Part shown: positions 1 to 64,000 of the stretch, piece after piece | How the letters are laid out: each line of letters opens with the position of its first letter | How positions within the stretch are numbered: the stretch's first letter is position 1 | Assembly: GCF_011008905.1 (NCBI RefSeq) | Contig: NZ_JAAIVI010000017.1 | Coordinates: 1,403,750 to 1,467,749 of the forward strand | Direction of reading: 5' to 3' | Source of the DNA: Wenzhouxiangella sp. XN201 | Lineage (GTDB): Bacteria > Pseudomonadota > Gammaproteobacteria > Xanthomonadales > Wenzhouxiangellaceae | Length of the DNA: 64,000 nt | Translations under genes and position numbers: made by a program | Notes under the pieces: model-generated | What the model saw: the letters and a program-made list of their open reading frames with translations, nothing else | Databases searched by the model: none | Told to the model about the DNA's origin: nothing

Positions 1-2
1 AA

Positions 3-53
3 TCCGTCATCGAACTATCGCGCTACCGAGAGCATGTCCGCTCGGCCCGGTGA
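3..53 (+). CDS. C-terminal tail of an upstream protein, possibly ImuA (partial)
   Basis: The window opens inside an open frame that reads 16 codons (ending ...YREHVRSAR) and stops at TGA 51-53. It overlaps the start of the imuB gene by 20 bases. In many proteobacteria the gene immediately upstream of imuB is imuA (SulA/RecA-like mutasome partner), and a short overlap is typical of a translationally coupled pair. Only the last residues are visible, so the ImuA identity rests on context alone. Confidence 0.35.
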   Translation, partial: SVIELSRYREHVRSAR

Positions 54-1479
54 ACTGTGGTTGGGGCTGCACTGCCCGCAGTTGCCCCTGCTGGCGGCCT
101 GGCAGTGTGATCCGGAACCGCCCGGGCTGTACGCCGTGCACGGCTATCGGCGTGGCCGCCACGTGATTCTGCAGGCCAGCACGGCGGCGCAGCGCGCCGG
201 GGTGGCGCCGGGCCAGCCGCTGAGCACGGCGCTGGCGATCGCGCCGGCGCTTGCCAGCCGGCCGCGCCATTCGCGAGCCGAGCGTGCCTTGATCGAGCAA
301 CTGGCGCTGGGTGCCTGGCGGGTCAGCAGCCATGTGGTGCAGGCCCCACCCGACAGCGTGGTACTGGAAATTGCCGGTAGCCGGCGCCTCTACGGCGGCC
401 TGCGGCCGCTGGTCGAAACCCTCTGCGCACAGCTTGAACACGAGGGTCTGCCGGTGCGGGTCGGTTCGGCGCCGGTGGCGGCCACGGCCCGGCTGTTTGC
501 CCGTCACGGTCTGCATGCCGCCAGCCCGGGCACCATGCGCGAGAAACTGGCGGACCTGTCCCTGGACGCACTGGCCCTGGATGAGGAACAGGCACATGCC
601 CTGGCGGGTTGCGGCCTGAAATCCGTGGCCGATCTGCTGCGCTTGCCGAAGCCTGAGCGGGCGCGGCGCTTCGGGTCGGAGCTGAACCGGCGCCTGGCCT
701 GCCTGGAAGGGCGATCACCCACGCCGCTGGCCGCCTGGCAGCCGCCGGAGACATTCCGGCTGCGGCTGGAACTGCCGGCGGCCAGCAGCGACAGTTCGGC
801 CCTGTTGTTCGTGCTGCGCCGCGCCGTGGCCCGCATGGCGCACTGGCTGGACGTTCGCGATCAGGCGCTCACACGCCTGCATGTTGCACTCAGGCGTGAG
901 GATGGCGGCGGCAGCGTGCCGCTTCAGGTGGGCTTGTCGCGTCCGGGTATGGATCAGGCTCGCTTGCTGGAACTGCTCGCCCTCAAGCTCGAGAAACTCG
1001 AGCTGCCGGGGGCGGTGGAAGCCGTCGAACTGCATGCCGAGAGTACCGATGAGCACCGCCCGCCGCAGGCCGACCTGTGGAGCGGCAACAACCGTGGCGA
1101 TGCCTGGCCGGCGCTGCTGGATCGATTGCAGGCGCGCGTGGGTGAGGGCGGTCTGGCTGGTCTGGCCGTGCGGCCCGATCATCGTCCCGAAAGAGCCTGG
1201 CGCTGGGTCGCGCCGGGAACCCCGGTGCGCTGCGAGGACGAGCGGCCGCGGCCAACCTGGCTCTTGCCCGAGCCGCGCTCCTGCCGGCGCGAGCAGCTGT
1301 GCCTGGAAGAGGGGCCGGAACGGATCGAGGCCGGCTGGTGGGACGGCGTGGAATGCCGGCGCGATTACTTCATCGCCCGCGACCGTCAAGGCCGCCGCCT
1401 GTGGGTTTTCCACGAGCACGCCGGCGAGGGCGGCTGGTTCATCCAGGGGGTCTTCGACGACATCGCGTCGACGTCTTGA
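34..1479 (+). CDS. imuB: ImuB, catalytically inactive Y-family DNA polymerase homologue
   Basis: The 481-aa product fits the ImuB family (about 470-500 aa). ImuB is a scaffold of the ImuA-ImuB-DnaE2 mutasome used in SOS mutagenesis and binds the beta clamp. The N-terminus (residues 8-20, LWLGLHCPQLPLL) has the Y-family fold start, but the metal-binding Asp found in DinB/UmuC at this place is missing. The segment around residues 110-122 (LEIAGSRRLYGG) matches the ImuB version of the palm motif, also without the active acidic pair. The C-terminal half is the variable ImuB tail ending in a W/F-rich stretch. No LexA box is visible because the operon start lies outside the window, and the DnaE2 partner is not seen here. 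Confidence 0.85.
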   Translation: MSARPGELWLGLHCPQLPLLAAWQCDPEPPGLYAVHGYRRGRHVILQASTAAQRAGVAPGQPLSTALAIAPALASRPRHSRAERALIEQLALGAWRVSSHVVQAPPDSVVLEIAGSRRLYGGLRPLVETLCAQLEHEGLPVRVGSAPVAATARLFARHGLHAASPGTMREKLADLSLDALALDEEQAHALAGCGLKSVADLLRLPKPERARRFGSELNRRLACLEGRSPTPLAAWQPPETFRLRLELPAASSDSSALLFVLRRAVARMAHWLDVRDQALTRLHVALRREDGGGSVPLQVGLSRPGMDQARLLELLALKLEKLELPGAVEAVELHAESTDEHRPPQADLWSGNNRGDAWPALLDRLQARVGEGGLAGLAVRPDHRPERAWRWVAPGTPVRCEDERPRPTWLLPEPRSCRREQLCLEEGPERIEAGWWDGVECRRDYFIARDRQGRRLWVFHEHAGEGGWFIQGVFDDIASTS

Positions 1480-1503
1480 AAGCGGGCGCGGCGAGCCACA
1501 TTT
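1475..1503 (+). promoter_or_regulatory. Sigma-32 (heat-shock) promoter of ibpA
   Basis: A perfect -35 CTTGAAA lies at 1475-1481 and overlaps the imuB stop codon. After 14 bases comes CCACATTT at 1496-1503, matching 7 of 8 positions of the RpoH -10 consensus CCCCATNT. Spacing is in the accepted range. Transcription would start near 1510, giving a leader of about 94 nt before ibpA. Confidence 0.75.
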
Positions 1504-1509
1504 ATATCG

Positions 1510-1603
1510 ACGAGATCGCCGCAAGGGGTCTCATCACGCCCGGCCTGATACAGGCGGGCAGTTGTCAACCCAATACCGATTGCTTCATAAGGAGGATACG
1601 GTT
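1510..1603 (+). promoter_or_regulatory. ROSE-like RNA thermometer in the ibpA leader
   Basis: The last hairpin can mask the Shine-Dalgarno sequence (AAGGAGG, 1589-1595). TTGCT at 1580-1584 pairs with AGGA at 1590-1593, leaving the G at 1582 bulged, which is the hallmark of ROSE elements (UYGCU opposite AGGA). The stem is closed below by ACCG 1575-1578 with CGGT 1599-1602, just before the ATG. An upstream GC hairpin is formed by GCCC/GGGC plus GCCTG/CAGGC (1538-1559, one bulged G). Hsp20 genes are the classic ROSE targets. The exact 5' end is inferred from the promoter. Confidence 0.65.
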
Positions 1604-2083
1604 ATGAACACATTCGATCTTTCACCCCTGTACCGCACGGCCATTGGCTTTGATCGCCTGGCCGACATGCTTTCGAACGCGCAACGCGTCGATACCAACG
1701 GTTATCCGCCCTACAACATCGAGTCGCTGGGCGAGGACCGCTACCGCATCACCATGGCGGTGGCCGGTTTCGGCCGTGACGAACTCGACATCGTCTCCGA
1801 GCAGAACACACTGACGGTTTCCGGCAACAAGAACGAGCCTTCCGAGGCCGACGAAGGAGACCGCGAGTTCCTCTATCGGGGCATTGCCAATCGCAGCTTC
1901 GAGCGCCGTTTCCAGCTCGCCGATCATGTCAAGGTGGCCGGCGCCGACCTGGAGAACGGGCTGCTGCACATTGAACTGCAGCGCGAATTGCCCGAACGGA
2001 TGAAGCCGCGCAAGATCGAGATCGGTAGCGGCGAGAGCCATGTGATCGAGGGTCGCGAGGAGAAGTCCGCCGAGGCGGCCTGA
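1604..2083 (+). CDS. ibpA: Small heat-shock protein IbpA (Hsp20 family)
   Basis: This 159-aa holdase binds unfolding proteins and hands them to DnaK/ClpB. The N-terminus (MNTFDLSPLYRTAIGFDRL) is almost identical in pattern to enterobacterial IbpA/IbpB. The alpha-crystallin domain spans roughly residues 35-130, and the tail is charged and A/E-rich. The open frame continues far upstream, but this ATG is chosen because it follows AAGGAGG by 8 bases and matches the family start. The gene stands alone, with its own sigma-32 promoter, a thermosensor leader and a terminator directly after it. Confidence 0.95.
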   Translation: MNTFDLSPLYRTAIGFDRLADMLSNAQRVDTNGYPPYNIESLGEDRYRITMAVAGFGRDELDIVSEQNTLTVSGNKNEPSEADEGDREFLYRGIANRSFERRFQLADHVKVAGADLENGLLHIELQRELPERMKPRKIEIGSGESHVIEGREEKSAEAA

Positions 2084-2114
2084 CTCGTTTCCTTCCAACA
2101 TCAGCCAACGTACA

Positions 2115-2139
2115 GGGGCGCCTTCGGGCGCCCCGTTTT
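2115..2139 (+). terminator. Intrinsic terminator after ibpA
   Basis: GGGGCGCC at 2115-2122, TTCG tetraloop, GGCGCCCC at 2127-2134, then GTTTTG. This is a perfect 8-bp GC stem with a short T-run, 31 bases after the ibpA stop and before the plsC start. Confidence 0.85.
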
Positions 2140-2154
2140 GTGTAGCATGACGGC

Positions 2155-2919
2155 ATGACCGTATCGCGCTCCCCGCAGCCGGCCTGGCTCAACCTCTATC
2201 CGCTTTACCAGTGGCTCGTCTACGTGCCGCTGGCGGCGGTGACCACACTGGTCGGGGCGCTGCTGTCGGTGCCGCTGGCATTGCTGGTTTCGCCGCGCCT
2301 GGCCAATCTGTATGTCGCCGTGCCCTGGGGCCGGATCCTGTCGTGGCTGGTGCCGGTCCGGGTCGAGGTCGAGGGCATGGAGCATGTCGACCGGAACCAG
2401 TCCTACGTGGTCGTGGCCAACCATCAGAGTCAGTTCGATATTCCGGTGGTTTATGGCTGGATCGGCCTGGACCTGCGCTGGGTGGCCAAGGCCGAACTGA
2501 GCCGTATTCCCTTCGTGGCGGCCGGCTGTCGGGCCATCGGTCATGTCTTTATCGATCGCTCGGATCCCGATCAGGCCCGCAACGCGATCAACCGTGCCGT
2601 CGGACACCTCAAGCCGGGAACCGGCCTGATGTTTTTCGCCGAGGGCACTCGCAGTCGCAGTGGCGCGCTGCTGCCCTTCAAGAAAGGCGCTTTCCGCGTT
2701 GCTATTGAGAAGCAGCTTCCGGTGCTGCCGGTGACGGTGATCGGATCACGCGATATCCTGCCGGCCGGCAGCCTGCGCATCCGACCCGGGCGGGTGCGAC
2801 TGGTGGTTCATCAGCCGATCGATACGCAGGGCATGAATGCGAAAGATCTCGGCGACCTGCGCCGAAGTGCCCAGGCGCAGATTGCCGAGGCTTTGGTGCG
2901 AACCGGTCCCGCTACCTGA
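2155..2919 (+). CDS. plsC: 1-acyl-sn-glycerol-3-phosphate acyltransferase (PlsC family)
   Basis: The 254-aa membrane enzyme transfers an acyl chain to lysophosphatidic acid to make phosphatidic acid. The hallmark HX4D motif is present as NHQSQFD (residues 89-95), with the second motif EGTRS at 163-167. The N-terminus carries two hydrophobic stretches (about residues 18-45 and 50-70) that anchor it to the inner membrane. Its TGA overlaps the start of the rhomboid gene (TGATG), so the two are probably co-transcribed. Genomes often hold several PlsC paralogues, so the substrate preference is not certain. Confidence 0.88.
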   Translation: MTVSRSPQPAWLNLYPLYQWLVYVPLAAVTTLVGALLSVPLALLVSPRLANLYVAVPWGRILSWLVPVRVEVEGMEHVDRNQSYVVVANHQSQFDIPVVYGWIGLDLRWVAKAELSRIPFVAAGCRAIGHVFIDRSDPDQARNAINRAVGHLKPGTGLMFFAEGTRSRSGALLPFKKGAFRVAIEKQLPVLPVTVIGSRDILPAGSLRIRPGRVRLVVHQPIDTQGMNAKDLGDLRRSAQAQIAEALVRTGPAT

Positions 2920-3602
2920 TGCATCTGGAGCGACCCGATCCGGCCTACACCGCCTCGAAGCGGGCCCGACGCAATTTCGGTCTGGCCGTGCGCCTGACCG
3001 CCGGGTTCGTCGCCGTGATCTGGGCGGTGTTTCTGCTCGACCTGCTCGCCGGTCTCGACCTGGCCCGCTTCGGGTTGCGGCCACGTGAAGCCGCAGGGCT
3101 TCTCGGACTGGTCACGACGCCGCTGCTGCACGCCAATCTGGCACACATCGCCTCGAACACCTTTCCGCTCTTTGTCGGCGGGGTGGCGATGCTGTTTCTC
3201 TATCCCAATTCAGCGCTGAAGGCGTTGCCGATGATCTATGTCGGCAGCGCGGCCCTGGCCTGGCTGATCGCTCGATCGAGCCTGCATATCGGCGCCAGTG
3301 GACTGGTCTACGGTATCCTGGCCTATGTGTTCGTGGCGGGCGTTCTGCGGCGTGATCTGCGTTCGGTCGGGGTGTCGCTGCTGATCTGGTTTCTTTACGG
3401 TTCTCTGCTCTGGGGCGTGCTGCCGCTCGAATCGGGTGTCAGCTGGGAACTGCACGCCTGCGGAGCCATCATCGGAATCGTGCTGGCGATCGTCTTTCGG
3501 CACCAGGATCTGCCGCCGATGAAGCGCTACGATTGGGAAGACGAGTTTCCCGACGAGGCCAACGACCTGGATGACAATCGTTTCGGAGACCGCTGGCCCT
3601 GA
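2919..3602 (+). CDS. Rhomboid family intramembrane serine protease
   Basis: This 227-aa polytopic protein should cleave transmembrane segments inside the lipid bilayer. The catalytic dyad is visible: Ser127 in GASG (residues 125-128) and His179 in the later helix (ELHACGAIIG). The supporting HxxxxHxxxN pattern is at His71, His76 and Asn80 (HANLAHIASN). The C-terminal ~35 residues are an acidic, probably cytosolic tail. The start codon overlaps the plsC stop by one base, indicating translational coupling. Natural substrates cannot be predicted. Confidence 0.9.
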   Translation: MHLERPDPAYTASKRARRNFGLAVRLTAGFVAVIWAVFLLDLLAGLDLARFGLRPREAAGLLGLVTTPLLHANLAHIASNTFPLFVGGVAMLFLYPNSALKALPMIYVGSAALAWLIARSSLHIGASGLVYGILAYVFVAGVLRRDLRSVGVSLLIWFLYGSLLWGVLPLESGVSWELHACGAIIGIVLAIVFRHQDLPPMKRYDWEDEFPDEANDLDDNRFGDRWP

Positions 3603-3623
3603 GGCAAGAGGAGAACCCGTGAA

Positions 3624-4184
3624 ATGGTGAGAAAGCTGTTCGGCATCCTGCTGGCAATGATCGTGGTCCTGATCGTCATTGGCTTCATGTTGCCCACGAC
3701 CCTCGTGGTCGAGCGCTCGCGCGTGATCGATCGATCGCCCGAAGTCCTGTTCGAGGTCCTGAGTGATCTGCACCATTTCACGCAATGGGCCCCCTGGCTG
3801 GTACGCAACCCGGATATGGACTGGCGCCTCGAAGGCCCGGATAGCGGCGTGGGCGCGACGCTGGTGTGGCGGGAAACGCCGGAATCCGGCGAGAGCCGAC
3901 TACGGATCGTCGGCACGACACCGCCCGAGCGCGTCGAACTGATACTCGAGATGGCCGATACCGAGTTCGATAACTGGTTTCATGTCACGCCGGATGAAGG
4001 CGGTCAGCGAGTCAGCTGGGGCATGCGGGCACAGTTCGGTGCCCTCGACCTGGTCGGGCGATACGTTGGCCTGATCCTGCCCGGGCTGATCGGCAAGGAC
4101 TACCGGGAAGGGCTCGAGCGCCTGGAAGATTACCTCGAACAATCGCCCGGTGGCGCGCCGCAACTGCCGGCCTCGCGCGACTGA
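3624..4184 (+). CDS. SRPBCC (START-like) domain protein with N-terminal membrane anchor
   Basis: The 186-aa protein has one N-terminal transmembrane helix (about residues 4-25), then a SRPBCC/polyketide-cyclase-like fold. It is recognised by the pattern VERSRVIDRSPEVLFEVLSDL followed by a W-P-W segment (FTQWAPWLV) and a late amphipathic helix (EGLERLEDYLE). Such domains bind hydrophobic ligands, but the ligand here is unknown. It follows the rhomboid gene by 21 bases with GAGGAGA upstream, and the next gene starts 2 bases after its stop, so it is probably an operon member. Confidence 0.75.
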   Translation: MVRKLFGILLAMIVVLIVIGFMLPTTLVVERSRVIDRSPEVLFEVLSDLHHFTQWAPWLVRNPDMDWRLEGPDSGVGATLVWRETPESGESRLRIVGTTPPERVELILEMADTEFDNWFHVTPDEGGQRVSWGMRAQFGALDLVGRYVGLILPGLIGKDYREGLERLEDYLEQSPGGAPQLPASRD

Positions 4185-4186
4185 GC

Positions 4187-5071
4187 ATGGGCGTGCCGGC
4201 GCTCCATGTCATCGGCTGCGGCCGCGCGGGACGCGCCATTGCACGGCGGCTCATTGCCACCGGCCGCGTGCGTCCGGGCCTGGTCATCAATCGCACGCTT
4301 GAAAGCGCGGCCGATGCGGTCGCATTCATTGGCGGCGGCGAGCCGGCAACGGCTTCCGACGAGCGCCTGGCCGGAGGCTGGCTGATGCTGGGCCTGCCCG
4401 ATGGTGTGCTGGCAAGCAAGATCCACTCGCTGTCACAACGCTTGCCGGTTCGGCCGGCGCTGGCCTTTCATCTTTCCGGGGCCCTGCCGGCCGATGTGCT
4501 CTCGCCCCTGGAGGTGCCGGTCGCGAGCGTGCACCCGGTACGTGCCTTTGCCGATCCGCGGTTTGCCGTCGAGCACTTCGAGCGGACCTGGTGCGTGGCG
4601 GAAGGGGAAAGGGAAGCGCTCGACTGCCTGCAGCCGGTGTTCGAGGCCGCCGGCGCGCGCTGGTTGAGCTTCGCTTCGACGCACAAGGGCGCCTGGCATG
4701 CCGCCACCGTTGCGGCCAGCAACTTCCTGGTGACGACCCAGGCCTTGGCGCGGGAGCTGGCCGTCCTGGCCGGCCTGCCGGAGGCACAGGCGGCCGAAGT
4801 GCTGAGCGATCTGCAGCAGGGCACGCTCGAATCCGTACGCGCAAGTGATCCCGTTCGTGCCCTGACCGGGCCGATCGAGCGCAGCGATTTCACGGCCTGC
4901 CGACGCGTGGTTGATGCATTGGACAGGCTGCCCGCACAGCAGCGCCAACTGTTCGGCGCACTTGCTCTGGCGACGCTTGACCTGGCCGTGGTCAAGCGCG
5001 GCGCGCGCGAGACCGACGCGGACCTGCGCAAGCTGCTTCGGGATCTGGCAGGACGACCTACCAACGACTGA
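4187..5071 (+). CDS. Rossmann-like / DUF2520 domain protein
   Basis: This 294-aa protein has a Rossmann nucleotide-binding start (GCGRAGRAIA, residues 10-19), then the all-helical DUF2520 C-terminal domain with the H-x-A-A-x-x-A-SNF pattern (GAWHAATVAASNFLV). The architecture resembles ketopantoate reductase or ProC-type dehydrogenases and implies NAD(P)-dependent chemistry, but no substrate has been established for the family. It ends inside the 3' end of the convergent aat gene (14-base overlap), a tight tail-to-tail arrangement. Confidence 0.8.
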   Translation: MGVPALHVIGCGRAGRAIARRLIATGRVRPGLVINRTLESAADAVAFIGGGEPATASDERLAGGWLMLGLPDGVLASKIHSLSQRLPVRPALAFHLSGALPADVLSPLEVPVASVHPVRAFADPRFAVEHFERTWCVAEGEREALDCLQPVFEAAGARWLSFASTHKGAWHAATVAASNFLVTTQALARELAVLAGLPEAQAAEVLSDLQQGTLESVRASDPVRALTGPIERSDFTACRRVVDALDRLPAQQRQLFGALALATLDLAVVKRGARETDADLRKLLRDLAGRPTND

Positions 5072-5779
5072 AGTCGACGTCGCCGATGGCCGAGCGCCAG
5101 TCTGCGACCGGCGCCGGCTGGTGCGTTCCCCGGGCGAGGGCGGCCTGGAATACCTCGCCGGAGAGCAGGGTGACGCCCAGCCGTTCCAGGTGTGGATTCC
5201 ACAACTGGCAGTCGCACAGCAGAAATTCCCAGGTCTCGAGCGCGCGCATCAGCGCGGCGAGTGCGAACTTTGAAGCATCGCGCCGGCGGTGGAACTTGGA
5301 TTCGGCGAAGAAGATGCGCCCGATTGCGACGCCGTAGAGACCGCCGATCAGCTCGTCGTCCTCGGTGTGGATCTCGATACTGTGGGCGTGGCCGAGCCGA
5401 TGCAGTTCGATGTAGGCCTGCTGCATGTCGCTGGTGATCCAGGTCCCGTCCTGGTCGTGACGCGGTCCGGCGCAGGCGGCGATGACAGCCTCGAAGCAAC
5501 TGTCGGCGCTGACATGAAACCGGCCCTGACGCAGGCTGCGCCGCAGCCGCCGGGAGATGTGCATGCCCCCGGGCAGCATCACGGCCCGCGGCGCGGGCGA
5601 CCACCACAGGATCGGGCCGGACGCCTCGTACCAGGGAAAGATGCCCTTTCGGTAGGCCTTGAGCAGGCGGCCTGGATGAAGGTCCCCACCCCAGGCCAGC
5701 AGGCCGTCCTCGCGCGGATCGGCGAGCGGATCCGGAAAGGGGCTGTCGGGTGCATCGCCCAGTCGCGGAACGGGTCCGT

Positions 5780-5783
<4 letters not shown>
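5058..5783 (-). CDS. aat: Leucyl/phenylalanyl-tRNA-protein transferase
   Basis: The 241-aa cytosolic enzyme adds Leu or Phe to proteins with N-terminal Arg or Lys, marking them for ClpAP via ClpS (N-end rule). Family signatures include GLLAWGGDLHPGRLLKAYRKG near residues 28-48, FPWY, and GxxxFFAES (GRIFFAESKF), although the usual SMFS after the E reads SKFH. The ATG overlaps the stop of the upstream acetyltransferase gene (TCAT/ATGA), so the two are coupled. This FemAB-like-plus-aat pairing is common in proteobacteria. Confidence 0.93.
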
Positions 5784-7892
<2,109 letters not shown>

Positions 7893-7988
7893 TCAAAGGC
7901 AATGACTTGTGGTCGCCCGCACACTAATCCAAGGCGGGCCGGTCGACGATCGGTCCTTTTATTTTGGCAGCTTTGAAGGAGCACGAGG

Positions 7989-9050
7989 ATGCGAATCGGA
8001 ATTCCCCGCGAGATCAAGACCCTGGAAGGTCGGGTGGCACTGGTCCCTGCAGCCTGCGGAGATCTTGTGCGCGCAGGACACGAGGTCTTGATTCAATCGG
8101 GAGCCGGCGACAAGAGCGGTTTTTCCGACGACGATTTCCGCCAGGCCGGGGTGGATGTCCTGCCCGATGCCGAAGCCCTCTACGGCAAGGCCGAGCTGGT
8201 GGTCAAGGTCAAGGAACCGATCGACGGAGACCTCGACCACCTGCGCTCCGACCACCTGCTGTTCTGTTACCTGCACCTGGCCGCCGAGCCGAAACTGACC
8301 GATCGCCTGCTCGACATCGGCCTGACCGGCGTGGCTTTCGAAACGGTCGAGGACAGCGATGGCTCGCTGCCCCTGCTGGCTCCGATGAGCAATATCGCCG
8401 GTCGGATCGGGGTCCAGGTCGGTACCCATCTGCTACACCAGCCCGAAGGCGGGCGCGGCGTACTGCTTGGTGGTCTTCCTGCAGCCGATCGCGGGCATGT
8501 CGTGGTGCTCGGCGCCGGTGCGGCTGGTGGCAACTCGGCGCGCCTGGCGGCTGCCTCCGGCGCTCGTGTGACGGTCTTCGACAAGCGTCAGGACCGCCTG
8601 GCCGAAATGATGGCCATCGGCCCCAATGTGACGGCACTTTATCCCTATGTCGAGACCGTGGCCGAGTTCGTGTCCAAGGCTGACCTGGTCATCGGCGCGG
8701 TGCTGGTCACCGGCGCCAGGGCGCCGCACGTGATTACCCGCGAGATGATCTCGTCGATGAACGAAGGGGCGGTGGTGGTCGACATCTCGGTCGATCAGGG
8801 CGGCTGCGTCGAGACCACGCGACCGACCACCTATGCCGACCCGACCTACCAGGTTGATGGCGTGACGCATTTTGCCGTCACCAACATGCCCGGCGCGGTG
8901 CCGCGCACATCCAGTCAGGCATTGTCGGCGGCCATTCTGCCCTATGTGCAGCATATGGCGCGCCCGGACTGGCTCCAGGTCGAGGCCCTCGCCAAGGGCG
9001 TGAACGTGCGCGACGGCGAACTTGTACACCCGGCCCTTAAGCAAGCATAA
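7989..9050 (+). CDS. ald: Alanine dehydrogenase
   Basis: This 353-aa NAD-dependent enzyme interconverts L-alanine with pyruvate plus ammonia. Conserved positions are visible: Lys75 (KVKEP), His96 (YLHLA), the nucleotide-binding GAGAAG at 175-180, and the VVVDISVDQGG strand near 265-275 with the catalytic Asp. It is slightly shorter than the common 370-aa form. A good Shine-Dalgarno (GAAGGAG) precedes the ATG. It is transcribed toward ftsK, separated by 38 bases without an obvious terminator. Confidence 0.93.
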   Translation: MRIGIPREIKTLEGRVALVPAACGDLVRAGHEVLIQSGAGDKSGFSDDDFRQAGVDVLPDAEALYGKAELVVKVKEPIDGDLDHLRSDHLLFCYLHLAAEPKLTDRLLDIGLTGVAFETVEDSDGSLPLLAPMSNIAGRIGVQVGTHLLHQPEGGRGVLLGGLPAADRGHVVVLGAGAAGGNSARLAAASGARVTVFDKRQDRLAEMMAIGPNVTALYPYVETVAEFVSKADLVIGAVLVTGARAPHVITREMISSMNEGAVVVDISVDQGGCVETTRPTTYADPTYQVDGVTHFAVTNMPGAVPRTSSQALSAAILPYVQHMARPDWLQVEALAKGVNVRDGELVHPALKQA

Positions 9051-9088
9051 TCAACAAATTGGATCTCAAACCTGATGCAGGATCATAG

Positions 9089-11395
9089 GTGACCCAGCGC
9101 ACGAGGAAGAAGGAACCGGTCGACGAGTCCGCGCTGGCGATGAAGCGGCGCCTGTCCGAGGCCCTGTTCCTGCTGATCCTGGTCGCGGCCGTCTATCTCC
9201 TGCTTTGTCTGCTCAGTCACGACCCGGGCGATCCGGGCTGGTCGCGCGCGGCCGCCGAAGACGGCGTCAACAATCTCGGCGGCGCATTCGGCGCATGGCT
9301 GGCCGATTTGTTCCTGGCCCTGTTCGGCTACATGGCTTACGCCGCGCCGCTACTGATCGGATTTGCCGGGTTTCGCGTGCTCAGTGAGCGCGCTGAACCG
9401 GCCGGACTGGCTGAATGGTCGGTGCGTACCGGCGGCCTGCTGCTGGCCGTGTTGACCGGGTGCATGCTGCTGGCGATGCAATCAGCTGGTGAAGCGGACG
9501 GTCCCGGCGGGGGCGTGATCGGCGATGTGCTGGCCGGACCGATGGTCGGTTCGCTGGGCCTGACCGGCGGTGTCTTGATCAGTCTGAGCATATTCCTGGC
9601 CGGTATCACCCTGTTTACCGGGCTGTCCTGGATCGACGCGGTCGACCGCACCGGTCGCGCCGCGCTGGCTGGCGCGACCTGGGCCATTGATCGCGTGGTG
9701 CAGGCACGCGACTGGTTTGCCGGTCGGCGTGCCCGCGCCGAGCGCGAGGAGGTCCGCAAGCGGGACTCGATCCGACGCAAGTCGCGCAAGGAAGTCCGGA
9801 TTGAACCGCGCGTCGAACTGGAAGCCAACAAACCAGGGGAGAAGAAGGTCCGCCAGCAGCCGCTGTTCAAGAATCTTTCGCCGGGCGACCTGCCGCCGTT
9901 GGAGTTGCTCGATGAGCCGCCGGCCAAGCGCGCCGGCTATTCCGAGGACGCGCTCAAGGCCATGAGCCGCCAGGTCGAGCTCAAGCTGGCCGACTTCGGC
10001 GTCGAGGTCGAGGTCGTGGCCGTCCATCCCGGACCGGTGATTACCCGTTTCGAACTGCAGCCGGCACCCGGTGTGAAGGGCGCGCAAATTTCCAATCTGT
10101 CCAAGGACCTGGCCCGGGGATTGAGCGTGATCTCGGTGCGTGTGGTCGACGTGATCCCGGGCAAGAGCGTGATTGGCCTGGAGATTCCCAACCAGAACCG
10201 GGAGATCGTCTACCTGCGCGAGATTCTGGCTTCGGAAGCCTACGCCAGGGCTGGCTCACCGCTGACCCTGGGTCTGGGCAAGAGCATTTCCGGCAAGCCG
10301 ATGGTGGCCGACCTGGCGCGCATGCCCCATCTGCTGGTGGCCGGGACCACCGGCTCGGGCAAGTCGGTGGCGATCAACGCCATGATCCTGAGCCTGCTTT
10401 ACAAGTCCACGCCCGATCAGGTGCGCCTGATCATGATCGATCCGAAGATGCTCGAACTATCGGTCTACGAGGGCATCCAGCATCTGCTGACGCCGGTGGT
10501 CATCGACATGAAGGAGGCGGCCAACGCGCTCAGATGGTGCGTGGCCGAAATGGAGCGACGCTACAAGCTGATGGCCTCGGTCGGCGTGCGCAACCTGGCC
10601 GGTTACAACCGCAAGGTGGCCGAGGCGGCAAGCAAGGGCCAGCCCATCCCCGACCCGCTGGTCGATCCCTCTGGCCTGGCCGAGGGTGAAGAACCGCCAG
10701 CGCTCGAGAAATTGCCCTACATCGTGGTCGTGGTCGACGAGTTCGCTGACATGATGATGATTGTCGGCAAGAAGATCGAGCAGCTCATCGCGCGCCTGGC
10801 GCAGAAGGCGAGGGCCTCGGGCATTCACCTGATTCTGGCCACGCAGCGGCCTTCGGTGGACGTGATCACCGGCCTGATCAAGGCCAACATCCCCACACGC
10901 ATGGCCTTTCAGGTGTCCTCGCGCGTTGATTCGCGCACCATTCTCGATCAGCAAGGCGCGGAACAGTTGCTGGGTCATGGCGACATGCTCTACCTGCCGC
11001 CCGGCTCGGGCCTGCCCGAGCGCATTCACGGCGCCTTCGTGGATGATCACGAAGTCCACGCCGTGGTCGAATCGCTCAAACAACAGGGTGAGCCCGATTA
11101 CCTCGAGGAGGTGCTGGCGGAGACCCAGACCACGACTGATGGCCAGCAGATCGGCGCCACCGGGTTCCCGGAAGCCGGGAGCGGGGATTCCGACGACGAG
11201 CTCTACGACAAGGCCGTGGCTTACGTGGTCGAAAGCCGCCGGGCTTCGATCTCCGGCGTCCAGCGGCAGCTGCGCATCGGCTACAACCGGGCCGCGCGGC
11301 TGATCGAGGACATGGAGTCGCAGGGCGTCGTCAGCCCACCCGAGCACAACGGCCAGCGCGAGGTGCTGGCACCCAAGCCGCCGCCGCGTGACTGA
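9089..11395 (+). CDS. ftsK: DNA translocase FtsK (short form)
   Basis: The 768-aa septal DNA pump clears chromosomes from the division plane and activates XerCD at dif. There are four to five N-terminal membrane helices (about residues 24-180), then a short charged linker (190-260), much shorter than in E. coli FtsK. The motor domain has Walker A GTTGSGKS near 419-426 and Walker [11 protein letters not shown] near 548-557. A C-terminal winged-helix gamma domain (about 700-760, [21 protein letters not shown]) reads KOPS sites. Translation starts at GTG. It is followed by lolA, as in many gammaproteobacteria. Confidence 0.96.
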
Positions 11396-11462
11396 GTCAG
11401 TCGCGGTTCAGCACGGTTGAAGCACACTCGCAGGCTCAAGGCTCCACAGGAGAATTCGCGAC

Positions 11463-12068
11463 ATGATGATGGACTGGCTGGCAGCCCTTTTACTGACGAT
11501 TTCATCCACTGGTGCGTCTGCCGAAAATGGACGCGCACAGCTTGACGCCTTCGCCGAAGGCCTGGAGACCTTGTCCGGGCGCTTCGAGCAAGTCACGGTC
11601 GATGCCGGTGGCTCGGTCACGGAAGAATCCTCCGGCGAACTGTACTTTTCGCGTCCCGACCACTTTCGCTGGAACTACGATGAGCCCTTCCCGCAGGAGA
11701 TCGTGGCCGATGGCGAGCAGTTGTGGCACTACGACGAATCGCTCGAGCAGGTGACGGTGCGCGAGCAGCCGGCTGCGAACGAATCCCCGCTACTGGTATT
11801 GATGCGGCCGGAATTGCTCGAGCGCTTCTACCGCGTGACGGCCAGCGATGCCACAGGGTTCGATTTCGTACCGCTCGACGACAACGCCGAAATCGAACGG
11901 GGCCGCCTGGAATTCCAGGATCGGCAGCCAGCCGTGCTTGAACTGATCGACAGCTTCGGCCAGACCACTCGCCTGCGCTTGTTCGATCTCGATCGCAACC
12001 CGGAACTTTCGGCAGACCTGTTCCAATTCTCGGTGCCCGAAGGTGTTGACCTGCTCGAGGGCTATTGA
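11463..12068 (+). CDS. lolA: Outer-membrane lipoprotein carrier LolA
   Basis: This 201-aa periplasmic chaperone carries lipoproteins from LolCDE to the outer membrane. It has a signal peptide of about 20 residues ending GASA, then typical LolA signatures: LETLSGRFEQVTVDAGG, the GELYFSRPDHFRWNY block and PFPQEIVADGEQLWHYD. AGGAG lies upstream of the ATG (three consecutive Met codons at the start). The stop overlaps the convergent DUF4124 gene by 7 bases. Partner genes lolC/F-lolD are at 40-42 kb in this window. Confidence 0.92.
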   Translation: MMMDWLAALLLTISSTGASAENGRAQLDAFAEGLETLSGRFEQVTVDAGGSVTEESSGELYFSRPDHFRWNYDEPFPQEIVADGEQLWHYDESLEQVTVREQPAANESPLLVLMRPELLERFYRVTASDATGFDFVPLDDNAEIERGRLEFQDRQPAVLELIDSFGQTTRLRLFDLDRNPELSADLFQFSVPEGVDLLEGY

Positions 12069-12544
12069 CGCCGCTGATCGAACCGGCTCGATGGCTCCCA
12101 GCGCTCGCGGTTGCGGGTGCCCAGGATGGGACCGCTGAGCGCGGAGTAACGCTGATCCGGCGCCTTCACCGGCGTGGGCCCGGTACCGGGATTGGGTCGT
12201 CCATGACGATGGTCCCGGAACGGGATCAGGATCGTCTGCACCGGCTGCTGGCCGATTTCGGCGGATTCGTCGGTCCGCGATGCGGCCGCGGCAGATTGCC
12301 GCCGGGTCGCCCGGCGCTCACGCAGGGCCTCGATGTACCGGCGATTGGCTTCAGCAATTTTTGCCAGATCTTCGTCAGCGGGAACCAGGCTGATCCCTCG
12401 TACAATGCTGTGGCGCACTGCCTCGCTGTTGCAGGGTCGATCGGAAAACTCGATCACTCCGTCGGCCTCGCAACGGTAGACTTCCCCGAGCACGGGTGAA
12501 CACAGTCCGAGCAGCATCCAGGCGATCAGTATGCGGCAGGTCAC
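12062..12544 (-). CDS. DUF4124 domain secreted protein
   Basis: The predicted 160-aa exported protein has an N-terminal signal peptide (about 20 residues, ending SPVLG), then the DUF4124 pattern EVYRCEADGVIEFSDRPC, in which two Cys may form a disulfide. The rest is R/Q/A/P-rich and low in complexity. The frame is open 105 bases further upstream into xseB, but the GTG at 12544 is chosen because it lies 5 bases after the xseB stop and starts exactly at the signal peptide. Function unknown. It is last in the accA-side minus-strand cluster. Confidence 0.7.
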   Translation of the reverse strand: MTCRILIAWMLLGLCSPVLGEVYRCEADGVIEFSDRPCNSEAVRHSIVRGISLVPADEDLAKIAEANRRYIEALRERRATRRQSAAAASRTDESAEIGQQPVQTILIPFRDHRHGRPNPGTGPTPVKAPDQRYSALSGPILGTRNRERWEPSSRFDQRRQ

Positions 12545-12549
12545 GGCTT

Positions 12550-12813
12550 TCAGTTCTGGGGTGTGTCGAAGTCCGTCACGGAGTCTTCGTCCTCGGGATT
12601 GGTCAACACCTCGACCGACTGTCGAGCCTGGTCGAGCAACTGGTGGCAACGCTTTGAAAGCGTCACGCCCCGCTTGAAGCGGTCGAGAGAATCGGCCAGG
12701 CTCAACTCTCCGGATTCCAGCGCTTCGACCAGCCCTTCCAGTTCCTCCAGCGAGGATTCGAAATCCTGCGGCTCGGCATCACCGGCCTTTGCTGTTTGCT
12801 TCTTGTTGCTCAT
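12550..12813 (-). CDS. xseB: Exodeoxyribonuclease VII small subunit
   Basis: The 87-aa subunit partners XseA to degrade single-stranded DNA. The conserved helix pair is visible: FESSLEELEGLVEALESGELSLADSLDRFKRGVTLSKRC, with the L-E-x-G-E-L-x-L motif. XseA is not in the window. Its ATG overlaps the tilS stop (ATGA, 12810-12813), so the two are translationally coupled. The C-terminal tail is acidic. Confidence 0.93.
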   Translation of the reverse strand: MSNKKQTAKAGDAEPQDFESSLEELEGLVEALESGELSLADSLDRFKRGVTLSKRCHQLLDQARQSVEVLTNPEDEDSVTDFDTPQN

Positions 12814-14123
12814 GCCTTCGATTCTACCGCAGCATCCGTCACGTCGCTGTTGTCGCGACGCCAGACCAGGCGTTGGCCGCGTCGTTCCAGCTCGGCCGCG
12901 AAGTCGGCTTCGAGCCAGCGATCACCCACGGCCACCAGTCGGTCCCCGCTGCGAATACGCGGCCAGGCGTTGCGTTGCCAGGGCGGCACATCGGCCTCGA
13001 CCAGTAGCTGCTTGACCGGTCGGCTCGGCCCCTGACCCGGGCGCAACCGTTCACCGGGCCGGCCTGATGTGACACTCAATTGCAGGGGCGGGCCCGACGG
13101 ACCGGCCAGCACCAGCCGCCCCAGGTCGCCAGGCAGTTCGAGGGGCCCGGCACCGTCCCAGGTCAGAAGCCAGTCATCAGGAATCCCGGATACGTCTACC
13201 GCCCATAATTGCTGTCGCCAGAGGCGAATGCAGTGGTGCTGCCAGCGCAATTCGGGTACCCGGTCCGCATCGGCCTCGGCCAGTTGCCCAGCAAAAGCTT
13301 CCAGCTGTCGTCCCGGTGGCGGCGTCCATCCCAATCGCAGGCACCAGCGGCGAAGGATTTCTCCCCGGTACCAGTCGTCGTCTCCTGCCAGTCGATCGAG
13401 CCGGAGGGAGCAGTTCCCGTCGAGTGCCTGTTCGAGATCGATCGATGTGCGATCGGCGATGAAGCGAGCGGCGCCCCGGCACAGGCGCGCCGAGCGCAGA
13501 ATGGCCTCGTCGGCCCCGGGCCAGCGCTCGCGAATGAGCGGCAGCAATCGGTGACGGACCTGATTACGATCGAAGTCCGGAAGATCGTTGGCAGGGTCCC
13601 GGATCGAATCGAGGCCGCGTTCGGCCAGGAAGGCTTCGATCTCCGATCGGGTCCAGTCGAGCAATGGCCGGATCAACCAGCCGCCGGCAAATGCGCGTTG
13701 CTGCGGAATGCCGGACAGGCCTTCCGGTCCGGCCCCGCGCAGCAGTCGCAACAGGATGGTTTCGACCTGGTCATCGGCGTGGTGGGCGGTGACCAACACG
13801 TCACCCGGCTCCATCCGCCCGGCCAGGGCCACATAGCGGGCGTGTCGGGCCGCGGCCTCGACGCCGTCGCCGGGTTCGACTTCGATCGACAGCACGTCGC
13901 AGGTCGTGCCCGCCTGTCCGGCCAGTTCTGCAGCGCGCCTCGCCCGCGCAGAGCTGCCGCTGTCGAGACCGTGATCGATGTGAACACAGTGCAGGCGCTC
14001 GCGGCCGTATCGCTCGAGCAGGGCGTGCAGCAGGCAGACCGAATCGGGACCGCCGCTGAAGGCGACGATGACGTCGCCCGCTTCGGGCAGGGAATGGAGC
14101 GGAGGTGGGCGTCTGGCCGTCAT
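12810..14123 (-). CDS. tilS: tRNA(Ile)-lysidine synthase
   Basis: This 437-aa enzyme attaches lysine to C34 of the CAU anticodon of tRNA(Ile), changing decoding from AUG to AUA. The PP-loop ATP pyrophosphatase motif SGGPDS is at residues 23-28, followed by HIDHGL and the HHADDQVETILLRLLRG block. The C-terminal TilS substrate-binding domain is present. accA lies immediately upstream on the same strand (13-base gap), an order seen in many gammaproteobacteria. Confidence 0.94.
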   Translation of the reverse strand: MTARRPPPLHSLPEAGDVIVAFSGGPDSVCLLHALLERYGRERLHCVHIDHGLDSGSSARARRAAELAGQAGTTCDVLSIEVEPGDGVEAAARHARYVALAGRMEPGDVLVTAHHADDQVETILLRLLRGAGPEGLSGIPQQRAFAGGWLIRPLLDWTRSEIEAFLAERGLDSIRDPANDLPDFDRNQVRHRLLPLIRERWPGADEAILRSARLCRGAARFIADRTSIDLEQALDGNCSLRLDRLAGDDDWYRGEILRRWCLRLGWTPPPGRQLEAFAGQLAEADADRVPELRWQHHCIRLWRQQLWAVDVSGIPDDWLLTWDGAGPLELPGDLGRLVLAGPSGPPLQLSVTSGRPGERLRPGQGPSRPVKQLLVEADVPPWQRNAWPRIRSGDRLVAVGDRWLEADFAAELERRGQRLVWRRDNSDVTDAAVESKA

Positions 14124-14136
14124 GGCCGCACGGCGC

Positions 14137-15096
14137 TTACTGGCGCTCGAAGGCTCCAGGCGCCATCAGTCGTTCATAGCGCTCATCGAGCAGCGTCTGT
14201 GTGGGCTGATTCGACAGATGCCCGAGCTGGGCGACGATGGTCTCGCGAATCCGCACCGCCACTTCCTGCGGCGCGCGATGAGCGCCACCGGCCGGTTCCT
14301 TGATGATCTTGTCGATCAGCTTGAGCCGCTTGAGCTTGCGGGCAGTCAGGCTCATTGCTTCGGCCGCCACGGGTGCCTTGTCTGCACTTTTCCACAGGAT
14401 GGAGGCACAGCCTTCGGGCGAAATGACCGAATAGATGCTGTACTGCAGCATGCTGGTGCGGTCGCCCACGCCGATGGCCAGAGCCCCGCCGGAACCGCCT
14501 TCACCGATCACGAAACAGATGATCGGTACCGGCAGGCGCGACATCACGGCGAGGTTGCGGGCAATCGCCTCGGACTGGCCGCGTTCCTCGGCGCCAACGC
14601 CGGGATAGGCGCCCGGGGTGTCGATAAAGGTGACGATCGGCATGCCGAAGCGGGCGGCCATCTCCATCAGGCGCTGGGCCTTGCGGTAACCCTCCGGGCG
14701 CGGCATACCGAAGTTGCGATAGACCTTCTCACGCGTATCCCGGCCCTTCTGGTGACCGATCAGCATCACGCTCATGCCATCGACCATGGCCGGGCCGCCG
14801 ACGATGGCGTGATCGTCGGCGAAGTGGCGATCACCGTGCAGCTCTTCGAAGCGGTCGAACACCATCGGCACGTAGTCGAGGGTGTAAGGGCGTTGCGGGT
14901 GGCGTGCCAGCTGTGAAATCTGCCAGTCGCTCAGTTCCGAGAAGATGGCTTCGGTGCGATCGCGGCACTTCTGCTCGAGGCGCCTGATTTCGTCCTCGAG
15001 ATTCATCGAGGCGCCGGAGCCGACGTTGCGCAGTTCGCGGATCTTGGCTTCGAGTTCGGCGATGGGTTGTTCGAAGTCGAGGTAGCTGGAGTTCAT
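14137..15096 (-). CDS. accA: Acetyl-CoA carboxylase carboxyltransferase subunit alpha
   Basis: The 319-aa subunit forms the carboxyltransferase with AccD and makes malonyl-CoA for fatty acid synthesis. Family landmarks: [19 protein letters not shown] start, DRPYTLDY equivalent (QRPYTLDYV), [36 protein letters not shown] and the oxyanion-hole glycine stretch [12 protein letters not shown]. Length matches E. coli AccA. It is separated from gluQRS upstream by 45 bases. Confidence 0.97.
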
Positions 15097-15141
15097 GCAA
15101 AGGCCGTGGCCGCTGGTTGACCAGAGAGTATAACGTTCCCG

Positions 15142-16041
15142 TCATGCAGGATGAACCCCGACGGCGACGGGGCCGCGAGGAATCCTCTGCAGATCGAAAT
15201 TCTCTCGGGCCCATTGCCACTGTGCATCCAGCGAGCGGGTGCCGGCGGGCGGTTCGTGGCCCAGTGCGCGCAGGGCCAGGCGCATGGCCTCCGACGGCGT
15301 TCTGGCAGCGACCGGGTCATCATTATCGGACTTGCTCAGCTTGCGGCCCTGATCGTCGGTGACGACCGGCAGGTGCATCCAGCCTGGCGGCGACAGGCCC
15401 AGGCGCCGGTAGACGAGCAGTTGGCGTGGCGTCGAATCGAGCAGATCGGCGCCGCGCACCACCTCGGTGATCCCGGTCGCGGCGTCGTCAACGACCACGG
15501 CCAGCTGGTAGGCGATCAACCCGTCCCCGCGGCGGATGATGAAGTCGCCGCCGATCCGTCCGGGGTGATCGCAATACTCGCCCTGGATCACATCGACGAA
15601 GCATTCGGTCTCGGCATCGTCGGTGCGCAGGCGCACGCTGCGCGGTTCCCGCCCTGGTGGCAAGCCATCCCGGCAGGTACCCGGGTAGATACCGTCGGGC
15701 GGCAGGTGGCGCCGGCTGCAGCCGCACCAGTAGGCCGACTTGTTGTCGAGCAGTTGTTTCAGGGCCTTGTCGTGCAGTGATGCCGAGCGACTCTGGTAGC
15801 TGACAGGGGCATCGGAGCGCAAGCCGAAACGCGCCAGGGTGGCGATCTGTTCCTCGGCGGCTCCGGGTACTTCACGGGGCGGGTCGAGATCCTCGACCCG
15901 GATCAACCAGCGGCCATTCTGGCTGCGTGCTCGCAGATAACTGCCAACCGCGGCAACCAGGGATCCGAAGTGCAGCACGCCCGTGGGCGAGGGCGCGAAA
16001 CGTCCGACATAGGGTTTTGTGGTGTCGTTGGCCTGGGACAC
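15142..16041 (-). CDS. gluQRS: Glutamyl-Q tRNA(Asp) synthetase
   Basis: This 299-aa GluRS paralogue lacks the anticodon-binding domain and glutamylates queuosine in tRNA(Asp). The class I signatures are RFAPSPTGVLHFGSL near residues 14-28 (HIGH equivalent) and KLSKSDND (KMSKS equivalent). Zinc ligands appear as CGCSRRHLP plus YPGTC. The short length separates it from full GltX. It is often linked to dksA, but here it sits before accA. Confidence 0.93.
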   Translation of the reverse strand: MSQANDTTKPYVGRFAPSPTGVLHFGSLVAAVGSYLRARSQNGRWLIRVEDLDPPREVPGAAEEQIATLARFGLRSDAPVSYQSRSASLHDKALKQLLDNKSAYWCGCSRRHLPPDGIYPGTCRDGLPPGREPRSVRLRTDDAETECFVDVIQGEYCDHPGRIGGDFIIRRGDGLIAYQLAVVVDDAATGITEVVRGADLLDSTPRQLLVYRRLGLSPPGWMHLPVVTDDQGRKLSKSDNDDPVAARTPSEAMRLALRALGHEPPAGTRSLDAQWQWARENFDLQRIPRGPVAVGVHPA

Positions 16042-16114
16042 GGAGTGACTTGGAAACGATGGGCGAAAGCGCCATTCTACGGTCTAGTCCATGCGATTGA
16101 AGTCGAGGTTCGTG

Positions 16115-16996
16115 ATGCGGCGAATTGTTCTGTTTCTGGCAACCAACATGGCGGTCCTGTTGGTTTTGGGTGTGGTCATGAATCTGCTCGAGCCGTGGCT
16201 GATACGCCAGGGCATCGATCTCAACCACGCATTCATCCTGGGCTTTGCAGTGATTTTCGGCATGGGCGGCGCCTTCATCTCTCTTCTGATGTCGAAGAAG
16301 ATCGCCCTGATGAGCACCCGGGCCCAGGTGATCGAAAAGCCGCGCAATGCTACCGAGAAGTGGCTGGTCGATACCGTAGCGCGGCAGGCGAAGGAAGCCG
16401 GTATCGGCATGCCCGACGTGGCCGTCTACGACGCGCCCGAGCCCAATGCCTTTGCCACCGGGGCGTCACGCAACAACGCCCTGGTGGCTGTCAGCAGTGG
16501 CTTGCTACACCACATGCAAACGAACGAGGTCGAGGCCGTTCTGGCCCACGAAGTCTCGCACGTGGCCAATGGCGACATGGTCACGATGACGCTGCTACAG
16601 GGCGTGCTCAATACCTTCGTGCTGTTGCTTTCGCGGGTACTCGGCCAGATTATCGATCGGGTCGTGTTTCGCAGTGAGCGCGGTTACGGTCCGGGCTATT
16701 TCGTGACCGTGATCGTGCTGCAGATCGTGCTCGGCATCCTGGCCAGCATGATCACCATGGCCTTCTCGCGCTGGCGCGAGTTCCGGGCCGATGCCGGCGG
16801 CGCCCAACTGGCCGGGAGGCACAACATGATCGCTGCCCTCAAGCGCCTGGGCCAGGCTCGCGGCCCGGCGCAGCTGCCGGAATCGGTGGAAGCTTTCGGG
16901 ATTCGTGGCCGGGTGGGGCAAGGCCTCAAGCGATTGCTTATGAGCCATCCTCCCCTGGAGGAGCGCATCCGGGCGCTGTCCCAGGGCGCGGTTTGA
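16115..16996 (+). CDS. htpX: Protease HtpX
   Basis: This 293-aa inner-membrane zinc metalloprotease takes part in membrane-protein quality control with FtsH. The start [21 protein letters not shown] fits the family. The zinc motif HEVSH is at residues 145-149, with a Glu ligand in the later FRADAGGA segment, and there are two N-terminal and two central membrane helices. The frame also opens at 16091, but 16115 is preferred because GAGG lies 7 bases upstream and it matches family starts. It is followed by a 676-bp non-coding region holding repeat copy A. Confidence 0.95.
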
Positions 16997-17039
16997 TGCC
17001 GCCCGTCTGCCTCCGGCGGCTCTAGTCGATATGCGGCTG

Positions 17040-17665
17040 CTGCGAGGCTTGCTGGCCTCGACAAGTCAACTTCTGTTCCGCCCGCCTGCTACGCAGGCTG
17101 ATGGCGGGTAACTTTTTTCCCGCGCGAAAAAAGTAACCAAAAAACGCGCTTAAAAGCAGGCGGTTACGTCTCGAAAATCTCGCTGCGGAGCGGCTTCACA
17201 GACTCCGGCTGGGGCTTCGCTTGTGCCCGGCTGAGGAACATGCTGGCTTGCGATGACGCTTGCAGCGGCCCGCGTCTGGAACAACGACTTCGAGTGGCGT
17301 TCCACTAGCGATCACTGTCCCACCCTCAATCGAAGCCGACCCCGATCGAGGTCGTGCCGTCTGGGTGCGGGCTACGCCAGGGCTTTAACGAAAACGCCAT
17401 GTTTCACGACCGAGCATTAGCGAAGGCAAAAGCGGTATCTCCGTTAAGCCCAAGAGCCATCTGGTCCTGCGGACCAACCGCGTCTTCTAAGAGCGTTTTT
17501 GGTGACTTTTGTCGCGACTGACAAAAGTTACTCGCCATCAGCCTGCGAAGCAGGCGGGCGAAATCGCCTTTGACTTGTCGAGACCGCCGAACCCGGCGGT
17601 AGCAACGCACAAACTAGCAGCAGCAAAACGACAAATCACCCGCCACCAGCCTGCGAAGCAGGCGC
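17040..17665 (+). repeat. Dispersed structured repeat, copy A (fills the gene-free 16997-17673 region)
   Basis: A 418-bp core (17111-17528) is bounded by two hairpins: ACTTTTTTC/GAAAAAAGT (17111-17119 and 17126-17134) and ACTTTTGTC/GACAAAAGT (17505-17513 and 17520-17528). The core is flanked by inverted modules (17056-17112 against 17527-17583) containing GCCTGC-NNN-GCAGGC hairpins, and a further such hairpin lies near 17650. Copy B at 31.5-32.2 kb carries the same core on the same strand, with stretches over 40 bp identical in its 3' part. No start codon with ribosome site, transposase or tRNA is present. It lies between the 3' ends of htpX and the FimX-like gene. Confidence 0.85.
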
Positions 17666-17673
17666 GACCCAAC

Positions 17674-19731
17674 CTAGACGGAAGCCTCCTCGCGCACAAA
17701 TTCCCCCTGCACCAAAATAATTCCGAATTGCCACAAAGTAGCCAAATCACCGGTATTCTCAACTCGCGGAGCGATGATTCGGGTCCTGTGCTGGCGAGCT
17801 TCGCTGACCAGGGTCGACAGTTTCTGGCGTCGTTCCTCGTTGTCGCTCAGGTCCTGGATCATTTCAGGGGCGAGTCGCGCGAAATCGATGTCGAGGTGGC
17901 GTAGCTGGCTGTCGATCGGGGCATCCGGGCCGACGTCGCACAGGGCGAAGCGACAATCCAGTTTCCTCAGGCGCTCGATGAAGGCCTGCACGGGTCGAAG
18001 CTTCTCGCGCACCTCGGCTTCACGGAAACCGAGAATCAATCCGGTCGGAGAGAGTGGGCCGTCGGCAAGTCGCTTTTCGATTGCCTCGATGGCCGACTCA
18101 TCCGTGAGCGTTTCCAGGCTGAGCGGCACGAGCCACTGTGCGTCCGGTTCCTTGCGTTCGTTGATCAGCGCTTCCAGGCGGTCAAGCATGTCAGCGTCCA
18201 CGCGTGGCGCCAGGCCGACACGCGCGGCGGCGGCCATATAGACGGCGGGCAGCATGACCTCGTCGCTGTCTTCGGGGCGCAGGCGCGTTTCCACCTCGCT
18301 GATCAGGAATTCATCGTCTTCCATGCTGGTGATCGGTGAAGTGACCAGGCCGAACTCGTCCTGGTCGAGGGCATGGCGCAGCCGCTCGTCCCAGGCGGCA
18401 TCGTCCTCGTCGCCCTCGGCGGATACGCGCGGCCGGTAACGGACGAAGCCCTTGCCGCCGGCACGCATGGCTTCGGCCAGCGCCGACTCGGCCTGCTCGA
18501 TCAGCGTGTCAGGGTGATGCAGTTCGCTGCCTGCGATCGCCAGTCCGATGCTGGCCGAGACCGTCAGGCTGGTATCGCGCACGTCGATGATGCGTCCGGT
18601 CGATTGTTCCACGATGTCGCTGGCCAGTTTCTCGGCCTCCTCCCGGTCGTCACACTCGGCGAACAGTGCAAAGCTGTGATCGCGCAGGCGGGCCATTTCG
18701 TGCGTTTCGCCGGCGACGTCCCGGAAAAGATTGGCCGCTTCTCCGACCAGGTCGTCAGTGGCACCCACGCCGACCTTGTCGAGCAGCTGGTCGTGATCGT
18801 CGAGCGACATGACCAGCACCGTTAGCCCACTGGTATCGGAGCGCCCGTCGACTGCGCGCTCGAGCAGCTCGGTGAAGGCCGGCGCGTTGAGCATGCCGGT
18901 CAGCAGGTCCGAGGTCCGGAGCTTGCGCAATTCTTCCTCGAGCTCGGGATCACCCTGCGTTACCTTTTCGCGCACCAGCATCTGGGCGCAGTACTCACCG
19001 CCGTAGCGCGCTGGCGAAAACGAGACCGAGGCGGTAAAGGCCGTGCCGTCCTGGCAGTGGGCGTTGAGCTGCAGGGCCTCGCTCGGCAGCTCGTCGCGAG
19101 CGATGGCCTTGAGCACCTGTTTGAGGTCGGGTACTTCATCGCTGGCCGAGAGCAAATCGAGCATGGACAGGCCCTCGAGCTCTTCGAAGGAATCGAATCC
19201 GAACAATTCCAGGTAGGCCCGGTTGGCGTAGATGTGCAGACCCTCGTGAATGTAGGCGATGGCCTCGCTGGAACTGTCGAGCAGCAGGGTGTAGCGATCC
19301 TCGATGTCGGCCAGGCTTCTGAGCGCAATTTCGGCGTCCCTGCGCGCCCTGAGCGATTCGACCTGGTGGGTGACGAGTCGCTTGAGTTGGCGCAGGCCGG
19401 CCTGGTTGACGAAGCCGTCGACGCCGGCGGCGGCCACGGCCAGGGCCGCTTCCGTATCTTCTTCGTCGATCAATGCCAGCACCGGTACGAAGCGGTCCTG
19501 TTCGCGTGCGGCGCGAGTGCTGGCCTCGAACAGGGGCAGGTCGGCCGAATCGACGTTGACCATGACCATGTCGATGGGTTCGGACTCGAAGGTTCGCTGT
19601 ACGGCATTGCCGGTATCGGCAAACAGGGTTCTCACCCCGGCGTCGTCGCCCAGCATCTGGGATAGCTGACGCGGAGCCGATGGGTCGTCGGTGACGGTGA
19701 GTATGCGAATCTCGGTCGGCTGCTTGGCCAT
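17674..19731 (-). CDS. FimX-like protein: REC-PAS-degenerate GGDEF-degenerate EAL
   Basis: The 685-aa protein has the order receiver-like (about 6-125), PAS (about 140-250), GGDEF (about 275-435) and EAL (about 445-680). This is close to FimX of Pseudomonas (691 aa), a c-di-GMP receptor that controls type IV pilus assembly. The GGDEF signature site reads RLRDHSF and the EAL signature reads SEVETRL, so neither enzymatic activity is expected. Start 19731 (MAKQPTEIRIL) is preferred to the longer frame at 19812, which would run through the epmB terminus. It lies downstream of epmB in the same direction. The pilus link is inference from architecture. Confidence 0.75.
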   Translation of the reverse strand: MAKQPTEIRILTVTDDPSAPRQLSQMLGDDAGVRTLFADTGNAVQRTFESEPIDMVMVNVDSADLPLFEASTRAAREQDRFVPVLALIDEEDTEAALAVAAAGVDGFVNQAGLRQLKRLVTHQVESLRARRDAEIALRSLADIEDRYTLLLDSSSEAIAYIHEGLHIYANRAYLELFGFDSFEELEGLSMLDLLSASDEVPDLKQVLKAIARDELPSEALQLNAHCQDGTAFTASVSFSPARYGGEYCAQMLVREKVTQGDPELEEELRKLRTSDLLTGMLNAPAFTELLERAVDGRSDTSGLTVLVMSLDDHDQLLDKVGVGATDDLVGEAANLFRDVAGETHEMARLRDHSFALFAECDDREEAEKLASDIVEQSTGRIIDVRDTSLTVSASIGLAIAGSELHHPDTLIEQAESALAEAMRAGGKGFVRYRPRVSAEGDEDDAAWDERLRHALDQDEFGLVTSPITSMEDDEFLISEVETRLRPEDSDEVMLPAVYMAAAARVGLAPRVDADMLDRLEALINERKEPDAQWLVPLSLETLTDESAIEAIEKRLADGPLSPTGLILGFREAEVREKLRPVQAFIERLRKLDCRFALCDVGPDAPIDSQLRHLDIDFARLAPEMIQDLSDNEERRQKLSTLVSEARQHRTRIIAPRVENTGDLATLWQFGIILVQGEFVREEASV

Positions 19732-19783
19732 GTGCTTGCCTTTGGTTATGTTGCTTCGAATCTTATCGTTGCCGGAGCCGGGA

Positions 19784-20791
19784 TTAAAGTACCGGAATTT
19801 TGTAGGGCGCACCGGCGCGCTCTCGCACCAGTCGCGGGACGAGATAGCCGGACAGTTCCCGGCGTAGCGTTTCCATCAGTTCGCGCGCCCGCGTGTCGTC
19901 ACAATCGAAGCGTTGCGCGCCCGACACCGGATCGAGCAAGTGCAGATAATAGGGCAGGGCGCCGGCCTCGAAACTGCGCCGCATCAACGCGGTCAGTGCC
20001 TCGGCCGAGTCGTTGACCCCGGCCAGCAGTACGGCCTGGTTGAGCAGGTATGCACCGGCTCGCTGAAGCCGCGAGAGCGCGCCATCGACATCGCGGTCGA
20101 ACTCGCGCGCGTGATTGGCGTGCAGCACCATGACCACCGGCCAGGGCAGGCGCTCGAGCCAGGCGATCAAGGCTTCGTCGACGCGATCGGGCAGGACGAC
20201 GGGCAGGCGAGTGTGAATGCGCAGGCGCCGGATGTGCCTGATCCCAGCGAGTTGATCGGTCAGTTCGGTCAGCCGTGCGGTGGAGAGCATCAGCGGATCG
20301 CCACCGGAGAGAATGACTTCCTCGATGCTGGTATCGGCGGCAATGTAGTCGACTGCCGATTGCCAGCGGGAGCGCGCCGCAAGTTCGCTGGCGTACGGGA
20401 AGGCCTGGCGAAAGCAGTAGCGGCAGTGGACGGCACAGGCACCCGTGCTTACCAGCAGCACGCGACCGTGATACTTGTGCAGCACCCCGCGAGCGGCGCT
20501 GCTGGCGCAATCGCCGACCGGATCGTCACTGAACCCCGGCGCTGTCTGCGTTTCAGAGGCATCGGGCAGGACTTGCAGCAGCAGCGGATCTTGCCGATCG
20601 CCCGGTTGCATGCGGGCGAGGAAGGCAGCGGGCACCAGCACCGGAAAACGCGGTGAAACGCCCGCGCCGACCGGGTCGAGGCCGAGTCGGTTCAGCAACT
20701 CCGATGGACTGCGCACGGCCTGTTTCAACTGGTCACGCCAGTCGCCCGGCTTGGGCGAAGCCCCGGTTCGCGCTAAACTATGCATATTCAT
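19784..20791 (-). CDS. epmB: EF-P beta-lysylation protein EpmB (lysine 2,3-aminomutase family)
   Basis: The 335-aa radical-SAM enzyme converts (S)-alpha-lysine to (R)-beta-lysine for attachment to EF-P. The cluster-binding cysteines are Cys119, Cys123 and Cys126 (CAVHCRYC). PLP-binding and substrate patterns such as SGGDPL and the late LLAGVNDS are visible. It lacks the long clostridial extension, as expected for EpmB. It is divergent from efp, its substrate, with 78 bases between the starts. EpmA is not in the window. Confidence 0.93.
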   Translation of the reverse strand: MNMHSLARTGASPKPGDWRDQLKQAVRSPSELLNRLGLDPVGAGVSPRFPVLVPAAFLARMQPGDRQDPLLLQVLPDASETQTAPGFSDDPVGDCASSAARGVLHKYHGRVLLVSTGACAVHCRYCFRQAFPYASELAARSRWQSAVDYIAADTSIEEVILSGGDPLMLSTARLTELTDQLAGIRHIRRLRIHTRLPVVLPDRVDEALIAWLERLPWPVVMVLHANHAREFDRDVDGALSRLQRAGAYLLNQAVLLAGVNDSAEALTALMRRSFEAGALPYYLHLLDPVSGAQRFDCDDTRARELMETLRRELSGYLVPRLVRERAGAPYKIPVL

Positions 20792-20869
20792 TGATCAGCT
20801 TTGCTGGTATCCCGAAAAGCCATCGCCCCGACCGCACCGGCCGGGGCGTCATTGTAATCCGGAGACGAC

Positions 20870-21439
20870 ATGGCAACCTACAGTACCAACGAGTTCAAGT
20901 CGGGATTGAAGATCATTCTCGACGGCGATCCCTACAACATCGTCGAGAACGAATTCGTCAAGCCCGGCAAGGGCCAGGCCTTCAATCGCGTCAAGGTGCG
21001 CAATCTGCTCACCGGGCGTGTGATCGAAAGGACCTTCAAGTCCGGCGAATCGGTCGAGGCCGCTGACGTGTTCGAGAAGGAAATCCAGTACCTCTACAGC
21101 GACGGCGAGTTCTGGCATTTCATGGATCCCGAGTCCTTCGAGCAGCTCGCCGCCGACGAGAAGGTCATCGGTGATTCGGCCCAGTGGCTGAAGGAAGAGG
21201 ACATGTGCCCGGTCACGCTGTGGAACGGTTCGCCGATCCAGATCCTGCCGCCCAATTTCGTCGAACTGAAGGTGGTCGAAACCGATCCCGGCCTGAAGGG
21301 CGATACCTCCGGCAGCGGCGGCAAGCCGGCGCATCTCGAGACCGGTGCGACCGTGCGCGTACCGCTGTTCGTGCAGGAAGGCGAGGTCATCAAGGTCGAT
21401 ACCCGCACCGGCGAATACATGTCGCGGGTCAAGGACTGA
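20870..21439 (+). CDS. efp: Elongation factor P
   Basis: This 189-aa translation factor rescues ribosomes stalled at polyproline stretches. Three OB-like domains are present. Lys34 in PGKGQ (residues 32-36) is the beta-lysylation site, consistent with epmB next door. The C-terminal signature [22 protein letters not shown] is present. The next gene starts 4 bases after its stop. Confidence 0.98.
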
Positions 21440-21443
21440 GTAC

Positions 21444-22799
21444 GTGAGTGCCGGTGCCGAAATCCTGCTGCCACGCTGGGTCGTTCCGGTCTGCCCGGAA
21501 GGGGTCGTGCTCAAGGACCACGCCGTGGTCGTTCGCGACGGCCGCATCGAGCAGGTGGCACCGGCCGATCAGGCGCAGCGGGCGTATCCGGAAGCCCTCG
21601 TGACACGACTGCCGCGGCACGCCCTGATGCCGGGGCTGATCAACATGCATGCGCACAGCGCCATGGCCTTGATGCGCGGTCTGGCCGACGATCTGCCCCT
21701 GATGCGCTGGCTCGAGGACCACATTTGGCCGACCGAGCAGCGTTGGGTAGCGGCTGACTTTGTACGCGCCGGTACCGAATTGGCGATGGCCGAGATGTTG
21801 CGTGGCGGCACGACCTGCTTTAACGACAATTATTTTTTCCCGGATGTGACGGCCGCAGCGGCACAGCGTGCCGGCATGCGTGCCGTAGTCGGCATCCCCG
21901 TAATTTCGGTGCCGACCGCCTGGGCGCAGACCGAAGACGAATATTTCCGTCGCGGCCTGGCCATGCACCAGGAACTGGCCGAACTGCCGCTGGTCGGTTC
22001 GGCCTTTGCGCCGCATGCACCCTATACGGTGACCGACGGCGCCTTCGAAAAGATTCGCTCGCTGGCCGAGGAACTCGATATTCCGATCCATTTGCACCTG
22101 CTCGAGACCGCGGGAGAGATCCAGGCCAGCCTCGACCAGTACGGCATGAAGCCGCTCGACCGGATGGAGTCTCTGGGCCTGATGACGCCCCGGCTGTTAG
22201 CGGTGCACATGACCCAGCTCGATGACGCCGATATCCGGCGCGTGGCCCGCGCCGGCGTCCAGGTGCTGCATTGTCCGGCGTCCAACCTGAAACTGGCCAG
22301 CGGCACCTGCCGCGTCGCGGACCTGGTCGCCGCGGGTGTCAACGTGACCGTCGGTACTGACGGCGCAGCCAGCAACAACACGCTGGACATGTTCAGCGAG
22401 ATTCGCCTGGCCGCGCTGTTGGCCAAGGGTGCCAGCGGCGACCCCGAAGCAGTCCCGGCCGAAACGGCGCTGGCCATGGCGACCATCAACGGTGCCCGTG
22501 CGCTGGGTCAGGAAGACCGACTCGGCTCGATCGAGGCGGGCAAGGCAGCCGATCTGGTCGCCGTCGATCTGGTCGAGCCGGAGACTTCGCCGGCTCATCA
22601 CGTCATCTCCCACCTGGTCTATGCTGTAGCCCGCCGGCAGGTCAGCGATGTCTGGATCGACGGCAAACGCATGATGGCCGGGCATGAACTGCAGACCCTG
22701 GATGTTGAGCGCATCGTCCACGACGCTGAACAGTGGCGTCACCGAATTCAGGGCGATTCTGTTAACGATGCATCGCGGAGCAGCAGTCTTGAACGCTGA
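21444..22799 (+). CDS. mtaD: TRZ/ATZ family amidohydrolase (probable MTA/SAH deaminase type)
   Basis: The 451-aa metal-dependent hydrolase has ligands visible in HMHAHSAMALMRG (N-terminal HxH), a His in HLHLLET and the Asp of GTDGAASNN. This pattern fits the family that deaminates 5'-methylthioadenosine or S-adenosylhomocysteine. Other TRZ/ATZ deaminases cannot be excluded. The GTG at 21444, four bases after the efp stop, is taken as start because the product then begins with the usual beta-strand (AEILLPRWVVPV). It overlaps ubiG at the 3' end. Confidence 0.82.
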   Translation: MSAGAEILLPRWVVPVCPEGVVLKDHAVVVRDGRIEQVAPADQAQRAYPEALVTRLPRHALMPGLINMHAHSAMALMRGLADDLPLMRWLEDHIWPTEQRWVAADFVRAGTELAMAEMLRGGTTCFNDNYFFPDVTAAAAQRAGMRAVVGIPVISVPTAWAQTEDEYFRRGLAMHQELAELPLVGSAFAPHAPYTVTDGAFEKIRSLAEELDIPIHLHLLETAGEIQASLDQYGMKPLDRMESLGLMTPRLLAVHMTQLDDADIRRVARAGVQVLHCPASNLKLASGTCRVADLVAAGVNVTVGTDGAASNNTLDMFSEIRLAALLAKGASGDPEAVPAETALAMATINGARALGQEDRLGSIEAGKAADLVAVDLVEPETSPAHHVISHLVYAVARRQVSDVWIDGKRMMAGHELQTLDVERIVHDAEQWRHRIQGDSVNDASRSSSLER

Positions 22800-23514
22800 A
22801 TCCGGCCGGACGGAGAATGTCGACCCGCGCGAAGCGGGTCATTTCGACAGCCTGGCGGCGCGCTGGTGGGATCCGGAGGGCGACTTCCGGACGCTGCACG
22901 ACATGAATGGCCCGCGCGTGACCTGGCTGGCCGAGCGGGTCAAGCTGGATGGTGCCCGGGTGGTCGATGTCGGTTGCGGCGGTGGTGTGCTAAGCGAGGC
23001 TCTGACCCGGCGCGGCGCACGGGTGACCGGGATCGATGTCGCTGATCGACCCCTCGAAGTGGCGAAACTGCATGCGATCGAGAGCGAGCTTGAGATCGAC
23101 TATCGCCGGATCACGGCCGAGGCCCTGGCCGAAGCCGAGCCGGAGCGTTACGACGTCGTCTGCTGCCTGGAAATGCTCGAGCACGTGCCCGAACCACAAA
23201 GCGTGGTGGCCGCCTGCGCTCGATTGTGCCGGCCCGGTGGTACGTTGCTGTTCAGTACGATCAACCGCTCGCCACTGGCCTGGGCCACGGCCATCGTCGG
23301 CGCCGAGTACGTGCTCGGCCTCTTGCCGAAGGGTACGCACCGCTATGATCGGCTGATCCGTCCCGCCGAACTGGCGACAGCCTGCCGGAGCCAGGGCCTG
23401 AAAGTCCATGAGATCACGGGCATGCGCTACAACCCGGTCTCGCGCACGGTCCGTATCGGTGCTGCGCCGAGTGTCAACTATTTCCTGCATGCCAGGAAAC
23501 CGGAATCGGCGTGA
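22768..23514 (+). CDS. ubiG: Ubiquinone biosynthesis O-methyltransferase UbiG
   Basis: This approximately 248-aa SAM-dependent enzyme catalyses both O-methylations of ubiquinone synthesis. Signatures: FDSLAARWWDPEGDFRTLHDMN, the SAM motif VVDVGCGGGVLSE, and CLEMLEHVPEP. The start is ambiguous: ATG 22768 gives a 32-base overlap with the amidohydrolase gene, and TTG 22789 has a better-placed GGAG. It is followed by gph with a 4-base overlap, the usual ubiG-gph order of gammaproteobacteria. Confidence 0.95.
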   Translation: MHRGAAVLNAESGRTENVDPREAGHFDSLAARWWDPEGDFRTLHDMNGPRVTWLAERVKLDGARVVDVGCGGGVLSEALTRRGARVTGIDVADRPLEVAKLHAIESELEIDYRRITAEALAEAEPERYDVVCCLEMLEHVPEPQSVVAACARLCRPGGTLLFSTINRSPLAWATAIVGAEYVLGLLPKGTHRYDRLIRPAELATACRSQGLKVHEITGMRYNPVSRTVRIGAAPSVNYFLHARKPESA

Positions 23515-24188
23515 GCCACGCGCAGCGTCCTGCCGCCATCCTGTTCGACCTCGACGGTACCCTCGTCGACAGCGCACCCGATCTGCTGGCGGCGCTGGAC
23601 CACGTGCGGGCCGGGCACGGCCTGCCCGCCTGCGATCACCAGGCCTTGCGCGAGCAGGTCTCACGCGGTGCGGCCGGGCTGCTCGAGGCCGGACTGCCCG
23701 CACTCGATTCCTCTGTCCTGGAGGCCGCCCGCAGACAGCTCCTGGACTACTATGCCGATCACTATTGGCAGCACTCGCACCTGTTCGAGGGTGTCGAGGC
23801 ACTGCTCGATGAGCTCCGGCAGCGTGGGATCGTGCTGGGCGTGGTCACGAACAAGATCGCGCGCTTTGCCGAGCCGGTGCTGCAAGCATCCGGATTGGCC
23901 GAGTATTTCGGCTGCCTGATCGCCGGTGATCAGGTCAGCCGGCCCAAGCCGGACCCCGAGCCGGTTCTTGCCGCCTGCAAGCAGTTGGGCGCATTGTCCG
24001 AATCGACCTGGTTCGTCGGCGACGATGAGCGCGATGTCATCGCCGGGCGAGCTGCCGGCGTAACAACGGTGGTGGCCGGCTGGGGTTATCTGCCCAGCGG
24101 AGCCGATCCGTTGCAATGGGGAGCCGATGCATGGACTGATTCTCCGCAGGCGCTGCTCGCCCGGATCGATTCCGGTGAACCGGGCTGA
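23511..24188 (+). CDS. gph: Phosphoglycolate phosphatase / HAD hydrolase
   Basis: The 225-aa HAD-superfamily protein has motif I FDLDGTLVDSAPD near residues 12-24, motif II VVTNK, a Lys in SRPKPDPEP and motif IV VGDDERDV. It removes 2-phosphoglycolate formed during DNA repair, or acts as a general sugar-phosphate phosphatase. GTG start overlaps the ubiG TGA (GTGA), and its stop overlaps the next ATG by one base. Confidence 0.9.
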   Translation: MSHAQRPAAILFDLDGTLVDSAPDLLAALDHVRAGHGLPACDHQALREQVSRGAAGLLEAGLPALDSSVLEAARRQLLDYYADHYWQHSHLFEGVEALLDELRQRGIVLGVVTNKIARFAEPVLQASGLAEYFGCLIAGDQVSRPKPDPEPVLAACKQLGALSESTWFVGDDERDVIAGRAAGVTTVVAGWGYLPSGADPLQWGADAWTDSPQALLARIDSGEPG

Positions 24189-25027
24189 TGGATCCGCTGG
24201 ACTGGTGCCGGGAACGCCTTTTGCTGCGCGGCAGTCCACTGGCCGCTTCGCTGCCTTTCGCTCCGGCCGAGCACCGGGACGCCATCCTCGCCCTGCGGGC
24301 TGCAATCTCGGAGATCGCCGCCGTGCCCGACAGCGTCAGCGAGCCAATGGTTGGCGAGCAGAAGTTGGCGTGGTGGCGCGAGGCCCTGCGCAACAGAGCG
24401 CCCCATCCGGCCATCGAGGCGATGTCAGCCTCGGGAGCTCTGGATCGGCTGCAGGGCAAGGATTTCGATGAGTTGATCGATCGGGTTATCCGCGTACTCG
24501 AACCTGCGCGCTTCGAGAGACGCGAATCCGCCTGGCAACATTGCCTGGATCTCGGCGGCCCGGCCGCCATACTCGAAGCCCGCCTGATCGCGCCCGGAGA
24601 CGCGGCAGAGAACTGGCGCGCTTTCGGCGGCTTTGCCTATTTCTTGCGGCTGGTGCGCGACCTGGCCATTGACGCCCGATCCGGGCGCTGGCCGGTGCCC
24701 CTGGATCTGCAGGCTGAGTATCAGCTCGCGCGTCAGGACGTGGTCGGCGGCGAACCGGGAAGGAACTGGGATGGTCTGGTGCGAGCCTGGCTGGCGGATG
24801 GGATGCAACGCTTCTCCGATTCGCCCAGGGACTTCTCGCCGGAAACCCGCTGGCAGCAGCGCCATCTTCTGATCGGACATGCGCTGGACCGGCGGCTGCT
24901 CAAGGCGCTGGCGCGCAGGCCGCGCAAGCTGCTCGAAAGCCGCATCCGGCCGGGACATGCCGGCAACGTCTGGGTCGCCTGGCGGACGGCCCGTCGACTA
25001 CGTAAAGCGACGATCAGTCGGAACTGA
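24188..25027 (+). CDS. Squalene/phytoene synthase-like protein (degenerate)
   Basis: This 279-aa all-helical protein keeps the family landmarks QKLAWWREAL (residues 58-67) and LVRDLAIDARSGRWPVPLD (the second Asp-rich region). The first DxxxD diphosphate-binding motif is not seen at the expected place. The pattern is nearest to the NDUFAF6-like branch rather than a true terpene synthase, so catalysis is doubtful. It is coupled to gph (1-base overlap) and runs 14 bases into the convergent FmdB gene. Confidence 0.65.
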   Translation: MDPLDWCRERLLLRGSPLAASLPFAPAEHRDAILALRAAISEIAAVPDSVSEPMVGEQKLAWWREALRNRAPHPAIEAMSASGALDRLQGKDFDELIDRVIRVLEPARFERRESAWQHCLDLGGPAAILEARLIAPGDAAENWRAFGGFAYFLRLVRDLAIDARSGRWPVPLDLQAEYQLARQDVVGGEPGRNWDGLVRAWLADGMQRFSDSPRDFSPETRWQQRHLLIGHALDRRLLKALARRPRKLLESRIRPGHAGNVWVAWRTARRLRKATISRN

Positions 25028-25298
25028 TGATGTCCGGTCCCTTGCCGGCGGACTTTTCGTAGACGCCCTTGCCGATCTTGCGGTACTGCGTGAATCCCGC
25101 CTTTTCGACATCATGGGTCGACGGCGCGCGCGAATGATCGCCGGTGAGATTGGGCGAAGATATCAGGCGCCTGACCGGACGGCGGCAATACGGGCAGCGC
25201 TGCATGCGCGGATCGTCCATTTTCTGCAGGATGGTGAACGGCTCGCGGCAGTAGTCACAGCCCGTTTCGTGTTCGCTGACGTATTCATAGAACGGCAT
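25014..25298 (-). CDS. FmdB-type zinc ribbon protein
   Basis: The 94-aa protein begins MPFYEYVSEHETGCDYC, with the N-terminal FmdB zinc ribbon made of two CxxC pairs (CDYC about 14-17 and CPYC about 35-38). The C-terminal half is basic and unstructured-looking. The family is widespread and called putative regulatory protein, but its role is unknown. Its 5' end faces the SDR gene, with 67 bases between the starts. Confidence 0.82.
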   Translation of the reverse strand: MPFYEYVSEHETGCDYCREPFTILQKMDDPRMQRCPYCRRPVRRLISSPNLTGDHSRAPSTHDVEKAGFTQYRKIGKGVYEKSAGKGPDIISSD

Positions 25299-25365
25299 GC
25301 TGCAGATGATAGCGCAGCGGCAAGGACGTGAGACAATGCGCGCCCGGAATCAAAGCGGAGACTTC

Positions 25366-26061
25366 ATGAGCGAATCATCCCGGGCCGTCTGGCTGATCAC
25401 CGGTGCTGCGGGCGCATTGGGACAGGCGCTGGTGCGCCATGTATTGGCCGCCGGCCACGACTGCATCGCCCTCGATCGTAACGAGCGCGGCCTGAATGCC
25501 CTCCACGACGAACTCGAGCAGGCGGGGCAGGGTGTTCCGGCGCTGATGCCCATGGACCTGGCTGGCGCCGCCCCCGAGGACTATCAGCGCCTGGCTGACA
25601 CGATTGCCGAACGCTTCGGTCGCATTGACGTGCTCGTGCACAACGCCGCCAGCTTCCAAGCCCTGCGGCCACTGCTGCACCAGCAGCCGGGCGAATGGCT
25701 GGAAGTCATCCAGACTTCACTGACCGCGCCCTACATGCTGAGCGCGGTGCTGGCCCCGCTCATGCCCGGTGACGGGCAGGGACGGGTGGTGATGATCAAC
25801 GATCGACACTGTCTGGAGAAACCCGGCAACTGGGGCGCCTACGGCGTGGCCCAGGCCGGCCGCGAGCAGATGGCGCGCAGCCTCACCGCCGAACGCGTTC
25901 CCGGCGCGCCGCGGATTCTGGCAATCGATCCGGGGCCGTTCTACAGCCCGCTGCGGGTCGCGGCCTGGCCGTCGGACTCGCCGGAAAACCTGCCCTCGGC
26001 CGACGAGGCCGCCGCAAGTATCATGGACGCGATTGAACAGGCACCCCAGGAGGAAAGTTGA
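25366..26061 (+). CDS. Short-chain dehydrogenase/reductase
   Basis: The 231-aa protein has the Rossmann start WLITGAAGALGQ (residues 8-19) and the NAG-like NNAAS equivalent HNAASF. The catalytic Ser of classical SDRs is replaced in MINDRH, while YGVAQAGRE supplies a YxxxQ in place of YxxxK. It resembles the YciK-like branch. The altered catalytic Lys makes the activity uncertain. ATG 25366 is chosen for its GCGGAG ribosome site. It precedes hinT by 2 bases, probably one operon. Confidence 0.78.
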   Translation: MSESSRAVWLITGAAGALGQALVRHVLAAGHDCIALDRNERGLNALHDELEQAGQGVPALMPMDLAGAAPEDYQRLADTIAERFGRIDVLVHNAASFQALRPLLHQQPGEWLEVIQTSLTAPYMLSAVLAPLMPGDGQGRVVMINDRHCLEKPGNWGAYGVAQAGREQMARSLTAERVPGAPRILAIDPGPFYSPLRVAAWPSDSPENLPSADEAAASIMDAIEQAPQEES

Positions 26062-26063
26062 TC

Positions 26064-26408
26064 ATGTCGGACGATCTGTTTCTCAAGATCATCGAGCGCG
26101 AGATTCCGGCCGATATCGTTTTCGAGAACGACGAGATGCTGGCCTTCCGCGACATCAATCCGCAGGCGCCGGTGCACATCCTGATCATTCCCAAGCGCCG
26201 GATCGCGACCCTGAACGACCTCGAGGGTGACGATACCGAGCTGATCGGGCGGCTGGTGTTGACGGCGCGAAAGCTCGCCGCGGACGAAGGCCTGGCCGAG
26301 GATGGCTATCGCCTGGTGTTCAACTGCAATGAAAACGGCGGTCAGTCCGTTTACCACATCCACCTGCACCTGCTCGGCGGCCGCCGCATGGACTGGCCTC
26401 CTGGTTAA
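26064..26408 (+). CDS. hinT: Histidine triad nucleotide-binding protein (HinT)
   Basis: This 114-aa purine nucleoside phosphoramidase has the HIT motif at YHIHLHLLGGR (HxHxHxx) near the C-terminus and the start LFLKIIEREIPADIV typical of the family. AGGAGG lies 10 bases before the ATG at 26064. It is followed by a short inverted repeat that may end the transcript. Confidence 0.95.
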   Translation: MSDDLFLKIIEREIPADIVFENDEMLAFRDINPQAPVHILIIPKRRIATLNDLEGDDTELIGRLVLTARKLAADEGLAEDGYRLVFNCNENGGQSVYHIHLHLLGGRRMDWPPG

Positions 26409-26419
26409 TGAGTTTTTGA

Positions 26420-26504
26420 AACCGCAGATTTCGCAGATTGACGCAGATCCATGCAGCTTGTTCTTGCCAGTTTCAATCTGCGCAAATCTGCGTAATCTGC
26501 GGTT
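26420..26504. repeat. CGCAGATT-rich imperfect inverted repeat
   Basis: Two 29-base arms (26420-26448 and 26476-26504) are inverted copies differing at about 3 positions. Each is built from the iterated word CGCAGATT. The 27-base middle forms the loop. Short repeats of this type are scattered in many bacterial genomes and are distinct from the surrounding GC-rich DNA. It lies between the convergent 3' ends of hinT and the MFS gene and could fold into a strong hairpin acting as a bidirectional transcript end. Confidence 0.8.
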
Positions 26505-26519
26505 AGAGAAATGCCGATC

Positions 26520-27848
26520 TTAGGACTCTTGAGTTTCGGGTAACCCGCTGCTCAGCCAGGCGCCGGCCAGGCCCATGGCTGCCAGGATCAGGATGATGCC
26601 GGAAGTCGGCAGCACGGTGGTCAGCGCCCCGACGCTGCCGGCCAGCAGCAAGACGATGCCGATGACCGAATTGCTGACCGCGACGTAGTCGGTGCGCTTG
26701 TTGCCGCCGGCCAGGTCGACGATATAGGTCTTGCGTCCCAGCCGTACGCCCGAGTGCGCCATCATCAGCAGGAAGAAGAACAGGGGATAGAGCCAGCTGC
26801 TGCTGGCCATGGCCGGTATGCCGTTGACGACAGCCACCAGGGCGAGGCCGACTCCGGCCGAGGCCGACCCGGCCAGGATCATGACCCGGCGGCTGGAGAT
26901 GTCGGCGAATCGCCCCCAGAACGGCGCCGAAACCAGGCTGGCGACGCCGTCCGCGACGACGAACAGGCCCAGTACCACCAATGCGCCCTCGGTGCGCTCA
27001 TGCGCGAGCATGATGAAAAACGGTGCGCTCAACGCCGAGCACAGCAGCAGCGCGCGGGCGATGACGAAACGCCGGAAGGCCGGGTCGCTGCCCAGCAGGC
27101 CGAGTCGCTTCACCGCCTCGCTCAGGGCGTTGCCACCGCCCTCGGTCGCGCCGGGAAACTCGCGGATCATGCCGTAGCTTGCCGCTGCCACCAGCCAAAG
27201 CCCGCTGGCGATGACCAGTAGCACCAGGTAGATCGTTTGGTCGCCCGGTTCCTGGCCGTCGAGCAGCAGGATCGTGCCAATGCCGATGGTGATCAGCCCC
27301 GCGAGGAACTGCGACCAGCCGTTGACCCGGCCGCGGCGGGTCTTCGGCACGGTCTTGCCGAGCACGTCCTTCGAAGCGACCGAGCACAGGCCGCGCGACA
27401 GGCTGAACACGATCAGTGCCGCGAGCAGGCCGAAGCCGGCGGCGGTGCCGCTCAGAGTGACCGCAACCATGGCCATGGCCAGCACCGCCAGGGACTGAAG
27501 GATGCTGCCGAGCACGAAGGTCCATTTGCGCACGGCCTGGCGGCGGACGAAACTGGCGATGACCAGCTGCGGAATCAGCGAGCCCGACTCGCGCACCGGG
27601 ACCAGGAAGGCGGTAAAAATGCCGGGTGCCGCCAAAGCCGCCAGCAGCCAGGCCAGGATGGTCTTGGGATTGGCGATGGCATCGCCGAGCTTGGTGAAGA
27701 ACTGCGTGAGGACCTGCAGCATGAAGTTGCCCGGCACGACCTTGCAGGCCTGCTCGTCGATATCCTTGCAGACGCGCGCGTCTTCTTCGTTGACGAGCTG
27801 CTGATAGAGGTGATCGAGCCGTTTGCTGGCAAACAGCTGCTCCCTCAT
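26520..27848 (-). CDS. MFS transporter
   Basis: The 442-aa protein has about 12 hydrophobic helices in two halves and a ~65-residue cytosolic N-terminal segment before the first helix (acidic, with two Cys). A conserved PKTRRGRVNGWSQFL loop and RFADISSRRVMILAGS correspond to the MFS motif A-like loops. The substrate cannot be told. Its ATG overlaps the stop of the CsiV-like gene (ATGA), so the two are co-transcribed. Confidence 0.8.
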   Translation of the reverse strand: MREQLFASKRLDHLYQQLVNEEDARVCKDIDEQACKVVPGNFMLQVLTQFFTKLGDAIANPKTILAWLLAALAAPGIFTAFLVPVRESGSLIPQLVIASFVRRQAVRKWTFVLGSILQSLAVLAMAMVAVTLSGTAAGFGLLAALIVFSLSRGLCSVASKDVLGKTVPKTRRGRVNGWSQFLAGLITIGIGTILLLDGQEPGDQTIYLVLLVIASGLWLVAAASYGMIREFPGATEGGGNALSEAVKRLGLLGSDPAFRRFVIARALLLCSALSAPFFIMLAHERTEGALVVLGLFVVADGVASLVSAPFWGRFADISSRRVMILAGSASAGVGLALVAVVNGIPAMASSSWLYPLFFFLLMMAHSGVRLGRKTYIVDLAGGNKRTDYVAVSNSVIGIVLLLAGSVGALTTVLPTSGIILILAAMGLAGAWLSSGLPETQES

Positions 27849-28732
27849 TGGCTGTCGCCTTCCGCTGAAGAACGCTCTCCGTCAGCCTCGTCCCCATCGA
27901 CTGCCCAGGGCGTGACCCGCAGCAGCAGGCCCAGCGATGGCGAATCGAAGTATTCCAGTCGACCGGGCCGAATGGTCCGGCTTTGCTGGAGATGGTCGCG
28001 ACTCAGCGCGGCCGCCGGATCGGCGGTCAGGACGGCAAGCGGTCCGGTGGTTTGCGGTGCATGCCAGTAGAGTGAAACCTCGGCGTGCATGAACTGGCGT
28101 TGGCGCAGGCGAATCGTGCCGTCCAGCCGATAGCGAAACTGCGGAAACAGCTGTCCGGCCGTTGTGACGGCCTGTCCGTTGCGCTGCGGCCGTCCATGGG
28201 GCGCCAGGACAATCCAATCGGCGCCCAGCGGGCGATCGTCGTGAATGCGCACGGTCCCCGTGCGGCTGGGCTCAAGCGGCTGGTGCCAGCCAAGCCAGTG
28301 GTGGACGCGGTGGCCGGGGCTGTTCTGCAGGCGCTCAAGGGCCTGCTGCATGGGCTCACTGAGCTCGTCGACCGCGAGCCAGGGGTCGGGATAGATCAGC
28401 AGCTCGGTCAACGTCGTCTGGCCTTCCTCAAGGCGTTCGAGGGCCTCGGCGACTTCCAGCACCGAGCGCAGGTCGGCGTTGGACGATCCGTCGGGATCGT
28501 CACGCGGACTGTCGTCCTGCTCGCGGTTGAAGCGCTTCCATTCGGGATCGTGAGCGTCCGCTGGCAGTGCCGGCAGGTCATCGACCGGCCAGGCATCGAA
28601 TTCACCGCCGACGTGCGTGAAGACGATGAGCTCGACGCGATAGAAGCGGTGTTCCTCGCTGTCCTGGGCCACCGATGACCCGGCCAGGGCGACGAGAGGG
28701 AATACGATGAGCAAGGCGCGAAGGGCTTTCAT
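27845..28732 (-). CDS. CsiV-like periplasmic peptidoglycan-binding protein
   Basis: The 295-aa exported protein has a signal peptide at residues 1-22 (MKALRALLIVFPLVALAGSSVAQ), followed by YRVELIVFTHVGGEFD, the diagnostic start of CsiV proteins (cell shape integrity in Vibrio, needed for LpoA function). The C-terminal YWHAPQTTGPLAVLT..RTIRPGRLEYFDSPSLGLLLRVTPW fits the same family. The frame is open much further upstream, but the signal peptide fixes the start. It is divergent from the S9 peptidase, 85 bases apart. Confidence 0.7.
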   Translation of the reverse strand: MKALRALLIVFPLVALAGSSVAQDSEEHRFYRVELIVFTHVGGEFDAWPVDDLPALPADAHDPEWKRFNREQDDSPRDDPDGSSNADLRSVLEVAEALERLEEGQTTLTELLIYPDPWLAVDELSEPMQQALERLQNSPGHRVHHWLGWHQPLEPSRTGTVRIHDDRPLGADWIVLAPHGRPQRNGQAVTTAGQLFPQFRYRLDGTIRLRQRQFMHAEVSLYWHAPQTTGPLAVLTADPAAALSRDHLQQSRTIRPGRLEYFDSPSLGLLLRVTPWAVDGDEADGERSSAEGDSQ

Positions 28733-28817
28733 GACCGAAAGTTTAACCGACCCGCCGCGCTGCCGGGACGGCGAGAGTCTGGTATCTTCTCCCTCTTTCT
28801 TCCTCACGGGAGTCGAC

Positions 28818-30827
28818 ATGATTCGATCCGCATCACTCGTCCTGATCCTGCTCAGCCTGCCCGCATTTGCCCTGGCCGACGGCATGAGCCTCGAACAGAT
28901 CGCCCGCCTGCAGCAGGTGGGTGAGACCGCCGTCAGTCCCGACGGCCGGATGGTCGCTTTTACCCGCTCTGTGCCGCGCGATCTGGCCGATGATGAAGAC
29001 GGTTCGGCCTGGAGCGAATTGCACCTGATCGACGCCGACGGGAACGAGTTTGGGTACGTTACCGGCGCGGTCAACGTCGGCAATATCGGTTGGCTGCCCG
29101 ATTCGTCGGCCATCACCTTCGTGGCCAAACGCGACGACGATGAACACAGCACGCTCTACCGGATTCCGGTCAAGGGCGGCGAAGCGCGTTCGATCGTCAG
29201 CGTGGGCGAGGGCGTGGTCGATTACAGCATCGCCCCCGACGGCAAGCGCGTGGCCCTGGTCGCGAGCAAGCCAGAGGACGAGGCGGTCGAGGAGCGCCGC
29301 GAGAAGGGTTTTGATGCAGTCATCTTCGAGGAGCAGTGGCGGCCGCGGCAACTCTTCATCGGCCAACTCGACGGCGGCACCGAACCCGAAGCAGTCGCAA
29401 TCGACGGTTCGGTCCAGGGCGTGAATTGGTCGCCGGATGGTGATCGCCTGGCTGTCCGGGTCACTCCGAGACAGCTGGTTGACGATACTTTGATGTTTCA
29501 GCGCATCCGCATCATCAGTCCGGAAGGCGAGATTCTGGGGCGCATCGACAACCCGGGAAAGCTCGCCGACGTGGCCTGGAGCGACGACGGCGAACACCTG
29601 GCTTTCATCGCTACCGAAACCATCAAGGACACGCGCCCGGGCCGCCTGATGGTGGCCGGCAAAAATGGTGGCGAGTGGGCACACCTGATGGAAGGGCTCG
29701 AGGGGCATGTGATCGACGTTGACTGGGACGGTGATCGCATCGTGTTTCTCAGCCACGAGGGCGTCGAATCGCGCGTCGGCAGCATCGAACCCGATGGTAG
29801 CGATCAGCGGACGCTGCTAGAGCGCCCGGCGCTGGCGGTTGCAGACGTCGAGGTGGCTGGTGGCCGCACCGTGGTCACGGCCTCGACACCGGAACATCCG
29901 CGCGAGATCTATCAGCGCGAGGACGGATCCGACGGCGCCCGGCGCCTGACCGACTCCAATCCCTGGCTGGCCGAGGTCGAACTGGCGCGCCAGGAAGTCG
30001 TCACCTACGAGGCGCGCGACGGGCTCGAAATCCAGGGCCTGCTGGTGTGGCCGCTGGACTACGACGAGGGCCAACGCTATCCCCTGATTCTGGCCGTTCA
30101 CGGCGGGCCGGAAAGCCACTATTCCAACGGCTGGCTGACCAGCTACAACCTGCCGGCGCAGCATGCCGCGGCCGAGGGATACGTCATGTTCTACCCCAAC
30201 TACCGCGGCAGCACGGGCCGCGGCGTCGAGTTCGCCCTGCTGTCGCAGGGGCGCCCGGCGCAGGAAGAATTCGACGACCTGGTCGATGGGGTCGACCACC
30301 TGATCGAGCGTGGCCTGGTCGACGGCGAACGGGTCGGAATCACCGGCGGTTCCTACGGCGGCTACGCCAGCGCCTGGGGTGCGACCTACTACAGCGACCG
30401 CTTCGCCGCAGCAGTGATGAACGTCGGTTTGTCGGACAAGATCGCGATGCTCGGCACCTCCGATATTCCGCAGGAACTCTACGAGGTGCACTACCGCACC
30501 TGGCCCTGGGAAGACTGGGAGCTGTATCGCCAGGCCAGCCCGATCCGTCACGTCGAGAATGCAAAAACGCCGATTCTGATTCTGCACGGCGACGCTGATC
30601 CGCGCGTCGATCCGACCCAGTCACGCATTCTCTACCGCTACCTCACCCTGCAGGAAGATCCACCGCCGGTGCGACTGGTGCTCTACCCGGGCGAAGGCCA
30701 CGGCAATCAGCGGGCAGCCAGTCGCTGGGATTACAGTCTGCGGCTGATGCGCTGGATGGATCACTATCTGAAGGGCGAGGGCGGTGAGCCGCCCCCGCAT
30801 GAACTCGACTACGGACCGTTTGAATAG
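28818..30827 (+). CDS. S9 family (prolyl oligopeptidase-like) peptidase, exported
   Basis: This 669-aa protein has a signal peptide (MIRSASLVLILLSLPAFALA), an N-terminal beta-propeller of TolB/DPP-like blades (about 25-390), and a C-terminal alpha/beta hydrolase. The nucleophile is in GGSYGGYAS, the catalytic Asp in HGDADPRVDP and the His in PGEGHGNQ. It should hydrolyse short peptides in the periplasm or outside. The internal ATG at 28818 is preferred because GGGAG precedes it and the signal peptide starts there. Confidence 0.9.
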   Translation: MIRSASLVLILLSLPAFALADGMSLEQIARLQQVGETAVSPDGRMVAFTRSVPRDLADDEDGSAWSELHLIDADGNEFGYVTGAVNVGNIGWLPDSSAITFVAKRDDDEHSTLYRIPVKGGEARSIVSVGEGVVDYSIAPDGKRVALVASKPEDEAVEERREKGFDAVIFEEQWRPRQLFIGQLDGGTEPEAVAIDGSVQGVNWSPDGDRLAVRVTPRQLVDDTLMFQRIRIISPEGEILGRIDNPGKLADVAWSDDGEHLAFIATETIKDTRPGRLMVAGKNGGEWAHLMEGLEGHVIDVDWDGDRIVFLSHEGVESRVGSIEPDGSDQRTLLERPALAVADVEVAGGRTVVTASTPEHPREIYQREDGSDGARRLTDSNPWLAEVELARQEVVTYEARDGLEIQGLLVWPLDYDEGQRYPLILAVHGGPESHYSNGWLTSYNLPAQHAAAEGYVMFYPNYRGSTGRGVEFALLSQGRPAQEEFDDLVDGVDHLIERGLVDGERVGITGGSYGGYASAWGATYYSDRFAAAVMNVGLSDKIAMLGTSDIPQELYEVHYRTWPWEDWELYRQASPIRHVENAKTPILILHGDADPRVDPTQSRILYRYLTLQEDPPPVRLVLYPGEGHGNQRAASRWDYSLRLMRWMDHYLKGEGGEPPPHELDYGPFE

Positions 30828-30830
30828 GTT

Positions 30831-31337
30831 TTAGTCGACCGGGTCGACCGACACGCGGACACGAATCGTATCGCCGGGATGGTGGGCCATGGTCGTACGA
30901 TGCAAGCGGCCGCCGTACTCGTAAGTCACCCGGTAACCCCGATCCACCGTTCGTTCGCGCCAGTCGCGTTCGACCCGGCAGCGTTCACGAACGACCGGGT
31001 AGTGGCGCCCGTCGCGGGCCCTGGAGGCATCGTGGCCGATGCTGCCGCCGAGCAGCGCGCCCGCTGCCGTAGCCGCATCCCGCCCCCGGCCGCTACCGAA
31101 CTGATTGCCGATGACACCGCCGATGATCGCGCCGACCACGGTGGGCGCGTGTGAGTGACGGCGCTCGCGCACATACGCCGTTTCCTCCCGGCAGATTTCA
31201 CGGTCGATCGGCGTGCGGTGCACTTCGCGCATCGGTTCCACGTCGACGACGCGGGCCGTCTCGTAGCTGCCGCCCCCGGCCATGGCGAGGCCGCTTGCCG
31301 CCAGCGTGGTGGCCATGATCAGAATTCTCGCTTTCAT
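30831..31337 (-). CDS. Glycine-zipper 2TM domain envelope protein
   Basis: The 168-aa protein has a signal peptide (ending SGLAMA) and a glycine-zipper segment VVGAIIGGVIGNQFGSGRGRDAATAAGALLGGSIG in the middle. The flanks are rich in Arg, His and Cys. Similar proteins (Rick_17kDa/OmpA-linked 17-kDa type) sit in the envelope, but their role is unclear. The stop lies 4 bases from the S9 peptidase stop, tail to tail. Its promoter region is next to repeat copy B. Confidence 0.8.
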   Translation of the reverse strand: MKARILIMATTLAASGLAMAGGGSYETARVVDVEPMREVHRTPIDREICREETAYVRERRHSHAPTVVGAIIGGVIGNQFGSGRGRDAATAAGALLGGSIGHDASRARDGRHYPVVRERCRVERDWRERTVDRGYRVTYEYGGRLHRTTMAHHPGDTIRVRVSVDPVD

Positions 31338-31409
31338 TATTTCAAGCCTCCGTGAGCTAGGAAGAAGCTGGTGACCAGCGTTGGGGGATAGCGTATGGGG
31401 GATTGGCTG

Positions 31410-31428
31410 AATTGATTCTGAATCAATT
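31410..31428. other. 8-bp AT-rich palindrome upstream of the glycine-zipper gene
   Basis: AATTGATT at 31410-31417, CTG spacer, AATCAATT at 31421-31428. It is a perfect dyad 73 bases upstream of the minus-strand glycine-zipper start, in otherwise GT-rich DNA. It could be an operator or a small hairpin. No known regulator was matched. Confidence 0.4.
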
Positions 31429-31455
31429 GTTGTTGTGTTGATGGGGGTTGTTTGT

Positions 31456-32200
31456 CAGCTTCGCTGTCGCTGGGTTGGTTGTTGCCACGGGTGGCTGTGC
31501 GAGCCTCGACACTTCAAAAGCGGTTTCGCCCGGCTTGCTTCGCAGGCTGGTTCGTCAACTCGCTGATGCTAGCTAGTGTGTAGCTACCGCCGCGGTCGGC
31601 GGCCTCGACAAGTCAAAGGCGGTTCCGCCCGCCTGCTTCGCAGGCTGATGGCGGGCAACTTTTTTCCCGCGCGAAAAAAGTAGCCAAAAAACGCGCTTAA
31701 AAGCAGGCGGTTACGCCTCAAGAACCTTCAAGCGGAGTGGCTTCACGGACTGTGACTGGGGCTTTGCTTGGGCCCGGCTGTGGAACATGCTGGCTTACGA
31801 TAACGCCTGCAGCGGCCCGCATCTGGCGCAATGACTTCGAGTGACGTTCCGCCCCAGGGGCTTATCCCACCCTCAATCGAAGCCGACCCTGATCGAGGCC
31901 GTGCAGTCTGGGTGCGGGCTACGCCAAGGCGTTATCGAAAACGCCCTGTTCCTCGACCGAGCCATCGCGAAGGCAGAAGCGGTATCTCCGTTAAGCCCAA
32001 GAGCCATCTGGTCCTGCGGAACAACCGCGTCTTCTAAGCGCACTTTTGCTGACTTTTGTTGCAACCGACAAAAGTCAGTCGCCCAAAGAGCCTGCGAAGC
32101 AGGCCGGGCGAAACCGCCTTTGACTCGTCGAGGCTCGCACTGCGACCTGTGGCATCAGCCAACCCAGCGGCAGCGAGTTGACGAACCAGCCTGCGCAGCA
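31456..32200 (+). repeat. Dispersed structured repeat, copy B (fills most of the gene-free 31338-32275 region)
   Basis: The 420-bp core (31658-32077) matches copy A in order and strand. Boundary hairpins are ACTTTTTTC/GAAAAAAGT (31658-31666, 31673-31681) and TGACTTTTGT/ACAAAAGTCA (32050-32059, 32068-32077). The left side carries two tandem ~100-bp modules (about 31456-31546 and 31547-31657). The right side carries an inverted module (about 32085-32190) whose reverse complement matches the left outer module at roughly 85%. GCCTGC-NNN-GCAGGC hairpins end the modules. It sits between divergent genes. I see no genes in 31338-31455 or 32201-32275. Confidence 0.85.
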
Positions 32201-32275
32201 GACCACACACCCCATTTGCCGGCGCCCAACGGGTGGATTACGATGCTTGCATCGCGACCGCTGGAGGAGGCCAGA

Positions 32276-34321
32276 ATGGCGGAGCAAGATATCGGTGCAA
32301 TACGCAACGTGGCCCTGCTGGGTCACGCGGGTTCGGGCAAGACTTCTCTTTTGGAAATGCTGTTGGTCAAGGCTGGTGTACTCGGCGAGCCGGGCTCGCT
32401 CGAGCGCGGGACCATGGTCAGCGACTTCGACCCGCTCGAGAAGGACTACCAACACTCGCTCAACTCCGCCCTCGCTTCGCTCGATTTCGATGGTGTGCAT
32501 GTCAACATCCTTGACACCCCGGGCGATCCGGACTTTCGCGGCCAGGCGCTGGCCGCCATGGGTGCGGCCGAGACCGCGGTGATCGTCGTCAATGCGGCCA
32601 ACGGCATCGAGATGTCGACGCGCCGGCTGATGCGCCGCGCCAGGCAACGACAGCGCTGCCGCATCATCGTCATCAATCGCATGGATGCCGAGGGCGCCAA
32701 TCTCGAGCAGCTGGTGCACGATATCCGCGAGGAGTTCGGCGCTCAGTGCCTGCCGATCAACCTGCCAACTGATAACGGTGCGACCGTGCGTGACTGCTTT
32801 TTCAAGTCCGACGGCGAGACCGATATCCTGTCCGTGGCCGACGCGCACACCGAGATCCTCGACCAGGTGGTCGAAGTCGACGAGGACTTGATGGCGCGCT
32901 ATCTCGACGGCGAGGAGATCGACGCCGATTCCCTGCACGACGCCTTCGAGAAGGCCCTGCGCCAGGGGCACCTGGTGCCGATCTGCTTTACCTCTGCCCT
33001 AACCGGTGCCGGCTGCGGCGAGTTTCTGCGCTTTTGTCGCAATCTCCTGCCCAGCCCGCTGGAAGGCAATCCGCCACCGTTCCGGAAGGGGCCGGAGGGC
33101 GAGCGAGTCGAGGCCAGCATGTCGGCCGATGATCACGTCCTGGCCCACGTCTTCAAGATCACCAACGATCCCTACGCGGGCAAGCTCAGCCTGTTTCGTG
33201 TCTACCAGGGCAGCATTCGCCCCGATACCCAGCTCTTCGTCGGCGATGGCCGCAAACCGATCAAGGCCGCGCATCTGTATCGTATCCAGGGCAAGGACCA
33301 CATCGAAATCGACCGGGCCATTGCGGGCGATATCTGTGCCCTGGCCAAGGTCGAGGACATTCACTACGACGCCATCCTGCACGATTCGCACGAGGAAGAT
33401 CACTACTACCTCGAGCCGGTCGATTTCCCGCAGCCCATGTTCGGACTTGCCGTGGCGGCCACTACGCGGGGCAACGAGCAGAAGCTTGCCAGCTCGCTGG
33501 CGCGCCTGGCCGAGGAAGATCCCTGCTTCATCGTCGAGCACAACCAGGAGCTGAACGAGACGGTCATCCGCGGCCTGGGCGAAATGCATCTGAGGGTCAT
33601 GCTCGAACGCATGAAGCAGCGCTACAACGTCGAGGTCGAGACCCGCAACCCACGCATCGCCTATCGTGAAACGATCACCCGCCCGGGCGAAGGCCACTAT
33701 CGCCACAAGAAGCAGACCGGCGGTGCCGGCCAGTTCGGCGAGGTGTTCATGCGGGTGCGGCCGCTGGGCCGCGGCGAAGGCTTCCAGTTTCGCTCGGAGG
33801 TCGTCGGCGGTGCGATTCCCACCAACCTGATACCGGCCGTGGAGAAGGGCGTCCGGCAGCTGCTTGACGAAGGCGCCATTGCCGGCTTTCCACTACAGGA
33901 TGTCGAAGCGGTGGTCTACGACGGCAAGCACCACCCGGTTGATTCGAAGGAAGTCGCTTTTGTCATCGCCGGGCGGCGCGCCTTCCTGGACGCGGTGAAA
34001 AACGCCGGGCCGCAGGTGCTCGAACCGATCGTCGAGCTCGAGGTGGCCGTGCCCGACAGTGCCATGGGCGACGTGACCGGAACCCTGGCCGCCAAACGTG
34101 CCCGCATCCAGGGTACCGACAGCGTGCATGGCGGCATGACCAACATCTCGGCGGCCGTGCCGCTTTCGGCGTTGAGCGAGTTTCCGACCGAACTGAAGAG
34201 CCTGACCGGCGGGGAAGGGCGCTACACCATGTCCTTTTCCCACTACGAGGCCGTGCCAGCCAATGTGCAGGCGGAACTGGTCAAGGGTTTCGAGTCGAAC
34301 GGTTCCGGCGACGAGAGCTGA
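32276..34321 (+). CDS. EF-G-like translational GTPase (FusA2-type paralogue)
   Basis: This 681-aa protein has full EF-G layout: G domain with P-loop GHAGSGKT (about residues 15-22), G3 DTPGD, G4 NRMD and G5 SALTGAG, then domains II-V. G3 continues DPDF instead of the HVDF of canonical EF-G, and G4 has Arg instead of Lys, as in the EF-G paralogue branch. The frame runs open 435 bases upstream through repeat B, but ATG 32276 is preferred because GGAGGAGG precedes it and it matches family starts. It is a poor candidate for the main EF-G, which is normally in the str operon. Confidence 0.85.
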   Translation: MAEQDIGAIRNVALLGHAGSGKTSLLEMLLVKAGVLGEPGSLERGTMVSDFDPLEKDYQHSLNSALASLDFDGVHVNILDTPGDPDFRGQALAAMGAAETAVIVVNAANGIEMSTRRLMRRARQRQRCRIIVINRMDAEGANLEQLVHDIREEFGAQCLPINLPTDNGATVRDCFFKSDGETDILSVADAHTEILDQVVEVDEDLMARYLDGEEIDADSLHDAFEKALRQGHLVPICFTSALTGAGCGEFLRFCRNLLPSPLEGNPPPFRKGPEGERVEASMSADDHVLAHVFKITNDPYAGKLSLFRVYQGSIRPDTQLFVGDGRKPIKAAHLYRIQGKDHIEIDRAIAGDICALAKVEDIHYDAILHDSHEEDHYYLEPVDFPQPMFGLAVAATTRGNEQKLASSLARLAEEDPCFIVEHNQELNETVIRGLGEMHLRVMLERMKQRYNVEVETRNPRIAYRETITRPGEGHYRHKKQTGGAGQFGEVFMRVRPLGRGEGFQFRSEVVGGAIPTNLIPAVEKGVRQLLDEGAIAGFPLQDVEAVVYDGKHHPVDSKEVAFVIAGRRAFLDAVKNAGPQVLEPIVELEVAVPDSAMGDVTGTLAAKRARIQGTDSVHGGMTNISAAVPLSALSEFPTELKSLTGGEGRYTMSFSHYEAVPANVQAELVKGFESNGSGDES

Positions 34322-34931
34322 GGGCGAGCAGGTGTTCGTGCAGCCGGTCAACCCGCTGCCGGAGTTGTTCGAGGCTGCCGTCGTTTTCGATGACGTCCGT
34401 GGCCGCGGCCAGGCGCTGCTGCCGATCGGTCTGGGCGGCGAGCATCCGCTCAGCTTGCTCGCGCGTGATGTCGTCGCGGGCCATCAGGCGTTCGATCTGG
34501 GTCGACGCCGGCACATCGACAACCACGACTCGGTCGGCGTCGGCAAATAATCCCGTTTCGATCAGCAGGGGAACGACCAGCAGCACGTAGGCGTCGTTGT
34601 CGTGCTGGTCGATGCGGCGGCGCGCCTCGGATTCGATCAGTGGATGCAGGATGGCCTCGAGCCGTCGCCGGGCGCTGTCGTCGTCGAAGACTTCCTGGCG
34701 CAGTGCGGCCCGGTCGAGATTTCCGTTGTCGTCAAGCACGGCCGGACCGAAGGCCTTGACCACTGCCTGCAAGCCGGGACTGTCGGGCGTGACGACTTCG
34801 CGGGCGATTCGATCGGTATCGATCACCGGCACGCCCTTGCCTGCAAGCTGGTCGGAAACGGCCGTCTTGCCACTGGCGATGCCGCCCGTCAGAACCACCA
34901 GCAGCGGCTTTCCGTGTCTGCTCTCTTTCAT
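34281..34931 (-). CDS. coaE: Dephospho-CoA kinase
   Basis: The 216-aa enzyme phosphorylates the 3'-OH of dephospho-CoA, the last step of CoA synthesis. The P-loop GGIASGKT lies near residues 15-22, with the D-D-D/IDTDRIAREV segment and LLVVPLLIETGL typical for CoaE. ATG 34931 is preferred over the longer frame (34955). The 3' end overlaps the EF-G-like gene by 41 bases tail to tail. It is usually next to pilD in this group, but here it is alone. Confidence 0.93.
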   Translation of the reverse strand: MKESRHGKPLLVVLTGGIASGKTAVSDQLAGKGVPVIDTDRIAREVVTPDSPGLQAVVKAFGPAVLDDNGNLDRAALRQEVFDDDSARRRLEAILHPLIESEARRRIDQHDNDAYVLLVVPLLIETGLFADADRVVVVDVPASTQIERLMARDDITREQAERMLAAQTDRQQRLAAATDVIENDGSLEQLRQRVDRLHEHLLALSSRRRNRSTRNP

Positions 34932-35054
34932 GCACCTGAACCCTTGGCAATCCATCCATTATGCATGCTGGCGCCATCCGGGCCGTGCTTCACTCCACCA
35001 GCAATTTGGGTTAATGTGAATAGAGGGACGCAATGCTGATGAGGGGACTACCCA

Positions 35055-35696
35055 TTGACCGACATCCTGATTGTCGATGATCACGATCTCGTTCGTACTG
35101 GTCTGAAGAACATCCTTGGCGGCAGCCGGGGGTTCAACATCGTGGCCGAAGCATCCACCGGTGAAGAGGCCATCCGGTTGACTCGCAAGCTCGAACCTGA
35201 CCTGGTGTTGATGGACGTCGGGCTGCCGGGGCTTTCCGGGCTGGAAACGACCGAGCGCATTCTCAAGGCGCAGCCGGAAGTGAAAGTCATCGTGCTGACC
35301 GCCCACAGCGAACCACCGTTGCCTGCGCGGCTGCTGGACTCGGGTGCGTCGGGCTATCTCACCAAGGCCTGCGATGCCGAGGAACTGATTCGCGCCGTGC
35401 AGAAGGTCGCCGCCGGCGAGCGCTACATCGGGGCCGATATTTCCCAGCAGCTGGCAATTTCCCTGTTGCCCGGCACGCCGCAATCGCCGTTCCAGGAACT
35501 GACCAGCCGTGAGCTCGAAATCACGCTGATGCTGACCCAGGGCATGAAGATGCAGTCGATTGCAGAGGTGCTCAACGTCAGCCCGAAGACGGTCGCGACC
35601 TACAAGTACCGCATCTACGACAAGGTCGGCGTCAGCAGCGAAGTTGAACTGCTGCGCCAGGCCCTGCGACACGGACTGGTTTCAGCCGACGTTTGA
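35055..35696 (+). CDS. uvrY: UvrY/GacA-type response regulator (LuxR family)
   Basis: This 213-aa regulator has receiver acidic residues Asp8 and Asp9, phospho-acceptor Asp54 (LMDVGLPG), Thr near 82 (LTAHS) and Lys in LTKACD. The C-terminal LuxR helix-turn-helix (about 148-205, LTSRELEITLMLTQGMKMQSIAEVLNVSPKTVATYKYRI) is complete. Length and sequence resemble GacA/UvrY of the BarA/GacS-Csr cascade. It begins with TTG. The usual downstream gene uvrC is found at 49 kb instead. An intrinsic terminator follows. Confidence 0.85.
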   Translation: MTDILIVDDHDLVRTGLKNILGGSRGFNIVAEASTGEEAIRLTRKLEPDLVLMDVGLPGLSGLETTERILKAQPEVKVIVLTAHSEPPLPARLLDSGASGYLTKACDAEELIRAVQKVAAGERYIGADISQQLAISLLPGTPQSPFQELTSRELEITLMLTQGMKMQSIAEVLNVSPKTVATYKYRIYDKVGVSSEVELLRQALRHGLVSADV

Positions 35697-35700
35697 GTCT

Positions 35701-35733
35701 GCGCGGCGACCGAATCGATCGCCGCGCTTTTTT
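35701..35733 (+). terminator. Intrinsic terminator after uvrY
   Basis: GCGCGGCGA (35701-35709), 9-base loop, TCGCCGCGC (35719-35727), TTTTTT (35728-35733). The stem is perfect. Its T-run touches the stop codon of the convergent rne gene. Confidence 0.85.
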
Positions 35734-38339
35734 CAGGAATCGTCCTTGAGACGATAAATGCCGCCGCCTTCGGGAATGGCTCCGCTACCGCCGTCGCGCT
35801 TCTGCTCGGATTCCTTCTCGGTCGAAGATTTCGACGGCTCGGGCGATCGCGATTCGGTCGGGTTGTCGCGCTTGTTTTCCTCATTCCGATCGCGGGGCTT
35901 GTGCGCTTCCTTGCTGGATGCCTCGACCTTCTTGTCAGCCGGCTGGCCGGCATGATCCGAATCGGCTCCGGTGGACTGGTTTCCGGAGCGGGGCTCAACC
36001 CGATCCTGGTCCTTGCCTTGCGTCTGCCTGGGCGATTGCCGCTCATCCTGCGGTTTTCCAGAATCCGATTCGCCGGCGCGCGAGGAGCGCTCGTCCGGCA
36101 CGGTTTCGGGACGTTTCTCGGGTGTTTGCCTCGAAGTGTCCTTGCTTGCGGCTTGCTTGTTCGGCTCACCCGAGTCGGATTTTCGGCTTTCGTTTTCGGC
36201 TGCGGGTGTCGCAGCAGCCGGTGCCGCGACCTGGCCCTGGTTGCGGTTGTCATCCTTGCCTGATTCCGGTCCGTTCGACGGCTTGCGCTCAGCGTTGCTC
36301 GTCTGGGACTGATCCGCGTTCGAAGGACTCTGGTTGTTCTGATCGGTATTTCCGGCCGCGCGCGAACGACGCTTCTTGCCGCCACGACGCCGCCGCTTCT
36401 TCTTCTTTTTCGCTCCGCCGTCGGGCGACTGGTTATTGTCGGCCTGCGGCGGGCTGCCGGACGGTTTGCCGTCCTGCTGGGGCTTGCTCGCGGCCTTCTT
36501 CTTTTTCTTGCTGCCGGACCGCGTCTTCTTTTTCGCGCCGTCGGGCTTGCCCTGGTGGCGGTGTGAACTGCTGACGGCCTTGCCGGTGCGTTTGCTGGCA
36601 TGCTTGTGCGGCTGCGGCCGCTTGCGGCGCTGCTGGCCGTCCTTGCCGCCGTCATCGGACTGTCGGCCGAACAACTTGGCGAGCCAGGCGAGGAAACCGC
36701 CGCTGGCGCGCTTGGGCGCCGGTGCCGGAGTCGTGCGTTGAAGACTGCTGACCGCAGCTGGCTTCGGGGGAGGACCCGGCTGGGCTTCGCTCTGCGCGGG
36801 CAGGGATTCGAGCTCATCGCCGGAGGCCAGCGCATAGCTCGGTTCCTCGACGGATTCGCTGCTGCGCAGACGCTGGATTTCGAAGCGCGGCGTTTCCAGC
36901 CAGCGGTTGGCCACGACCGTGATGCCCACCTTGGTGCGCGACTCGATTTCCTCGGTGGCCTGGCGCTTTTCGTTGAGCAGGAAGTTGGCAACATCGATCG
37001 GCGCCTGCACGATGACGCGCGAGGTGTTCTCCTTCATCGACTCTTCTTCGGCCAGGCGCAGGATCGACAGCGCCAGCGACTCGATTGAACGAATCGCCCC
37101 GTAACCGTCGCAGCGCGGGCAGGTGATATAGCTCGATTCGCCCAGCGAGGGACGCAGGCGCTGGCGCGACATCTCGAGCAGGCCAAAGCGCGAAATACGG
37201 CCGATCTGCACACGCGCCTTGTCCATTTTCATGGCTTCGCGCAGGCGGCTTTCGACCTGGCGTTGGGCATCCTTGCTCATCATGTCGATAAAGTCGATCA
37301 CGATCAGGCCGCCGAGGTCGCGGATGCGCAGCTGGCGGGCGATCTCGTCGGCCGCCTCGAGGTTGGTCTGTAGCGCCGTTTCCTCGATATCGGCACCCTT
37401 GGTGGCGCGTGCCGAATTGATGTCGATCGACAGCAAAGCTTCGGTGTGGTCGATGACCACGGCGCCGCCCGAGGGCAAGCGCACTTCGCGGGCGAAGGCC
37501 GATTCGATCTGGCTTTCGATCTGGTAACGCGAGAACAGCGGGGTGTCGTCGCGATAAAGCTTGAGCTTGCGCAGGTTGTGCGGCATGACCTGCTGCATGA
37601 ACTCGCGCGCGTCCTCGAAGACCTTTTCGTCGTCGATCAGGATTTCGCCGATATCCTCGCGCAGATAGTCGCGCAGCGCACGAATGATCAGGTTGCTTTC
37701 CTGGTAGATCAGGAAGGGTGCCTTCTTGCTGCCGGCGGCTTCCTTGATCGCGCTCCACAGTTGCAGCAGGTAATCGAGGTCCCACTGCAGTTCCTCGCGA
37801 TCGCGACCCACGCCAGCGGTGCGAACGATGCAGCCCATGCCGGTGGGAATCTCGATCTCGTTGAGGGCGTCGAGCAGTTCCTTGCGCTCTTCGCGCGTGA
37901 TCTGACGCGACACGCCGCCGGCACGCGGGTTGTTGGGCATCAGCACCAGGTATCGGCCAGCGAGAGACACGAAGGTCGTCAGGGCCGCACCCTTGGTGCC
38001 GCGCTCTTCCTTGTCGACCTGGACGATGATCTCCTTACCACCCTGTACCGCGTCCTTGATGTCGACACGTTCACCCGATTCCAGGGTCTTGATCGCCGCA
38101 TCATTGAAATACTCGCGGCTGATTTCCTTCATCGAAAGGAAGCCGTGGCGCTCGGAACCGAACTCCACGAAGCAGGCGTCCAGGCTGGGCTCGACCCGGG
38201 TGATGCGGCCCTTGTAGATATTGGACTTCTTCTGCTCCTGGGCGGGAACCTCGATATCGAGATCGAGCAGGGACTGGCCATCGGCAATGGCCACGCGCAA
38301 CTCTTCGGGCTGAGTTGCGTTGATCAGCATGCGTTTCAT
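35733..38339 (-). CDS. rne: Ribonuclease E
   Basis: This 868-aa endonuclease is the core of the RNA degradosome and of rRNA and tRNA processing. The start [19 protein letters not shown]1 RNA-binding domain (about 35-120), catalytic region with IVIDFIDMM and the zinc-link CPRCDGYG near 405 are all visible. From about residue 520 to the end it is a low-complexity K/R/E/S/Q-rich scaffold with a basic [16 protein letters not shown] block. The open frame extends upstream, but GGAGGAAC before 38339 and homology fix the start. A long leader precedes it. Confidence 0.96.
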
Positions 38340-38935
38340 TATTGTTCCTCCGGCGCTCCCGACCGCCGCGAAGGGGTCATGAAGGCGGGGTGCCGGACAG
38401 GCCGGGCTCCGACTGAGCCGGAACCTGGGCGGGCAAACCAGCCTGGATCGATTGGCGACGAGCCGATTCACGGCCCGCGTCTCTCCCCGGCAGGCCCACA
38501 ATGGCAGCCTGCCGTCTGGTTTCCGATCGGCCGCGCGAGGCGCTGGCCTGCAATATCTGGCACCGAGCCCGGCAACGACGTCGATTCGGCCGATCCGGGA
38601 GCGCGTGTTCTTTCAGTCCGCCGCCTGGCGAGCCCGGTCATTCCGAAGGCGCCGGCGGCACGTTTTCGTTCTACTGCAGTCCGTCCAGGCACGCGGCCAG
38701 GGGCTGCAGGTCGATCGGTTGGTCCGTTTCGGACCGCTTCCGGCCATGCATTCCATGCACCGGAAGTGTGCAAGCGGTACAGTATTCGGGCGCGGACAAA
38801 GTGTCCGCCCGTTGCGCCGACAGCCTGTATAGCCGGGTCGGCGCCTGTGACAGCATTCTTGTTCGGGATCAGGAGCGTGTTGGCGGCTTGTTGAAAGCCG
38901 GCTGCTAGGCTCATGTGCCCGAACTGAATATTTTA
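38340..38935 (-). promoter_or_regulatory. Long structured leader of rne and divergent promoter region (gene-free 38340-39012)
   Basis: The 673-bp gap between divergent rne and rluC has no convincing gene. On the rne side three neighbouring stem-loops occur: GCGGACA/TGTCCGC (38792-38798, 38802-38808), TTCCGG/CCGGAA (38738-38743, 38760-38765) and GGTCCG/CGGACC with a 3-base loop (38721-38735). E. coli rne has a 361-nt leader with hairpins through which RNase E represses its own mRNA, so a similar autoregulatory leader is inferred here. An AT-rich patch at 38921-38940 is the most likely promoter zone. Its exact elements are not resolved. Confidence 0.5.
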
Positions 38936-39012
38936 TCATCGATCCTTTCGCGGCGATAGCCGTCCGGCAGCGTTCGGGCCGGCATGCCGCCTTTCCCGAC
39001 GGTATCGGCAAC

Positions 39013-39948
39013 ATGACCAACAACAAGCGGGGTTCGGGCGTGCGCCACGTCACTGTGGGCAGGGACCGGGCCGGTCAGAGACTGGACAATTTCCTGATGC
39101 ACGAGCTGGGCCGGGTTCCGCGCAGTCTGGTCTACCGCTTGGTGCGTACCGGCCAGGTGCGGGTCGACGGTCGCCGCGCCAAGCCGATGAAGAAGCTTGG
39201 CGAGGGCGATGAGGTGCGCATTCCGCCGGTGGCAGCGCCGGGAGATGTCGAGACCAGCGTGCCTGACGAAGCGGTCGAGCGTATCCGCGCATGCATCATC
39301 GAGCACAACGAGGAATACCTGGTCATCGACAAGCCGGCTGGCGTGGCCGTCCAGGGCGGCAGCGGCCTGACGTGGAGCCTGATGGACGTGCTCGGCAAAT
39401 TGGGCGAGGGTTTCCGGCCGGTCCACCGGATCGATCGGCCGACCAGCGGACTGCTGGTCGTCGCCTGCGGTCACCGCGCAGCACGCGAGCTGCAGCGGGC
39501 TTTTGCCGGGCAACGCGTCGAAAAGCGCTATTTGGCGTTGCTGCAGGGCCGTTTGCCCGAAGAGCAGGTGACAGTCGATACCCCGCTGAAGAAGGTGCGC
39601 GATGCCAGCGGCCAACGCCGCGTGATTGCCGCCGATGACGGCCAGGATGCGGTCACGCACTTCCGGCTGCTGGAGCGCATCGGAGACTTCAGTTACGTTG
39701 AGGCGAGCATCGAAACCGGGCGCACGCACCAGATTCGCGCTCACGCAGCGAGCATTGGTCATCCCCTGGTCGGCGACGACCGGTACAATCAGCAGCCGGC
39801 TCCGACGCCGTGCCGGCGACTGTTCCTGCACGCGCACTACCTGAAACTGCCGTGGCCGGAAGAGCGGGTTTTCGGTGCACCGCTGCCCGACGAGTTGTCG
39901 AAGGTGCTCGATGCGCTGCGCGAGCCCGGCCCGGCACAATCATCCTGA
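39013..39948 (+). CDS. rluC: 23S rRNA pseudouridine synthase RluC
   Basis: This 311-aa enzyme makes pseudouridine at 955, 2504 and 2580 of 23S rRNA. It has an N-terminal S4 domain (about 15-75, RAGQRLDNFLMHELGRVPRSLVYRLVRTGQVRVDGRR), then the RluA catalytic domain with the essential Asp141 in HRIDRPTSG. ETGRTHQIRAHAASIGHPLVGD is the late conserved block. Its location opposite rne matches the E. coli rne-rluC arrangement. Confidence 0.95.
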   Translation: MTNNKRGSGVRHVTVGRDRAGQRLDNFLMHELGRVPRSLVYRLVRTGQVRVDGRRAKPMKKLGEGDEVRIPPVAAPGDVETSVPDEAVERIRACIIEHNEEYLVIDKPAGVAVQGGSGLTWSLMDVLGKLGEGFRPVHRIDRPTSGLLVVACGHRAARELQRAFAGQRVEKRYLALLQGRLPEEQVTVDTPLKKVRDASGQRRVIAADDGQDAVTHFRLLERIGDFSYVEASIETGRTHQIRAHAASIGHPLVGDDRYNQQPAPTPCRRLFLHAHYLKLPWPEERVFGAPLPDELSKVLDALREPGPAQSS

Positions 39949-39970
39949 GCGAGAGCGAAGTCGAGAACGA

Positions 39971-41215
39971 ATGTATCAGCCCCTGAGCATCTATGTCGGT
40001 TTGCGTTATCTGCGCGCCAAGCGGCGTAACCATTTCATTTCCTTCATCTCGCTGATCTCGATGGGCGGCATTGCCCTGGGCGTGATGACCCTGATTACCG
40101 TATTGAGCGTGATGAACGGTTTCGAGCGCGAGCTGCGCGAGCGGATTCTCGGCATGATCTCGCACGCCACCATCGAGGGTTATGAACGCCGCCTGGAAGG
40201 CTGGGAGGGCCTGCTTGATCAAGTGCGCGAGCATCCCTCGGTGGTTGGTGCTGCACCCTTTGTCGAGCAGGAGACCCTGGTCAAGGGGCGTTCGACGGCC
40301 GGCGCGCAGATCCGTGGTATCGATCCCGCGCTCGAACCGGAAGTGTCCGAAATCGATGCGCAGGTTCGGGGCGACGGTTTCGAGGGCCTCGAGCCGGGCA
40401 GCTGGCGGGTCATCCTCGGCGCCGGCCTGGCCGCCCGATTGGGTGTGGTGCCGGGTGACCAGGTCACGATCTTCGCACCCGAAATCCGGACCACGCCGGC
40501 CGGGGTGATGCCGCAGGTTCGGCGCTTCGAGGTGACGGGTGTTTTCGAGGCCGGAGTGCATCAGTACGACACGGCACTCGCGGTGATTCATTATCGCGAT
40601 GCCCAGCGCCTGTTCCGGTTGGGCGAGCAGGTCGGTGGCATCCGCCTCAAGTTCGATGACATGATGCGCGCCCGCGCAATCGCCTGGGAGCTCGGCGACA
40701 AGCTCGACGGCGATTTCCGGATTCGCGACTGGACCCAGCAGCATGCCAATTTCTTCCGTGCGGTACAGACCGAAAAGACCGTCATGTTCATCATTCTTTC
40801 CCTGATCGTGGCGGTAGCGGCCTTCAACATCATCTCCACCCTGGTGATGGTGGTCACCGACAAGCAGGCCGACATCGCTATCCTCAAGACCATGGGCCTG
40901 GGGCCAAAGCGCATCATGGGCATCTTCATCGTGCAGGGTTCGCTGATCGGCGTGATCGGCACGGTTCTCGGCATTGCCGCGGGCGTGGCACTGGCACTCA
41001 ATGTCGAGTCGGTCGTTGCCTCGCTCGAGAGCGTACTCAATACCGACTTCCTTTCGGCCGAGGTCTACTACATCAGCGATCTGCCTTCGGAGCTGCGCTT
41101 CGGCGACGTCGTCCGTTTCGGCGGCCTGGCCCTGTGCCTGTCACTGCTGTCGACCATCTATCCGGCCTGGCGGGCAGCCCGGACCCAGCCGGTGGAGGCG
41201 CTTCGCCATGAATGA
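39971..41215 (+). CDS. lolC: Lipoprotein-releasing ABC permease, LolC/LolF type
   Basis: The 414-aa inner-membrane protein extracts lipoproteins from the inner membrane and hands them to LolA. It has four helices: one near 25-50, then three in the C-terminal half (about 270-300, 315-350, 380-400), with a large periplasmic domain between. The LolA-binding Hook is visible as [12 protein letters not shown] near 176-187. Only one permease gene is found here; lolE does not follow lolD. A homodimeric LolF-type system as in some gammaproteobacteria is therefore possible. lolD overlaps by 8 bases. Confidence 0.9.
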
Positions 41216-41891
41216 CATCGTGATCAGCGCACGCGGACTCAAACGAGTATTCGTGCAAGGCCGGACCGAGCTGCACGTGCTGCGCGGCGTCGACCTCGAC
41301 ATTCGCGCCGGCGAACAGGTTGCCATCGTCGGCGCTTCGGGCGTGGGCAAGAGCACGCTGCTGCATTTGCTCGGCGGCCTGGATCGGCCCACCGCCGGTA
41401 CCGTCGAGATCGCCGGTGAGAACATGGCGCGGGCGGACGAGGCGCGCCGCGCGGCGTTGCGCAACCGTCATCTGGGCTTCGTCTACCAGTTCCACCACCT
41501 GCTGCCGGAATTCAGCGCGCTGGAAAACGTCGCCATGCCGCTGCTGATTGCGGGTCGGCCGGCGCGGGAAGCGGCCGACTCGGCAAAGGCCTTGCTCGAT
41601 CGGGTCGGTCTGGGGGAACGCCTCGATCACAAGCCAGGCGAGCTTTCCGGCGGAGAGCGCCAGCGCGCGGCGGTGGCTCGCGCCCTGATCAACCGCCCGG
41701 CCTGCGTGCTCGGCGACGAGCCCACCGGCAACCTGGATGAGCGCAACGCCGCGCAGGTCTACGAGCTGATGCTTGAACTCAATCGCGAGTTTCAAACCAG
41801 CGTGGTTCTGGTCACGCACGATCGGCAGCTGGCCCGCCGGGCGGATCGTCGTCTGGAGATGACCGGGGGCATGCTGGTGCCGCTCGACTGA
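41208..41891 (+). CDS. lolD: Lipoprotein-releasing ABC ATPase LolD
   Basis: This 227-aa ATPase powers the Lol exporter. Walker [10 protein letters not shown] is near residues 39-47, the Q-loop is in [16 protein letters not shown] (the LolD signature), the ABC signature LSGGERQR near 145-152, Walker [10 protein letters not shown] and the H-loop VTHD near the end. Start ATG 41208 overlaps the permease stop. comEC begins 4 bases after its stop. Confidence 0.94.
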
Positions 41892-41894
41892 GCC

Positions 41895-44171
41895 ATGGCG
41901 GCGGGCGGGGCCTGGCGATTCCTGCTTGCGTTCGCCGCTGGCTGTCTCGCGGCGCCCTGGCTTCCGGTGCTGCCTGGCTGGACGCTCTGGCTTGCGTTGC
42001 TGATACTGGCCGCCGGCGGACTGGCATTTCGAACGACGTGTCTCGCAGCCACCTGCCTGCTCGGCGGACTGTGGTTCACGGCCGCGGTCCAGTGGCAGCT
42101 GGATAGTGAATGGCCGAGCGCGCGTGATGGCAGCCTGGTTTCAGTGACCGGTACGCTGGTCGAACTGCCGCAGCGTTTCGATCAAAGCGAGCGATTCCTG
42201 CTGGCCGTCGACCAGTCCGAATCCGATCCGGACGTGCCCGCACGATTGCTGGTCAGCTGGTACCGGCCTTCAGAACGGCTGCAACCGGGAAGCCGCTGGT
42301 CCATGCAACTCGAACTGGAGCCGCCAACCGGCCGGCTCAATCCGGGCGGATTCGACTACCGGCGTTATCTGCTAAGCCGGCGTATCGGTGCGACCGCCCG
42401 GGTGCGTGGCGAACCCGAGCGCCTGGCGGAGGAAGCCCTTCGCGGACGGATCGACCGCCAACGTCAACGCCTGGCCGACATCATCCAGGCCGAGACGGTC
42501 GATCTGGATGTCGCCGCGCTCAAGCGCGCCCTGGGCGTGGCCGACCGCTCGGGACTCCGGCCGGAACTGTCTGAACAGCTGCGTCAAACGGGTACGGCCC
42601 ATCTGCTGGCGATCTCGGGACTGCATATCGGTATGGTTGCCGGGATTGCCGGCCTGTTGATCAGCCTGCTCGCTGCTCCGCTGGTCCTGGTGTGGAAGCG
42701 TCTGGACCGGCGCCGCCTGGCCGTGCTCGGCGGTCTGCTGGCTGCTTTCGGCTACGCCGCACTGGCCGGCTTCACCCTTCCGACCCAGCGCGCACTGATC
42801 ATGCTGGGCGTGGCCGCCATGGCGCTGCTTGCACGCCGCGCCGTCGCGCCCGGACATGCGCTGCTGCTGGCGTTGATCGCTGTGCTGCTGTTCGATCCAC
42901 TCGCACCGCTGGCAACCGGATTCTGGCTCAGCTTCGCGGCCGTGGCGGTGTTGATCTGGGCCTTCGCCTGGCGACCGGCCGGCGACGGCCGCTGGCTGGC
43001 CGGCCTGCTGCGCGCCCAGCTGATCGTCATGATCGGTCTGCTGCCGCTCAACGTCGGCCTGTTCGGACAATTGGTGCCCGGTGCGCTGTTGGCCAACCTG
43101 GTCGCCATTCCGCTGGTCGGGCTGGTTGTCCTGCCGGCACTGCTGCTCGATATCGGCAGCATGCTGGCGGGATTGCCGGCAAGCTTTGCTGCGGCCATCG
43201 CTGACTGGGGTCTGTCCCGCTTGCTGGTCTTTCTGGACTGGCTGCACGGCATCGACTGGGCCTTCGTACCGCACGTGGGTGGCGGGGGCCTGTCCCTGTT
43301 GCTTGCTGCGGCGGGCGCGCTCTGGCTATTGGCGCCGGTCGGTTGGCCGGCCCGTTGGCTGGGGGTGTCGCTGATGCTGCCCTTGCTCCTGCCGCCGATG
43401 GACCGGCCGGATCAGGGAGAGCTCGACGTGCATTTTCTCGATGTCGGCAGTGGTCTGGCCGTGCTGGTCGATTCGGCCGATGAAACGCTGCTCTTCGATA
43501 CCGGGCCGGGCGACGGCGAGGGCGGAGACCTGCTTTCCCGGATCCTCCCGGGGCTGTTGGTGCGCATCGGCAGCGACGGTCTCGACCGCGTGGTGATATC
43601 GCATGACCATCGTGGGCACGCCGGCGGGGCAGCCAGCGTGGCCGACTCGCCACGAATCTATGCCTCGGCGCCGGGACCGGGTCAGGCCTGTCGGCGCGGA
43701 ACCCAATGGCAGTCCGGGGGGTATCGTTTCCATTTCCTGCATCCATCGCCTGGTCTGCCGGATCTCGGGCCCAATTCGTCCTGCGTGCTGCAGGTGAGCG
43801 GACCGGGTGGGTCGCTCCTGCTCACCGGCGGCATCGATGCCGACGTCGAGGCCCGGCTGCTGCTCGATCAGCCGGCGCTGACAGCCGATGTGTTGCAGCT
43901 GCCCGCCGGCGGGCATCGCAGCGGTGGGAGTGCCGGGTTTCTCGAAGCGCTCTCGCCGGATCTTGCGGTGGCCTCGGTCGCACGATTCGACCGCTACGAC
44001 CGGGTACACGAAGAACTCCAGGGCCGGCTGGTGGCGGCGGGCATTCGCTGGTTGAGTACCGGCCGCTGCGGTGCGATCCGCATCCGGTTTCGACCGGAGC
44101 GAGCCCCGCGGGTCTCGAGTATGGCAACCACATCCCGGCGTTTCTGGCGCGACCCGGGAAATTGCCCTTGA
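41895..44171 (+). CDS. comEC: ComEC/Rec2 DNA internalisation channel
   Basis: The 758-aa polytopic protein has an OB-like domain (about 85-180), the competence domain (about 210-490, with HLLAISGLHIGMVAG), and a C-terminal metallo-beta-lactamase-like domain (about 510-740). In that domain the usual HxDxDH reads SHDHRGHAGG, which keeps two of the ligands. ComEC moves single-stranded DNA across the inner membrane during natural transformation. Its place between lolD and exbB is common in gammaproteobacteria. Complete competence would also need pilus genes not seen here. Confidence 0.9.
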   Translation: MAAGGAWRFLLAFAAGCLAAPWLPVLPGWTLWLALLILAAGGLAFRTTCLAATCLLGGLWFTAAVQWQLDSEWPSARDGSLVSVTGTLVELPQRFDQSERFLLAVDQSESDPDVPARLLVSWYRPSERLQPGSRWSMQLELEPPTGRLNPGGFDYRRYLLSRRIGATARVRGEPERLAEEALRGRIDRQRQRLADIIQAETVDLDVAALKRALGVADRSGLRPELSEQLRQTGTAHLLAISGLHIGMVAGIAGLLISLLAAPLVLVWKRLDRRRLAVLGGLLAAFGYAALAGFTLPTQRALIMLGVAAMALLARRAVAPGHALLLALIAVLLFDPLAPLATGFWLSFAAVAVLIWAFAWRPAGDGRWLAGLLRAQLIVMIGLLPLNVGLFGQLVPGALLANLVAIPLVGLVVLPALLLDIGSMLAGLPASFAAAIADWGLSRLLVFLDWLHGIDWAFVPHVGGGGLSLLLAAAGALWLLAPVGWPARWLGVSLMLPLLLPPMDRPDQGELDVHFLDVGSGLAVLVDSADETLLFDTGPGDGEGGDLLSRILPGLLVRIGSDGLDRVVISHDHRGHAGGAASVADSPRIYASAPGPGQACRRGTQWQSGGYRFHFLHPSPGLPDLGPNSSCVLQVSGPGGSLLLTGGIDADVEARLLLDQPALTADVLQLPAGGHRSGGSAGFLEALSPDLAVASVARFDRYDRVHEELQGRLVAAGIRWLSTGRCGAIRIRFRPERAPRVSSMATTSRRFWRDPGNCP

Positions 44172-44255
44172 TTCTCGCCGGGTGTCGGCGCGACGCAGGC
44201 AGCGCAAACCGTTATCATGCCCGCTGGATCCTGATGGCCGAATTGAAGACCCGAC

Positions 44256-44879
44256 ATGCTCGAAATTGTCATTGCCGGCGGCTGGCTGATGGTGCCCATC
44301 CTCGCCTGTTCCATCATCGCTGCCGCCATCATCATCGAACGCTTCGTCAAGCTCAGGCGCAAGCGCGTGTTGCCCAATGGTGTGCTCACGCGTGTGCAGC
44401 AATGGGCGGCGGCCAGTGAGCTGGATCGCCAGCACATCGAACAGCTCAAGCGCAGCTCGGCCCTGGGGCGCGTGCTGGCGGCAGCGCTGGTCAACCGCAA
44501 GCGCGAGCGCGAGGTCATCAAGGACGCGGTGGAAGATACCGGCCGGCATGTGGTGCACGAACTGGAGCGATTTCTCAACACGCTGGGCACAATTGCCGGC
44601 ATCACGCCGCTGCTGGGCCTGCTGGGCACGGTCATCGGCATGATCGAGGTGTTCTCGGCCATCATGATTCACGGCGTGGGCGATCCCAACCAGCTTGCCG
44701 GCGGTATTTCACAGGCCCTGATCACGACCGCAGCTGGCCTGACGGTCGCGATTCCCAGCTATTTCTTCTATCGCTACTTCCGCGGCCTGGTGCGTACCTA
44801 TGTGGTCGATATGGAAGAGCAGGCGATCGACCTGCTGGAAACCATCGAGCACAAGCGACCGCCCAGCGTGCGCGTCTGA
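44256..44879 (+). CDS. exbB: ExbB/TolQ-type proton channel subunit
   Basis: This 207-aa protein has three membrane helices and the family C-terminal segment ITPLLGLLGTVIGMIEVFSAIM, followed by ISQALITTAAGLTVAIPSYFFY. It uses the proton gradient to energise TonB or a related outer-membrane process. Next to exbD and msbA it is the ExbBD pair conserved in the LPS operon of Pseudomonas and Xanthomonas relatives. No tonB is adjacent. Confidence 0.92.
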   Translation: MLEIVIAGGWLMVPILACSIIAAAIIIERFVKLRRKRVLPNGVLTRVQQWAAASELDRQHIEQLKRSSALGRVLAAALVNRKREREVIKDAVEDTGRHVVHELERFLNTLGTIAGITPLLGLLGTVIGMIEVFSAIMIHGVGDPNQLAGGISQALITTAAGLTVAIPSYFFYRYFRGLVRTYVVDMEEQAIDLLETIEHKRPPSVRV

Positions 44880-44888
44880 AGGTTCGTC

Positions 44889-45308
44889 ATGAAGCTCCTG
44901 CAGGAAGAACGCGAAGAGCCGGAAATCAATCTCACGTCGCTGATCGACGTGGTGTTCCTGTTGCTGATCTTCTTCATGGTCTCGACCACTTTCGAGCGCC
45001 AGGCCTTGCTGCGCCTTGATCTGCCGGAAGCGAGTACGGCCGAAAGCGAAACCGTGCCGGAGCTGGTCGAGTTCATCGTCACTGAGGACGGCCGCCTGTT
45101 CGTGGGTGATCAGGAACTGGTCGATCAGCGCCAGGCTACGGTACAGGCCGCCATCGCCCGGCGCTTTGCCGAAGATCCGGATTCAGTTCTGGTCATCCGG
45201 GCCGATGCCGAGGCGCCCCATCGCCTGGTGGTGCGGGTGCTGGATTCGGCGGCCGCCGAGGGCATCCGCCGGGTGAGCATCGCCGCGCTCGAGGGAGAGG
45301 GCGAATGA
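44889..45308 (+). CDS. exbD: ExbD/TolR-type biopolymer transport protein
   Basis: The 139-aa protein has a single N-terminal helix carrying the essential Asp in LTSLIDVVFLLLIFFMVSTTF (about residues 14-34), and a periplasmic domain ending RRVSIAALE. It partners ExbB. The stop overlaps msbA by 4 bases (ATGA). Confidence 0.93.
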   Translation: MKLLQEEREEPEINLTSLIDVVFLLLIFFMVSTTFERQALLRLDLPEASTAESETVPELVEFIVTEDGRLFVGDQELVDQRQATVQAAIARRFAEDPDSVLVIRADAEAPHRLVVRVLDSAAAEGIRRVSIAALEGEGE

Positions 45309-47059
45309 CGGGCCAGACCTCGATGACCGGCGGGCAGGTCTACCGCCGTCTCCTCGGCATGGTGATGCAGCATCGCCTGATCTTCTTCCTGGCGCTGCTG
45401 GCCGTGGCCCTGGACGCGGCCGGGCAGGGCCTGTTCTTCTACCTGCTGCGCCCGCTGATCGATGACACCATCGCCTCGCCCACCCCCGAGTTCAACTATG
45501 TGCTGCCGGCACTGGTCTTCCTGTCTCTGATCCTGCGCGTGGTGGGGAATTTCGGTGGCGAGTTCGGCATGCAGTGGGTCGGTCGCAAACTGATTGCCGA
45601 CCTGCGCAACGCGCTGTTCGACCGCTATCTGCAACTTCCGGCCGCGTACTTCGATCGGGAATCCTCGGGCCAGATGATCTCGCGCGTGACCTACAACACC
45701 GAGCAGGTTGCCGAGGCCGCAACCAAGGCGCTGATCGGCGTCTCGCGCGACATCATGACCGTGGTTGCCCTGTTCGGCGTCATGCTGATCCAGTCCTGGC
45801 GCCTGACCGTGTCGCTGCTGCTGTTGTTGCCGATCATCGGCGTGATGGCCTATGTCATCAGCCGGCACTTCCGCCGCATCTCGACCAACATCCAGGATTC
45901 CATGGGCGATGTCACCCATATCACCGAGGAGGCGGTCAACGGCCAGCAGGTGGTCAAGGTCTTCGGCGGGCAAGCCCACGAACGTAACAAGTTCCAGGGC
46001 ATCAACGAGAGCAACCGCCGCCTGCATCTGCGCCTGGTCGGCACCCAGTTGCTGTCCTCTTCACTGGTCCAGCTGGCTGCCGGCGTGGCGCTGGTGGTGC
46101 TTTTGGTTGTCGCGGCCAGCGACCTGATGGGCGATACCGTGACCGCCGGGATATTCATGTCGGTGCTGGCCGCGCTGGCGGCCACCATCCCGCCCCTCAA
46201 GCGCCTGACCAAGATGCACGTCACGATCGAGCGTGGGGTGGCCGCGGCCGAAAGCATCTTCCGGGTTGTGGACACGCCCGGCGAGGACGATACCGGCACG
46301 CATGAACCGGACCGATTGCGCGGCGATATCCGCTTCGAGCAGGTGTCGTTTTCGTATCCGGATGCCAGTGACTCGGCCCTGGTCGATCTCGACCTCCATA
46401 TTCCGGCCGGCAAGGTCACGGCCCTGGTCGGTCGCTCGGGCTCGGGCAAGAGCACGATCGTCAAGCTGCTGCCGCGCTTCTATCAGCCTGTTAGTGGACG
46501 GATCCTTGTCGACGGCATCGACATCCGTGATTTCGGTCTGGCTGCACTGAGAGATCAGATCGCCCTGGTCAGCCAGGACGTGGTGCTGTTCAACGACACC
46601 ATTGCCCGCAATATCGCCTACGGCGCCCTGGCCGATGCCAGCAATGAGCAGATCGAGAAGGCGGCGAAGACCGCGCACGCCATGGAATTCATTGAACGCC
46701 TGCCGCTGGGACTGGATACACCCATCGGCGAGGACGGTTCACTGCTCTCGGGCGGCCAGCGCCAGCGCATTGCCATCGCCCGGGCGGTGCTCAAGGATGC
46801 CCCCATCCTGATCCTCGACGAGGCGACCTCTGCGCTCGATGCCGAATCGGAACAGGCCGTTCAGGAAGCGCTCGAAGTACTGATGGAGAACCGCACGACC
46901 CTGGTCATTGCGCATCGTCTGACCACCGTGCAGATGGCCGACCAGGTCGTGGTACTCGACCACGGCCGGGTGGTGGAGTCGGGTTCGCATGCCGAGCTGC
47001 TCGAGCGCGACGACGGGCTATACCGTTATCTGCACAAGCTACAGCTCGCCAGCGGCTGA
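45305..47059 (+). CDS. msbA: Lipid A export ATP-binding/permease MsbA
   Basis: This 584-aa half-transporter flips lipid A-core across the inner membrane. Six helices span about residues 15-310, then the ATPase domain with Walker A GRSGSGKST near 385, Q-loop LVSQDVVLFNDTIARNIAYG, signature LSGGQRQR, Walker B ILILDEATSALD and H-loop AHRL. Length equals E. coli MsbA (582). lpxK follows by 3 bases. Confidence 0.95.
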   Translation: MTGQTSMTGGQVYRRLLGMVMQHRLIFFLALLAVALDAAGQGLFFYLLRPLIDDTIASPTPEFNYVLPALVFLSLILRVVGNFGGEFGMQWVGRKLIADLRNALFDRYLQLPAAYFDRESSGQMISRVTYNTEQVAEAATKALIGVSRDIMTVVALFGVMLIQSWRLTVSLLLLLPIIGVMAYVISRHFRRISTNIQDSMGDVTHITEEAVNGQQVVKVFGGQAHERNKFQGINESNRRLHLRLVGTQLLSSSLVQLAAGVALVVLLVVAASDLMGDTVTAGIFMSVLAALAATIPPLKRLTKMHVTIERGVAAAESIFRVVDTPGEDDTGTHEPDRLRGDIRFEQVSFSYPDASDSALVDLDLHIPAGKVTALVGRSGSGKSTIVKLLPRFYQPVSGRILVDGIDIRDFGLAALRDQIALVSQDVVLFNDTIARNIAYGALADASNEQIEKAAKTAHAMEFIERLPLGLDTPIGEDGSLLSGGQRQRIAIARAVLKDAPILILDEATSALDAESEQAVQEALEVLMENRTTLVIAHRLTTVQMADQVVVLDHGRVVESGSHAELLERDDGLYRYLHKLQLASG

Positions 47060-47062
47060 CCG

Positions 47063-48061
47063 GTGGTGAGACAGGGACTGGAGCGTCACCTGCTTCGACG
47101 CTGGCAAGCGGCCGGGCCCCCTCCGTTTTACCTGCGCCTGCTGAGCCTGCTCTATCGTCTGGCGACGAAACGACGCTGGTCGCGCCCGGCCGAGCGCCCG
47201 CCCTGTCCGGTCATCGTGGTGGGCAATATCACCGCCGGCGGCAGCGGCAAGACGCCGGTGGTCGCCGCGGTGGCCCGCCTGTTGTGTGAGCAGGGGCAGA
47301 CCCCGGCGATCATCAGTCGCGGCTACGGCGGTCGAGTGTCATCCGAACCACGGGCCGTGACTTCCGTCAGTGACCCGGCCGAGGTCGGCGATGAGCCGGT
47401 ATTGTTGGCCCGCCGGGCCGGCTGCCCGGTCTGGGTCTGTGCTGACCGTCGCGCCGCCCTGCATGCGGGACTTCGCGGCGGAGCCGATGTGATCGTTGCC
47501 GACGACGGTCTGCAGCACCCGAATCTGCCGCGCAGTTTCGAGATCTGCGTGATCGACGGCCAGCGCGGGTTTGGCAATGGTCATCTGTTGCCGGCCGGAC
47601 CCTTGCGGCAGCCGCTGGAGCGGCTCGATAGTGTTGATGCCACCCTCATCAAGCGCACTGGCTCCACGGACTGCAGCGCTGATCTGCCGGGCATGCATGT
47701 TCCGGTTGAGCCCGGCGCTCCCTATCGGCTCGGCACCGGCGAGGGAACAGAAGGGACCGAGATCGATCGCCAGGCGACCTTTGATGCCGTCTGCGCCATC
47801 GGCAACCCCGATAGTTTCTTTGCCTTGCTCGAAGCGCTGTGTTACCGCTTTCGTCGCCATCCGTTTCCGGACCACCACGTCTTTTCCGGTCGGGAGTTCT
47901 CCGGACTGGCCGGACCCTTGTTGGTGACCGAAAAGGATGCGGTCAAGCTCGAGCGCCTGACAGGACTGCCCGAGTGCTGGGTGCTGCCGATCGAGGCGCA
48001 GTTACCAGAGACACTGATCGGCCAGCTGCTTAGCCATGTGCGAGAATTCCGTCCGTCATGA
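47063..48061 (+). CDS. lpxK: Tetraacyldisaccharide 4'-kinase
   Basis: The 332-aa membrane-associated kinase phosphorylates the lipid A precursor at position 4'. Walker A-like GNITAGGSGKTP near residues 53-64, SRGYGG, then VADDGLQH and the D-x-x-x-GFGNG-LLPAGPLRQP block are all present. Translation starts at one of two adjacent GTG codons (47063 or 47066). The stop overlaps kdsB by 4 bases. Confidence 0.94.
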   Translation: MVRQGLERHLLRRWQAAGPPPFYLRLLSLLYRLATKRRWSRPAERPPCPVIVVGNITAGGSGKTPVVAAVARLLCEQGQTPAIISRGYGGRVSSEPRAVTSVSDPAEVGDEPVLLARRAGCPVWVCADRRAALHAGLRGGADVIVADDGLQHPNLPRSFEICVIDGQRGFGNGHLLPAGPLRQPLERLDSVDATLIKRTGSTDCSADLPGMHVPVEPGAPYRLGTGEGTEGTEIDRQATFDAVCAIGNPDSFFALLEALCYRFRRHPFPDHHVFSGREFSGLAGPLLVTEKDAVKLERLTGLPECWVLPIEAQLPETLIGQLLSHVREFRPS

Positions 48062-48798
48062 GTCCGTTTCACGTCCTCATTCCCGCCCGTCTGGCCTCGA
48101 CACGCTTGCCGCGCAAGCCACTGCTCGACCTGGCCGGGCGGGCCCTGATCCTGCGCGTCTGCGATGTGGCACGATCGGCCGGTGCCGCTAGCGTGCACGT
48201 CGCCACCGACAGTGAGGAGATCGCCGACATCGTCCGCGCCGATGGCCAGGCGGTGGTGATGACGCGCGCCGACCACGCCAGTGGGACCGATCGCCTGGTC
48301 GAGGCCGTCGAACAGCTGAACCTGGATGACGCGGGCCTGATCGTCAATCTGCAGGGCGACGAACCGGAGATGCCGGCCGGATGCCTGCAGCAGGTTGCCG
48401 CGCTGCTCGATGCCTGCCCCTCGACCGAGATGGCCACCCTGTGGCGGCCGTTCGCCGACGAGGCCGAATGGCGTGACCCGAATGTCGTCAAGCTGGTGGC
48501 CGATGCCGAGGGCAGGGCGCTGTATTTCTCGCGTAGCCCGATACCGCATGTCCGCGCCGGCGGCTGGCCACAAGACGGCGCGCGAGCCCACGTCGGCCTT
48601 TACGCCTATCGGGTCGGTGCGCTCCGAAACTGGCCGGGGCTGCCGGCGTCCGAACTGGAACGCTTTGAATCACTCGAACAACTGCGGGCACTGGCCGGCG
48701 GCTGGACCATCCGGGTTGCGCGCGCCGAAGCTGCGGTGCCGGCCGGCATTGATACGCCCGAGGACCTGGAGGCCGCACGGCGGCGCGTTTACGACTGA
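48058..48798 (+). CDS. kdsB: 3-deoxy-manno-octulosonate cytidylyltransferase
   Basis: This 246-aa enzyme makes CMP-Kdo for LPS core synthesis. The motif IPARLASTRLPRKPLLDLAG is at residues 9-28. VNLQGDEPEM and KHIGLYAYR equivalent (HVGLYAYRV) are visible. The order msbA-lpxK-kdsB matches that of LPS operons in gammaproteobacteria. The phosphatase gene starts 60-87 bases downstream after an unusually AT-rich patch. Confidence 0.95.
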   Translation: MSPFHVLIPARLASTRLPRKPLLDLAGRALILRVCDVARSAGAASVHVATDSEEIADIVRADGQAVVMTRADHASGTDRLVEAVEQLNLDDAGLIVNLQGDEPEMPAGCLQQVAALLDACPSTEMATLWRPFADEAEWRDPNVVKLVADAEGRALYFSRSPIPHVRAGGWPQDGARAHVGLYAYRVGALRNWPGLPASELERFESLEQLRALAGGWTIRVARAEAAVPAGIDTPEDLEAARRRVYD

Positions 48799-48884
48799 TC
48801 CTGATCCGCGAATGGGCCGCTTGCGCTACACTGGCGATCAGATCGACATCCTGATAAATGGCTTTTAATAGCGCTCCTAAACTC

Positions 48885-49352
48885 ATGGAAACTATACTTT
48901 TTGTATGCCTTGGAAATATCTGCCGCAGCCCCACGGCCAAGGCGGTGTTCGACTGGAAGCTGTCGCAGGCCGGACTGGTCGTCGAGACCGACTCGGCCGG
49001 AATCACCGGGTATCACGCGGGCAGTCCGCCTGACGCACGCGCCCAGGAAATCGCGCGCGCCTGGGGATTGGACATCAGCGGTGAACGAGCCCGGATCGTG
49101 ACTCCCGAGGACTTTACCCGCTTCGACCTCATCTACGCGATGGACCGATCCAACCTGGACCAGCTCAGGCAGTTGCAGCCGGCCGGGACGCGCGCGCGCG
49201 TCGATCTGGTCATGAGTTTGGCGCCCGACTACGGCCTGGAAGAGGTTCCGGATCCTTACTACGGTGCCGAAGACGGATTCCGGCAAGTGATCGATATGCT
49301 CGAGGCGGCTGCGGACCGGTTGGTTCGGGAGCTTTCCCGCCGGTCGGCATGA
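48885..49352 (+). CDS. Low-molecular-weight protein-tyrosine phosphatase
   Basis: This 155-aa phosphatase has the P-loop CLGNICRSP (Cys-x5-Arg-Ser) near residues 7-15 and the general acid Asp in DPYYG near 127. Such enzymes often reverse tyrosine phosphorylation of polysaccharide export kinases (Wzc/Wzb). An earlier ATG (48858) would add 9 residues. 48885 is preferred because the family starts at the first beta-strand, but neither has a clear ribosome site. The ATGA overlap with uvrC suggests co-expression. Confidence 0.88.
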   Translation: METILFVCLGNICRSPTAKAVFDWKLSQAGLVVETDSAGITGYHAGSPPDARAQEIARAWGLDISGERARIVTPEDFTRFDLIYAMDRSNLDQLRQLQPAGTRARVDLVMSLAPDYGLEEVPDPYYGAEDGFRQVIDMLEAAADRLVRELSRRSA

Positions 49353-51160
49353 GCGATTTCGACGGCCGCGCCTTTGCCCGGTCCCTGTCGACCGGCCCCG
49401 GCGTTTACCTGATGCGCGACGCCGACGGCAAGGTGCTGTATGTCGGCAAGGCGCGCAATCTGCGTCGGCGCGTGGCGAGCTATTTCAGTCGGCGCGATCT
49501 CGGCCCGCGTATCAATCTGCTGGTGCGCAAGGTCGCCAGCATGGAAGTCAGCCTGACCCGTACCGAGGCCGAGGCCCTGCTGCTGGAGAACGAGTGGATC
49601 AAGGCCCACCTGCCGCGCTTCAACGTCAACCTGCGAGACGACAAGAGCTATCCCTGGATTCGGCTCGAACTGGGGCATGACTATCCGCGTATCGGCTTCT
49701 ACCGCGGCAACCGCAAGCCGCCGCATCGCTACTTCGGACCGTTTTCCAGTGCCGGGGCCGTACGCGAGGCGCTCAACCAGATCTACCGCCTGTTCGGTCT
49801 GCGCCAGTGCCGCGACACGGTTTTCGCCAACCGCACGCGACCCTGCCTGCAATACCAGATCAACCGCTGCAGCGCCCCCTGCGTGGGCCACATCAGCCGG
49901 GATGACTACGCCGCCGACGTCCGTGCGGCGGTCCAGTTCCTGGAAGGCCGCAACGAGGCGGTCATCGAGCACCTGGCCGAGCGCATGGAGCAGGCCAGCC
50001 AGGCGCTGGAGTTCGAACAGGCGGCGGCCTACCGTGACCGTATACGGGCCGTGCAGCAGGTACGCGGTAGCCAGTTCGTGACCGGCGGCACCACCGATCT
50101 GGACGTCATCGGCATTCATGCCCAGTCCGGCAAGGCGGCGGTGCATGTGGTCGAGTTTCGTCATGGCCGTAACGTCGGTGGCCGCAGCCACTTTCCCGGC
50201 AACGTGCACAAGGAACTGTCCGTCGCTGAAGTGCTCGCTGCCTTCCTCGGTCAGTACTATGCCGATCGGACGCCGCCGTCGGAAATCCTGCTCTCCGACG
50301 AGCCGGCCGATTCCGCGCTGTGGGCCGAAGCACTCGGCTCCAGGCGCGAGGCCAGGGTAACGCTGAGCTGGCGGGTGCGTGGCGAGCGCGCCGAATGGGT
50401 CCGGATGGCCGCGGCCAATGCCGAAGACGCGCTGCGTCGGCGCCTGGCCGAGCGTGATCAGATCGGCCGCGGCCTGGCGGCCCTGGCCGAGTTGCTCGAC
50501 CTGGGCTCACCGCCGGAGCGCCTGGAGTGCTTCGATATCTCGCATATCTCGGGGACCGAAACGGTGGCTTCCTGCGTGGTGTTCGGCCCGCGGGGTGCCG
50601 ACAAGAAGCAGTACCGGCACTTCAACATCCGAGATGTCATTCCCGGGGACGATTACGCGGCAATGGAACAGGTACTTCGCCGGCGCTATACGCGGGCGCT
50701 GGAACAGTCCGATGAACTGCCCGACCTGGTCCTGATCGACGGTGGCAAGGGTCAGCTCGGGCGCGCCCGGGCGGTGTTCGAGGAACTCGGTCTCGACGCG
50801 ATTCCGCTGCTCGGCATCGCCAAGGGGCCGGCTCGCCGAGCCGGATACGAAACCTTCGTCATGGGCGATCGGGAAGTGGTTCCGGGCCCGCACCACGCCG
50901 CCTCGCACCTGGTCCAGCAGATCCGTGACGAAGCGCACCGCTTTGCCATCAAGGGACATCGCCAGCGGCGGCAGAAACGCGCGCAGGCTTCGCCGCTGGA
51001 GCAGGTTCGGGGTATCGGCCCCAAACGCCGGCAGGCCCTGCTCAAGGCCTTCGGTGGACTGCAGGGCATTCGTGATGCCGGTATCGACGAGCTGATGCGC
51101 GTCGGCGGCATCAATCGCAAGCTGGCCGAGGCGGTCGTCGATCAATTGAAACGTTCGTGA
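49349..51160 (+). CDS. uvrC: UvrABC excinuclease subunit C
   Basis: This 603-aa nuclease makes both incisions in nucleotide excision repair. GIY-YIG domain (GVYLMRDADGKVLYVGKARNLRRRV, about 14-38), a UVR motif near 200-235, RNase H-like nuclease domain with the ECFDISH motif, and tandem helix-hairpin-helix at the C-terminus (IGPKRRQALLKAFGG). It follows the phosphatase and precedes pgsA. Confidence 0.97.
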   Translation: MSDFDGRAFARSLSTGPGVYLMRDADGKVLYVGKARNLRRRVASYFSRRDLGPRINLLVRKVASMEVSLTRTEAEALLLENEWIKAHLPRFNVNLRDDKSYPWIRLELGHDYPRIGFYRGNRKPPHRYFGPFSSAGAVREALNQIYRLFGLRQCRDTVFANRTRPCLQYQINRCSAPCVGHISRDDYAADVRAAVQFLEGRNEAVIEHLAERMEQASQALEFEQAAAYRDRIRAVQQVRGSQFVTGGTTDLDVIGIHAQSGKAAVHVVEFRHGRNVGGRSHFPGNVHKELSVAEVLAAFLGQYYADRTPPSEILLSDEPADSALWAEALGSRREARVTLSWRVRGERAEWVRMAAANAEDALRRRLAERDQIGRGLAALAELLDLGSPPERLECFDISHISGTETVASCVVFGPRGADKKQYRHFNIRDVIPGDDYAAMEQVLRRRYTRALEQSDELPDLVLIDGGKGQLGRARAVFEELGLDAIPLLGIAKGPARRAGYETFVMGDREVVPGPHHAASHLVQQIRDEAHRFAIKGHRQRRQKRAQASPLEQVRGIGPKRRQALLKAFGGLQGIRDAGIDELMRVGGINRKLAEAVVDQLKRS

Positions 51161-51221
51161 CGGTTCCGCTGACGCGCCTGTTGCGTGATAATGACCCGCT
51201 GATTGAACCTGGAGTCACGCT

Positions 51222-51782
51222 TTGCAGCTGACCATCCCGACACTGCTGACGCTGCTGCGGATCGTGCTCATCCCGGTCCTGGTGCTGGTGTTCTACCTGC
51301 CGTTCGAGGCGTCCAACCAGGTGGCGGTGGCGTTGTTCATCCTGGCGGCCGCGACCGACTGGCTGGACGGCTGGGTGGCGCGGCGTTTCGGCATGACCAG
51401 CAGTTTCGGTGCCTTTCTCGACCCGGTAGCCGACAAGCTGATGGTGACGGTGGCGTTGCTGCTGATCGTCCAGCGGCACCCCGAGATCGGCATCGCCCTG
51501 TCGGCGGCGATCATCATCGGGCGCGAAATCACCATCTCGGCACTGCGTGAATGGATGGCGGCGCTGGGCGAGGCCGGACGGGTCAAGGTCGCGCGGGTCG
51601 GCAAGCTCAAGACCATTTTGCAGATGGTGGCGATCGGCTTTTTGCTCTATGGCGAGCCGCTGTGGATCATCCCGGTGCTCGAGATCGGGCGCTGGCTGCT
51701 GATCATCGCTGCCGTGCTCACCATCTGGTCGATGTTCATCTATCTTCGTTCGGCCTGGCCGGCCGTTCGCCAGCAATCCTGA
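51222..51782 (+). CDS. pgsA: CDP-diacylglycerol-glycerol-3-phosphate 3-phosphatidyltransferase
   Basis: The 186-aa membrane enzyme makes phosphatidylglycerol phosphate. The CDP-alcohol phosphotransferase motif DGX2ARX8GX3DX3D is complete in DGWVARRFGMTSSFGAFLDPVADKLM (about 46-70). It starts at TTG with GGAG about 8 bases upstream. The uvrC-pgsA order is conserved in gammaproteobacteria. Confidence 0.94.
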   Translation: MQLTIPTLLTLLRIVLIPVLVLVFYLPFEASNQVAVALFILAAATDWLDGWVARRFGMTSSFGAFLDPVADKLMVTVALLLIVQRHPEIGIALSAAIIIGREITISALREWMAALGEAGRVKVARVGKLKTILQMVAIGFLLYGEPLWIIPVLEIGRWLLIIAAVLTIWSMFIYLRSAWPAVRQQS

Positions 51783-51808
51783 AAGTCATCTACGCAGGGG
51801 AGTGATCC

Positions 51809-52627
51809 ATGTCGCGTGCACCCGGCAAGAAATCATCCATGGCCGATCGGGCCGATCGGCACGAACTCTACGAGGCCAGCGTGCAGGATCCGGACAGCGA
51901 ACTCGAGTTCGTCGCCGAAACCTTCGAGGCCTTGACCGGCCGGCCGCCCGAACTGATCCGGGAAGACTTCTGCGGCACGGCCAATACAGCCTGTCACTGG
52001 GTTGCGGCCGGGCCGGCGCATCGTGCCATTGCGATTGACCTCGATCCCGAGGTCCTCGACTGGGGCAGGGCGCATCACTTCGCCGCGCTGTCGGCCGATG
52101 CGAAATCGCGCATCGAGCTGATCGAGGGTGACGTGATGACGACCACGTCAGAGCCGGTCGACGCGCTGCTCGCGATGAACTTCAGTTATTACCTCTTTAC
52201 CACCCGCGAAAAGCTGCGCCGCTATTTCGAGCGGGCACGGGCTTCGTTGGCCGAAGACGGCGTGCTTTTTCTCGATTCTTTCGGCGGTTACGAGGCACAT
52301 CGCGAGCTCGAGGAGCGCACCGAGTACGACGATTTCACCTACGTCTGGGATCAGGCCAGCTTCGATCCGATCACCCATGCCATGACCTGCCAGATCCACT
52401 TCGAATTTCCGGATGGTTCGGAAATTCGGCGGGCTTTCGAATACCACTGGCGGTTGTGGACGCTTCCGGAAATCCAGGAGCTGCTACGCGAGGCCGGATT
52501 TGCCGAAGTGACCGTCTACTGGGAGGGCACGGACGAGGATACCGAAGAGGGAAATGGAATCTACGAACCGGCCGACAGCGGCGATGCCGATGCCGGCTGG
52601 ATCTGCTATATCGTGGCCCGCGGCTAA
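51809..52627 (+). CDS. Class I SAM-dependent methyltransferase, substrate unknown
   Basis: This 272-aa protein has a Rossmann methyltransferase core with EDFCGTANTACHW (motif I variant) and AIDLDPEVLDWGRAHH (acidic ribose-binding end). LLAMNFSYYLFTTREKLRRYFERARASLAEDGVLFLDSFGG follows. The C-terminal half has W-rich strands (EYHWRLWTLPEIQELLREAGF). I cannot assign a substrate. It follows pgsA by 26 bases. Confidence 0.75.
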   Translation: MSRAPGKKSSMADRADRHELYEASVQDPDSELEFVAETFEALTGRPPELIREDFCGTANTACHWVAAGPAHRAIAIDLDPEVLDWGRAHHFAALSADAKSRIELIEGDVMTTTSEPVDALLAMNFSYYLFTTREKLRRYFERARASLAEDGVLFLDSFGGYEAHRELEERTEYDDFTYVWDQASFDPITHAMTCQIHFEFPDGSEIRRAFEYHWRLWTLPEIQELLREAGFAEVTVYWEGTDEDTEEGNGIYEPADSGDADAGWICYIVARG

Positions 52628-52643
52628 GGCGAGCCTGCCAAGC

Positions 52644-53915
52644 TCAGAAAATCGAATAGACCAGGGACAGCCACTCGTCCAGACCTTCGTAGTTCGAGGG
52701 ATCGGCACTGATGAACTGGTCGATATCGAGCTCATTGAGCGCCGCGAAATGTTCTTCGTTTTCGTGCAAATCGAGCAGGACGTCGCGAATCTCTTCCTGA
52801 ATGTCCTCGGGCACCGCGGCACTGGCCGCGATCGTCACGCCGGGAAATTCCTGCGAAGTCAGTACGTTCTGCATGTTGACGTAGCGTGAGACCAGGTTGT
52901 GCGGAACGATGGCGGCGTCGGCTTCCATCGAGAACACGATCTCAACGGCGTCCAGCCAGGAACTGGCGTTGGACTGGATCATCGGCTGCTGCATCGGGTT
53001 GTCGAACCAGTTGGCGAGGATCAGGTAGCCAAGACTCGGGGCGGGCATGCTCGAGACACGTTGGCCGATAAAGTCCTGCACGCTCGAGTCTTCGTTACCG
53101 ACAGATGTCAGCAGTGAGTAGGTGATGGGTTCTTCGGCCCGAACCAGCGGCGTGTAATCATGCCGCGCCATTCGGTAGGACACCAGGTGCGGCTCCTCCA
53201 GGACCAGGTGCGGGTTCTCGCCGCGTCGGGCGCTCAGCCAGTAGCGATGATAGTCCGGCGGTGTGTCGAGTTCGAAGCGATACGGCAGGACATCGTTGAG
53301 GTAGTCCACCAGTGGTTGGTAAACCAGCTCGGCCTGATCCGGAGTGAAGATGGGGTGGCCCTGGAAGACGAATGTTTCTGCTGCGGATTCGGTCGCGGCC
53401 GGTGCATCGGTGGTTTCGGCCGGCTCGGCGGCGGCCTGCTGTTCATCAGCAGCCTGTTCATCAGCCGGCTGCTGCACTTCGGTCTCGCCATCTTCGGCAG
53501 TGACCTGCTGATCATCGGCCGGCTGCTGTGCTTCGGTCTCGCCCTCTTCGGCAGCGGCCTGTAGTTCATCGGCCGGCTGCTGTGCTTCGGTATCGGCTTC
53601 TTCGGTCGCGACCTGCTGCTCCTCGGTTGGCAGTTGCGCATCCGTATCGCCATCTTCGGCTACTGCGTCCTGCTCATCGGTAGGCTGCTGCGTCTCGGTG
53701 CTGCCGTCTTCGGAGCCCGACTGCGCTTCGTCGGCTACCTCGTCCCGGGCATCTGCGTCGCTCTCATCGGGCGCTTCAGGCTCGGATTGGGAGAGCATTT
53801 CGACCACTTCTTCGGGCGCGTCTTCGTCTTGCGAGTTCGAATCGTCCTGCGCGCAGGCCACCGTGGCCAGCAACAGAATCAGAATGCAAGCGATCAACCT
53901 TTTTGAAGTGTTCAT
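52644..53915 (-). CDS. PhnD-like substrate-binding protein with long acidic repeat linker
   Basis: The 423-aa exported protein begins with a signal sequence ending LLLATVAC (possible lipoprotein Cys21), then ~155 acidic residues, then a PhnD/phosphonate-type periplasmic-binding fold (about 182-423, FVFQGHPIFTPDQAELVYQPLVDYLNDVL). The linker contains four 18-residue repeats (73-144) plus a fifth partial copy, all with the theme T-E-x-Q-Q-P-x-D-E. No transporter permease or ATPase is adjacent, so it may be a sensor or an orphan binding protein. The ligand is unknown. Confidence 0.75.
   Translation of the reverse strand: MNTSKRLIACILILLLATVACAQDDSNSQDEDAPEEVVEMLSQSEPEAPDESDADARDEVADEAQSGSEDGSTETQQPTDEQDAVAEDGDTDAQLPTEEQQVATEEADTEAQQPADELQAAAEEGETEAQQPADDQQVTAEDGETEVQQPADEQAADEQQAAAEPAETTDAPAATESAAETFVFQGHPIFTPDQAELVYQPLVDYLNDVLPYRFELDTPPDYHRYWLSARRGENPHLVLEEPHLVSYRMARHDYTPLVRAEEPITYSLLTSVGNEDSSVQDFIGQRVSSMPAPSLGYLILANWFDNPMQQPMIQSNASSWLDAVEIVFSMEADAAIVPHNLVSRYVNMQNVLTSQEFPGVTIAASAAVPEDIQEEIRDVLLDLHENEEHFAALNELDIDQFISADPSNYEGLDEWLSLVYSIF
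53466..53699 (-). repeat. Intragenic 54-bp tandem repeat (about 4.3 units)
   Basis: Units of 54 bp (18 codons) encode the acidic linker of the PhnD-like protein: residues 73-90, 91-108, 109-126 and 127-144, then a shorter fifth copy. Each keeps the T-[ED]-x-Q-x-P-[TA]-[DE] start and A-E-[DE] end. The frame is preserved throughout, so copy-number change would only lengthen or shorten the linker. Confidence 0.8.
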
Positions 53916-53968
53916 TCAACTGACCCCTCTAAACTCATGATTTGTGGTTTTCTTTCCGGCTTCGGATG

Positions 53969-54766
53969 TTAGCACAGCGATTTCGGCGCCGTCACTCGGG
54001 CGGGGAGGCCATCCTCACCGACGAAGACCACGGCATCCTCGATCAGGCCGGTGCGAATCACCCCCAGGCCAATAGTCGTTGCGTTCGTATCCGGGCCGCG
54101 CAGCCAGTGACCGATTCTTTCACCGGTTTCGTCCCGGATATCGGCATGCGGCTCAACCCGCGCAGCTTCACCCGTCAACTGCAGTCCACAAAGGCCGTAC
54201 TTGACGCTGCCGCGGTAATGCACTCGGGCGACGACTTCCTGGCCTGGATAGCAGCCTTTTGAGTAACTGAGGCCGCCCAGTGTCTCAAGGCCGAGCCACT
54301 GCGGCAGGTGCCGACCGCTGGTGCCGGCATCGAGCCAGGGCAGGCCGCGGCAGAGATCAAGCTGTCGCCAGCGCGCCACCGAATCGGCCGCCGCAGGCGC
54401 ATCGGGGTTCAGTCCGAGATATCGGGGCGGATCGTTGTCGAAAGCCGGCAGCGAATCGTCCGCATCGAAACTTCCGGCCACCGGTTGCGATTCTGCCAGC
54501 GTGACCTGGCGGCCGATGGTATACATCGTCAACCGCTTGCGGATGTCCTCTGCCTGAACTGCGGGCAATACCAACTCGACACTGTCTTCACCGCTGCGGG
54601 CCATCATGAAGGCCAGAACGCGACCTTTGGGATCGCACCAGGCCAGTGGCGACCAGCGCTCGGGCACCAGATCGTCGACCGAGACGGTAAACTGAGCCTG
54701 GGCGAAGGCGCGGGCATCGGGCCCCGCCATCGTCAGGCAGCGGAAATCATCAAGCCGAAACTGCAT
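53969..54766 (-). CDS. ygfZ: Folate-binding Fe-S cluster protein YgfZ
   Basis: The 265-aa protein is a tetrahydrofolate-binding helper of iron-sulfur enzyme assembly (GcvT-like fold). The signature KGCYPGQEVVAR, with its conserved Cys, is present near residues 170-181. It sits head to head with the SDHAF4-like gene, with 26 bases between starts, next to the SDH operon, whose SdhB carries three Fe-S clusters. Confidence 0.92.
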   Translation of the reverse strand: MQFRLDDFRCLTMAGPDARAFAQAQFTVSVDDLVPERWSPLAWCDPKGRVLAFMMARSGEDSVELVLPAVQAEDIRKRLTMYTIGRQVTLAESQPVAGSFDADDSLPAFDNDPPRYLGLNPDAPAAADSVARWRQLDLCRGLPWLDAGTSGRHLPQWLGLETLGGLSYSKGCYPGQEVVARVHYRGSVKYGLCGLQLTGEAARVEPHADIRDETGERIGHWLRGPDTNATTIGLGVIRTGLIEDAVVFVGEDGLPARVTAPKSLC

Positions 54767-54792
54767 CGGTATGCCGGGTAAAATGGAGAGTC

Positions 54793-55005
54793 ATGAACGG
54801 GTACAATTCTACATCGTCAGGCGGCAACCCGGATCGTGCACCCTCGGCCGAATCCGCGCGGCCCGCCGACAAAACGGGTCAGGAGCGAAACCGGGCAGCC
54901 GAATGCGGCGAGCGTCCGTCAAAGGAATTCGGCGGTCGCAGGAAAGGCCTGGAGCCGACCCGCTATGGTGACTGGGAAAAAGACGGTCGCTGCATCGATT
55001 TCTGA
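54793..55005 (+). CDS. SDHAF4-like succinate dehydrogenase assembly factor (DUF1674)
   Basis: This 70-aa protein has a disordered N-terminus and the DUF1674 C-terminus KEFGGRRKGLEPTRYGDWEKDGRCIDF, the signature (PTRYGDWE..GR..DF) of mitochondrial and alphaproteobacterial SDHAF4. That factor binds flavinylated SdhA during assembly. GGAGAG precedes the ATG. It is first in the sdh operon, 29 bases before sdhC. Confidence 0.88.
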   Translation: MNGYNSTSSGGNPDRAPSAESARPADKTGQERNRAAECGERPSKEFGGRRKGLEPTRYGDWEKDGRCIDF

Positions 55006-55034
55006 TTCCGATCCATTACGGGAGCGCTGAATAC

Positions 55035-55412
55035 ATGGTGACGGACAACCGACCCCTCTCACCCCACCTGCAGGTGTATCGACCGCAACTGACGTCGGTC
55101 ACATCCATACTCCATCGCTTTTCCGGTCTGCTTCTCAGCCTGGGCATGGTCATGGTCGTGGTCTGGCTGCTTGCACTGGCGAACGGCGCGCAGGCCTTTG
55201 AATCGGTCAACGCCTGGCTGGCGAGTCCGCTCGGGCTCATCCTGCTGGTCGTCTGGACCGTGGCCCTGTTCTACCATCTGCTCAACGGTATTCGTCATCT
55301 GTTGTGGGACGCTGGCTGGCTGCTCGAACTCAAGGGCGCCTATGCTTCCGGCTGGACCGTGCTGGTCTTGACCGTTGTGCTTTCCGCCATTGTCTGGGGT
55401 GGCCTGCTATGA
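55035..55412 (+). CDS. sdhC: Succinate dehydrogenase cytochrome b556 subunit
   Basis: The 125-aa membrane anchor has three helices and the family start RPLSPHLQVYRPQLTSVTSILHRFSG, with a heme-ligand His in the second helix (FYHLLNGIRHLLWD). It helps bind ubiquinone. It overlaps sdhD by 4 bases (ATGA). Confidence 0.95.
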   Translation: MVTDNRPLSPHLQVYRPQLTSVTSILHRFSGLLLSLGMVMVVVWLLALANGAQAFESVNAWLASPLGLILLVVWTVALFYHLLNGIRHLLWDAGWLLELKGAYASGWTVLVLTVVLSAIVWGGLL

Positions 55413-55792
55413 ATGGTCTTCGCAATCCGCTGGCAAATGCCCACAACCACGGTGCGGCAGGTGATGGGGTAGGGCACTGGTGGGCACAGCGCTTCTCGGC
55501 CATCATGCTGATCTTTCTCACGGCCTGGCTGGTCTGGGCCCTGGTCAGCCTGGTCGGTGCTGACCACGCAGCGGCCGCAGCCTTCCTGGCACACCCGTTC
55601 CACGCCACCATGGGCATCCTGTTCGTGGCGACCAGTTTCTACCACGGTCAGCTCGGAGTCCAGGTGGTCATCGAAGATTACGTGCACATGCGCGCCATGG
55701 CGGTCTTCCTGATGGTGATCATCAAGGTGCTGTCCCTGTTCGGTGGCCTGCTCGCCATTCTTGCCATTCTCAAACTGGCTCTGGGAGTCTGA
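55409..55792 (+). CDS. sdhD: Succinate dehydrogenase membrane anchor subunit
   Basis: The 127-aa anchor has three helices. The second carries the conserved His and Asp/Tyr region ([19 protein letters not shown]). ATG 55409 is preferred to the longer open frame because it overlaps the sdhC stop (ATGA) and gives the family length. sdhA starts 2 bases after its stop. Confidence 0.94.
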
Positions 55793-55794
55793 AC

Positions 55795-57585
55795 TTGAGT
55801 AACAGCTACGACATCACCCGGCACGAGTACGACGTGCTGGTCATCGGCGCGGGCGGCGCCGGCCTGCGCGCCACCATGGGTCTGGCCGCCACCGGGCTCA
55901 AGACCGCGTGCATCAGCAAGGTCTTTCCGACCCGTTCGCACACGGTTGCAGCCCAGGGCGGCATGAGCGCCGCGCTCGGCAACATGGGCGACGACGACTG
56001 GCGCTGGCATATGTACGACACCGTCAAGGGCTCGGACTGGCTCGGCGACCAGGATGCCATCGAGTACATGTGCAAGAACGCCATGCAGGCGGTGATCGAA
56101 CTCGAGCACTTCGGCGTGCCGTTCTCGCGTACCGAGGAGGGCAAGATCTACCAGCGGCCCTTCGGCGGCATGACTACCCACTATGGTGAAGGCACGGCGC
56201 AGCGGACGGCCGCCGCAGCCGACCGCACCGGCCATGCCATCCTGCATACGCTCTACCAGCAATCGCTCAAGCACGACGCGCAGTTTTTCATCGAATACTT
56301 CGCCATCGACCTGCTGATGGACGACGACGGCGCCTGTCGCGGTGTGCTGGCCTGGGACCTGGGTACCGGCACCTTGCATGAGTTCCGCGCCCATGCGGTT
56401 ATTCTGGCCACCGGTGGCTATGGTCGGTCTTACTTTTCCTGCACCTCGGCGCACACCTGCACCGGCGACGGTAACGGCATGGTCCTGCGTGCGGGTCTGC
56501 CGTTGCAGGATATGGAGTTTGTGCAGTTCCATCCCACGGGGATCTATGGCGCCGGCTGCCTGATCACCGAAGGCGTGCGCGGGGAGGGCGGTTATCTGAC
56601 CAACTCCGAGGGTGAGCGTTTCATGGAACGCTACGCTCCCAATGCCAAGGATCTGGCCTCGCGCGACGTGGTCTCGCGATCGATGACCATCGAGATTCGC
56701 GAGGGCCGCGGCGTGGGTCCGAACAACGACCACATTCATCTCAATCTGCAGCATCTCGGTGCCGAGGTGATTAATCAGCGCCTGCCGGGCATTGCCGAAT
56801 CGGCGCGCATCTTTGCCGGCGTCGATGTCACCCGCGATCCGATCCCGGTGCTGCCCACCGTCCACTACAACATGGGCGGCATTCCGACCAATCACCACGG
56901 CGAAGTGGTGACCCTCAAGGATGGTGATCCCGACAGCGTCGTGCCGGGACTGTACGCCATCGGCGAGGCGGCCTGTGTATCGGTACACGGCGCCAACCGC
57001 CTGGGCTCGAACTCGCTGCTCGACCTGATTGTTTTCGGTCGTGCGGTGGCGATTCACTGCGGTGAGCACATCGAACCGGGGCAGTCGCACAAGCCGTTGC
57101 CCGAGGGTACGCTGGACAAGTTGCTGGACGAATTCGACCGGCTGCGCCATGCCGACGGCGAACTGCCGACAGCCGAGATTCGCGGCGAGATGCAGCAGGT
57201 CATGCAGAACAACGCGGCGGTTTTTCGAACCGGCGAAACCCTCCAGGAAGGCTGCGAGAGCATTGCCGAAGTAGCCGGCAAGTTCGAGCAGGTCAAGGTC
57301 AGTGACCGCTCCCTGGTGTGGAACTCCGATCTGGTCGAGACGCTCGAGCTCAGGAATCTGCTCGGCAACGCGGTCACGACCATGGTGGCGGCCGAGAACC
57401 GTACCGAGAGCCGCGGCGCGCATGCACGCGAGGACTATGGTGACCGCGACGATGACAACTGGATGAAGCACACCCTGATCTGGATGGACGATGCGGGCAA
57501 GACCAGGATCGATTACCGGCCGGTGCACATGCATACCCTGACCGACGAAGCCGAAGTCATTCCGCCCAAGGCACGGACTTACTGA
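55795..57585 (+). CDS. sdhA: Succinate dehydrogenase flavoprotein subunit
   Basis: The 596-aa catalytic subunit oxidises succinate to fumarate. FAD-binding GAGGAGLRA near residues 18-26, the histidine that carries covalent FAD in [10 protein letters not shown] near 44-53, active-site His/Arg in HPTGIYG and [20 protein letters not shown] are all visible. It starts at TTG. Covalent flavinylation would depend on SdhE, encoded downstream. Confidence 0.97.
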
Positions 57586-57587
57586 AG

Positions 57588-58373
57588 ATGGCTGAATTCA
57601 GACTCCCGAAGAACTCGCGAATCAAGAAAGGCCGGCACTTCGATGCGCCGGAAGGCGCCAGGAAGGTCAAGACCTTTCGCATCTACCGCTGGGATCCCGA
57701 CAGCGGTGAGAACCCGCGCATCGACTCCTACGAGATCGACCTCGATGATTGCGGGCCGATGGTGCTCGACGCCGTTATCAAGATCAAGAACGAGATCGAT
57801 CCGACGCTGACTTTCCGCCGCTCCTGCCGCGAGGGCATCTGCGGTTCCTGCGCCTTCAATATCGACGGTATCAATACACTGGCCTGCACCCAGGGTATTG
57901 ACGAAATTTCCGGCGATGTGAAGATCTATCCGCTTCCGCACATGCCGGTGGTCAAGGATCTGGTGCCGGATCTGACGCACTTTTACGCCCAGTACGCCTC
58001 GATCCGCCCCTGGCTTCGCACGCAAAGCCCGGCACCACCGGACAAGGAACGACTGCAGTCACCCGAAGACCGCAAGCACATCGACGGCCTGTACGAATGC
58101 ATTCTCTGCGCCTGTTGTTCCACCGCCTGCCCCAGTTACTGGTGGAATGGCGAGCGTTACCTTGGCCCGGCCATCCTGCTGCAGGCCTATCGCTGGCTGG
58201 TGGATTCGCGCGACGAAGCGACCGGCGAGCGCCTCGATGACCTCGAGGATCCGTTCCGCCTGTATCGCTGTCACACCATCATGAACTGCACGAAGACCTG
58301 CCCCAAGGGCCTCAACCCGGCCAAGGCCATTGCCGAGATCAAGAAGATGATGTTGGCCCGCCGGGGTCTCTAG
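57588..58373 (+). CDS. sdhB: Succinate dehydrogenase iron-sulfur subunit
   Basis: This 261-aa electron-transfer subunit has the [2Fe-2S] ligands in CREGICGSC plus a later Cys. The [4Fe-4S] ligands are in [12 protein letters not shown] and the [3Fe-4S] ligands in [15 protein letters not shown]. The 12-bp palindrome GTCTCTAGAGAC spans its stop codon (58366-58377). Confidence 0.97.
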
Positions 58374-58389
58374 AGACTCCAACAGGAAA

Positions 58390-58650
58390 ATGTATCCGGA
58401 GCAGCCTCCATCGAAATTGCGCTGGCGTTGCCGGCGGGGCATGCAGGAGCTCGACGTCATGCTTGGCGACTGGCTCGAGCACTGCTGGTCCGAGGCCAAC
58501 GAAGACTGCCGGCTGGCCTTCGATCGACTGCTCGAGGTCGAGGACGACCGGTTGTGGGACTGGCTTGCAGGTCGTTCACTTCCAGCCGCCGAATTCCACG
58601 ATATTGTCGATGCCATCCGTGCACGGCACTTCAGCGCCTCGGCGAAGTGA
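58390..58650 (+). CDS. sdhE: SdhE, FAD assembly factor for SdhA
   Basis: The 86-aa five-helix protein promotes covalent FAD attachment to SdhA. The signature RRGMQELDVMLGDWL is present near residues 15-29 (conserved RGxxE). WDWLAG lies near the end. It overlaps the next gene. Confidence 0.94.
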   Translation: MYPEQPPSKLRWRCRRGMQELDVMLGDWLEHCWSEANEDCRLAFDRLLEVEDDRLWDWLAGRSLPAAEFHDIVDAIRARHFSASAK

Positions 58651-59053
58651 CTGGTGGCCGGTGGGCCCGTCCTTGCGGGCGGCCCTGGTCGTGGCCGGGC
58701 TGACGCTGGCCGGGGTGGCGGCGCCCTTCGCAACCGGGCTCTCACTCCTCATACAACTGCCCGCCGCCCTTGTGGCGCTTGCCGTGGGCGGTCATGCCAT
58801 CATGCGGCTTGTCAATCCCGATTTCCGGAGCCTGAAGATAGATGAGGCGCAAATTCATGTCCGTGATCGATCCGGATCGCGCTCGAGCGGCAAGTTGATC
58901 GGATCGCCCTTTGTCTCGCCGCTCTATGTCGGCTTTCGCTGGCGCCCTGCAGAGAAGCGCCTGCCGCACTCGGTCGGGATCTTTCGAGGGCAGATGGCCG
59001 GGTCCGACTTTCGTCGGCTGAGTGCGCTACTGCGACAGCGGGAAGGACGATGA
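58610..59053 (+). CDS. ygfX: YgfX-family (CptA-like) membrane protein
   Basis: This ~147-aa protein has two closely spaced hydrophobic helices and a C-terminal cytosolic domain ending FRGQMAGSDFRRLSALLRQREGR, which fits the YgfX family. In E. coli ygfX lies directly after sdhE, as here. The start is uncertain: ATG 58610, GTG 58619 and GTG 58661 are all in frame. YgfX has been called a toxin for SdhE/CptB, but the function is disputed. The stop overlaps mtgA (ATGA). Confidence 0.7.
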   Translation: MPSVHGTSAPRRSDWWPVGPSLRAALVVAGLTLAGVAAPFATGLSLLIQLPAALVALAVGGHAIMRLVNPDFRSLKIDEAQIHVRDRSGSRSSGKLIGSPFVSPLYVGFRWRPAEKRLPHSVGIFRGQMAGSDFRRLSALLRQREGR

Positions 59054-59751
59054 GGCGATTCTTGCGGTGGTGCCTGAAATGGACCTGGCGTTTTGCGCTG
59101 CTGGTTCTTTTGCTGCTCGTCGGCCTGACCTTGCCACTTCGATGGATCGATCCGTCCACGTCGGCCTATATGACGCTCGACGAGTGGCGGACTGATCGGG
59201 TCGTGCGCCAGGAATGGGTGCCCTACGATCACATTTCCGACACTCTGAAGCTGGCCGTCATCGCGGCCGAAGACCAGAAGTTTCCGCATCATTTCGGCTT
59301 CGATCTTGAACAGATTCGCCAGGCGATCGATACCCATCTCGACGGCGGACGCCTGCGCGGTGCCAGCACGATTACCCAGCAACTGGCGCGCAATCTCTAC
59401 CTCTGGCCGGGTCAAAACTGGCTGCGGAAGGGGTTCGAGGCGGCACTCGCCGTGCCGCTGGAGTTGTTCGTGCCCAAGCACCGGCTGCTCGAGATCTATC
59501 TCAATATTGCCGAGTTCGATGATGGCATCTATGGCGCCGAGGCCGCCGCCCGCCATTACTTTGGCAAGCCGGCATCACTTATCACCCGCGATGAAGCGGC
59601 GCTGCTGGCGGCCGTGTTGCCTGCGCCCGGGCGGCTTGAAGCCGACCGGCCGAGCGAGTTTCTGCGCGATCGTCAGCTATGGATCATCGATCAAATGGAA
59701 AACCTCGGCCGGGCCTGGGTTCCACAGCCGCAGCCGAAGGACTCGAATTGA
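59050..59751 (+). CDS. mtgA: Monofunctional peptidoglycan transglycosylase
   Basis: The 233-aa inner-membrane enzyme polymerises lipid II. One N-terminal helix (about 13-32) is followed by the GT51 domain with the catalytic Glu in AAEDQKFPHHFGFD near 74-87. GASTITQQLARNLYLWPGQNWLRKG, ELFVPKHRLLEIYLNIAEF and GAEAAARHYFGK follow. The C-terminus has no transpeptidase domain. It is coupled to ygfX. Confidence 0.95.
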   Translation: MRRFLRWCLKWTWRFALLVLLLLVGLTLPLRWIDPSTSAYMTLDEWRTDRVVRQEWVPYDHISDTLKLAVIAAEDQKFPHHFGFDLEQIRQAIDTHLDGGRLRGASTITQQLARNLYLWPGQNWLRKGFEAALAVPLELFVPKHRLLEIYLNIAEFDDGIYGAEAAARHYFGKPASLITRDEAALLAAVLPAPGRLEADRPSEFLRDRQLWIIDQMENLGRAWVPQPQPKDSN

Positions 59752-59806
59752 CCGATCCCGGCGCCCGCCAACGCCACGCTGTGACGTCGCCGACCCGATC
59801 AATCCG

Positions 59807-61768
59807 TCAGGTCTTGCGCCGGTTTTCAATCAGGTGCTCGACCACCTCCGGGTCCGCCAGCGTGGACGTATCGCCGAGCTGATCATGTTCGTCGGCCGCG
59901 ATCTTTCTCAGGATACGGCGCATGATCTTGCCCGAGCGTGTCTTGGGCAGGCCCGGCGCCCACTGCAAGTGATCGATGGTGGCAATCGGTCCGATTTCCT
60001 TGCGCACCCACTGGACCAGTTCCTCAGCCAGATCGTCGTCACCCTCGCGCCCGGCCATAAGGGTCACGTAGGCATACACGCCCTGGCCCTTGATGTCGTG
60101 CGGAAAGCCGACTACGGCAGCTTCGGCCACTGCCTTGTGCGCCACCAGGGCCGATTCGACTTCGGCCGTGCCCAGGCGGTGCCCGGATACGTTGATGACA
60201 TCATCGACGCGGCCGGTGATCCAGTAGTAGCCGTCCTCGTCGCGGCGCGCACCGTCGCCGGTGAAGTAATAGCCCTTGTAGGTCGCAAAGTAGGTTTCAC
60301 CGAAACGCTTGTGATCGCCGTAGACGGTGCGCATCTGGCCCGGCCAACTGCGGGTCAGTACCAGGTTGCCCGAGGCCGCTCCTTCGAGCTCCTTGCCCTC
60401 CGCATCGAGCAGGGCGGGCCGGATGCCCGGCAGGGGCAGGGTGGCTGAACCGGGCTTGAGATCGGTCGCGCCGGGCAGGGGGCTGATCAGGATGCCTCCG
60501 GTCTCGGTCTGCCACCAGGTATCGGCAACCGGGCAGCGCCCGTCCCCGACCACGTTGTAGTACCACTCCCAGGCCTCCGGATTGATCGGTTCTCCGACCG
60601 TACCGAGAATGCGCAGCGACTTGCGGCTGGTCTGATTGACCGGATCGTCGCCGGCGCGCATCAGCGCGCGAATAGCCGTCGGCGCGGTGTAGAAGATGTT
60701 GACCTGGTGCTTGTCGACAACCTGCCAGAAGCGGCTGTTGTCGGGATAGTTGGGGACGCCCTCGAACATCAACGTGGTCGCGCCGTTGGCCAGCGGTCCG
60801 TAGACGATGTAGCTGTGACCGGTTACCCAGCCGACGTCAGCTGTGCACCAGTAGATGTCACCATCGTGATAGTCGAAAACGATCTCATGTGTCCAGCTCG
60901 CCCAGGCGAGGTAGCCGCCGGAGGTATGCAGTACGCCCTTGGGCTTGCCGGTCGACCCCGAGGTATACAGAATGAACAGCGGATCTTCGGCTTGCATCTC
61001 CTCGGGTTCGCAATCCGCACCGACATGCTCGAGCTCTTCGTGCATCCAGTGATCTCGACGGTCATCCCAGTCGATGTCGTTGCCGGTGTTTCGAATCACC
61101 AGCACTGATTCGACACGTTCTCCGGCATCGTCGTTGTTCAGGGCACGATCAACATTACGCTTCAGCGGTGTGGCCTTGCCGCCGCGAACGCCCTCGTCGG
61201 CGGTGATGACCAGCTTCGAATCGCAGTCGATAATGCGCCCGGCCAGGGCGTCGGGCGAGAAGCCTCCGAATACGACCGAGTGCACGGCACCGATGCGCGC
61301 GCAGGCCAACATGGCGATGGCCGCCTCCGGGATCATCGGCATGTACAGGGTGACGCGGTCACCCTTTTCTACGTTCAGGCGCTTGAGCACATTGGCGAAT
61401 CGGCAGACGCGTTCATGCAGCTGGCGGTAGGTGATCTGCTCGTCGCGTTCGGGATCGTCGCCCTCCCACAGGATGGCGACCTGGTCGCCACGCGATTCGA
61501 GGTGGCGGTCGACGCAGTTGGCACAGACATTGAGGGTGCCGTCGTCGAACCAGCGTATGTGCAGGTCGTCGAGGTCGAAGCTGACATCCTTTATGCGCGA
61601 ATAGGGGTCGATCCAGTCGAGTCGTTTGCCGATCCGGTCCCAGAAGGTGTTTTCGTCATCCCGGGCTTCCTGGGCGAGGGCTTCGAACTTTTCGCGATCG
61701 ACGTGCGCCGAAGCGGCGATGGGCTCGGAAACCGGGTGAACGGACGGTTGCGAGTGATGCTCGGACAT
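59807..61768 (-). CDS. acs: Acetyl-CoA synthetase
   Basis: This 653-aa enzyme converts acetate, ATP and CoA to acetyl-CoA. The adenylate motif [42 protein letters not shown], and the C-terminal [11 protein letters not shown] with the acetylatable Lys are present. ATG 61768 is chosen over the longer frame because a GAGGT lies 9 bases upstream and the length fits the family (652). It is convergent with mtgA. Confidence 0.96.
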
Positions 61769-61847
61769 GGTTCGGCTACCTCTTCGAATGTCTGCTTCTA
61801 ATGCCTCTCCCAGTGTCTCTGAAGGACCGATGCTTGTAAAGTTGGCC

Positions 61848-62279
61848 TCAGCCGTGCACCCGTCGGGTGGCGTCGGCCACTTCGGAGAGCACCACGGACT
61901 TGCCGATCGGGAACAACGCAATACCAGCGAGTTTGACGTGCTGGATACCGAACGGAATGCCGATAATGCTGATGAAAAGTGCCAGCGCCCAGAACAGGTG
62001 ACCGATGGCCAGCCAGATACCGGCGACCACGAACCAGATGACGTTGCCGACCACGCCCAGGCAGCCGGTGCCGATGTCTTCCTTGCCGGTCAGCATTCGC
62101 CGATCGACTGCCACTCGGCCAAATGGCCAGAACATGAACTTGCCGATCACGAAGCAGGCGCGGCCCCACGGAATGCCGATGATGCTGATGAAGCAAAGCA
62201 GGCCGTAGAACCACCAAGCCAGCCCCATGAAGAAGCCACCCAGTACGAACCAGATGATATTGCCGACCAGCCTGAGCAT
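61848..62279 (-). CDS. yccF: YccF domain inner-membrane protein
   Basis: The 143-aa protein has two tandem YccF units, each with two helices and the conserved FISIIGIP[WF]G turn (about residues 30-40 and 103-113). The role is unknown. It is upstream of acs on the same strand, 79 bases apart. Confidence 0.9.
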
Positions 62280-62332
62280 GGTTCAATCGCTCCGTTGGGA
62301 TGTCGGAACGCGCCAGCCCCCTTGCAATGACG

Positions 62333-62497
62333 TCATACCGGCGGTCTACGGCCACCAATGAAGAATATCAGAGCCACGACCAAGCCGATGACGAACAGGA
62401 TCCAGGCGATATTGGTTGCGGTCCCGGCTATGCCGCTCAGGCCCAGCGCGCCGGCGATGATTGCAATGATCAGGAATATCAGTGCCCAGGAAAGCAT
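62333..62497 (-). CDS. Small DUF1328 (YtjA) membrane protein
   Basis: This 54-aa protein has a sequence read directly from the minus strand: [19 protein letters not shown], then [21 protein letters not shown] and a short charged end (GGRRPPV). Two helices separated by a Gly-rich turn match the DUF1328 family. GAGGAAC lies 7 bases upstream of the ATG; an in-frame ATG at 62512 is possible. It is too short for common gene callers and lies 53 bases before yccF. Confidence 0.85.
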
Positions 62498-62633
62498 ATT
62501 GAAGTTCCTCATGCGTGCAAGGGGATACTAATCATACATTTGTCGGGGCATCATTGCATTGAGTCGGTTAGTGGACTTCTGAACTTTCCGCCCGTAGAGT
62601 ATGGGTTTTGCAGATGAAGGAGTGGAGGAAGTC

Positions 62634-62840
62634 ATGCAAAAGCTGACCAACAACAAGATTCTTAATGCCCTTTTCGCACTGTTGCTGGCCCTCTCGGTCG
62701 GTGTGCTCGCCGGTTGCGAGGATCAGGGTCCGGCCGAAGAGGCGGGCGAGAACATCGACGAGGCTATGGAAGATGCCGCTGATGAAATGGAAGATGCCGC
62801 TGACGAAGTTGAGGAAGAGATTGACGACAACAACGGTTGA
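62634..62840 (+). CDS. Small acidic lipoprotein
   Basis: This 68-aa protein has a lipobox at LSVGVLAGC (Cys after 23-24 residues). The mature part is almost only Glu, Asp, Ala and Met in the repeated pattern E-[DE]-A-A-D-E-[MV]-E. GGAGGAAG precedes the ATG. An earlier ATG at 62601 would break the signal peptide. The Glu-Asp-Ala repeats look like a helical acidic tail. Function unknown. A terminator follows. Confidence 0.8.
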   Translation: MQKLTNNKILNALFALLLALSVGVLAGCEDQGPAEEAGENIDEAMEDAADEMEDAADEVEEEIDDNNG

Positions 62841-62865
62841 TCTCGATTGATTAGCGCTTTATCAG

Positions 62866-62896
62866 CAATCCCGGCCGCGAGCCGGGATTGTTTTTT
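62866..62896 (+). terminator. Intrinsic terminator after the small lipoprotein
   Basis: CAATCCCGGC (62866-62875), CGCGA loop, GCCGGGATTG (62881-62890), TTTTTT (62891-62896). Perfect 10-bp stem with a strong T-run. Confidence 0.92.
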
Positions 62897-62926
62897 CGGC
62901 GGCAGACTCGACCGCGGCAAAGGAAT

Positions 62927-63691
62927 TCAGAGGCACTGCGGCCGGATCCCTTTGGCCACCAGCAGTTGCCAGTTCATGATGACCCCCGAAGAAAGATCAT
63001 TGCGAACGCCAAGTATCTCGTCCACCGCATCACGCAGGGTTGTGTCGTCGGCGCAGTCGATGCCGAACAGATCGCGAACGAAACCGAGCATCTCTGCCTC
63101 GCTGTCGAACCGCCAACCGATGTAGCAACGTTCTACGCTAATCGACTCGAGGCCGGCCCGGCCCAGCATATCGGCCACGGACTCGTCGAAGAACGAGCCC
63201 CGATGGCCGGCACTGCTGTGCCGGTCCACGAAACCATTGAGAAAGGTGTCGGGCGGGCTGCCGATCGCAACGTCCGCCATCGCGAAGCGACCGCCGGGTC
63301 GCAAGACCCTGAACAACTCGGAAAAGACGGCCGGCACATCGGGTTCGTGGTGCAAGCCGGCGAGGCTCACGACCGCATCGGCACAATGGTCGGGCAGGGG
63401 AATGCTCTTGAGCTCACCCCGCACCCTGCGCCGCATTTCGCCCCGCGGACAGCGCGCGAAGAACGAGCGGACCGGTTCGACGGCGATGTATTCGACATCC
63501 GGATCGAGGGCGCCGGCCAGATAGCCCCCACCGGCCGGCGCATCGATCAGCGTTTCGCCGGGGCGTATTTCGATGGCGCCCGGCAACAAGGCCAGTTCTT
63601 CCAGGCGAGCGTGCGGGCAACGCCGCATGGCGGCATGATACCGCTCGCCGCGCTGATCGAAGATATCCTGATAGCTGTCAGTCGAATACAT
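62927..63691 (-). CDS. Class I SAM-dependent methyltransferase
   Basis: The 254-aa protein has a methyltransferase motif I LIDAPAGGGYLAGAL near residues 48-62, YIAVEP as the acidic end of strand 2, and VVSLAGLHHEPDVPAVFSELFRVLRPGGRFAMADV. The substrate is not clear. It stands alone between the acidic lipoprotein terminator and the P-ATPase gene, and is transcribed away from the latter's 3' end. Confidence 0.75.
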   Translation of the reverse strand: MYSTDSYQDIFDQRGERYHAAMRRCPHARLEELALLPGAIEIRPGETLIDAPAGGGYLAGALDPDVEYIAVEPVRSFFARCPRGEMRRRVRGELKSIPLPDHCADAVVSLAGLHHEPDVPAVFSELFRVLRPGGRFAMADVAIGSPPDTFLNGFVDRHSSAGHRGSFFDESVADMLGRAGLESISVERCYIGWRFDSEAEMLGFVRDLFGIDCADDTTLRDAVDEILGVRNDLSSGVIMNWQLLVAKGIRPQCL

Positions 63692-63818
63692 GCTGGGGAC
63701 GAGTTCAACGCGGCGGTTTCGGAATCAGCACGCATCATAACGTTCATTGCTCGCTTGGCTGAACCGCGGGCCTCAAATACGGGCTGGCCGGCAATTGCGG
63801 CGGGGCTTCCAGCCCCGC

Positions 63819-64000
63819 TCACACAGATACCTTGTTTAGCCGCAGCGCATTGCCGATCACCGACACCGAACTGAAGCTCATGGCCGCAGCAGCGATCATC
63901 GGGCTCAGCAACAGGCCAAAGAAGGGGTATAACACGCCCGCGGCGACCGGCACGCCCAGGCTGTTGTAGATAAAGGCAAAGAACAGGTTCTGCTTGATGT
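63819..64000 (-). CDS. copA: Copper-type P1B ATPase, C-terminal end (partial)
   Basis: The last 60 codons of a minus-strand gene enter the window: [21 protein letters not shown], then [31 protein letters not shown]. This is the conserved end of CopA-like P1B-type ATPases (final three helices with the NA-x-RL end). The [12 protein letters not shown] and MSFSSV patterns support copper or silver specificity over zinc. A GCGGGGCT/AGCCCCGC hairpin follows the stop. The rest lies beyond the window. Confidence 0.85.

Follow-up and report, generated by a model that had tools for sequence, protein, structure and literature searches.

The 64-kb stretch of the Wenzhouxiangella sp. XN201 genome analyzed here (the window) carries two copies of a non-coding, MITE-like element, the whole 530-base body of which is one long imperfect inverted repeat. 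On balance, it is probably a non-autonomous mobile element of the foldback type, with ends defined by structure and copies that evolve in concert. This element occurs in many copies of near-fixed length, is homogeneous within its genome and is absent from the corresponding sites of relatives; its end hairpins covary, and the loop and linker of such ends covary across 29 families.

Organization and evolution of the copies

Copy A, the whole foldback unit between inverted TCGACAAGTCAA arms, extends from 17054 to 17582 on the + strand, as delimited by an alignment of 26 copies. The limits of the conserved unit are the inverted outer arms TCGACAAGTCAA (17058–17069) and TTGACTTGTCGA (17570–17581). 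Inside them lie, in order on the + strand, 1) the 5' end palindrome GCCTGCTACGCAGGC (17084–17098; helix 3), 2) the 5' end hairpin ACTTTTTTC..GAAAAAAGT (17111–17134; helix 4, with a stem S1 of 9 bp and the loop CCGCGC), 3) a linker with the purine tract AACCAAAAAAC (17135–17149), with a position read from the sequence and a possible role suggested by cross-family tests of the ends, 4) the 5' half of the inner base stem, CCAAAAAACGCGCTTAAAAG (17137–17156; helices 5–7), 5) the rod interior (17157–17483), which matches only elements of the same genus, 6) the 3' half of the inner base stem, CTTCTAAGAGCGTTTTTGG (17484–17502; helices 5–7), 7) the 3' end hairpin ACTTTTGTC..GACAAAAGT (17505–17528; helix 18), which is the 5' motif on the opposite strand, and 8) the 3' end palindrome GCCTGCGAAGCAGGC (17541–17555; helix 20). 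Terminal inverted repeats of about 110 bp are present, as the ends of the query match each other on the opposite strand (helix 1). Beyond the TCGACAAGTCAA arms, the outer modules are less regular and are also present as arrays; the 3' outer module (17583–17663, + strand) consists of a hairpin, ACCGCC..GGCGGT, plus a further GCCTGCGAAGCAGGC palindrome, and an 80-base outer-module query gave 60 matches in the same genome.

Copy B (31601–32132, + strand) has its 5' hairpin at 31658–31681 and its 3' hairpin at 32052–32075. The initial annotation, made from the window alone, had described a core bounded by two hairpins of nearly identical stem and repeated on the same strand; both hairpins of copy A and the second copy were found as described, and the two cores are identical at 364 of 415 aligned positions. 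Two details needed correction. Core B (31658–32075) is 418 bp long, the same as core A, rather than 420 bp, and the limits 17111–17528 are too narrow, since the conserved unit continues past both hairpins, through the palindromes, to TCGACAAGTCAA and TTGACTTGTCGA. Copy A is flanked by genes for an M48 peptidase and a GGDEF/EAL protein, and copy B by divergent genes for a glycine-zipper protein and an EF-G-like protein.

A query of 626 bases (17040–17665) gave 125 matches in the window's own genome (G000; 3.13 Mb in 22 contigs). Of these, 27 (A and B included) are near-full copies, which, except for A itself, share 78–91% identity with the query; the others are incomplete copies, fragments at contig ends, or hits to the same copies on the opposite strand. 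Several contigs terminate inside element copies. The element thus recurs in this genome far beyond chance, and the earlier statement that it is present twice is true of the window only; the prediction that a mobile element should be found in more than two places was borne out. With 27 near-full copies, no open frame common to the copies and a length of about 530 bp, it resembles a MITE, although it is longer than the 70–300 bp given for MITEs in the part of PMC3733652 considered here. DNA matches were obtained in at least 8 of 60 relatives and, within the genus, in at least 5 of 29 other species, with at most nine candidates per genome scored. The window element did not match plasmid sequences, and a pattern scan of a genome collection, from which records near the window are possibly absent, gave a single hit, in a Clostridia MAG, which is probably due to chance.

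For comparison of the cores, 22 of the 27 copies were used (L029, L039, L040 and L042a failed the anchor filter and L044 was left out), and 26 of the 27 were used for the whole-unit alignment, L028 being dropped because of an N run. The compared core was exactly 380 nt long in 19 of the 22 copies, and 18 had no indel relative to the majority. Substitutions relative to the majority base occupied 807 of 8,360 cells and were concentrated in certain columns, while linkage between variable sites fell to background beyond about 50–100 bases. The copies are therefore mosaic, with short-range linkage as expected from frequent exchange between copies. Since the most alike pair among 23 aligned cores was only 91.1% identical, nothing points to recent transposition within this set.

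Three sites of L086, a 20-kb stretch with four further G000 copies, permit comparison with the related species G017. The copies at these sites share 81–87% identity within G000 and 89–91% within G017, whereas the same site compared between the two genomes shows 62–65%, no higher than different sites (62–65%). Hence either each genome homogenizes its own set or the species filled the same sites anew. The 11 clearly oriented G017 copies are all 574–576 bases long. G017 also contains a shortened element (L102; G017:C107:27573-27944) that has both ends but lacks part of the interior, possibly an internal deletion product.

No frame was open in all 22 cores, the best being open in 7, and variation by codon position was 304/247/256 (no formal test). 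A protein-coding core is therefore not supported, and the short hypothetical peptides that the initial annotation associated with this type of core find no counterpart in a conserved frame. Such repeats fill intergenic space in many proteobacterial genomes and often yield spurious predicted peptides.

Fold of the element and distribution of its ends

RNAalifold, applied to the 26 copies, predicted a single long rod that bears side hairpins at the base. Over the whole structure, changes on both sides of a pair were found in 11 pairs and 82 cells, as compared with 7.0 and 30.4 in shuffles (none of 500 as high) and with 0–3 pairs in slid controls. They affect 2 of 6 pairs in the 5' palindrome, 2 of 11 pairs in the 5' end hairpin (99.3% of cells paired), 4 of 10 pairs in the 3' end hairpin (100% of cells paired) and 1 of 6 pairs in the 3' palindrome. 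The end hairpins and palindromes are supported by these two-sided changes. One of five covariation measures, the number of further pair types, showed no excess (21 versus 21.1 in shuffles). The interior helices are mostly invariant and thus do not test the rod; inner paired columns were 4.0% variable and unpaired ones 16.5%, in a structure fitted to the same alignment. Column-shuffled + strand alignments folded worse than the real alignment on either strand. Long-range self-pairing was found in all eight elements tested (six of the same genus, one from G034 and one from G071), with 81–140 pairs as compared with means of 24–34 in dinucleotide shuffles, and it is for this excess that we call it a foldback element; further elements were folded without shuffles.

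The ends compared across families were hand-picked, one to a few per genome, among the matches listed, in slightly differing sets of 67, 61 and 65. We found that the end hairpin is followed by about four bases (such as xACC) and then by a purine run that varies with the stem: CTTTTCTCTTG is followed by AAAAGAGAAG, CTTTTCTCTG by AAAAGAGAG, and CTTTTCTTG by AAAAGAAG or a near version, and a TTTTTT stem in G000 by AAAAAA. The linker mirrors the purine arm of the stem at 169 of 232 free positions (i.e. those beyond the AAAA fixed by the search pattern), as compared with 41% after permutation (0 of 5,000 permutations as high), and mirror order fits better than direct order (427 versus 315 of 492). 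This is the sequence geometry of an intrastrand triplex, a hairpin plus a mirrored purine third strand. The rule has exceptions: in G011, two types of stem are followed by AAAAGCG, and in family f17 CTTTTGG stems are followed by AAAAGG.

The bases directly after the purine run are complementary to the hairpin loop, the loop/complement pairs including TGTC/GACA, TGCC/GGCA, TGCT/AGCA, TGGC/GCCA, CGGC/GCCG, GGTC/GACC and AAGAGCC/GGCTCTT. A complementary run of at least 3 bases was present in 54 of 61 ends; in the set of 67 ends, the mean run was 3.67 versus 2.75 after permutation. When one end was taken for each of 29 families (from the 65 hand-picked ends), neither the mirror nor the loop complement was equalled in 20,000 shuffles. 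Longer stems go with longer linkers (Spearman 0.62); L1 measures 1–2 nt in 40 of 54 ends, and L2 measures 0 nt in 45 of 54. Such proportions are those of an H-type pseudoknot with its third loop lying along stem 1. Judged from its sequence, the end looks able to fold into an H-type pseudoknot with a possible third strand. In the window element, the loop complement comprises four bases (GCGC/GCGC) on the 5' side but is weak on the 3' side, where only three consecutive bases can pair; the GCGC in the copy A linker (17135–17149) is complementary to loop bases 17122–17125, and this linker may possibly comprise pseudoknot stem S2 and the third strand. In two loci of other genomes (L158 in G439 and L159 in G544), the 7-base complement AAGAGCC/GGCTCTT occurs with a linker that does not mirror the stem, and these ends may represent a variant in which loop pairing dominates.

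A search with the end-hairpin pattern ACTTTTN{3,18}AAAAGTNNCCNAAA gave matches in 53 of 200 genomes of the order, representing 21 of 69 genera, while the control, the same pattern reversed, matched 12 times, in 11 genomes. Several single matches of family f9 are AT-rich and, like the control matches, look like chance. With a slightly stricter pattern, 34 of 398 genomes of the phylum were positive, all 34 belonging to the class of the window and none to other classes. The hairpins often form inward-facing pairs; in G528, all ten form five pairs 0.7–1.6 kb apart, and an end is nearly as in the window (GGTTCCGCCC..GGGCGGGT.ACTTTTT..AAAAAGTAACCAAAAAACGCG). Among 17 loci outside the genus, 11 matched the ends of the window element and none matched its interior (17157–17483), which was matched in 3 of the 4 other species of the genus compared.

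Several loci are worth noting. 1) L157, the f17 version of the element, has two partial named matches: one on a plasmid of Pseudomonas antarctica, with 40% of the stretch covered at 82% identity, and one in the record of a Pseudomonas phage, with 27% covered. 2) In L164 (NZ_CP015601.1, 58039-58574), on a P. antarctica plasmid, a partial match to the f17 element has annotated type III secretion genes on either side. 3) The interior of L148 (G528), which has an N run, contains repeated CCCCTCTCCCGCCTGCGGGAGAGGGG hairpins, recalling the TM_ECO triplex motif as described in the part of PMC4666352 considered. 4) In L152 (G524:C1:1170845-1174002), inward-facing end hairpins 3.1 kb apart enclose frames for Tae4 and a PAAR-domain protein; of the five frames scanned, three had no Pfam match, and the enclosed frames may be cargo or may just lie between two separate elements.

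Insertion sites, mobilization and alternative interpretations

The site of copy A was searched for in 13 genomes and was empty in 7 (G003, G006, G010, G019, G025, G026 and G027), occupied in 2 (G011 and G017) and without a call in 4. The flanking genes are 20–76 bp apart at the empty sites, where junction sequences were read for all but G006, as compared with about 680 bp in the window. The site of copy B was empty in G003, G010 and G017 (26, 110 and 143 bp between flanking matches, respectively) and occupied in G011. Since the orthologous sites of related species are empty, copies A and B are insertions; the comparison is between species rather than strains. The expectation that the boundaries would coincide with insertion junctions was thus upheld at the level of the intergenic site, but the exact junctions are blurred by the variable outer modules. 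For the same reason the search for target-site duplications was a weak test; none was found, the longest repeat between left and right flanks being 7.2 versus 7.3 in shuffles.

Sites 1, 3 and 4 of L086 are also occupied in G017. Neither G011 nor G017 has an element at site 2, and both G003 and G010 lack one at site 4. Because G000 and G017 have three of the four occupied sites in common, either some of the insertions are old or these positions are insertion hot spots. The best-scoring direction of the element at sites 3 and 4 (L118 and L120 in G017) is opposite to that in G000, although direct pairwise comparison at site 3 favored neither direction (0.616 both ways). The apparent reversal may be due to an inversion mediated by the inverted ends or to separate insertions at one position.

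As judged with a simple codon-based gene caller, the genes flanking the 27 G000 copies are convergent in 14 cases, tandem in 8 and divergent in 4; copy B was left unclassed by the script, owing to a gene call that extended too far, but its neighbors are in fact divergent. Of 18 G017 loci, 11 were convergent, divergent or incomplete and 7 were tandem. A preference for tail-to-tail positions is known for other bacterial repeats (PMC2718517 and PMC3733652, in the parts considered), including the largest repeat families of P. fluorescens (PMC2718517). The + strand of the element was antisense to the genes in 8 of 8 tandem cases in G000 and in 5 of 7 in G017, a bias (13 of 15 pooled, two-sided binomial about 0.007) that is only suggestive, since the cases include shared sites and short flanking frames.

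This bias bears on the main rival to the mobile-element reading, namely that the pseudoknot and rod act as a structured non-coding RNA (e.g. a 3'-UTR stabilizer, an RNase substrate or a protein-binding RNA), with mobility being incidental. Besides the antisense placement in tandem pairs, the conserved length, the restriction of most variation to predicted loops and the L1 and L2 proportions, which are familiar from RNA pseudoknots, agree with such a role. However, Rfam gave no match at E values up to 1 in 16900–17900, no promoter-like site was found, terminator-like sites were no more frequent than expected by chance, and both strands fold about equally well. The ends are also symmetric, so that one pseudoknot can form on either strand. 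A first count suggested strand polarity, with 53 cells changing from Watson-Crick to G-U and 7 to A-C, but it was biased by the folding program and was discarded; with G-U pairing switched off the numbers were 9 versus 4 columns (p = 0.27), and with a consensus-only fold 49 versus 54. Since the G-U excess is not significant without G-U pairing, we assign no strand. The conserved structure would suit the structured RNA gene offered as an alternative in the initial annotation, but would equally suit single-stranded DNA. Overall, we regard an RNA role as rather unlikely.

It is still less likely, and in our view improbable, that the element is a domesticated chromosomal repeat, inherited vertically, homogenized and immobile, with a host function such as domain insulation or the binding of gyrase or nucleoid proteins. 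Sites common to G000, G011 and G017, the strong homogenization, the lack of very similar core pairs and the intergenic location of the copies would fit such a history. Against it stand the patchy distribution in the genus (among 29 other species, at least 5 gave a DNA match), the empty sites in sister species and the fact that other families have different interiors behind the same ends.

As candidate mobilizing enzymes, Y1 transposases were sought in G000 and in other hairpin-bearing genomes. No Y1 domain was found in G000 (E ≤ 0.001), and 5 of the 17 genomes with at least 10 hairpins, including G000 and 4 of the 5 richest, lack Y1, although 137 of the order's 200 genomes do have Y1 genes. 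No end hairpin was present around 20 Y1-gene loci in bearing genomes; as a control, the same hairpin search was positive in 11 of 11 element loci and in the window. A REP/REPIN/BIME-type or TIRtron array moved by an IS200-like Y1 transposase (RAYT or TIRYT) would account for the palindromic modules in inverted arrays and for a gene-end preference like that of REPs (PMC3733652, in the part considered), but mobilization by Y1 is disfavored, and such an array very improbable, because Y1 is lacking in G000 and in four other hairpin-rich genomes and the 20 Y1 loci lack the end hairpin. The tetramers GTAG and CGTC, which tag REP-type palindromes of 20–40 bp, were counted in the flank modules and do occur there.

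No autonomous copy, with ends enclosing a transposase, was seen in the loci examined (L148 with its N run included). The single RVT_1 match in G000, outside the window (L147; G000:C17:503285-503890), is an intact reverse transcriptase frame of 443 aa adjoining a second frame of 255 aa; together they look like a defense-type RT pair. It was set aside as a mover, as nothing links it to the element and the closest near-full copy of that contig lies over 100 kb away. The mobile-element claim of the initial annotation is therefore sustained by the multiple copies and the empty sites, but not by a target-site duplication, an autonomous copy or a mobilizing enzyme.

A non-autonomous foldback mobile element, the reading we prefer, could operate as follows. 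Each end presents, in order, a palindrome, a T/A-rich hairpin, a purine linker and bases complementary to the loop. In single-stranded DNA (or a transcript), each end would form a pseudoknot, possibly with a purine third strand, and an enzyme supplied in trans would recognize this fold rather than a sequence. The enzyme would then place the element in intergenic regions, chiefly at the ends of genes, and resident copies would exchange sequence by gene conversion, so that the copies of a genome are kept alike, with the ends remaining under constraint. Extended to the other families, this suggests, tentatively and as a possibility short of probable, a mobile-DNA superfamily spread through the class Gammaproteobacteria, jointly characterized by fold-defined ends (H-type pseudoknots with a stem-matching purine third strand), a recombinase acting on single-stranded DNA or RNA, and exchangeable self-complementary interiors.

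Comparison with known repeats

Among the papers listed in searches of the open-licence literature, none was recognized as a description of the family or of pseudoknot ends in it. If the end is truly a conserved pseudoknot with a third strand, it would provide a searchable signature for the whole superfamily and would point to an enzyme that reads the shape of DNA or RNA; the element would also be a clear case of concerted evolution of dispersed bacterial repeats.

The element resembles REPs, REPINs, BIMEs and TIRtrons in its inverted palindrome arrays and gene-end preference (PMC3733652 and PMC2817692, in the parts considered), but differs in being 530 bp long with a conserved core and in that no linked Y1 was found. 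The TIR families of S. maltophilia (PMC3733652) are known to us from their description in part of that paper rather than by sequence. The P. fluorescens repeats R26 (352 bp) and R200 (320 bp) are of a similar size class, a likeness that is again by description only (PMC2718517, in the part considered).

The intrastrand triplex motifs ITxF and TM_ECO (Holder et al. 2015, PMC4666352) likewise combine a hairpin with a mirroring purine tract and, like the ends of the element, some occur as inverted pairs. In contrast, TM_ECO is G/C-rich and short, and neither a long foldback element nor a loop complement is described in the portion of that paper considered; the word "pseudoknot" does not appear in its main text.

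MITEs and stem-loop repeats such as Ppu-1 are likewise non-coding, multi-copy, intergenic, self-complementary and hundreds of bases long. Ppu-1 of Pseudomonas putida is 617 bp long and present in 39 intergenic copies (Cozzuto et al. 2008, PMC2267715); pseudoknot-like ends and a class-wide spread are absent from the part of that account considered. Its length fits the approximately 620 bp from hairpin to hairpin in the f17 locus L157, a comparison by size, as the published table gives sizes and copy numbers. The superfamily may be partly catalogued already under local names such as Ppu-1.
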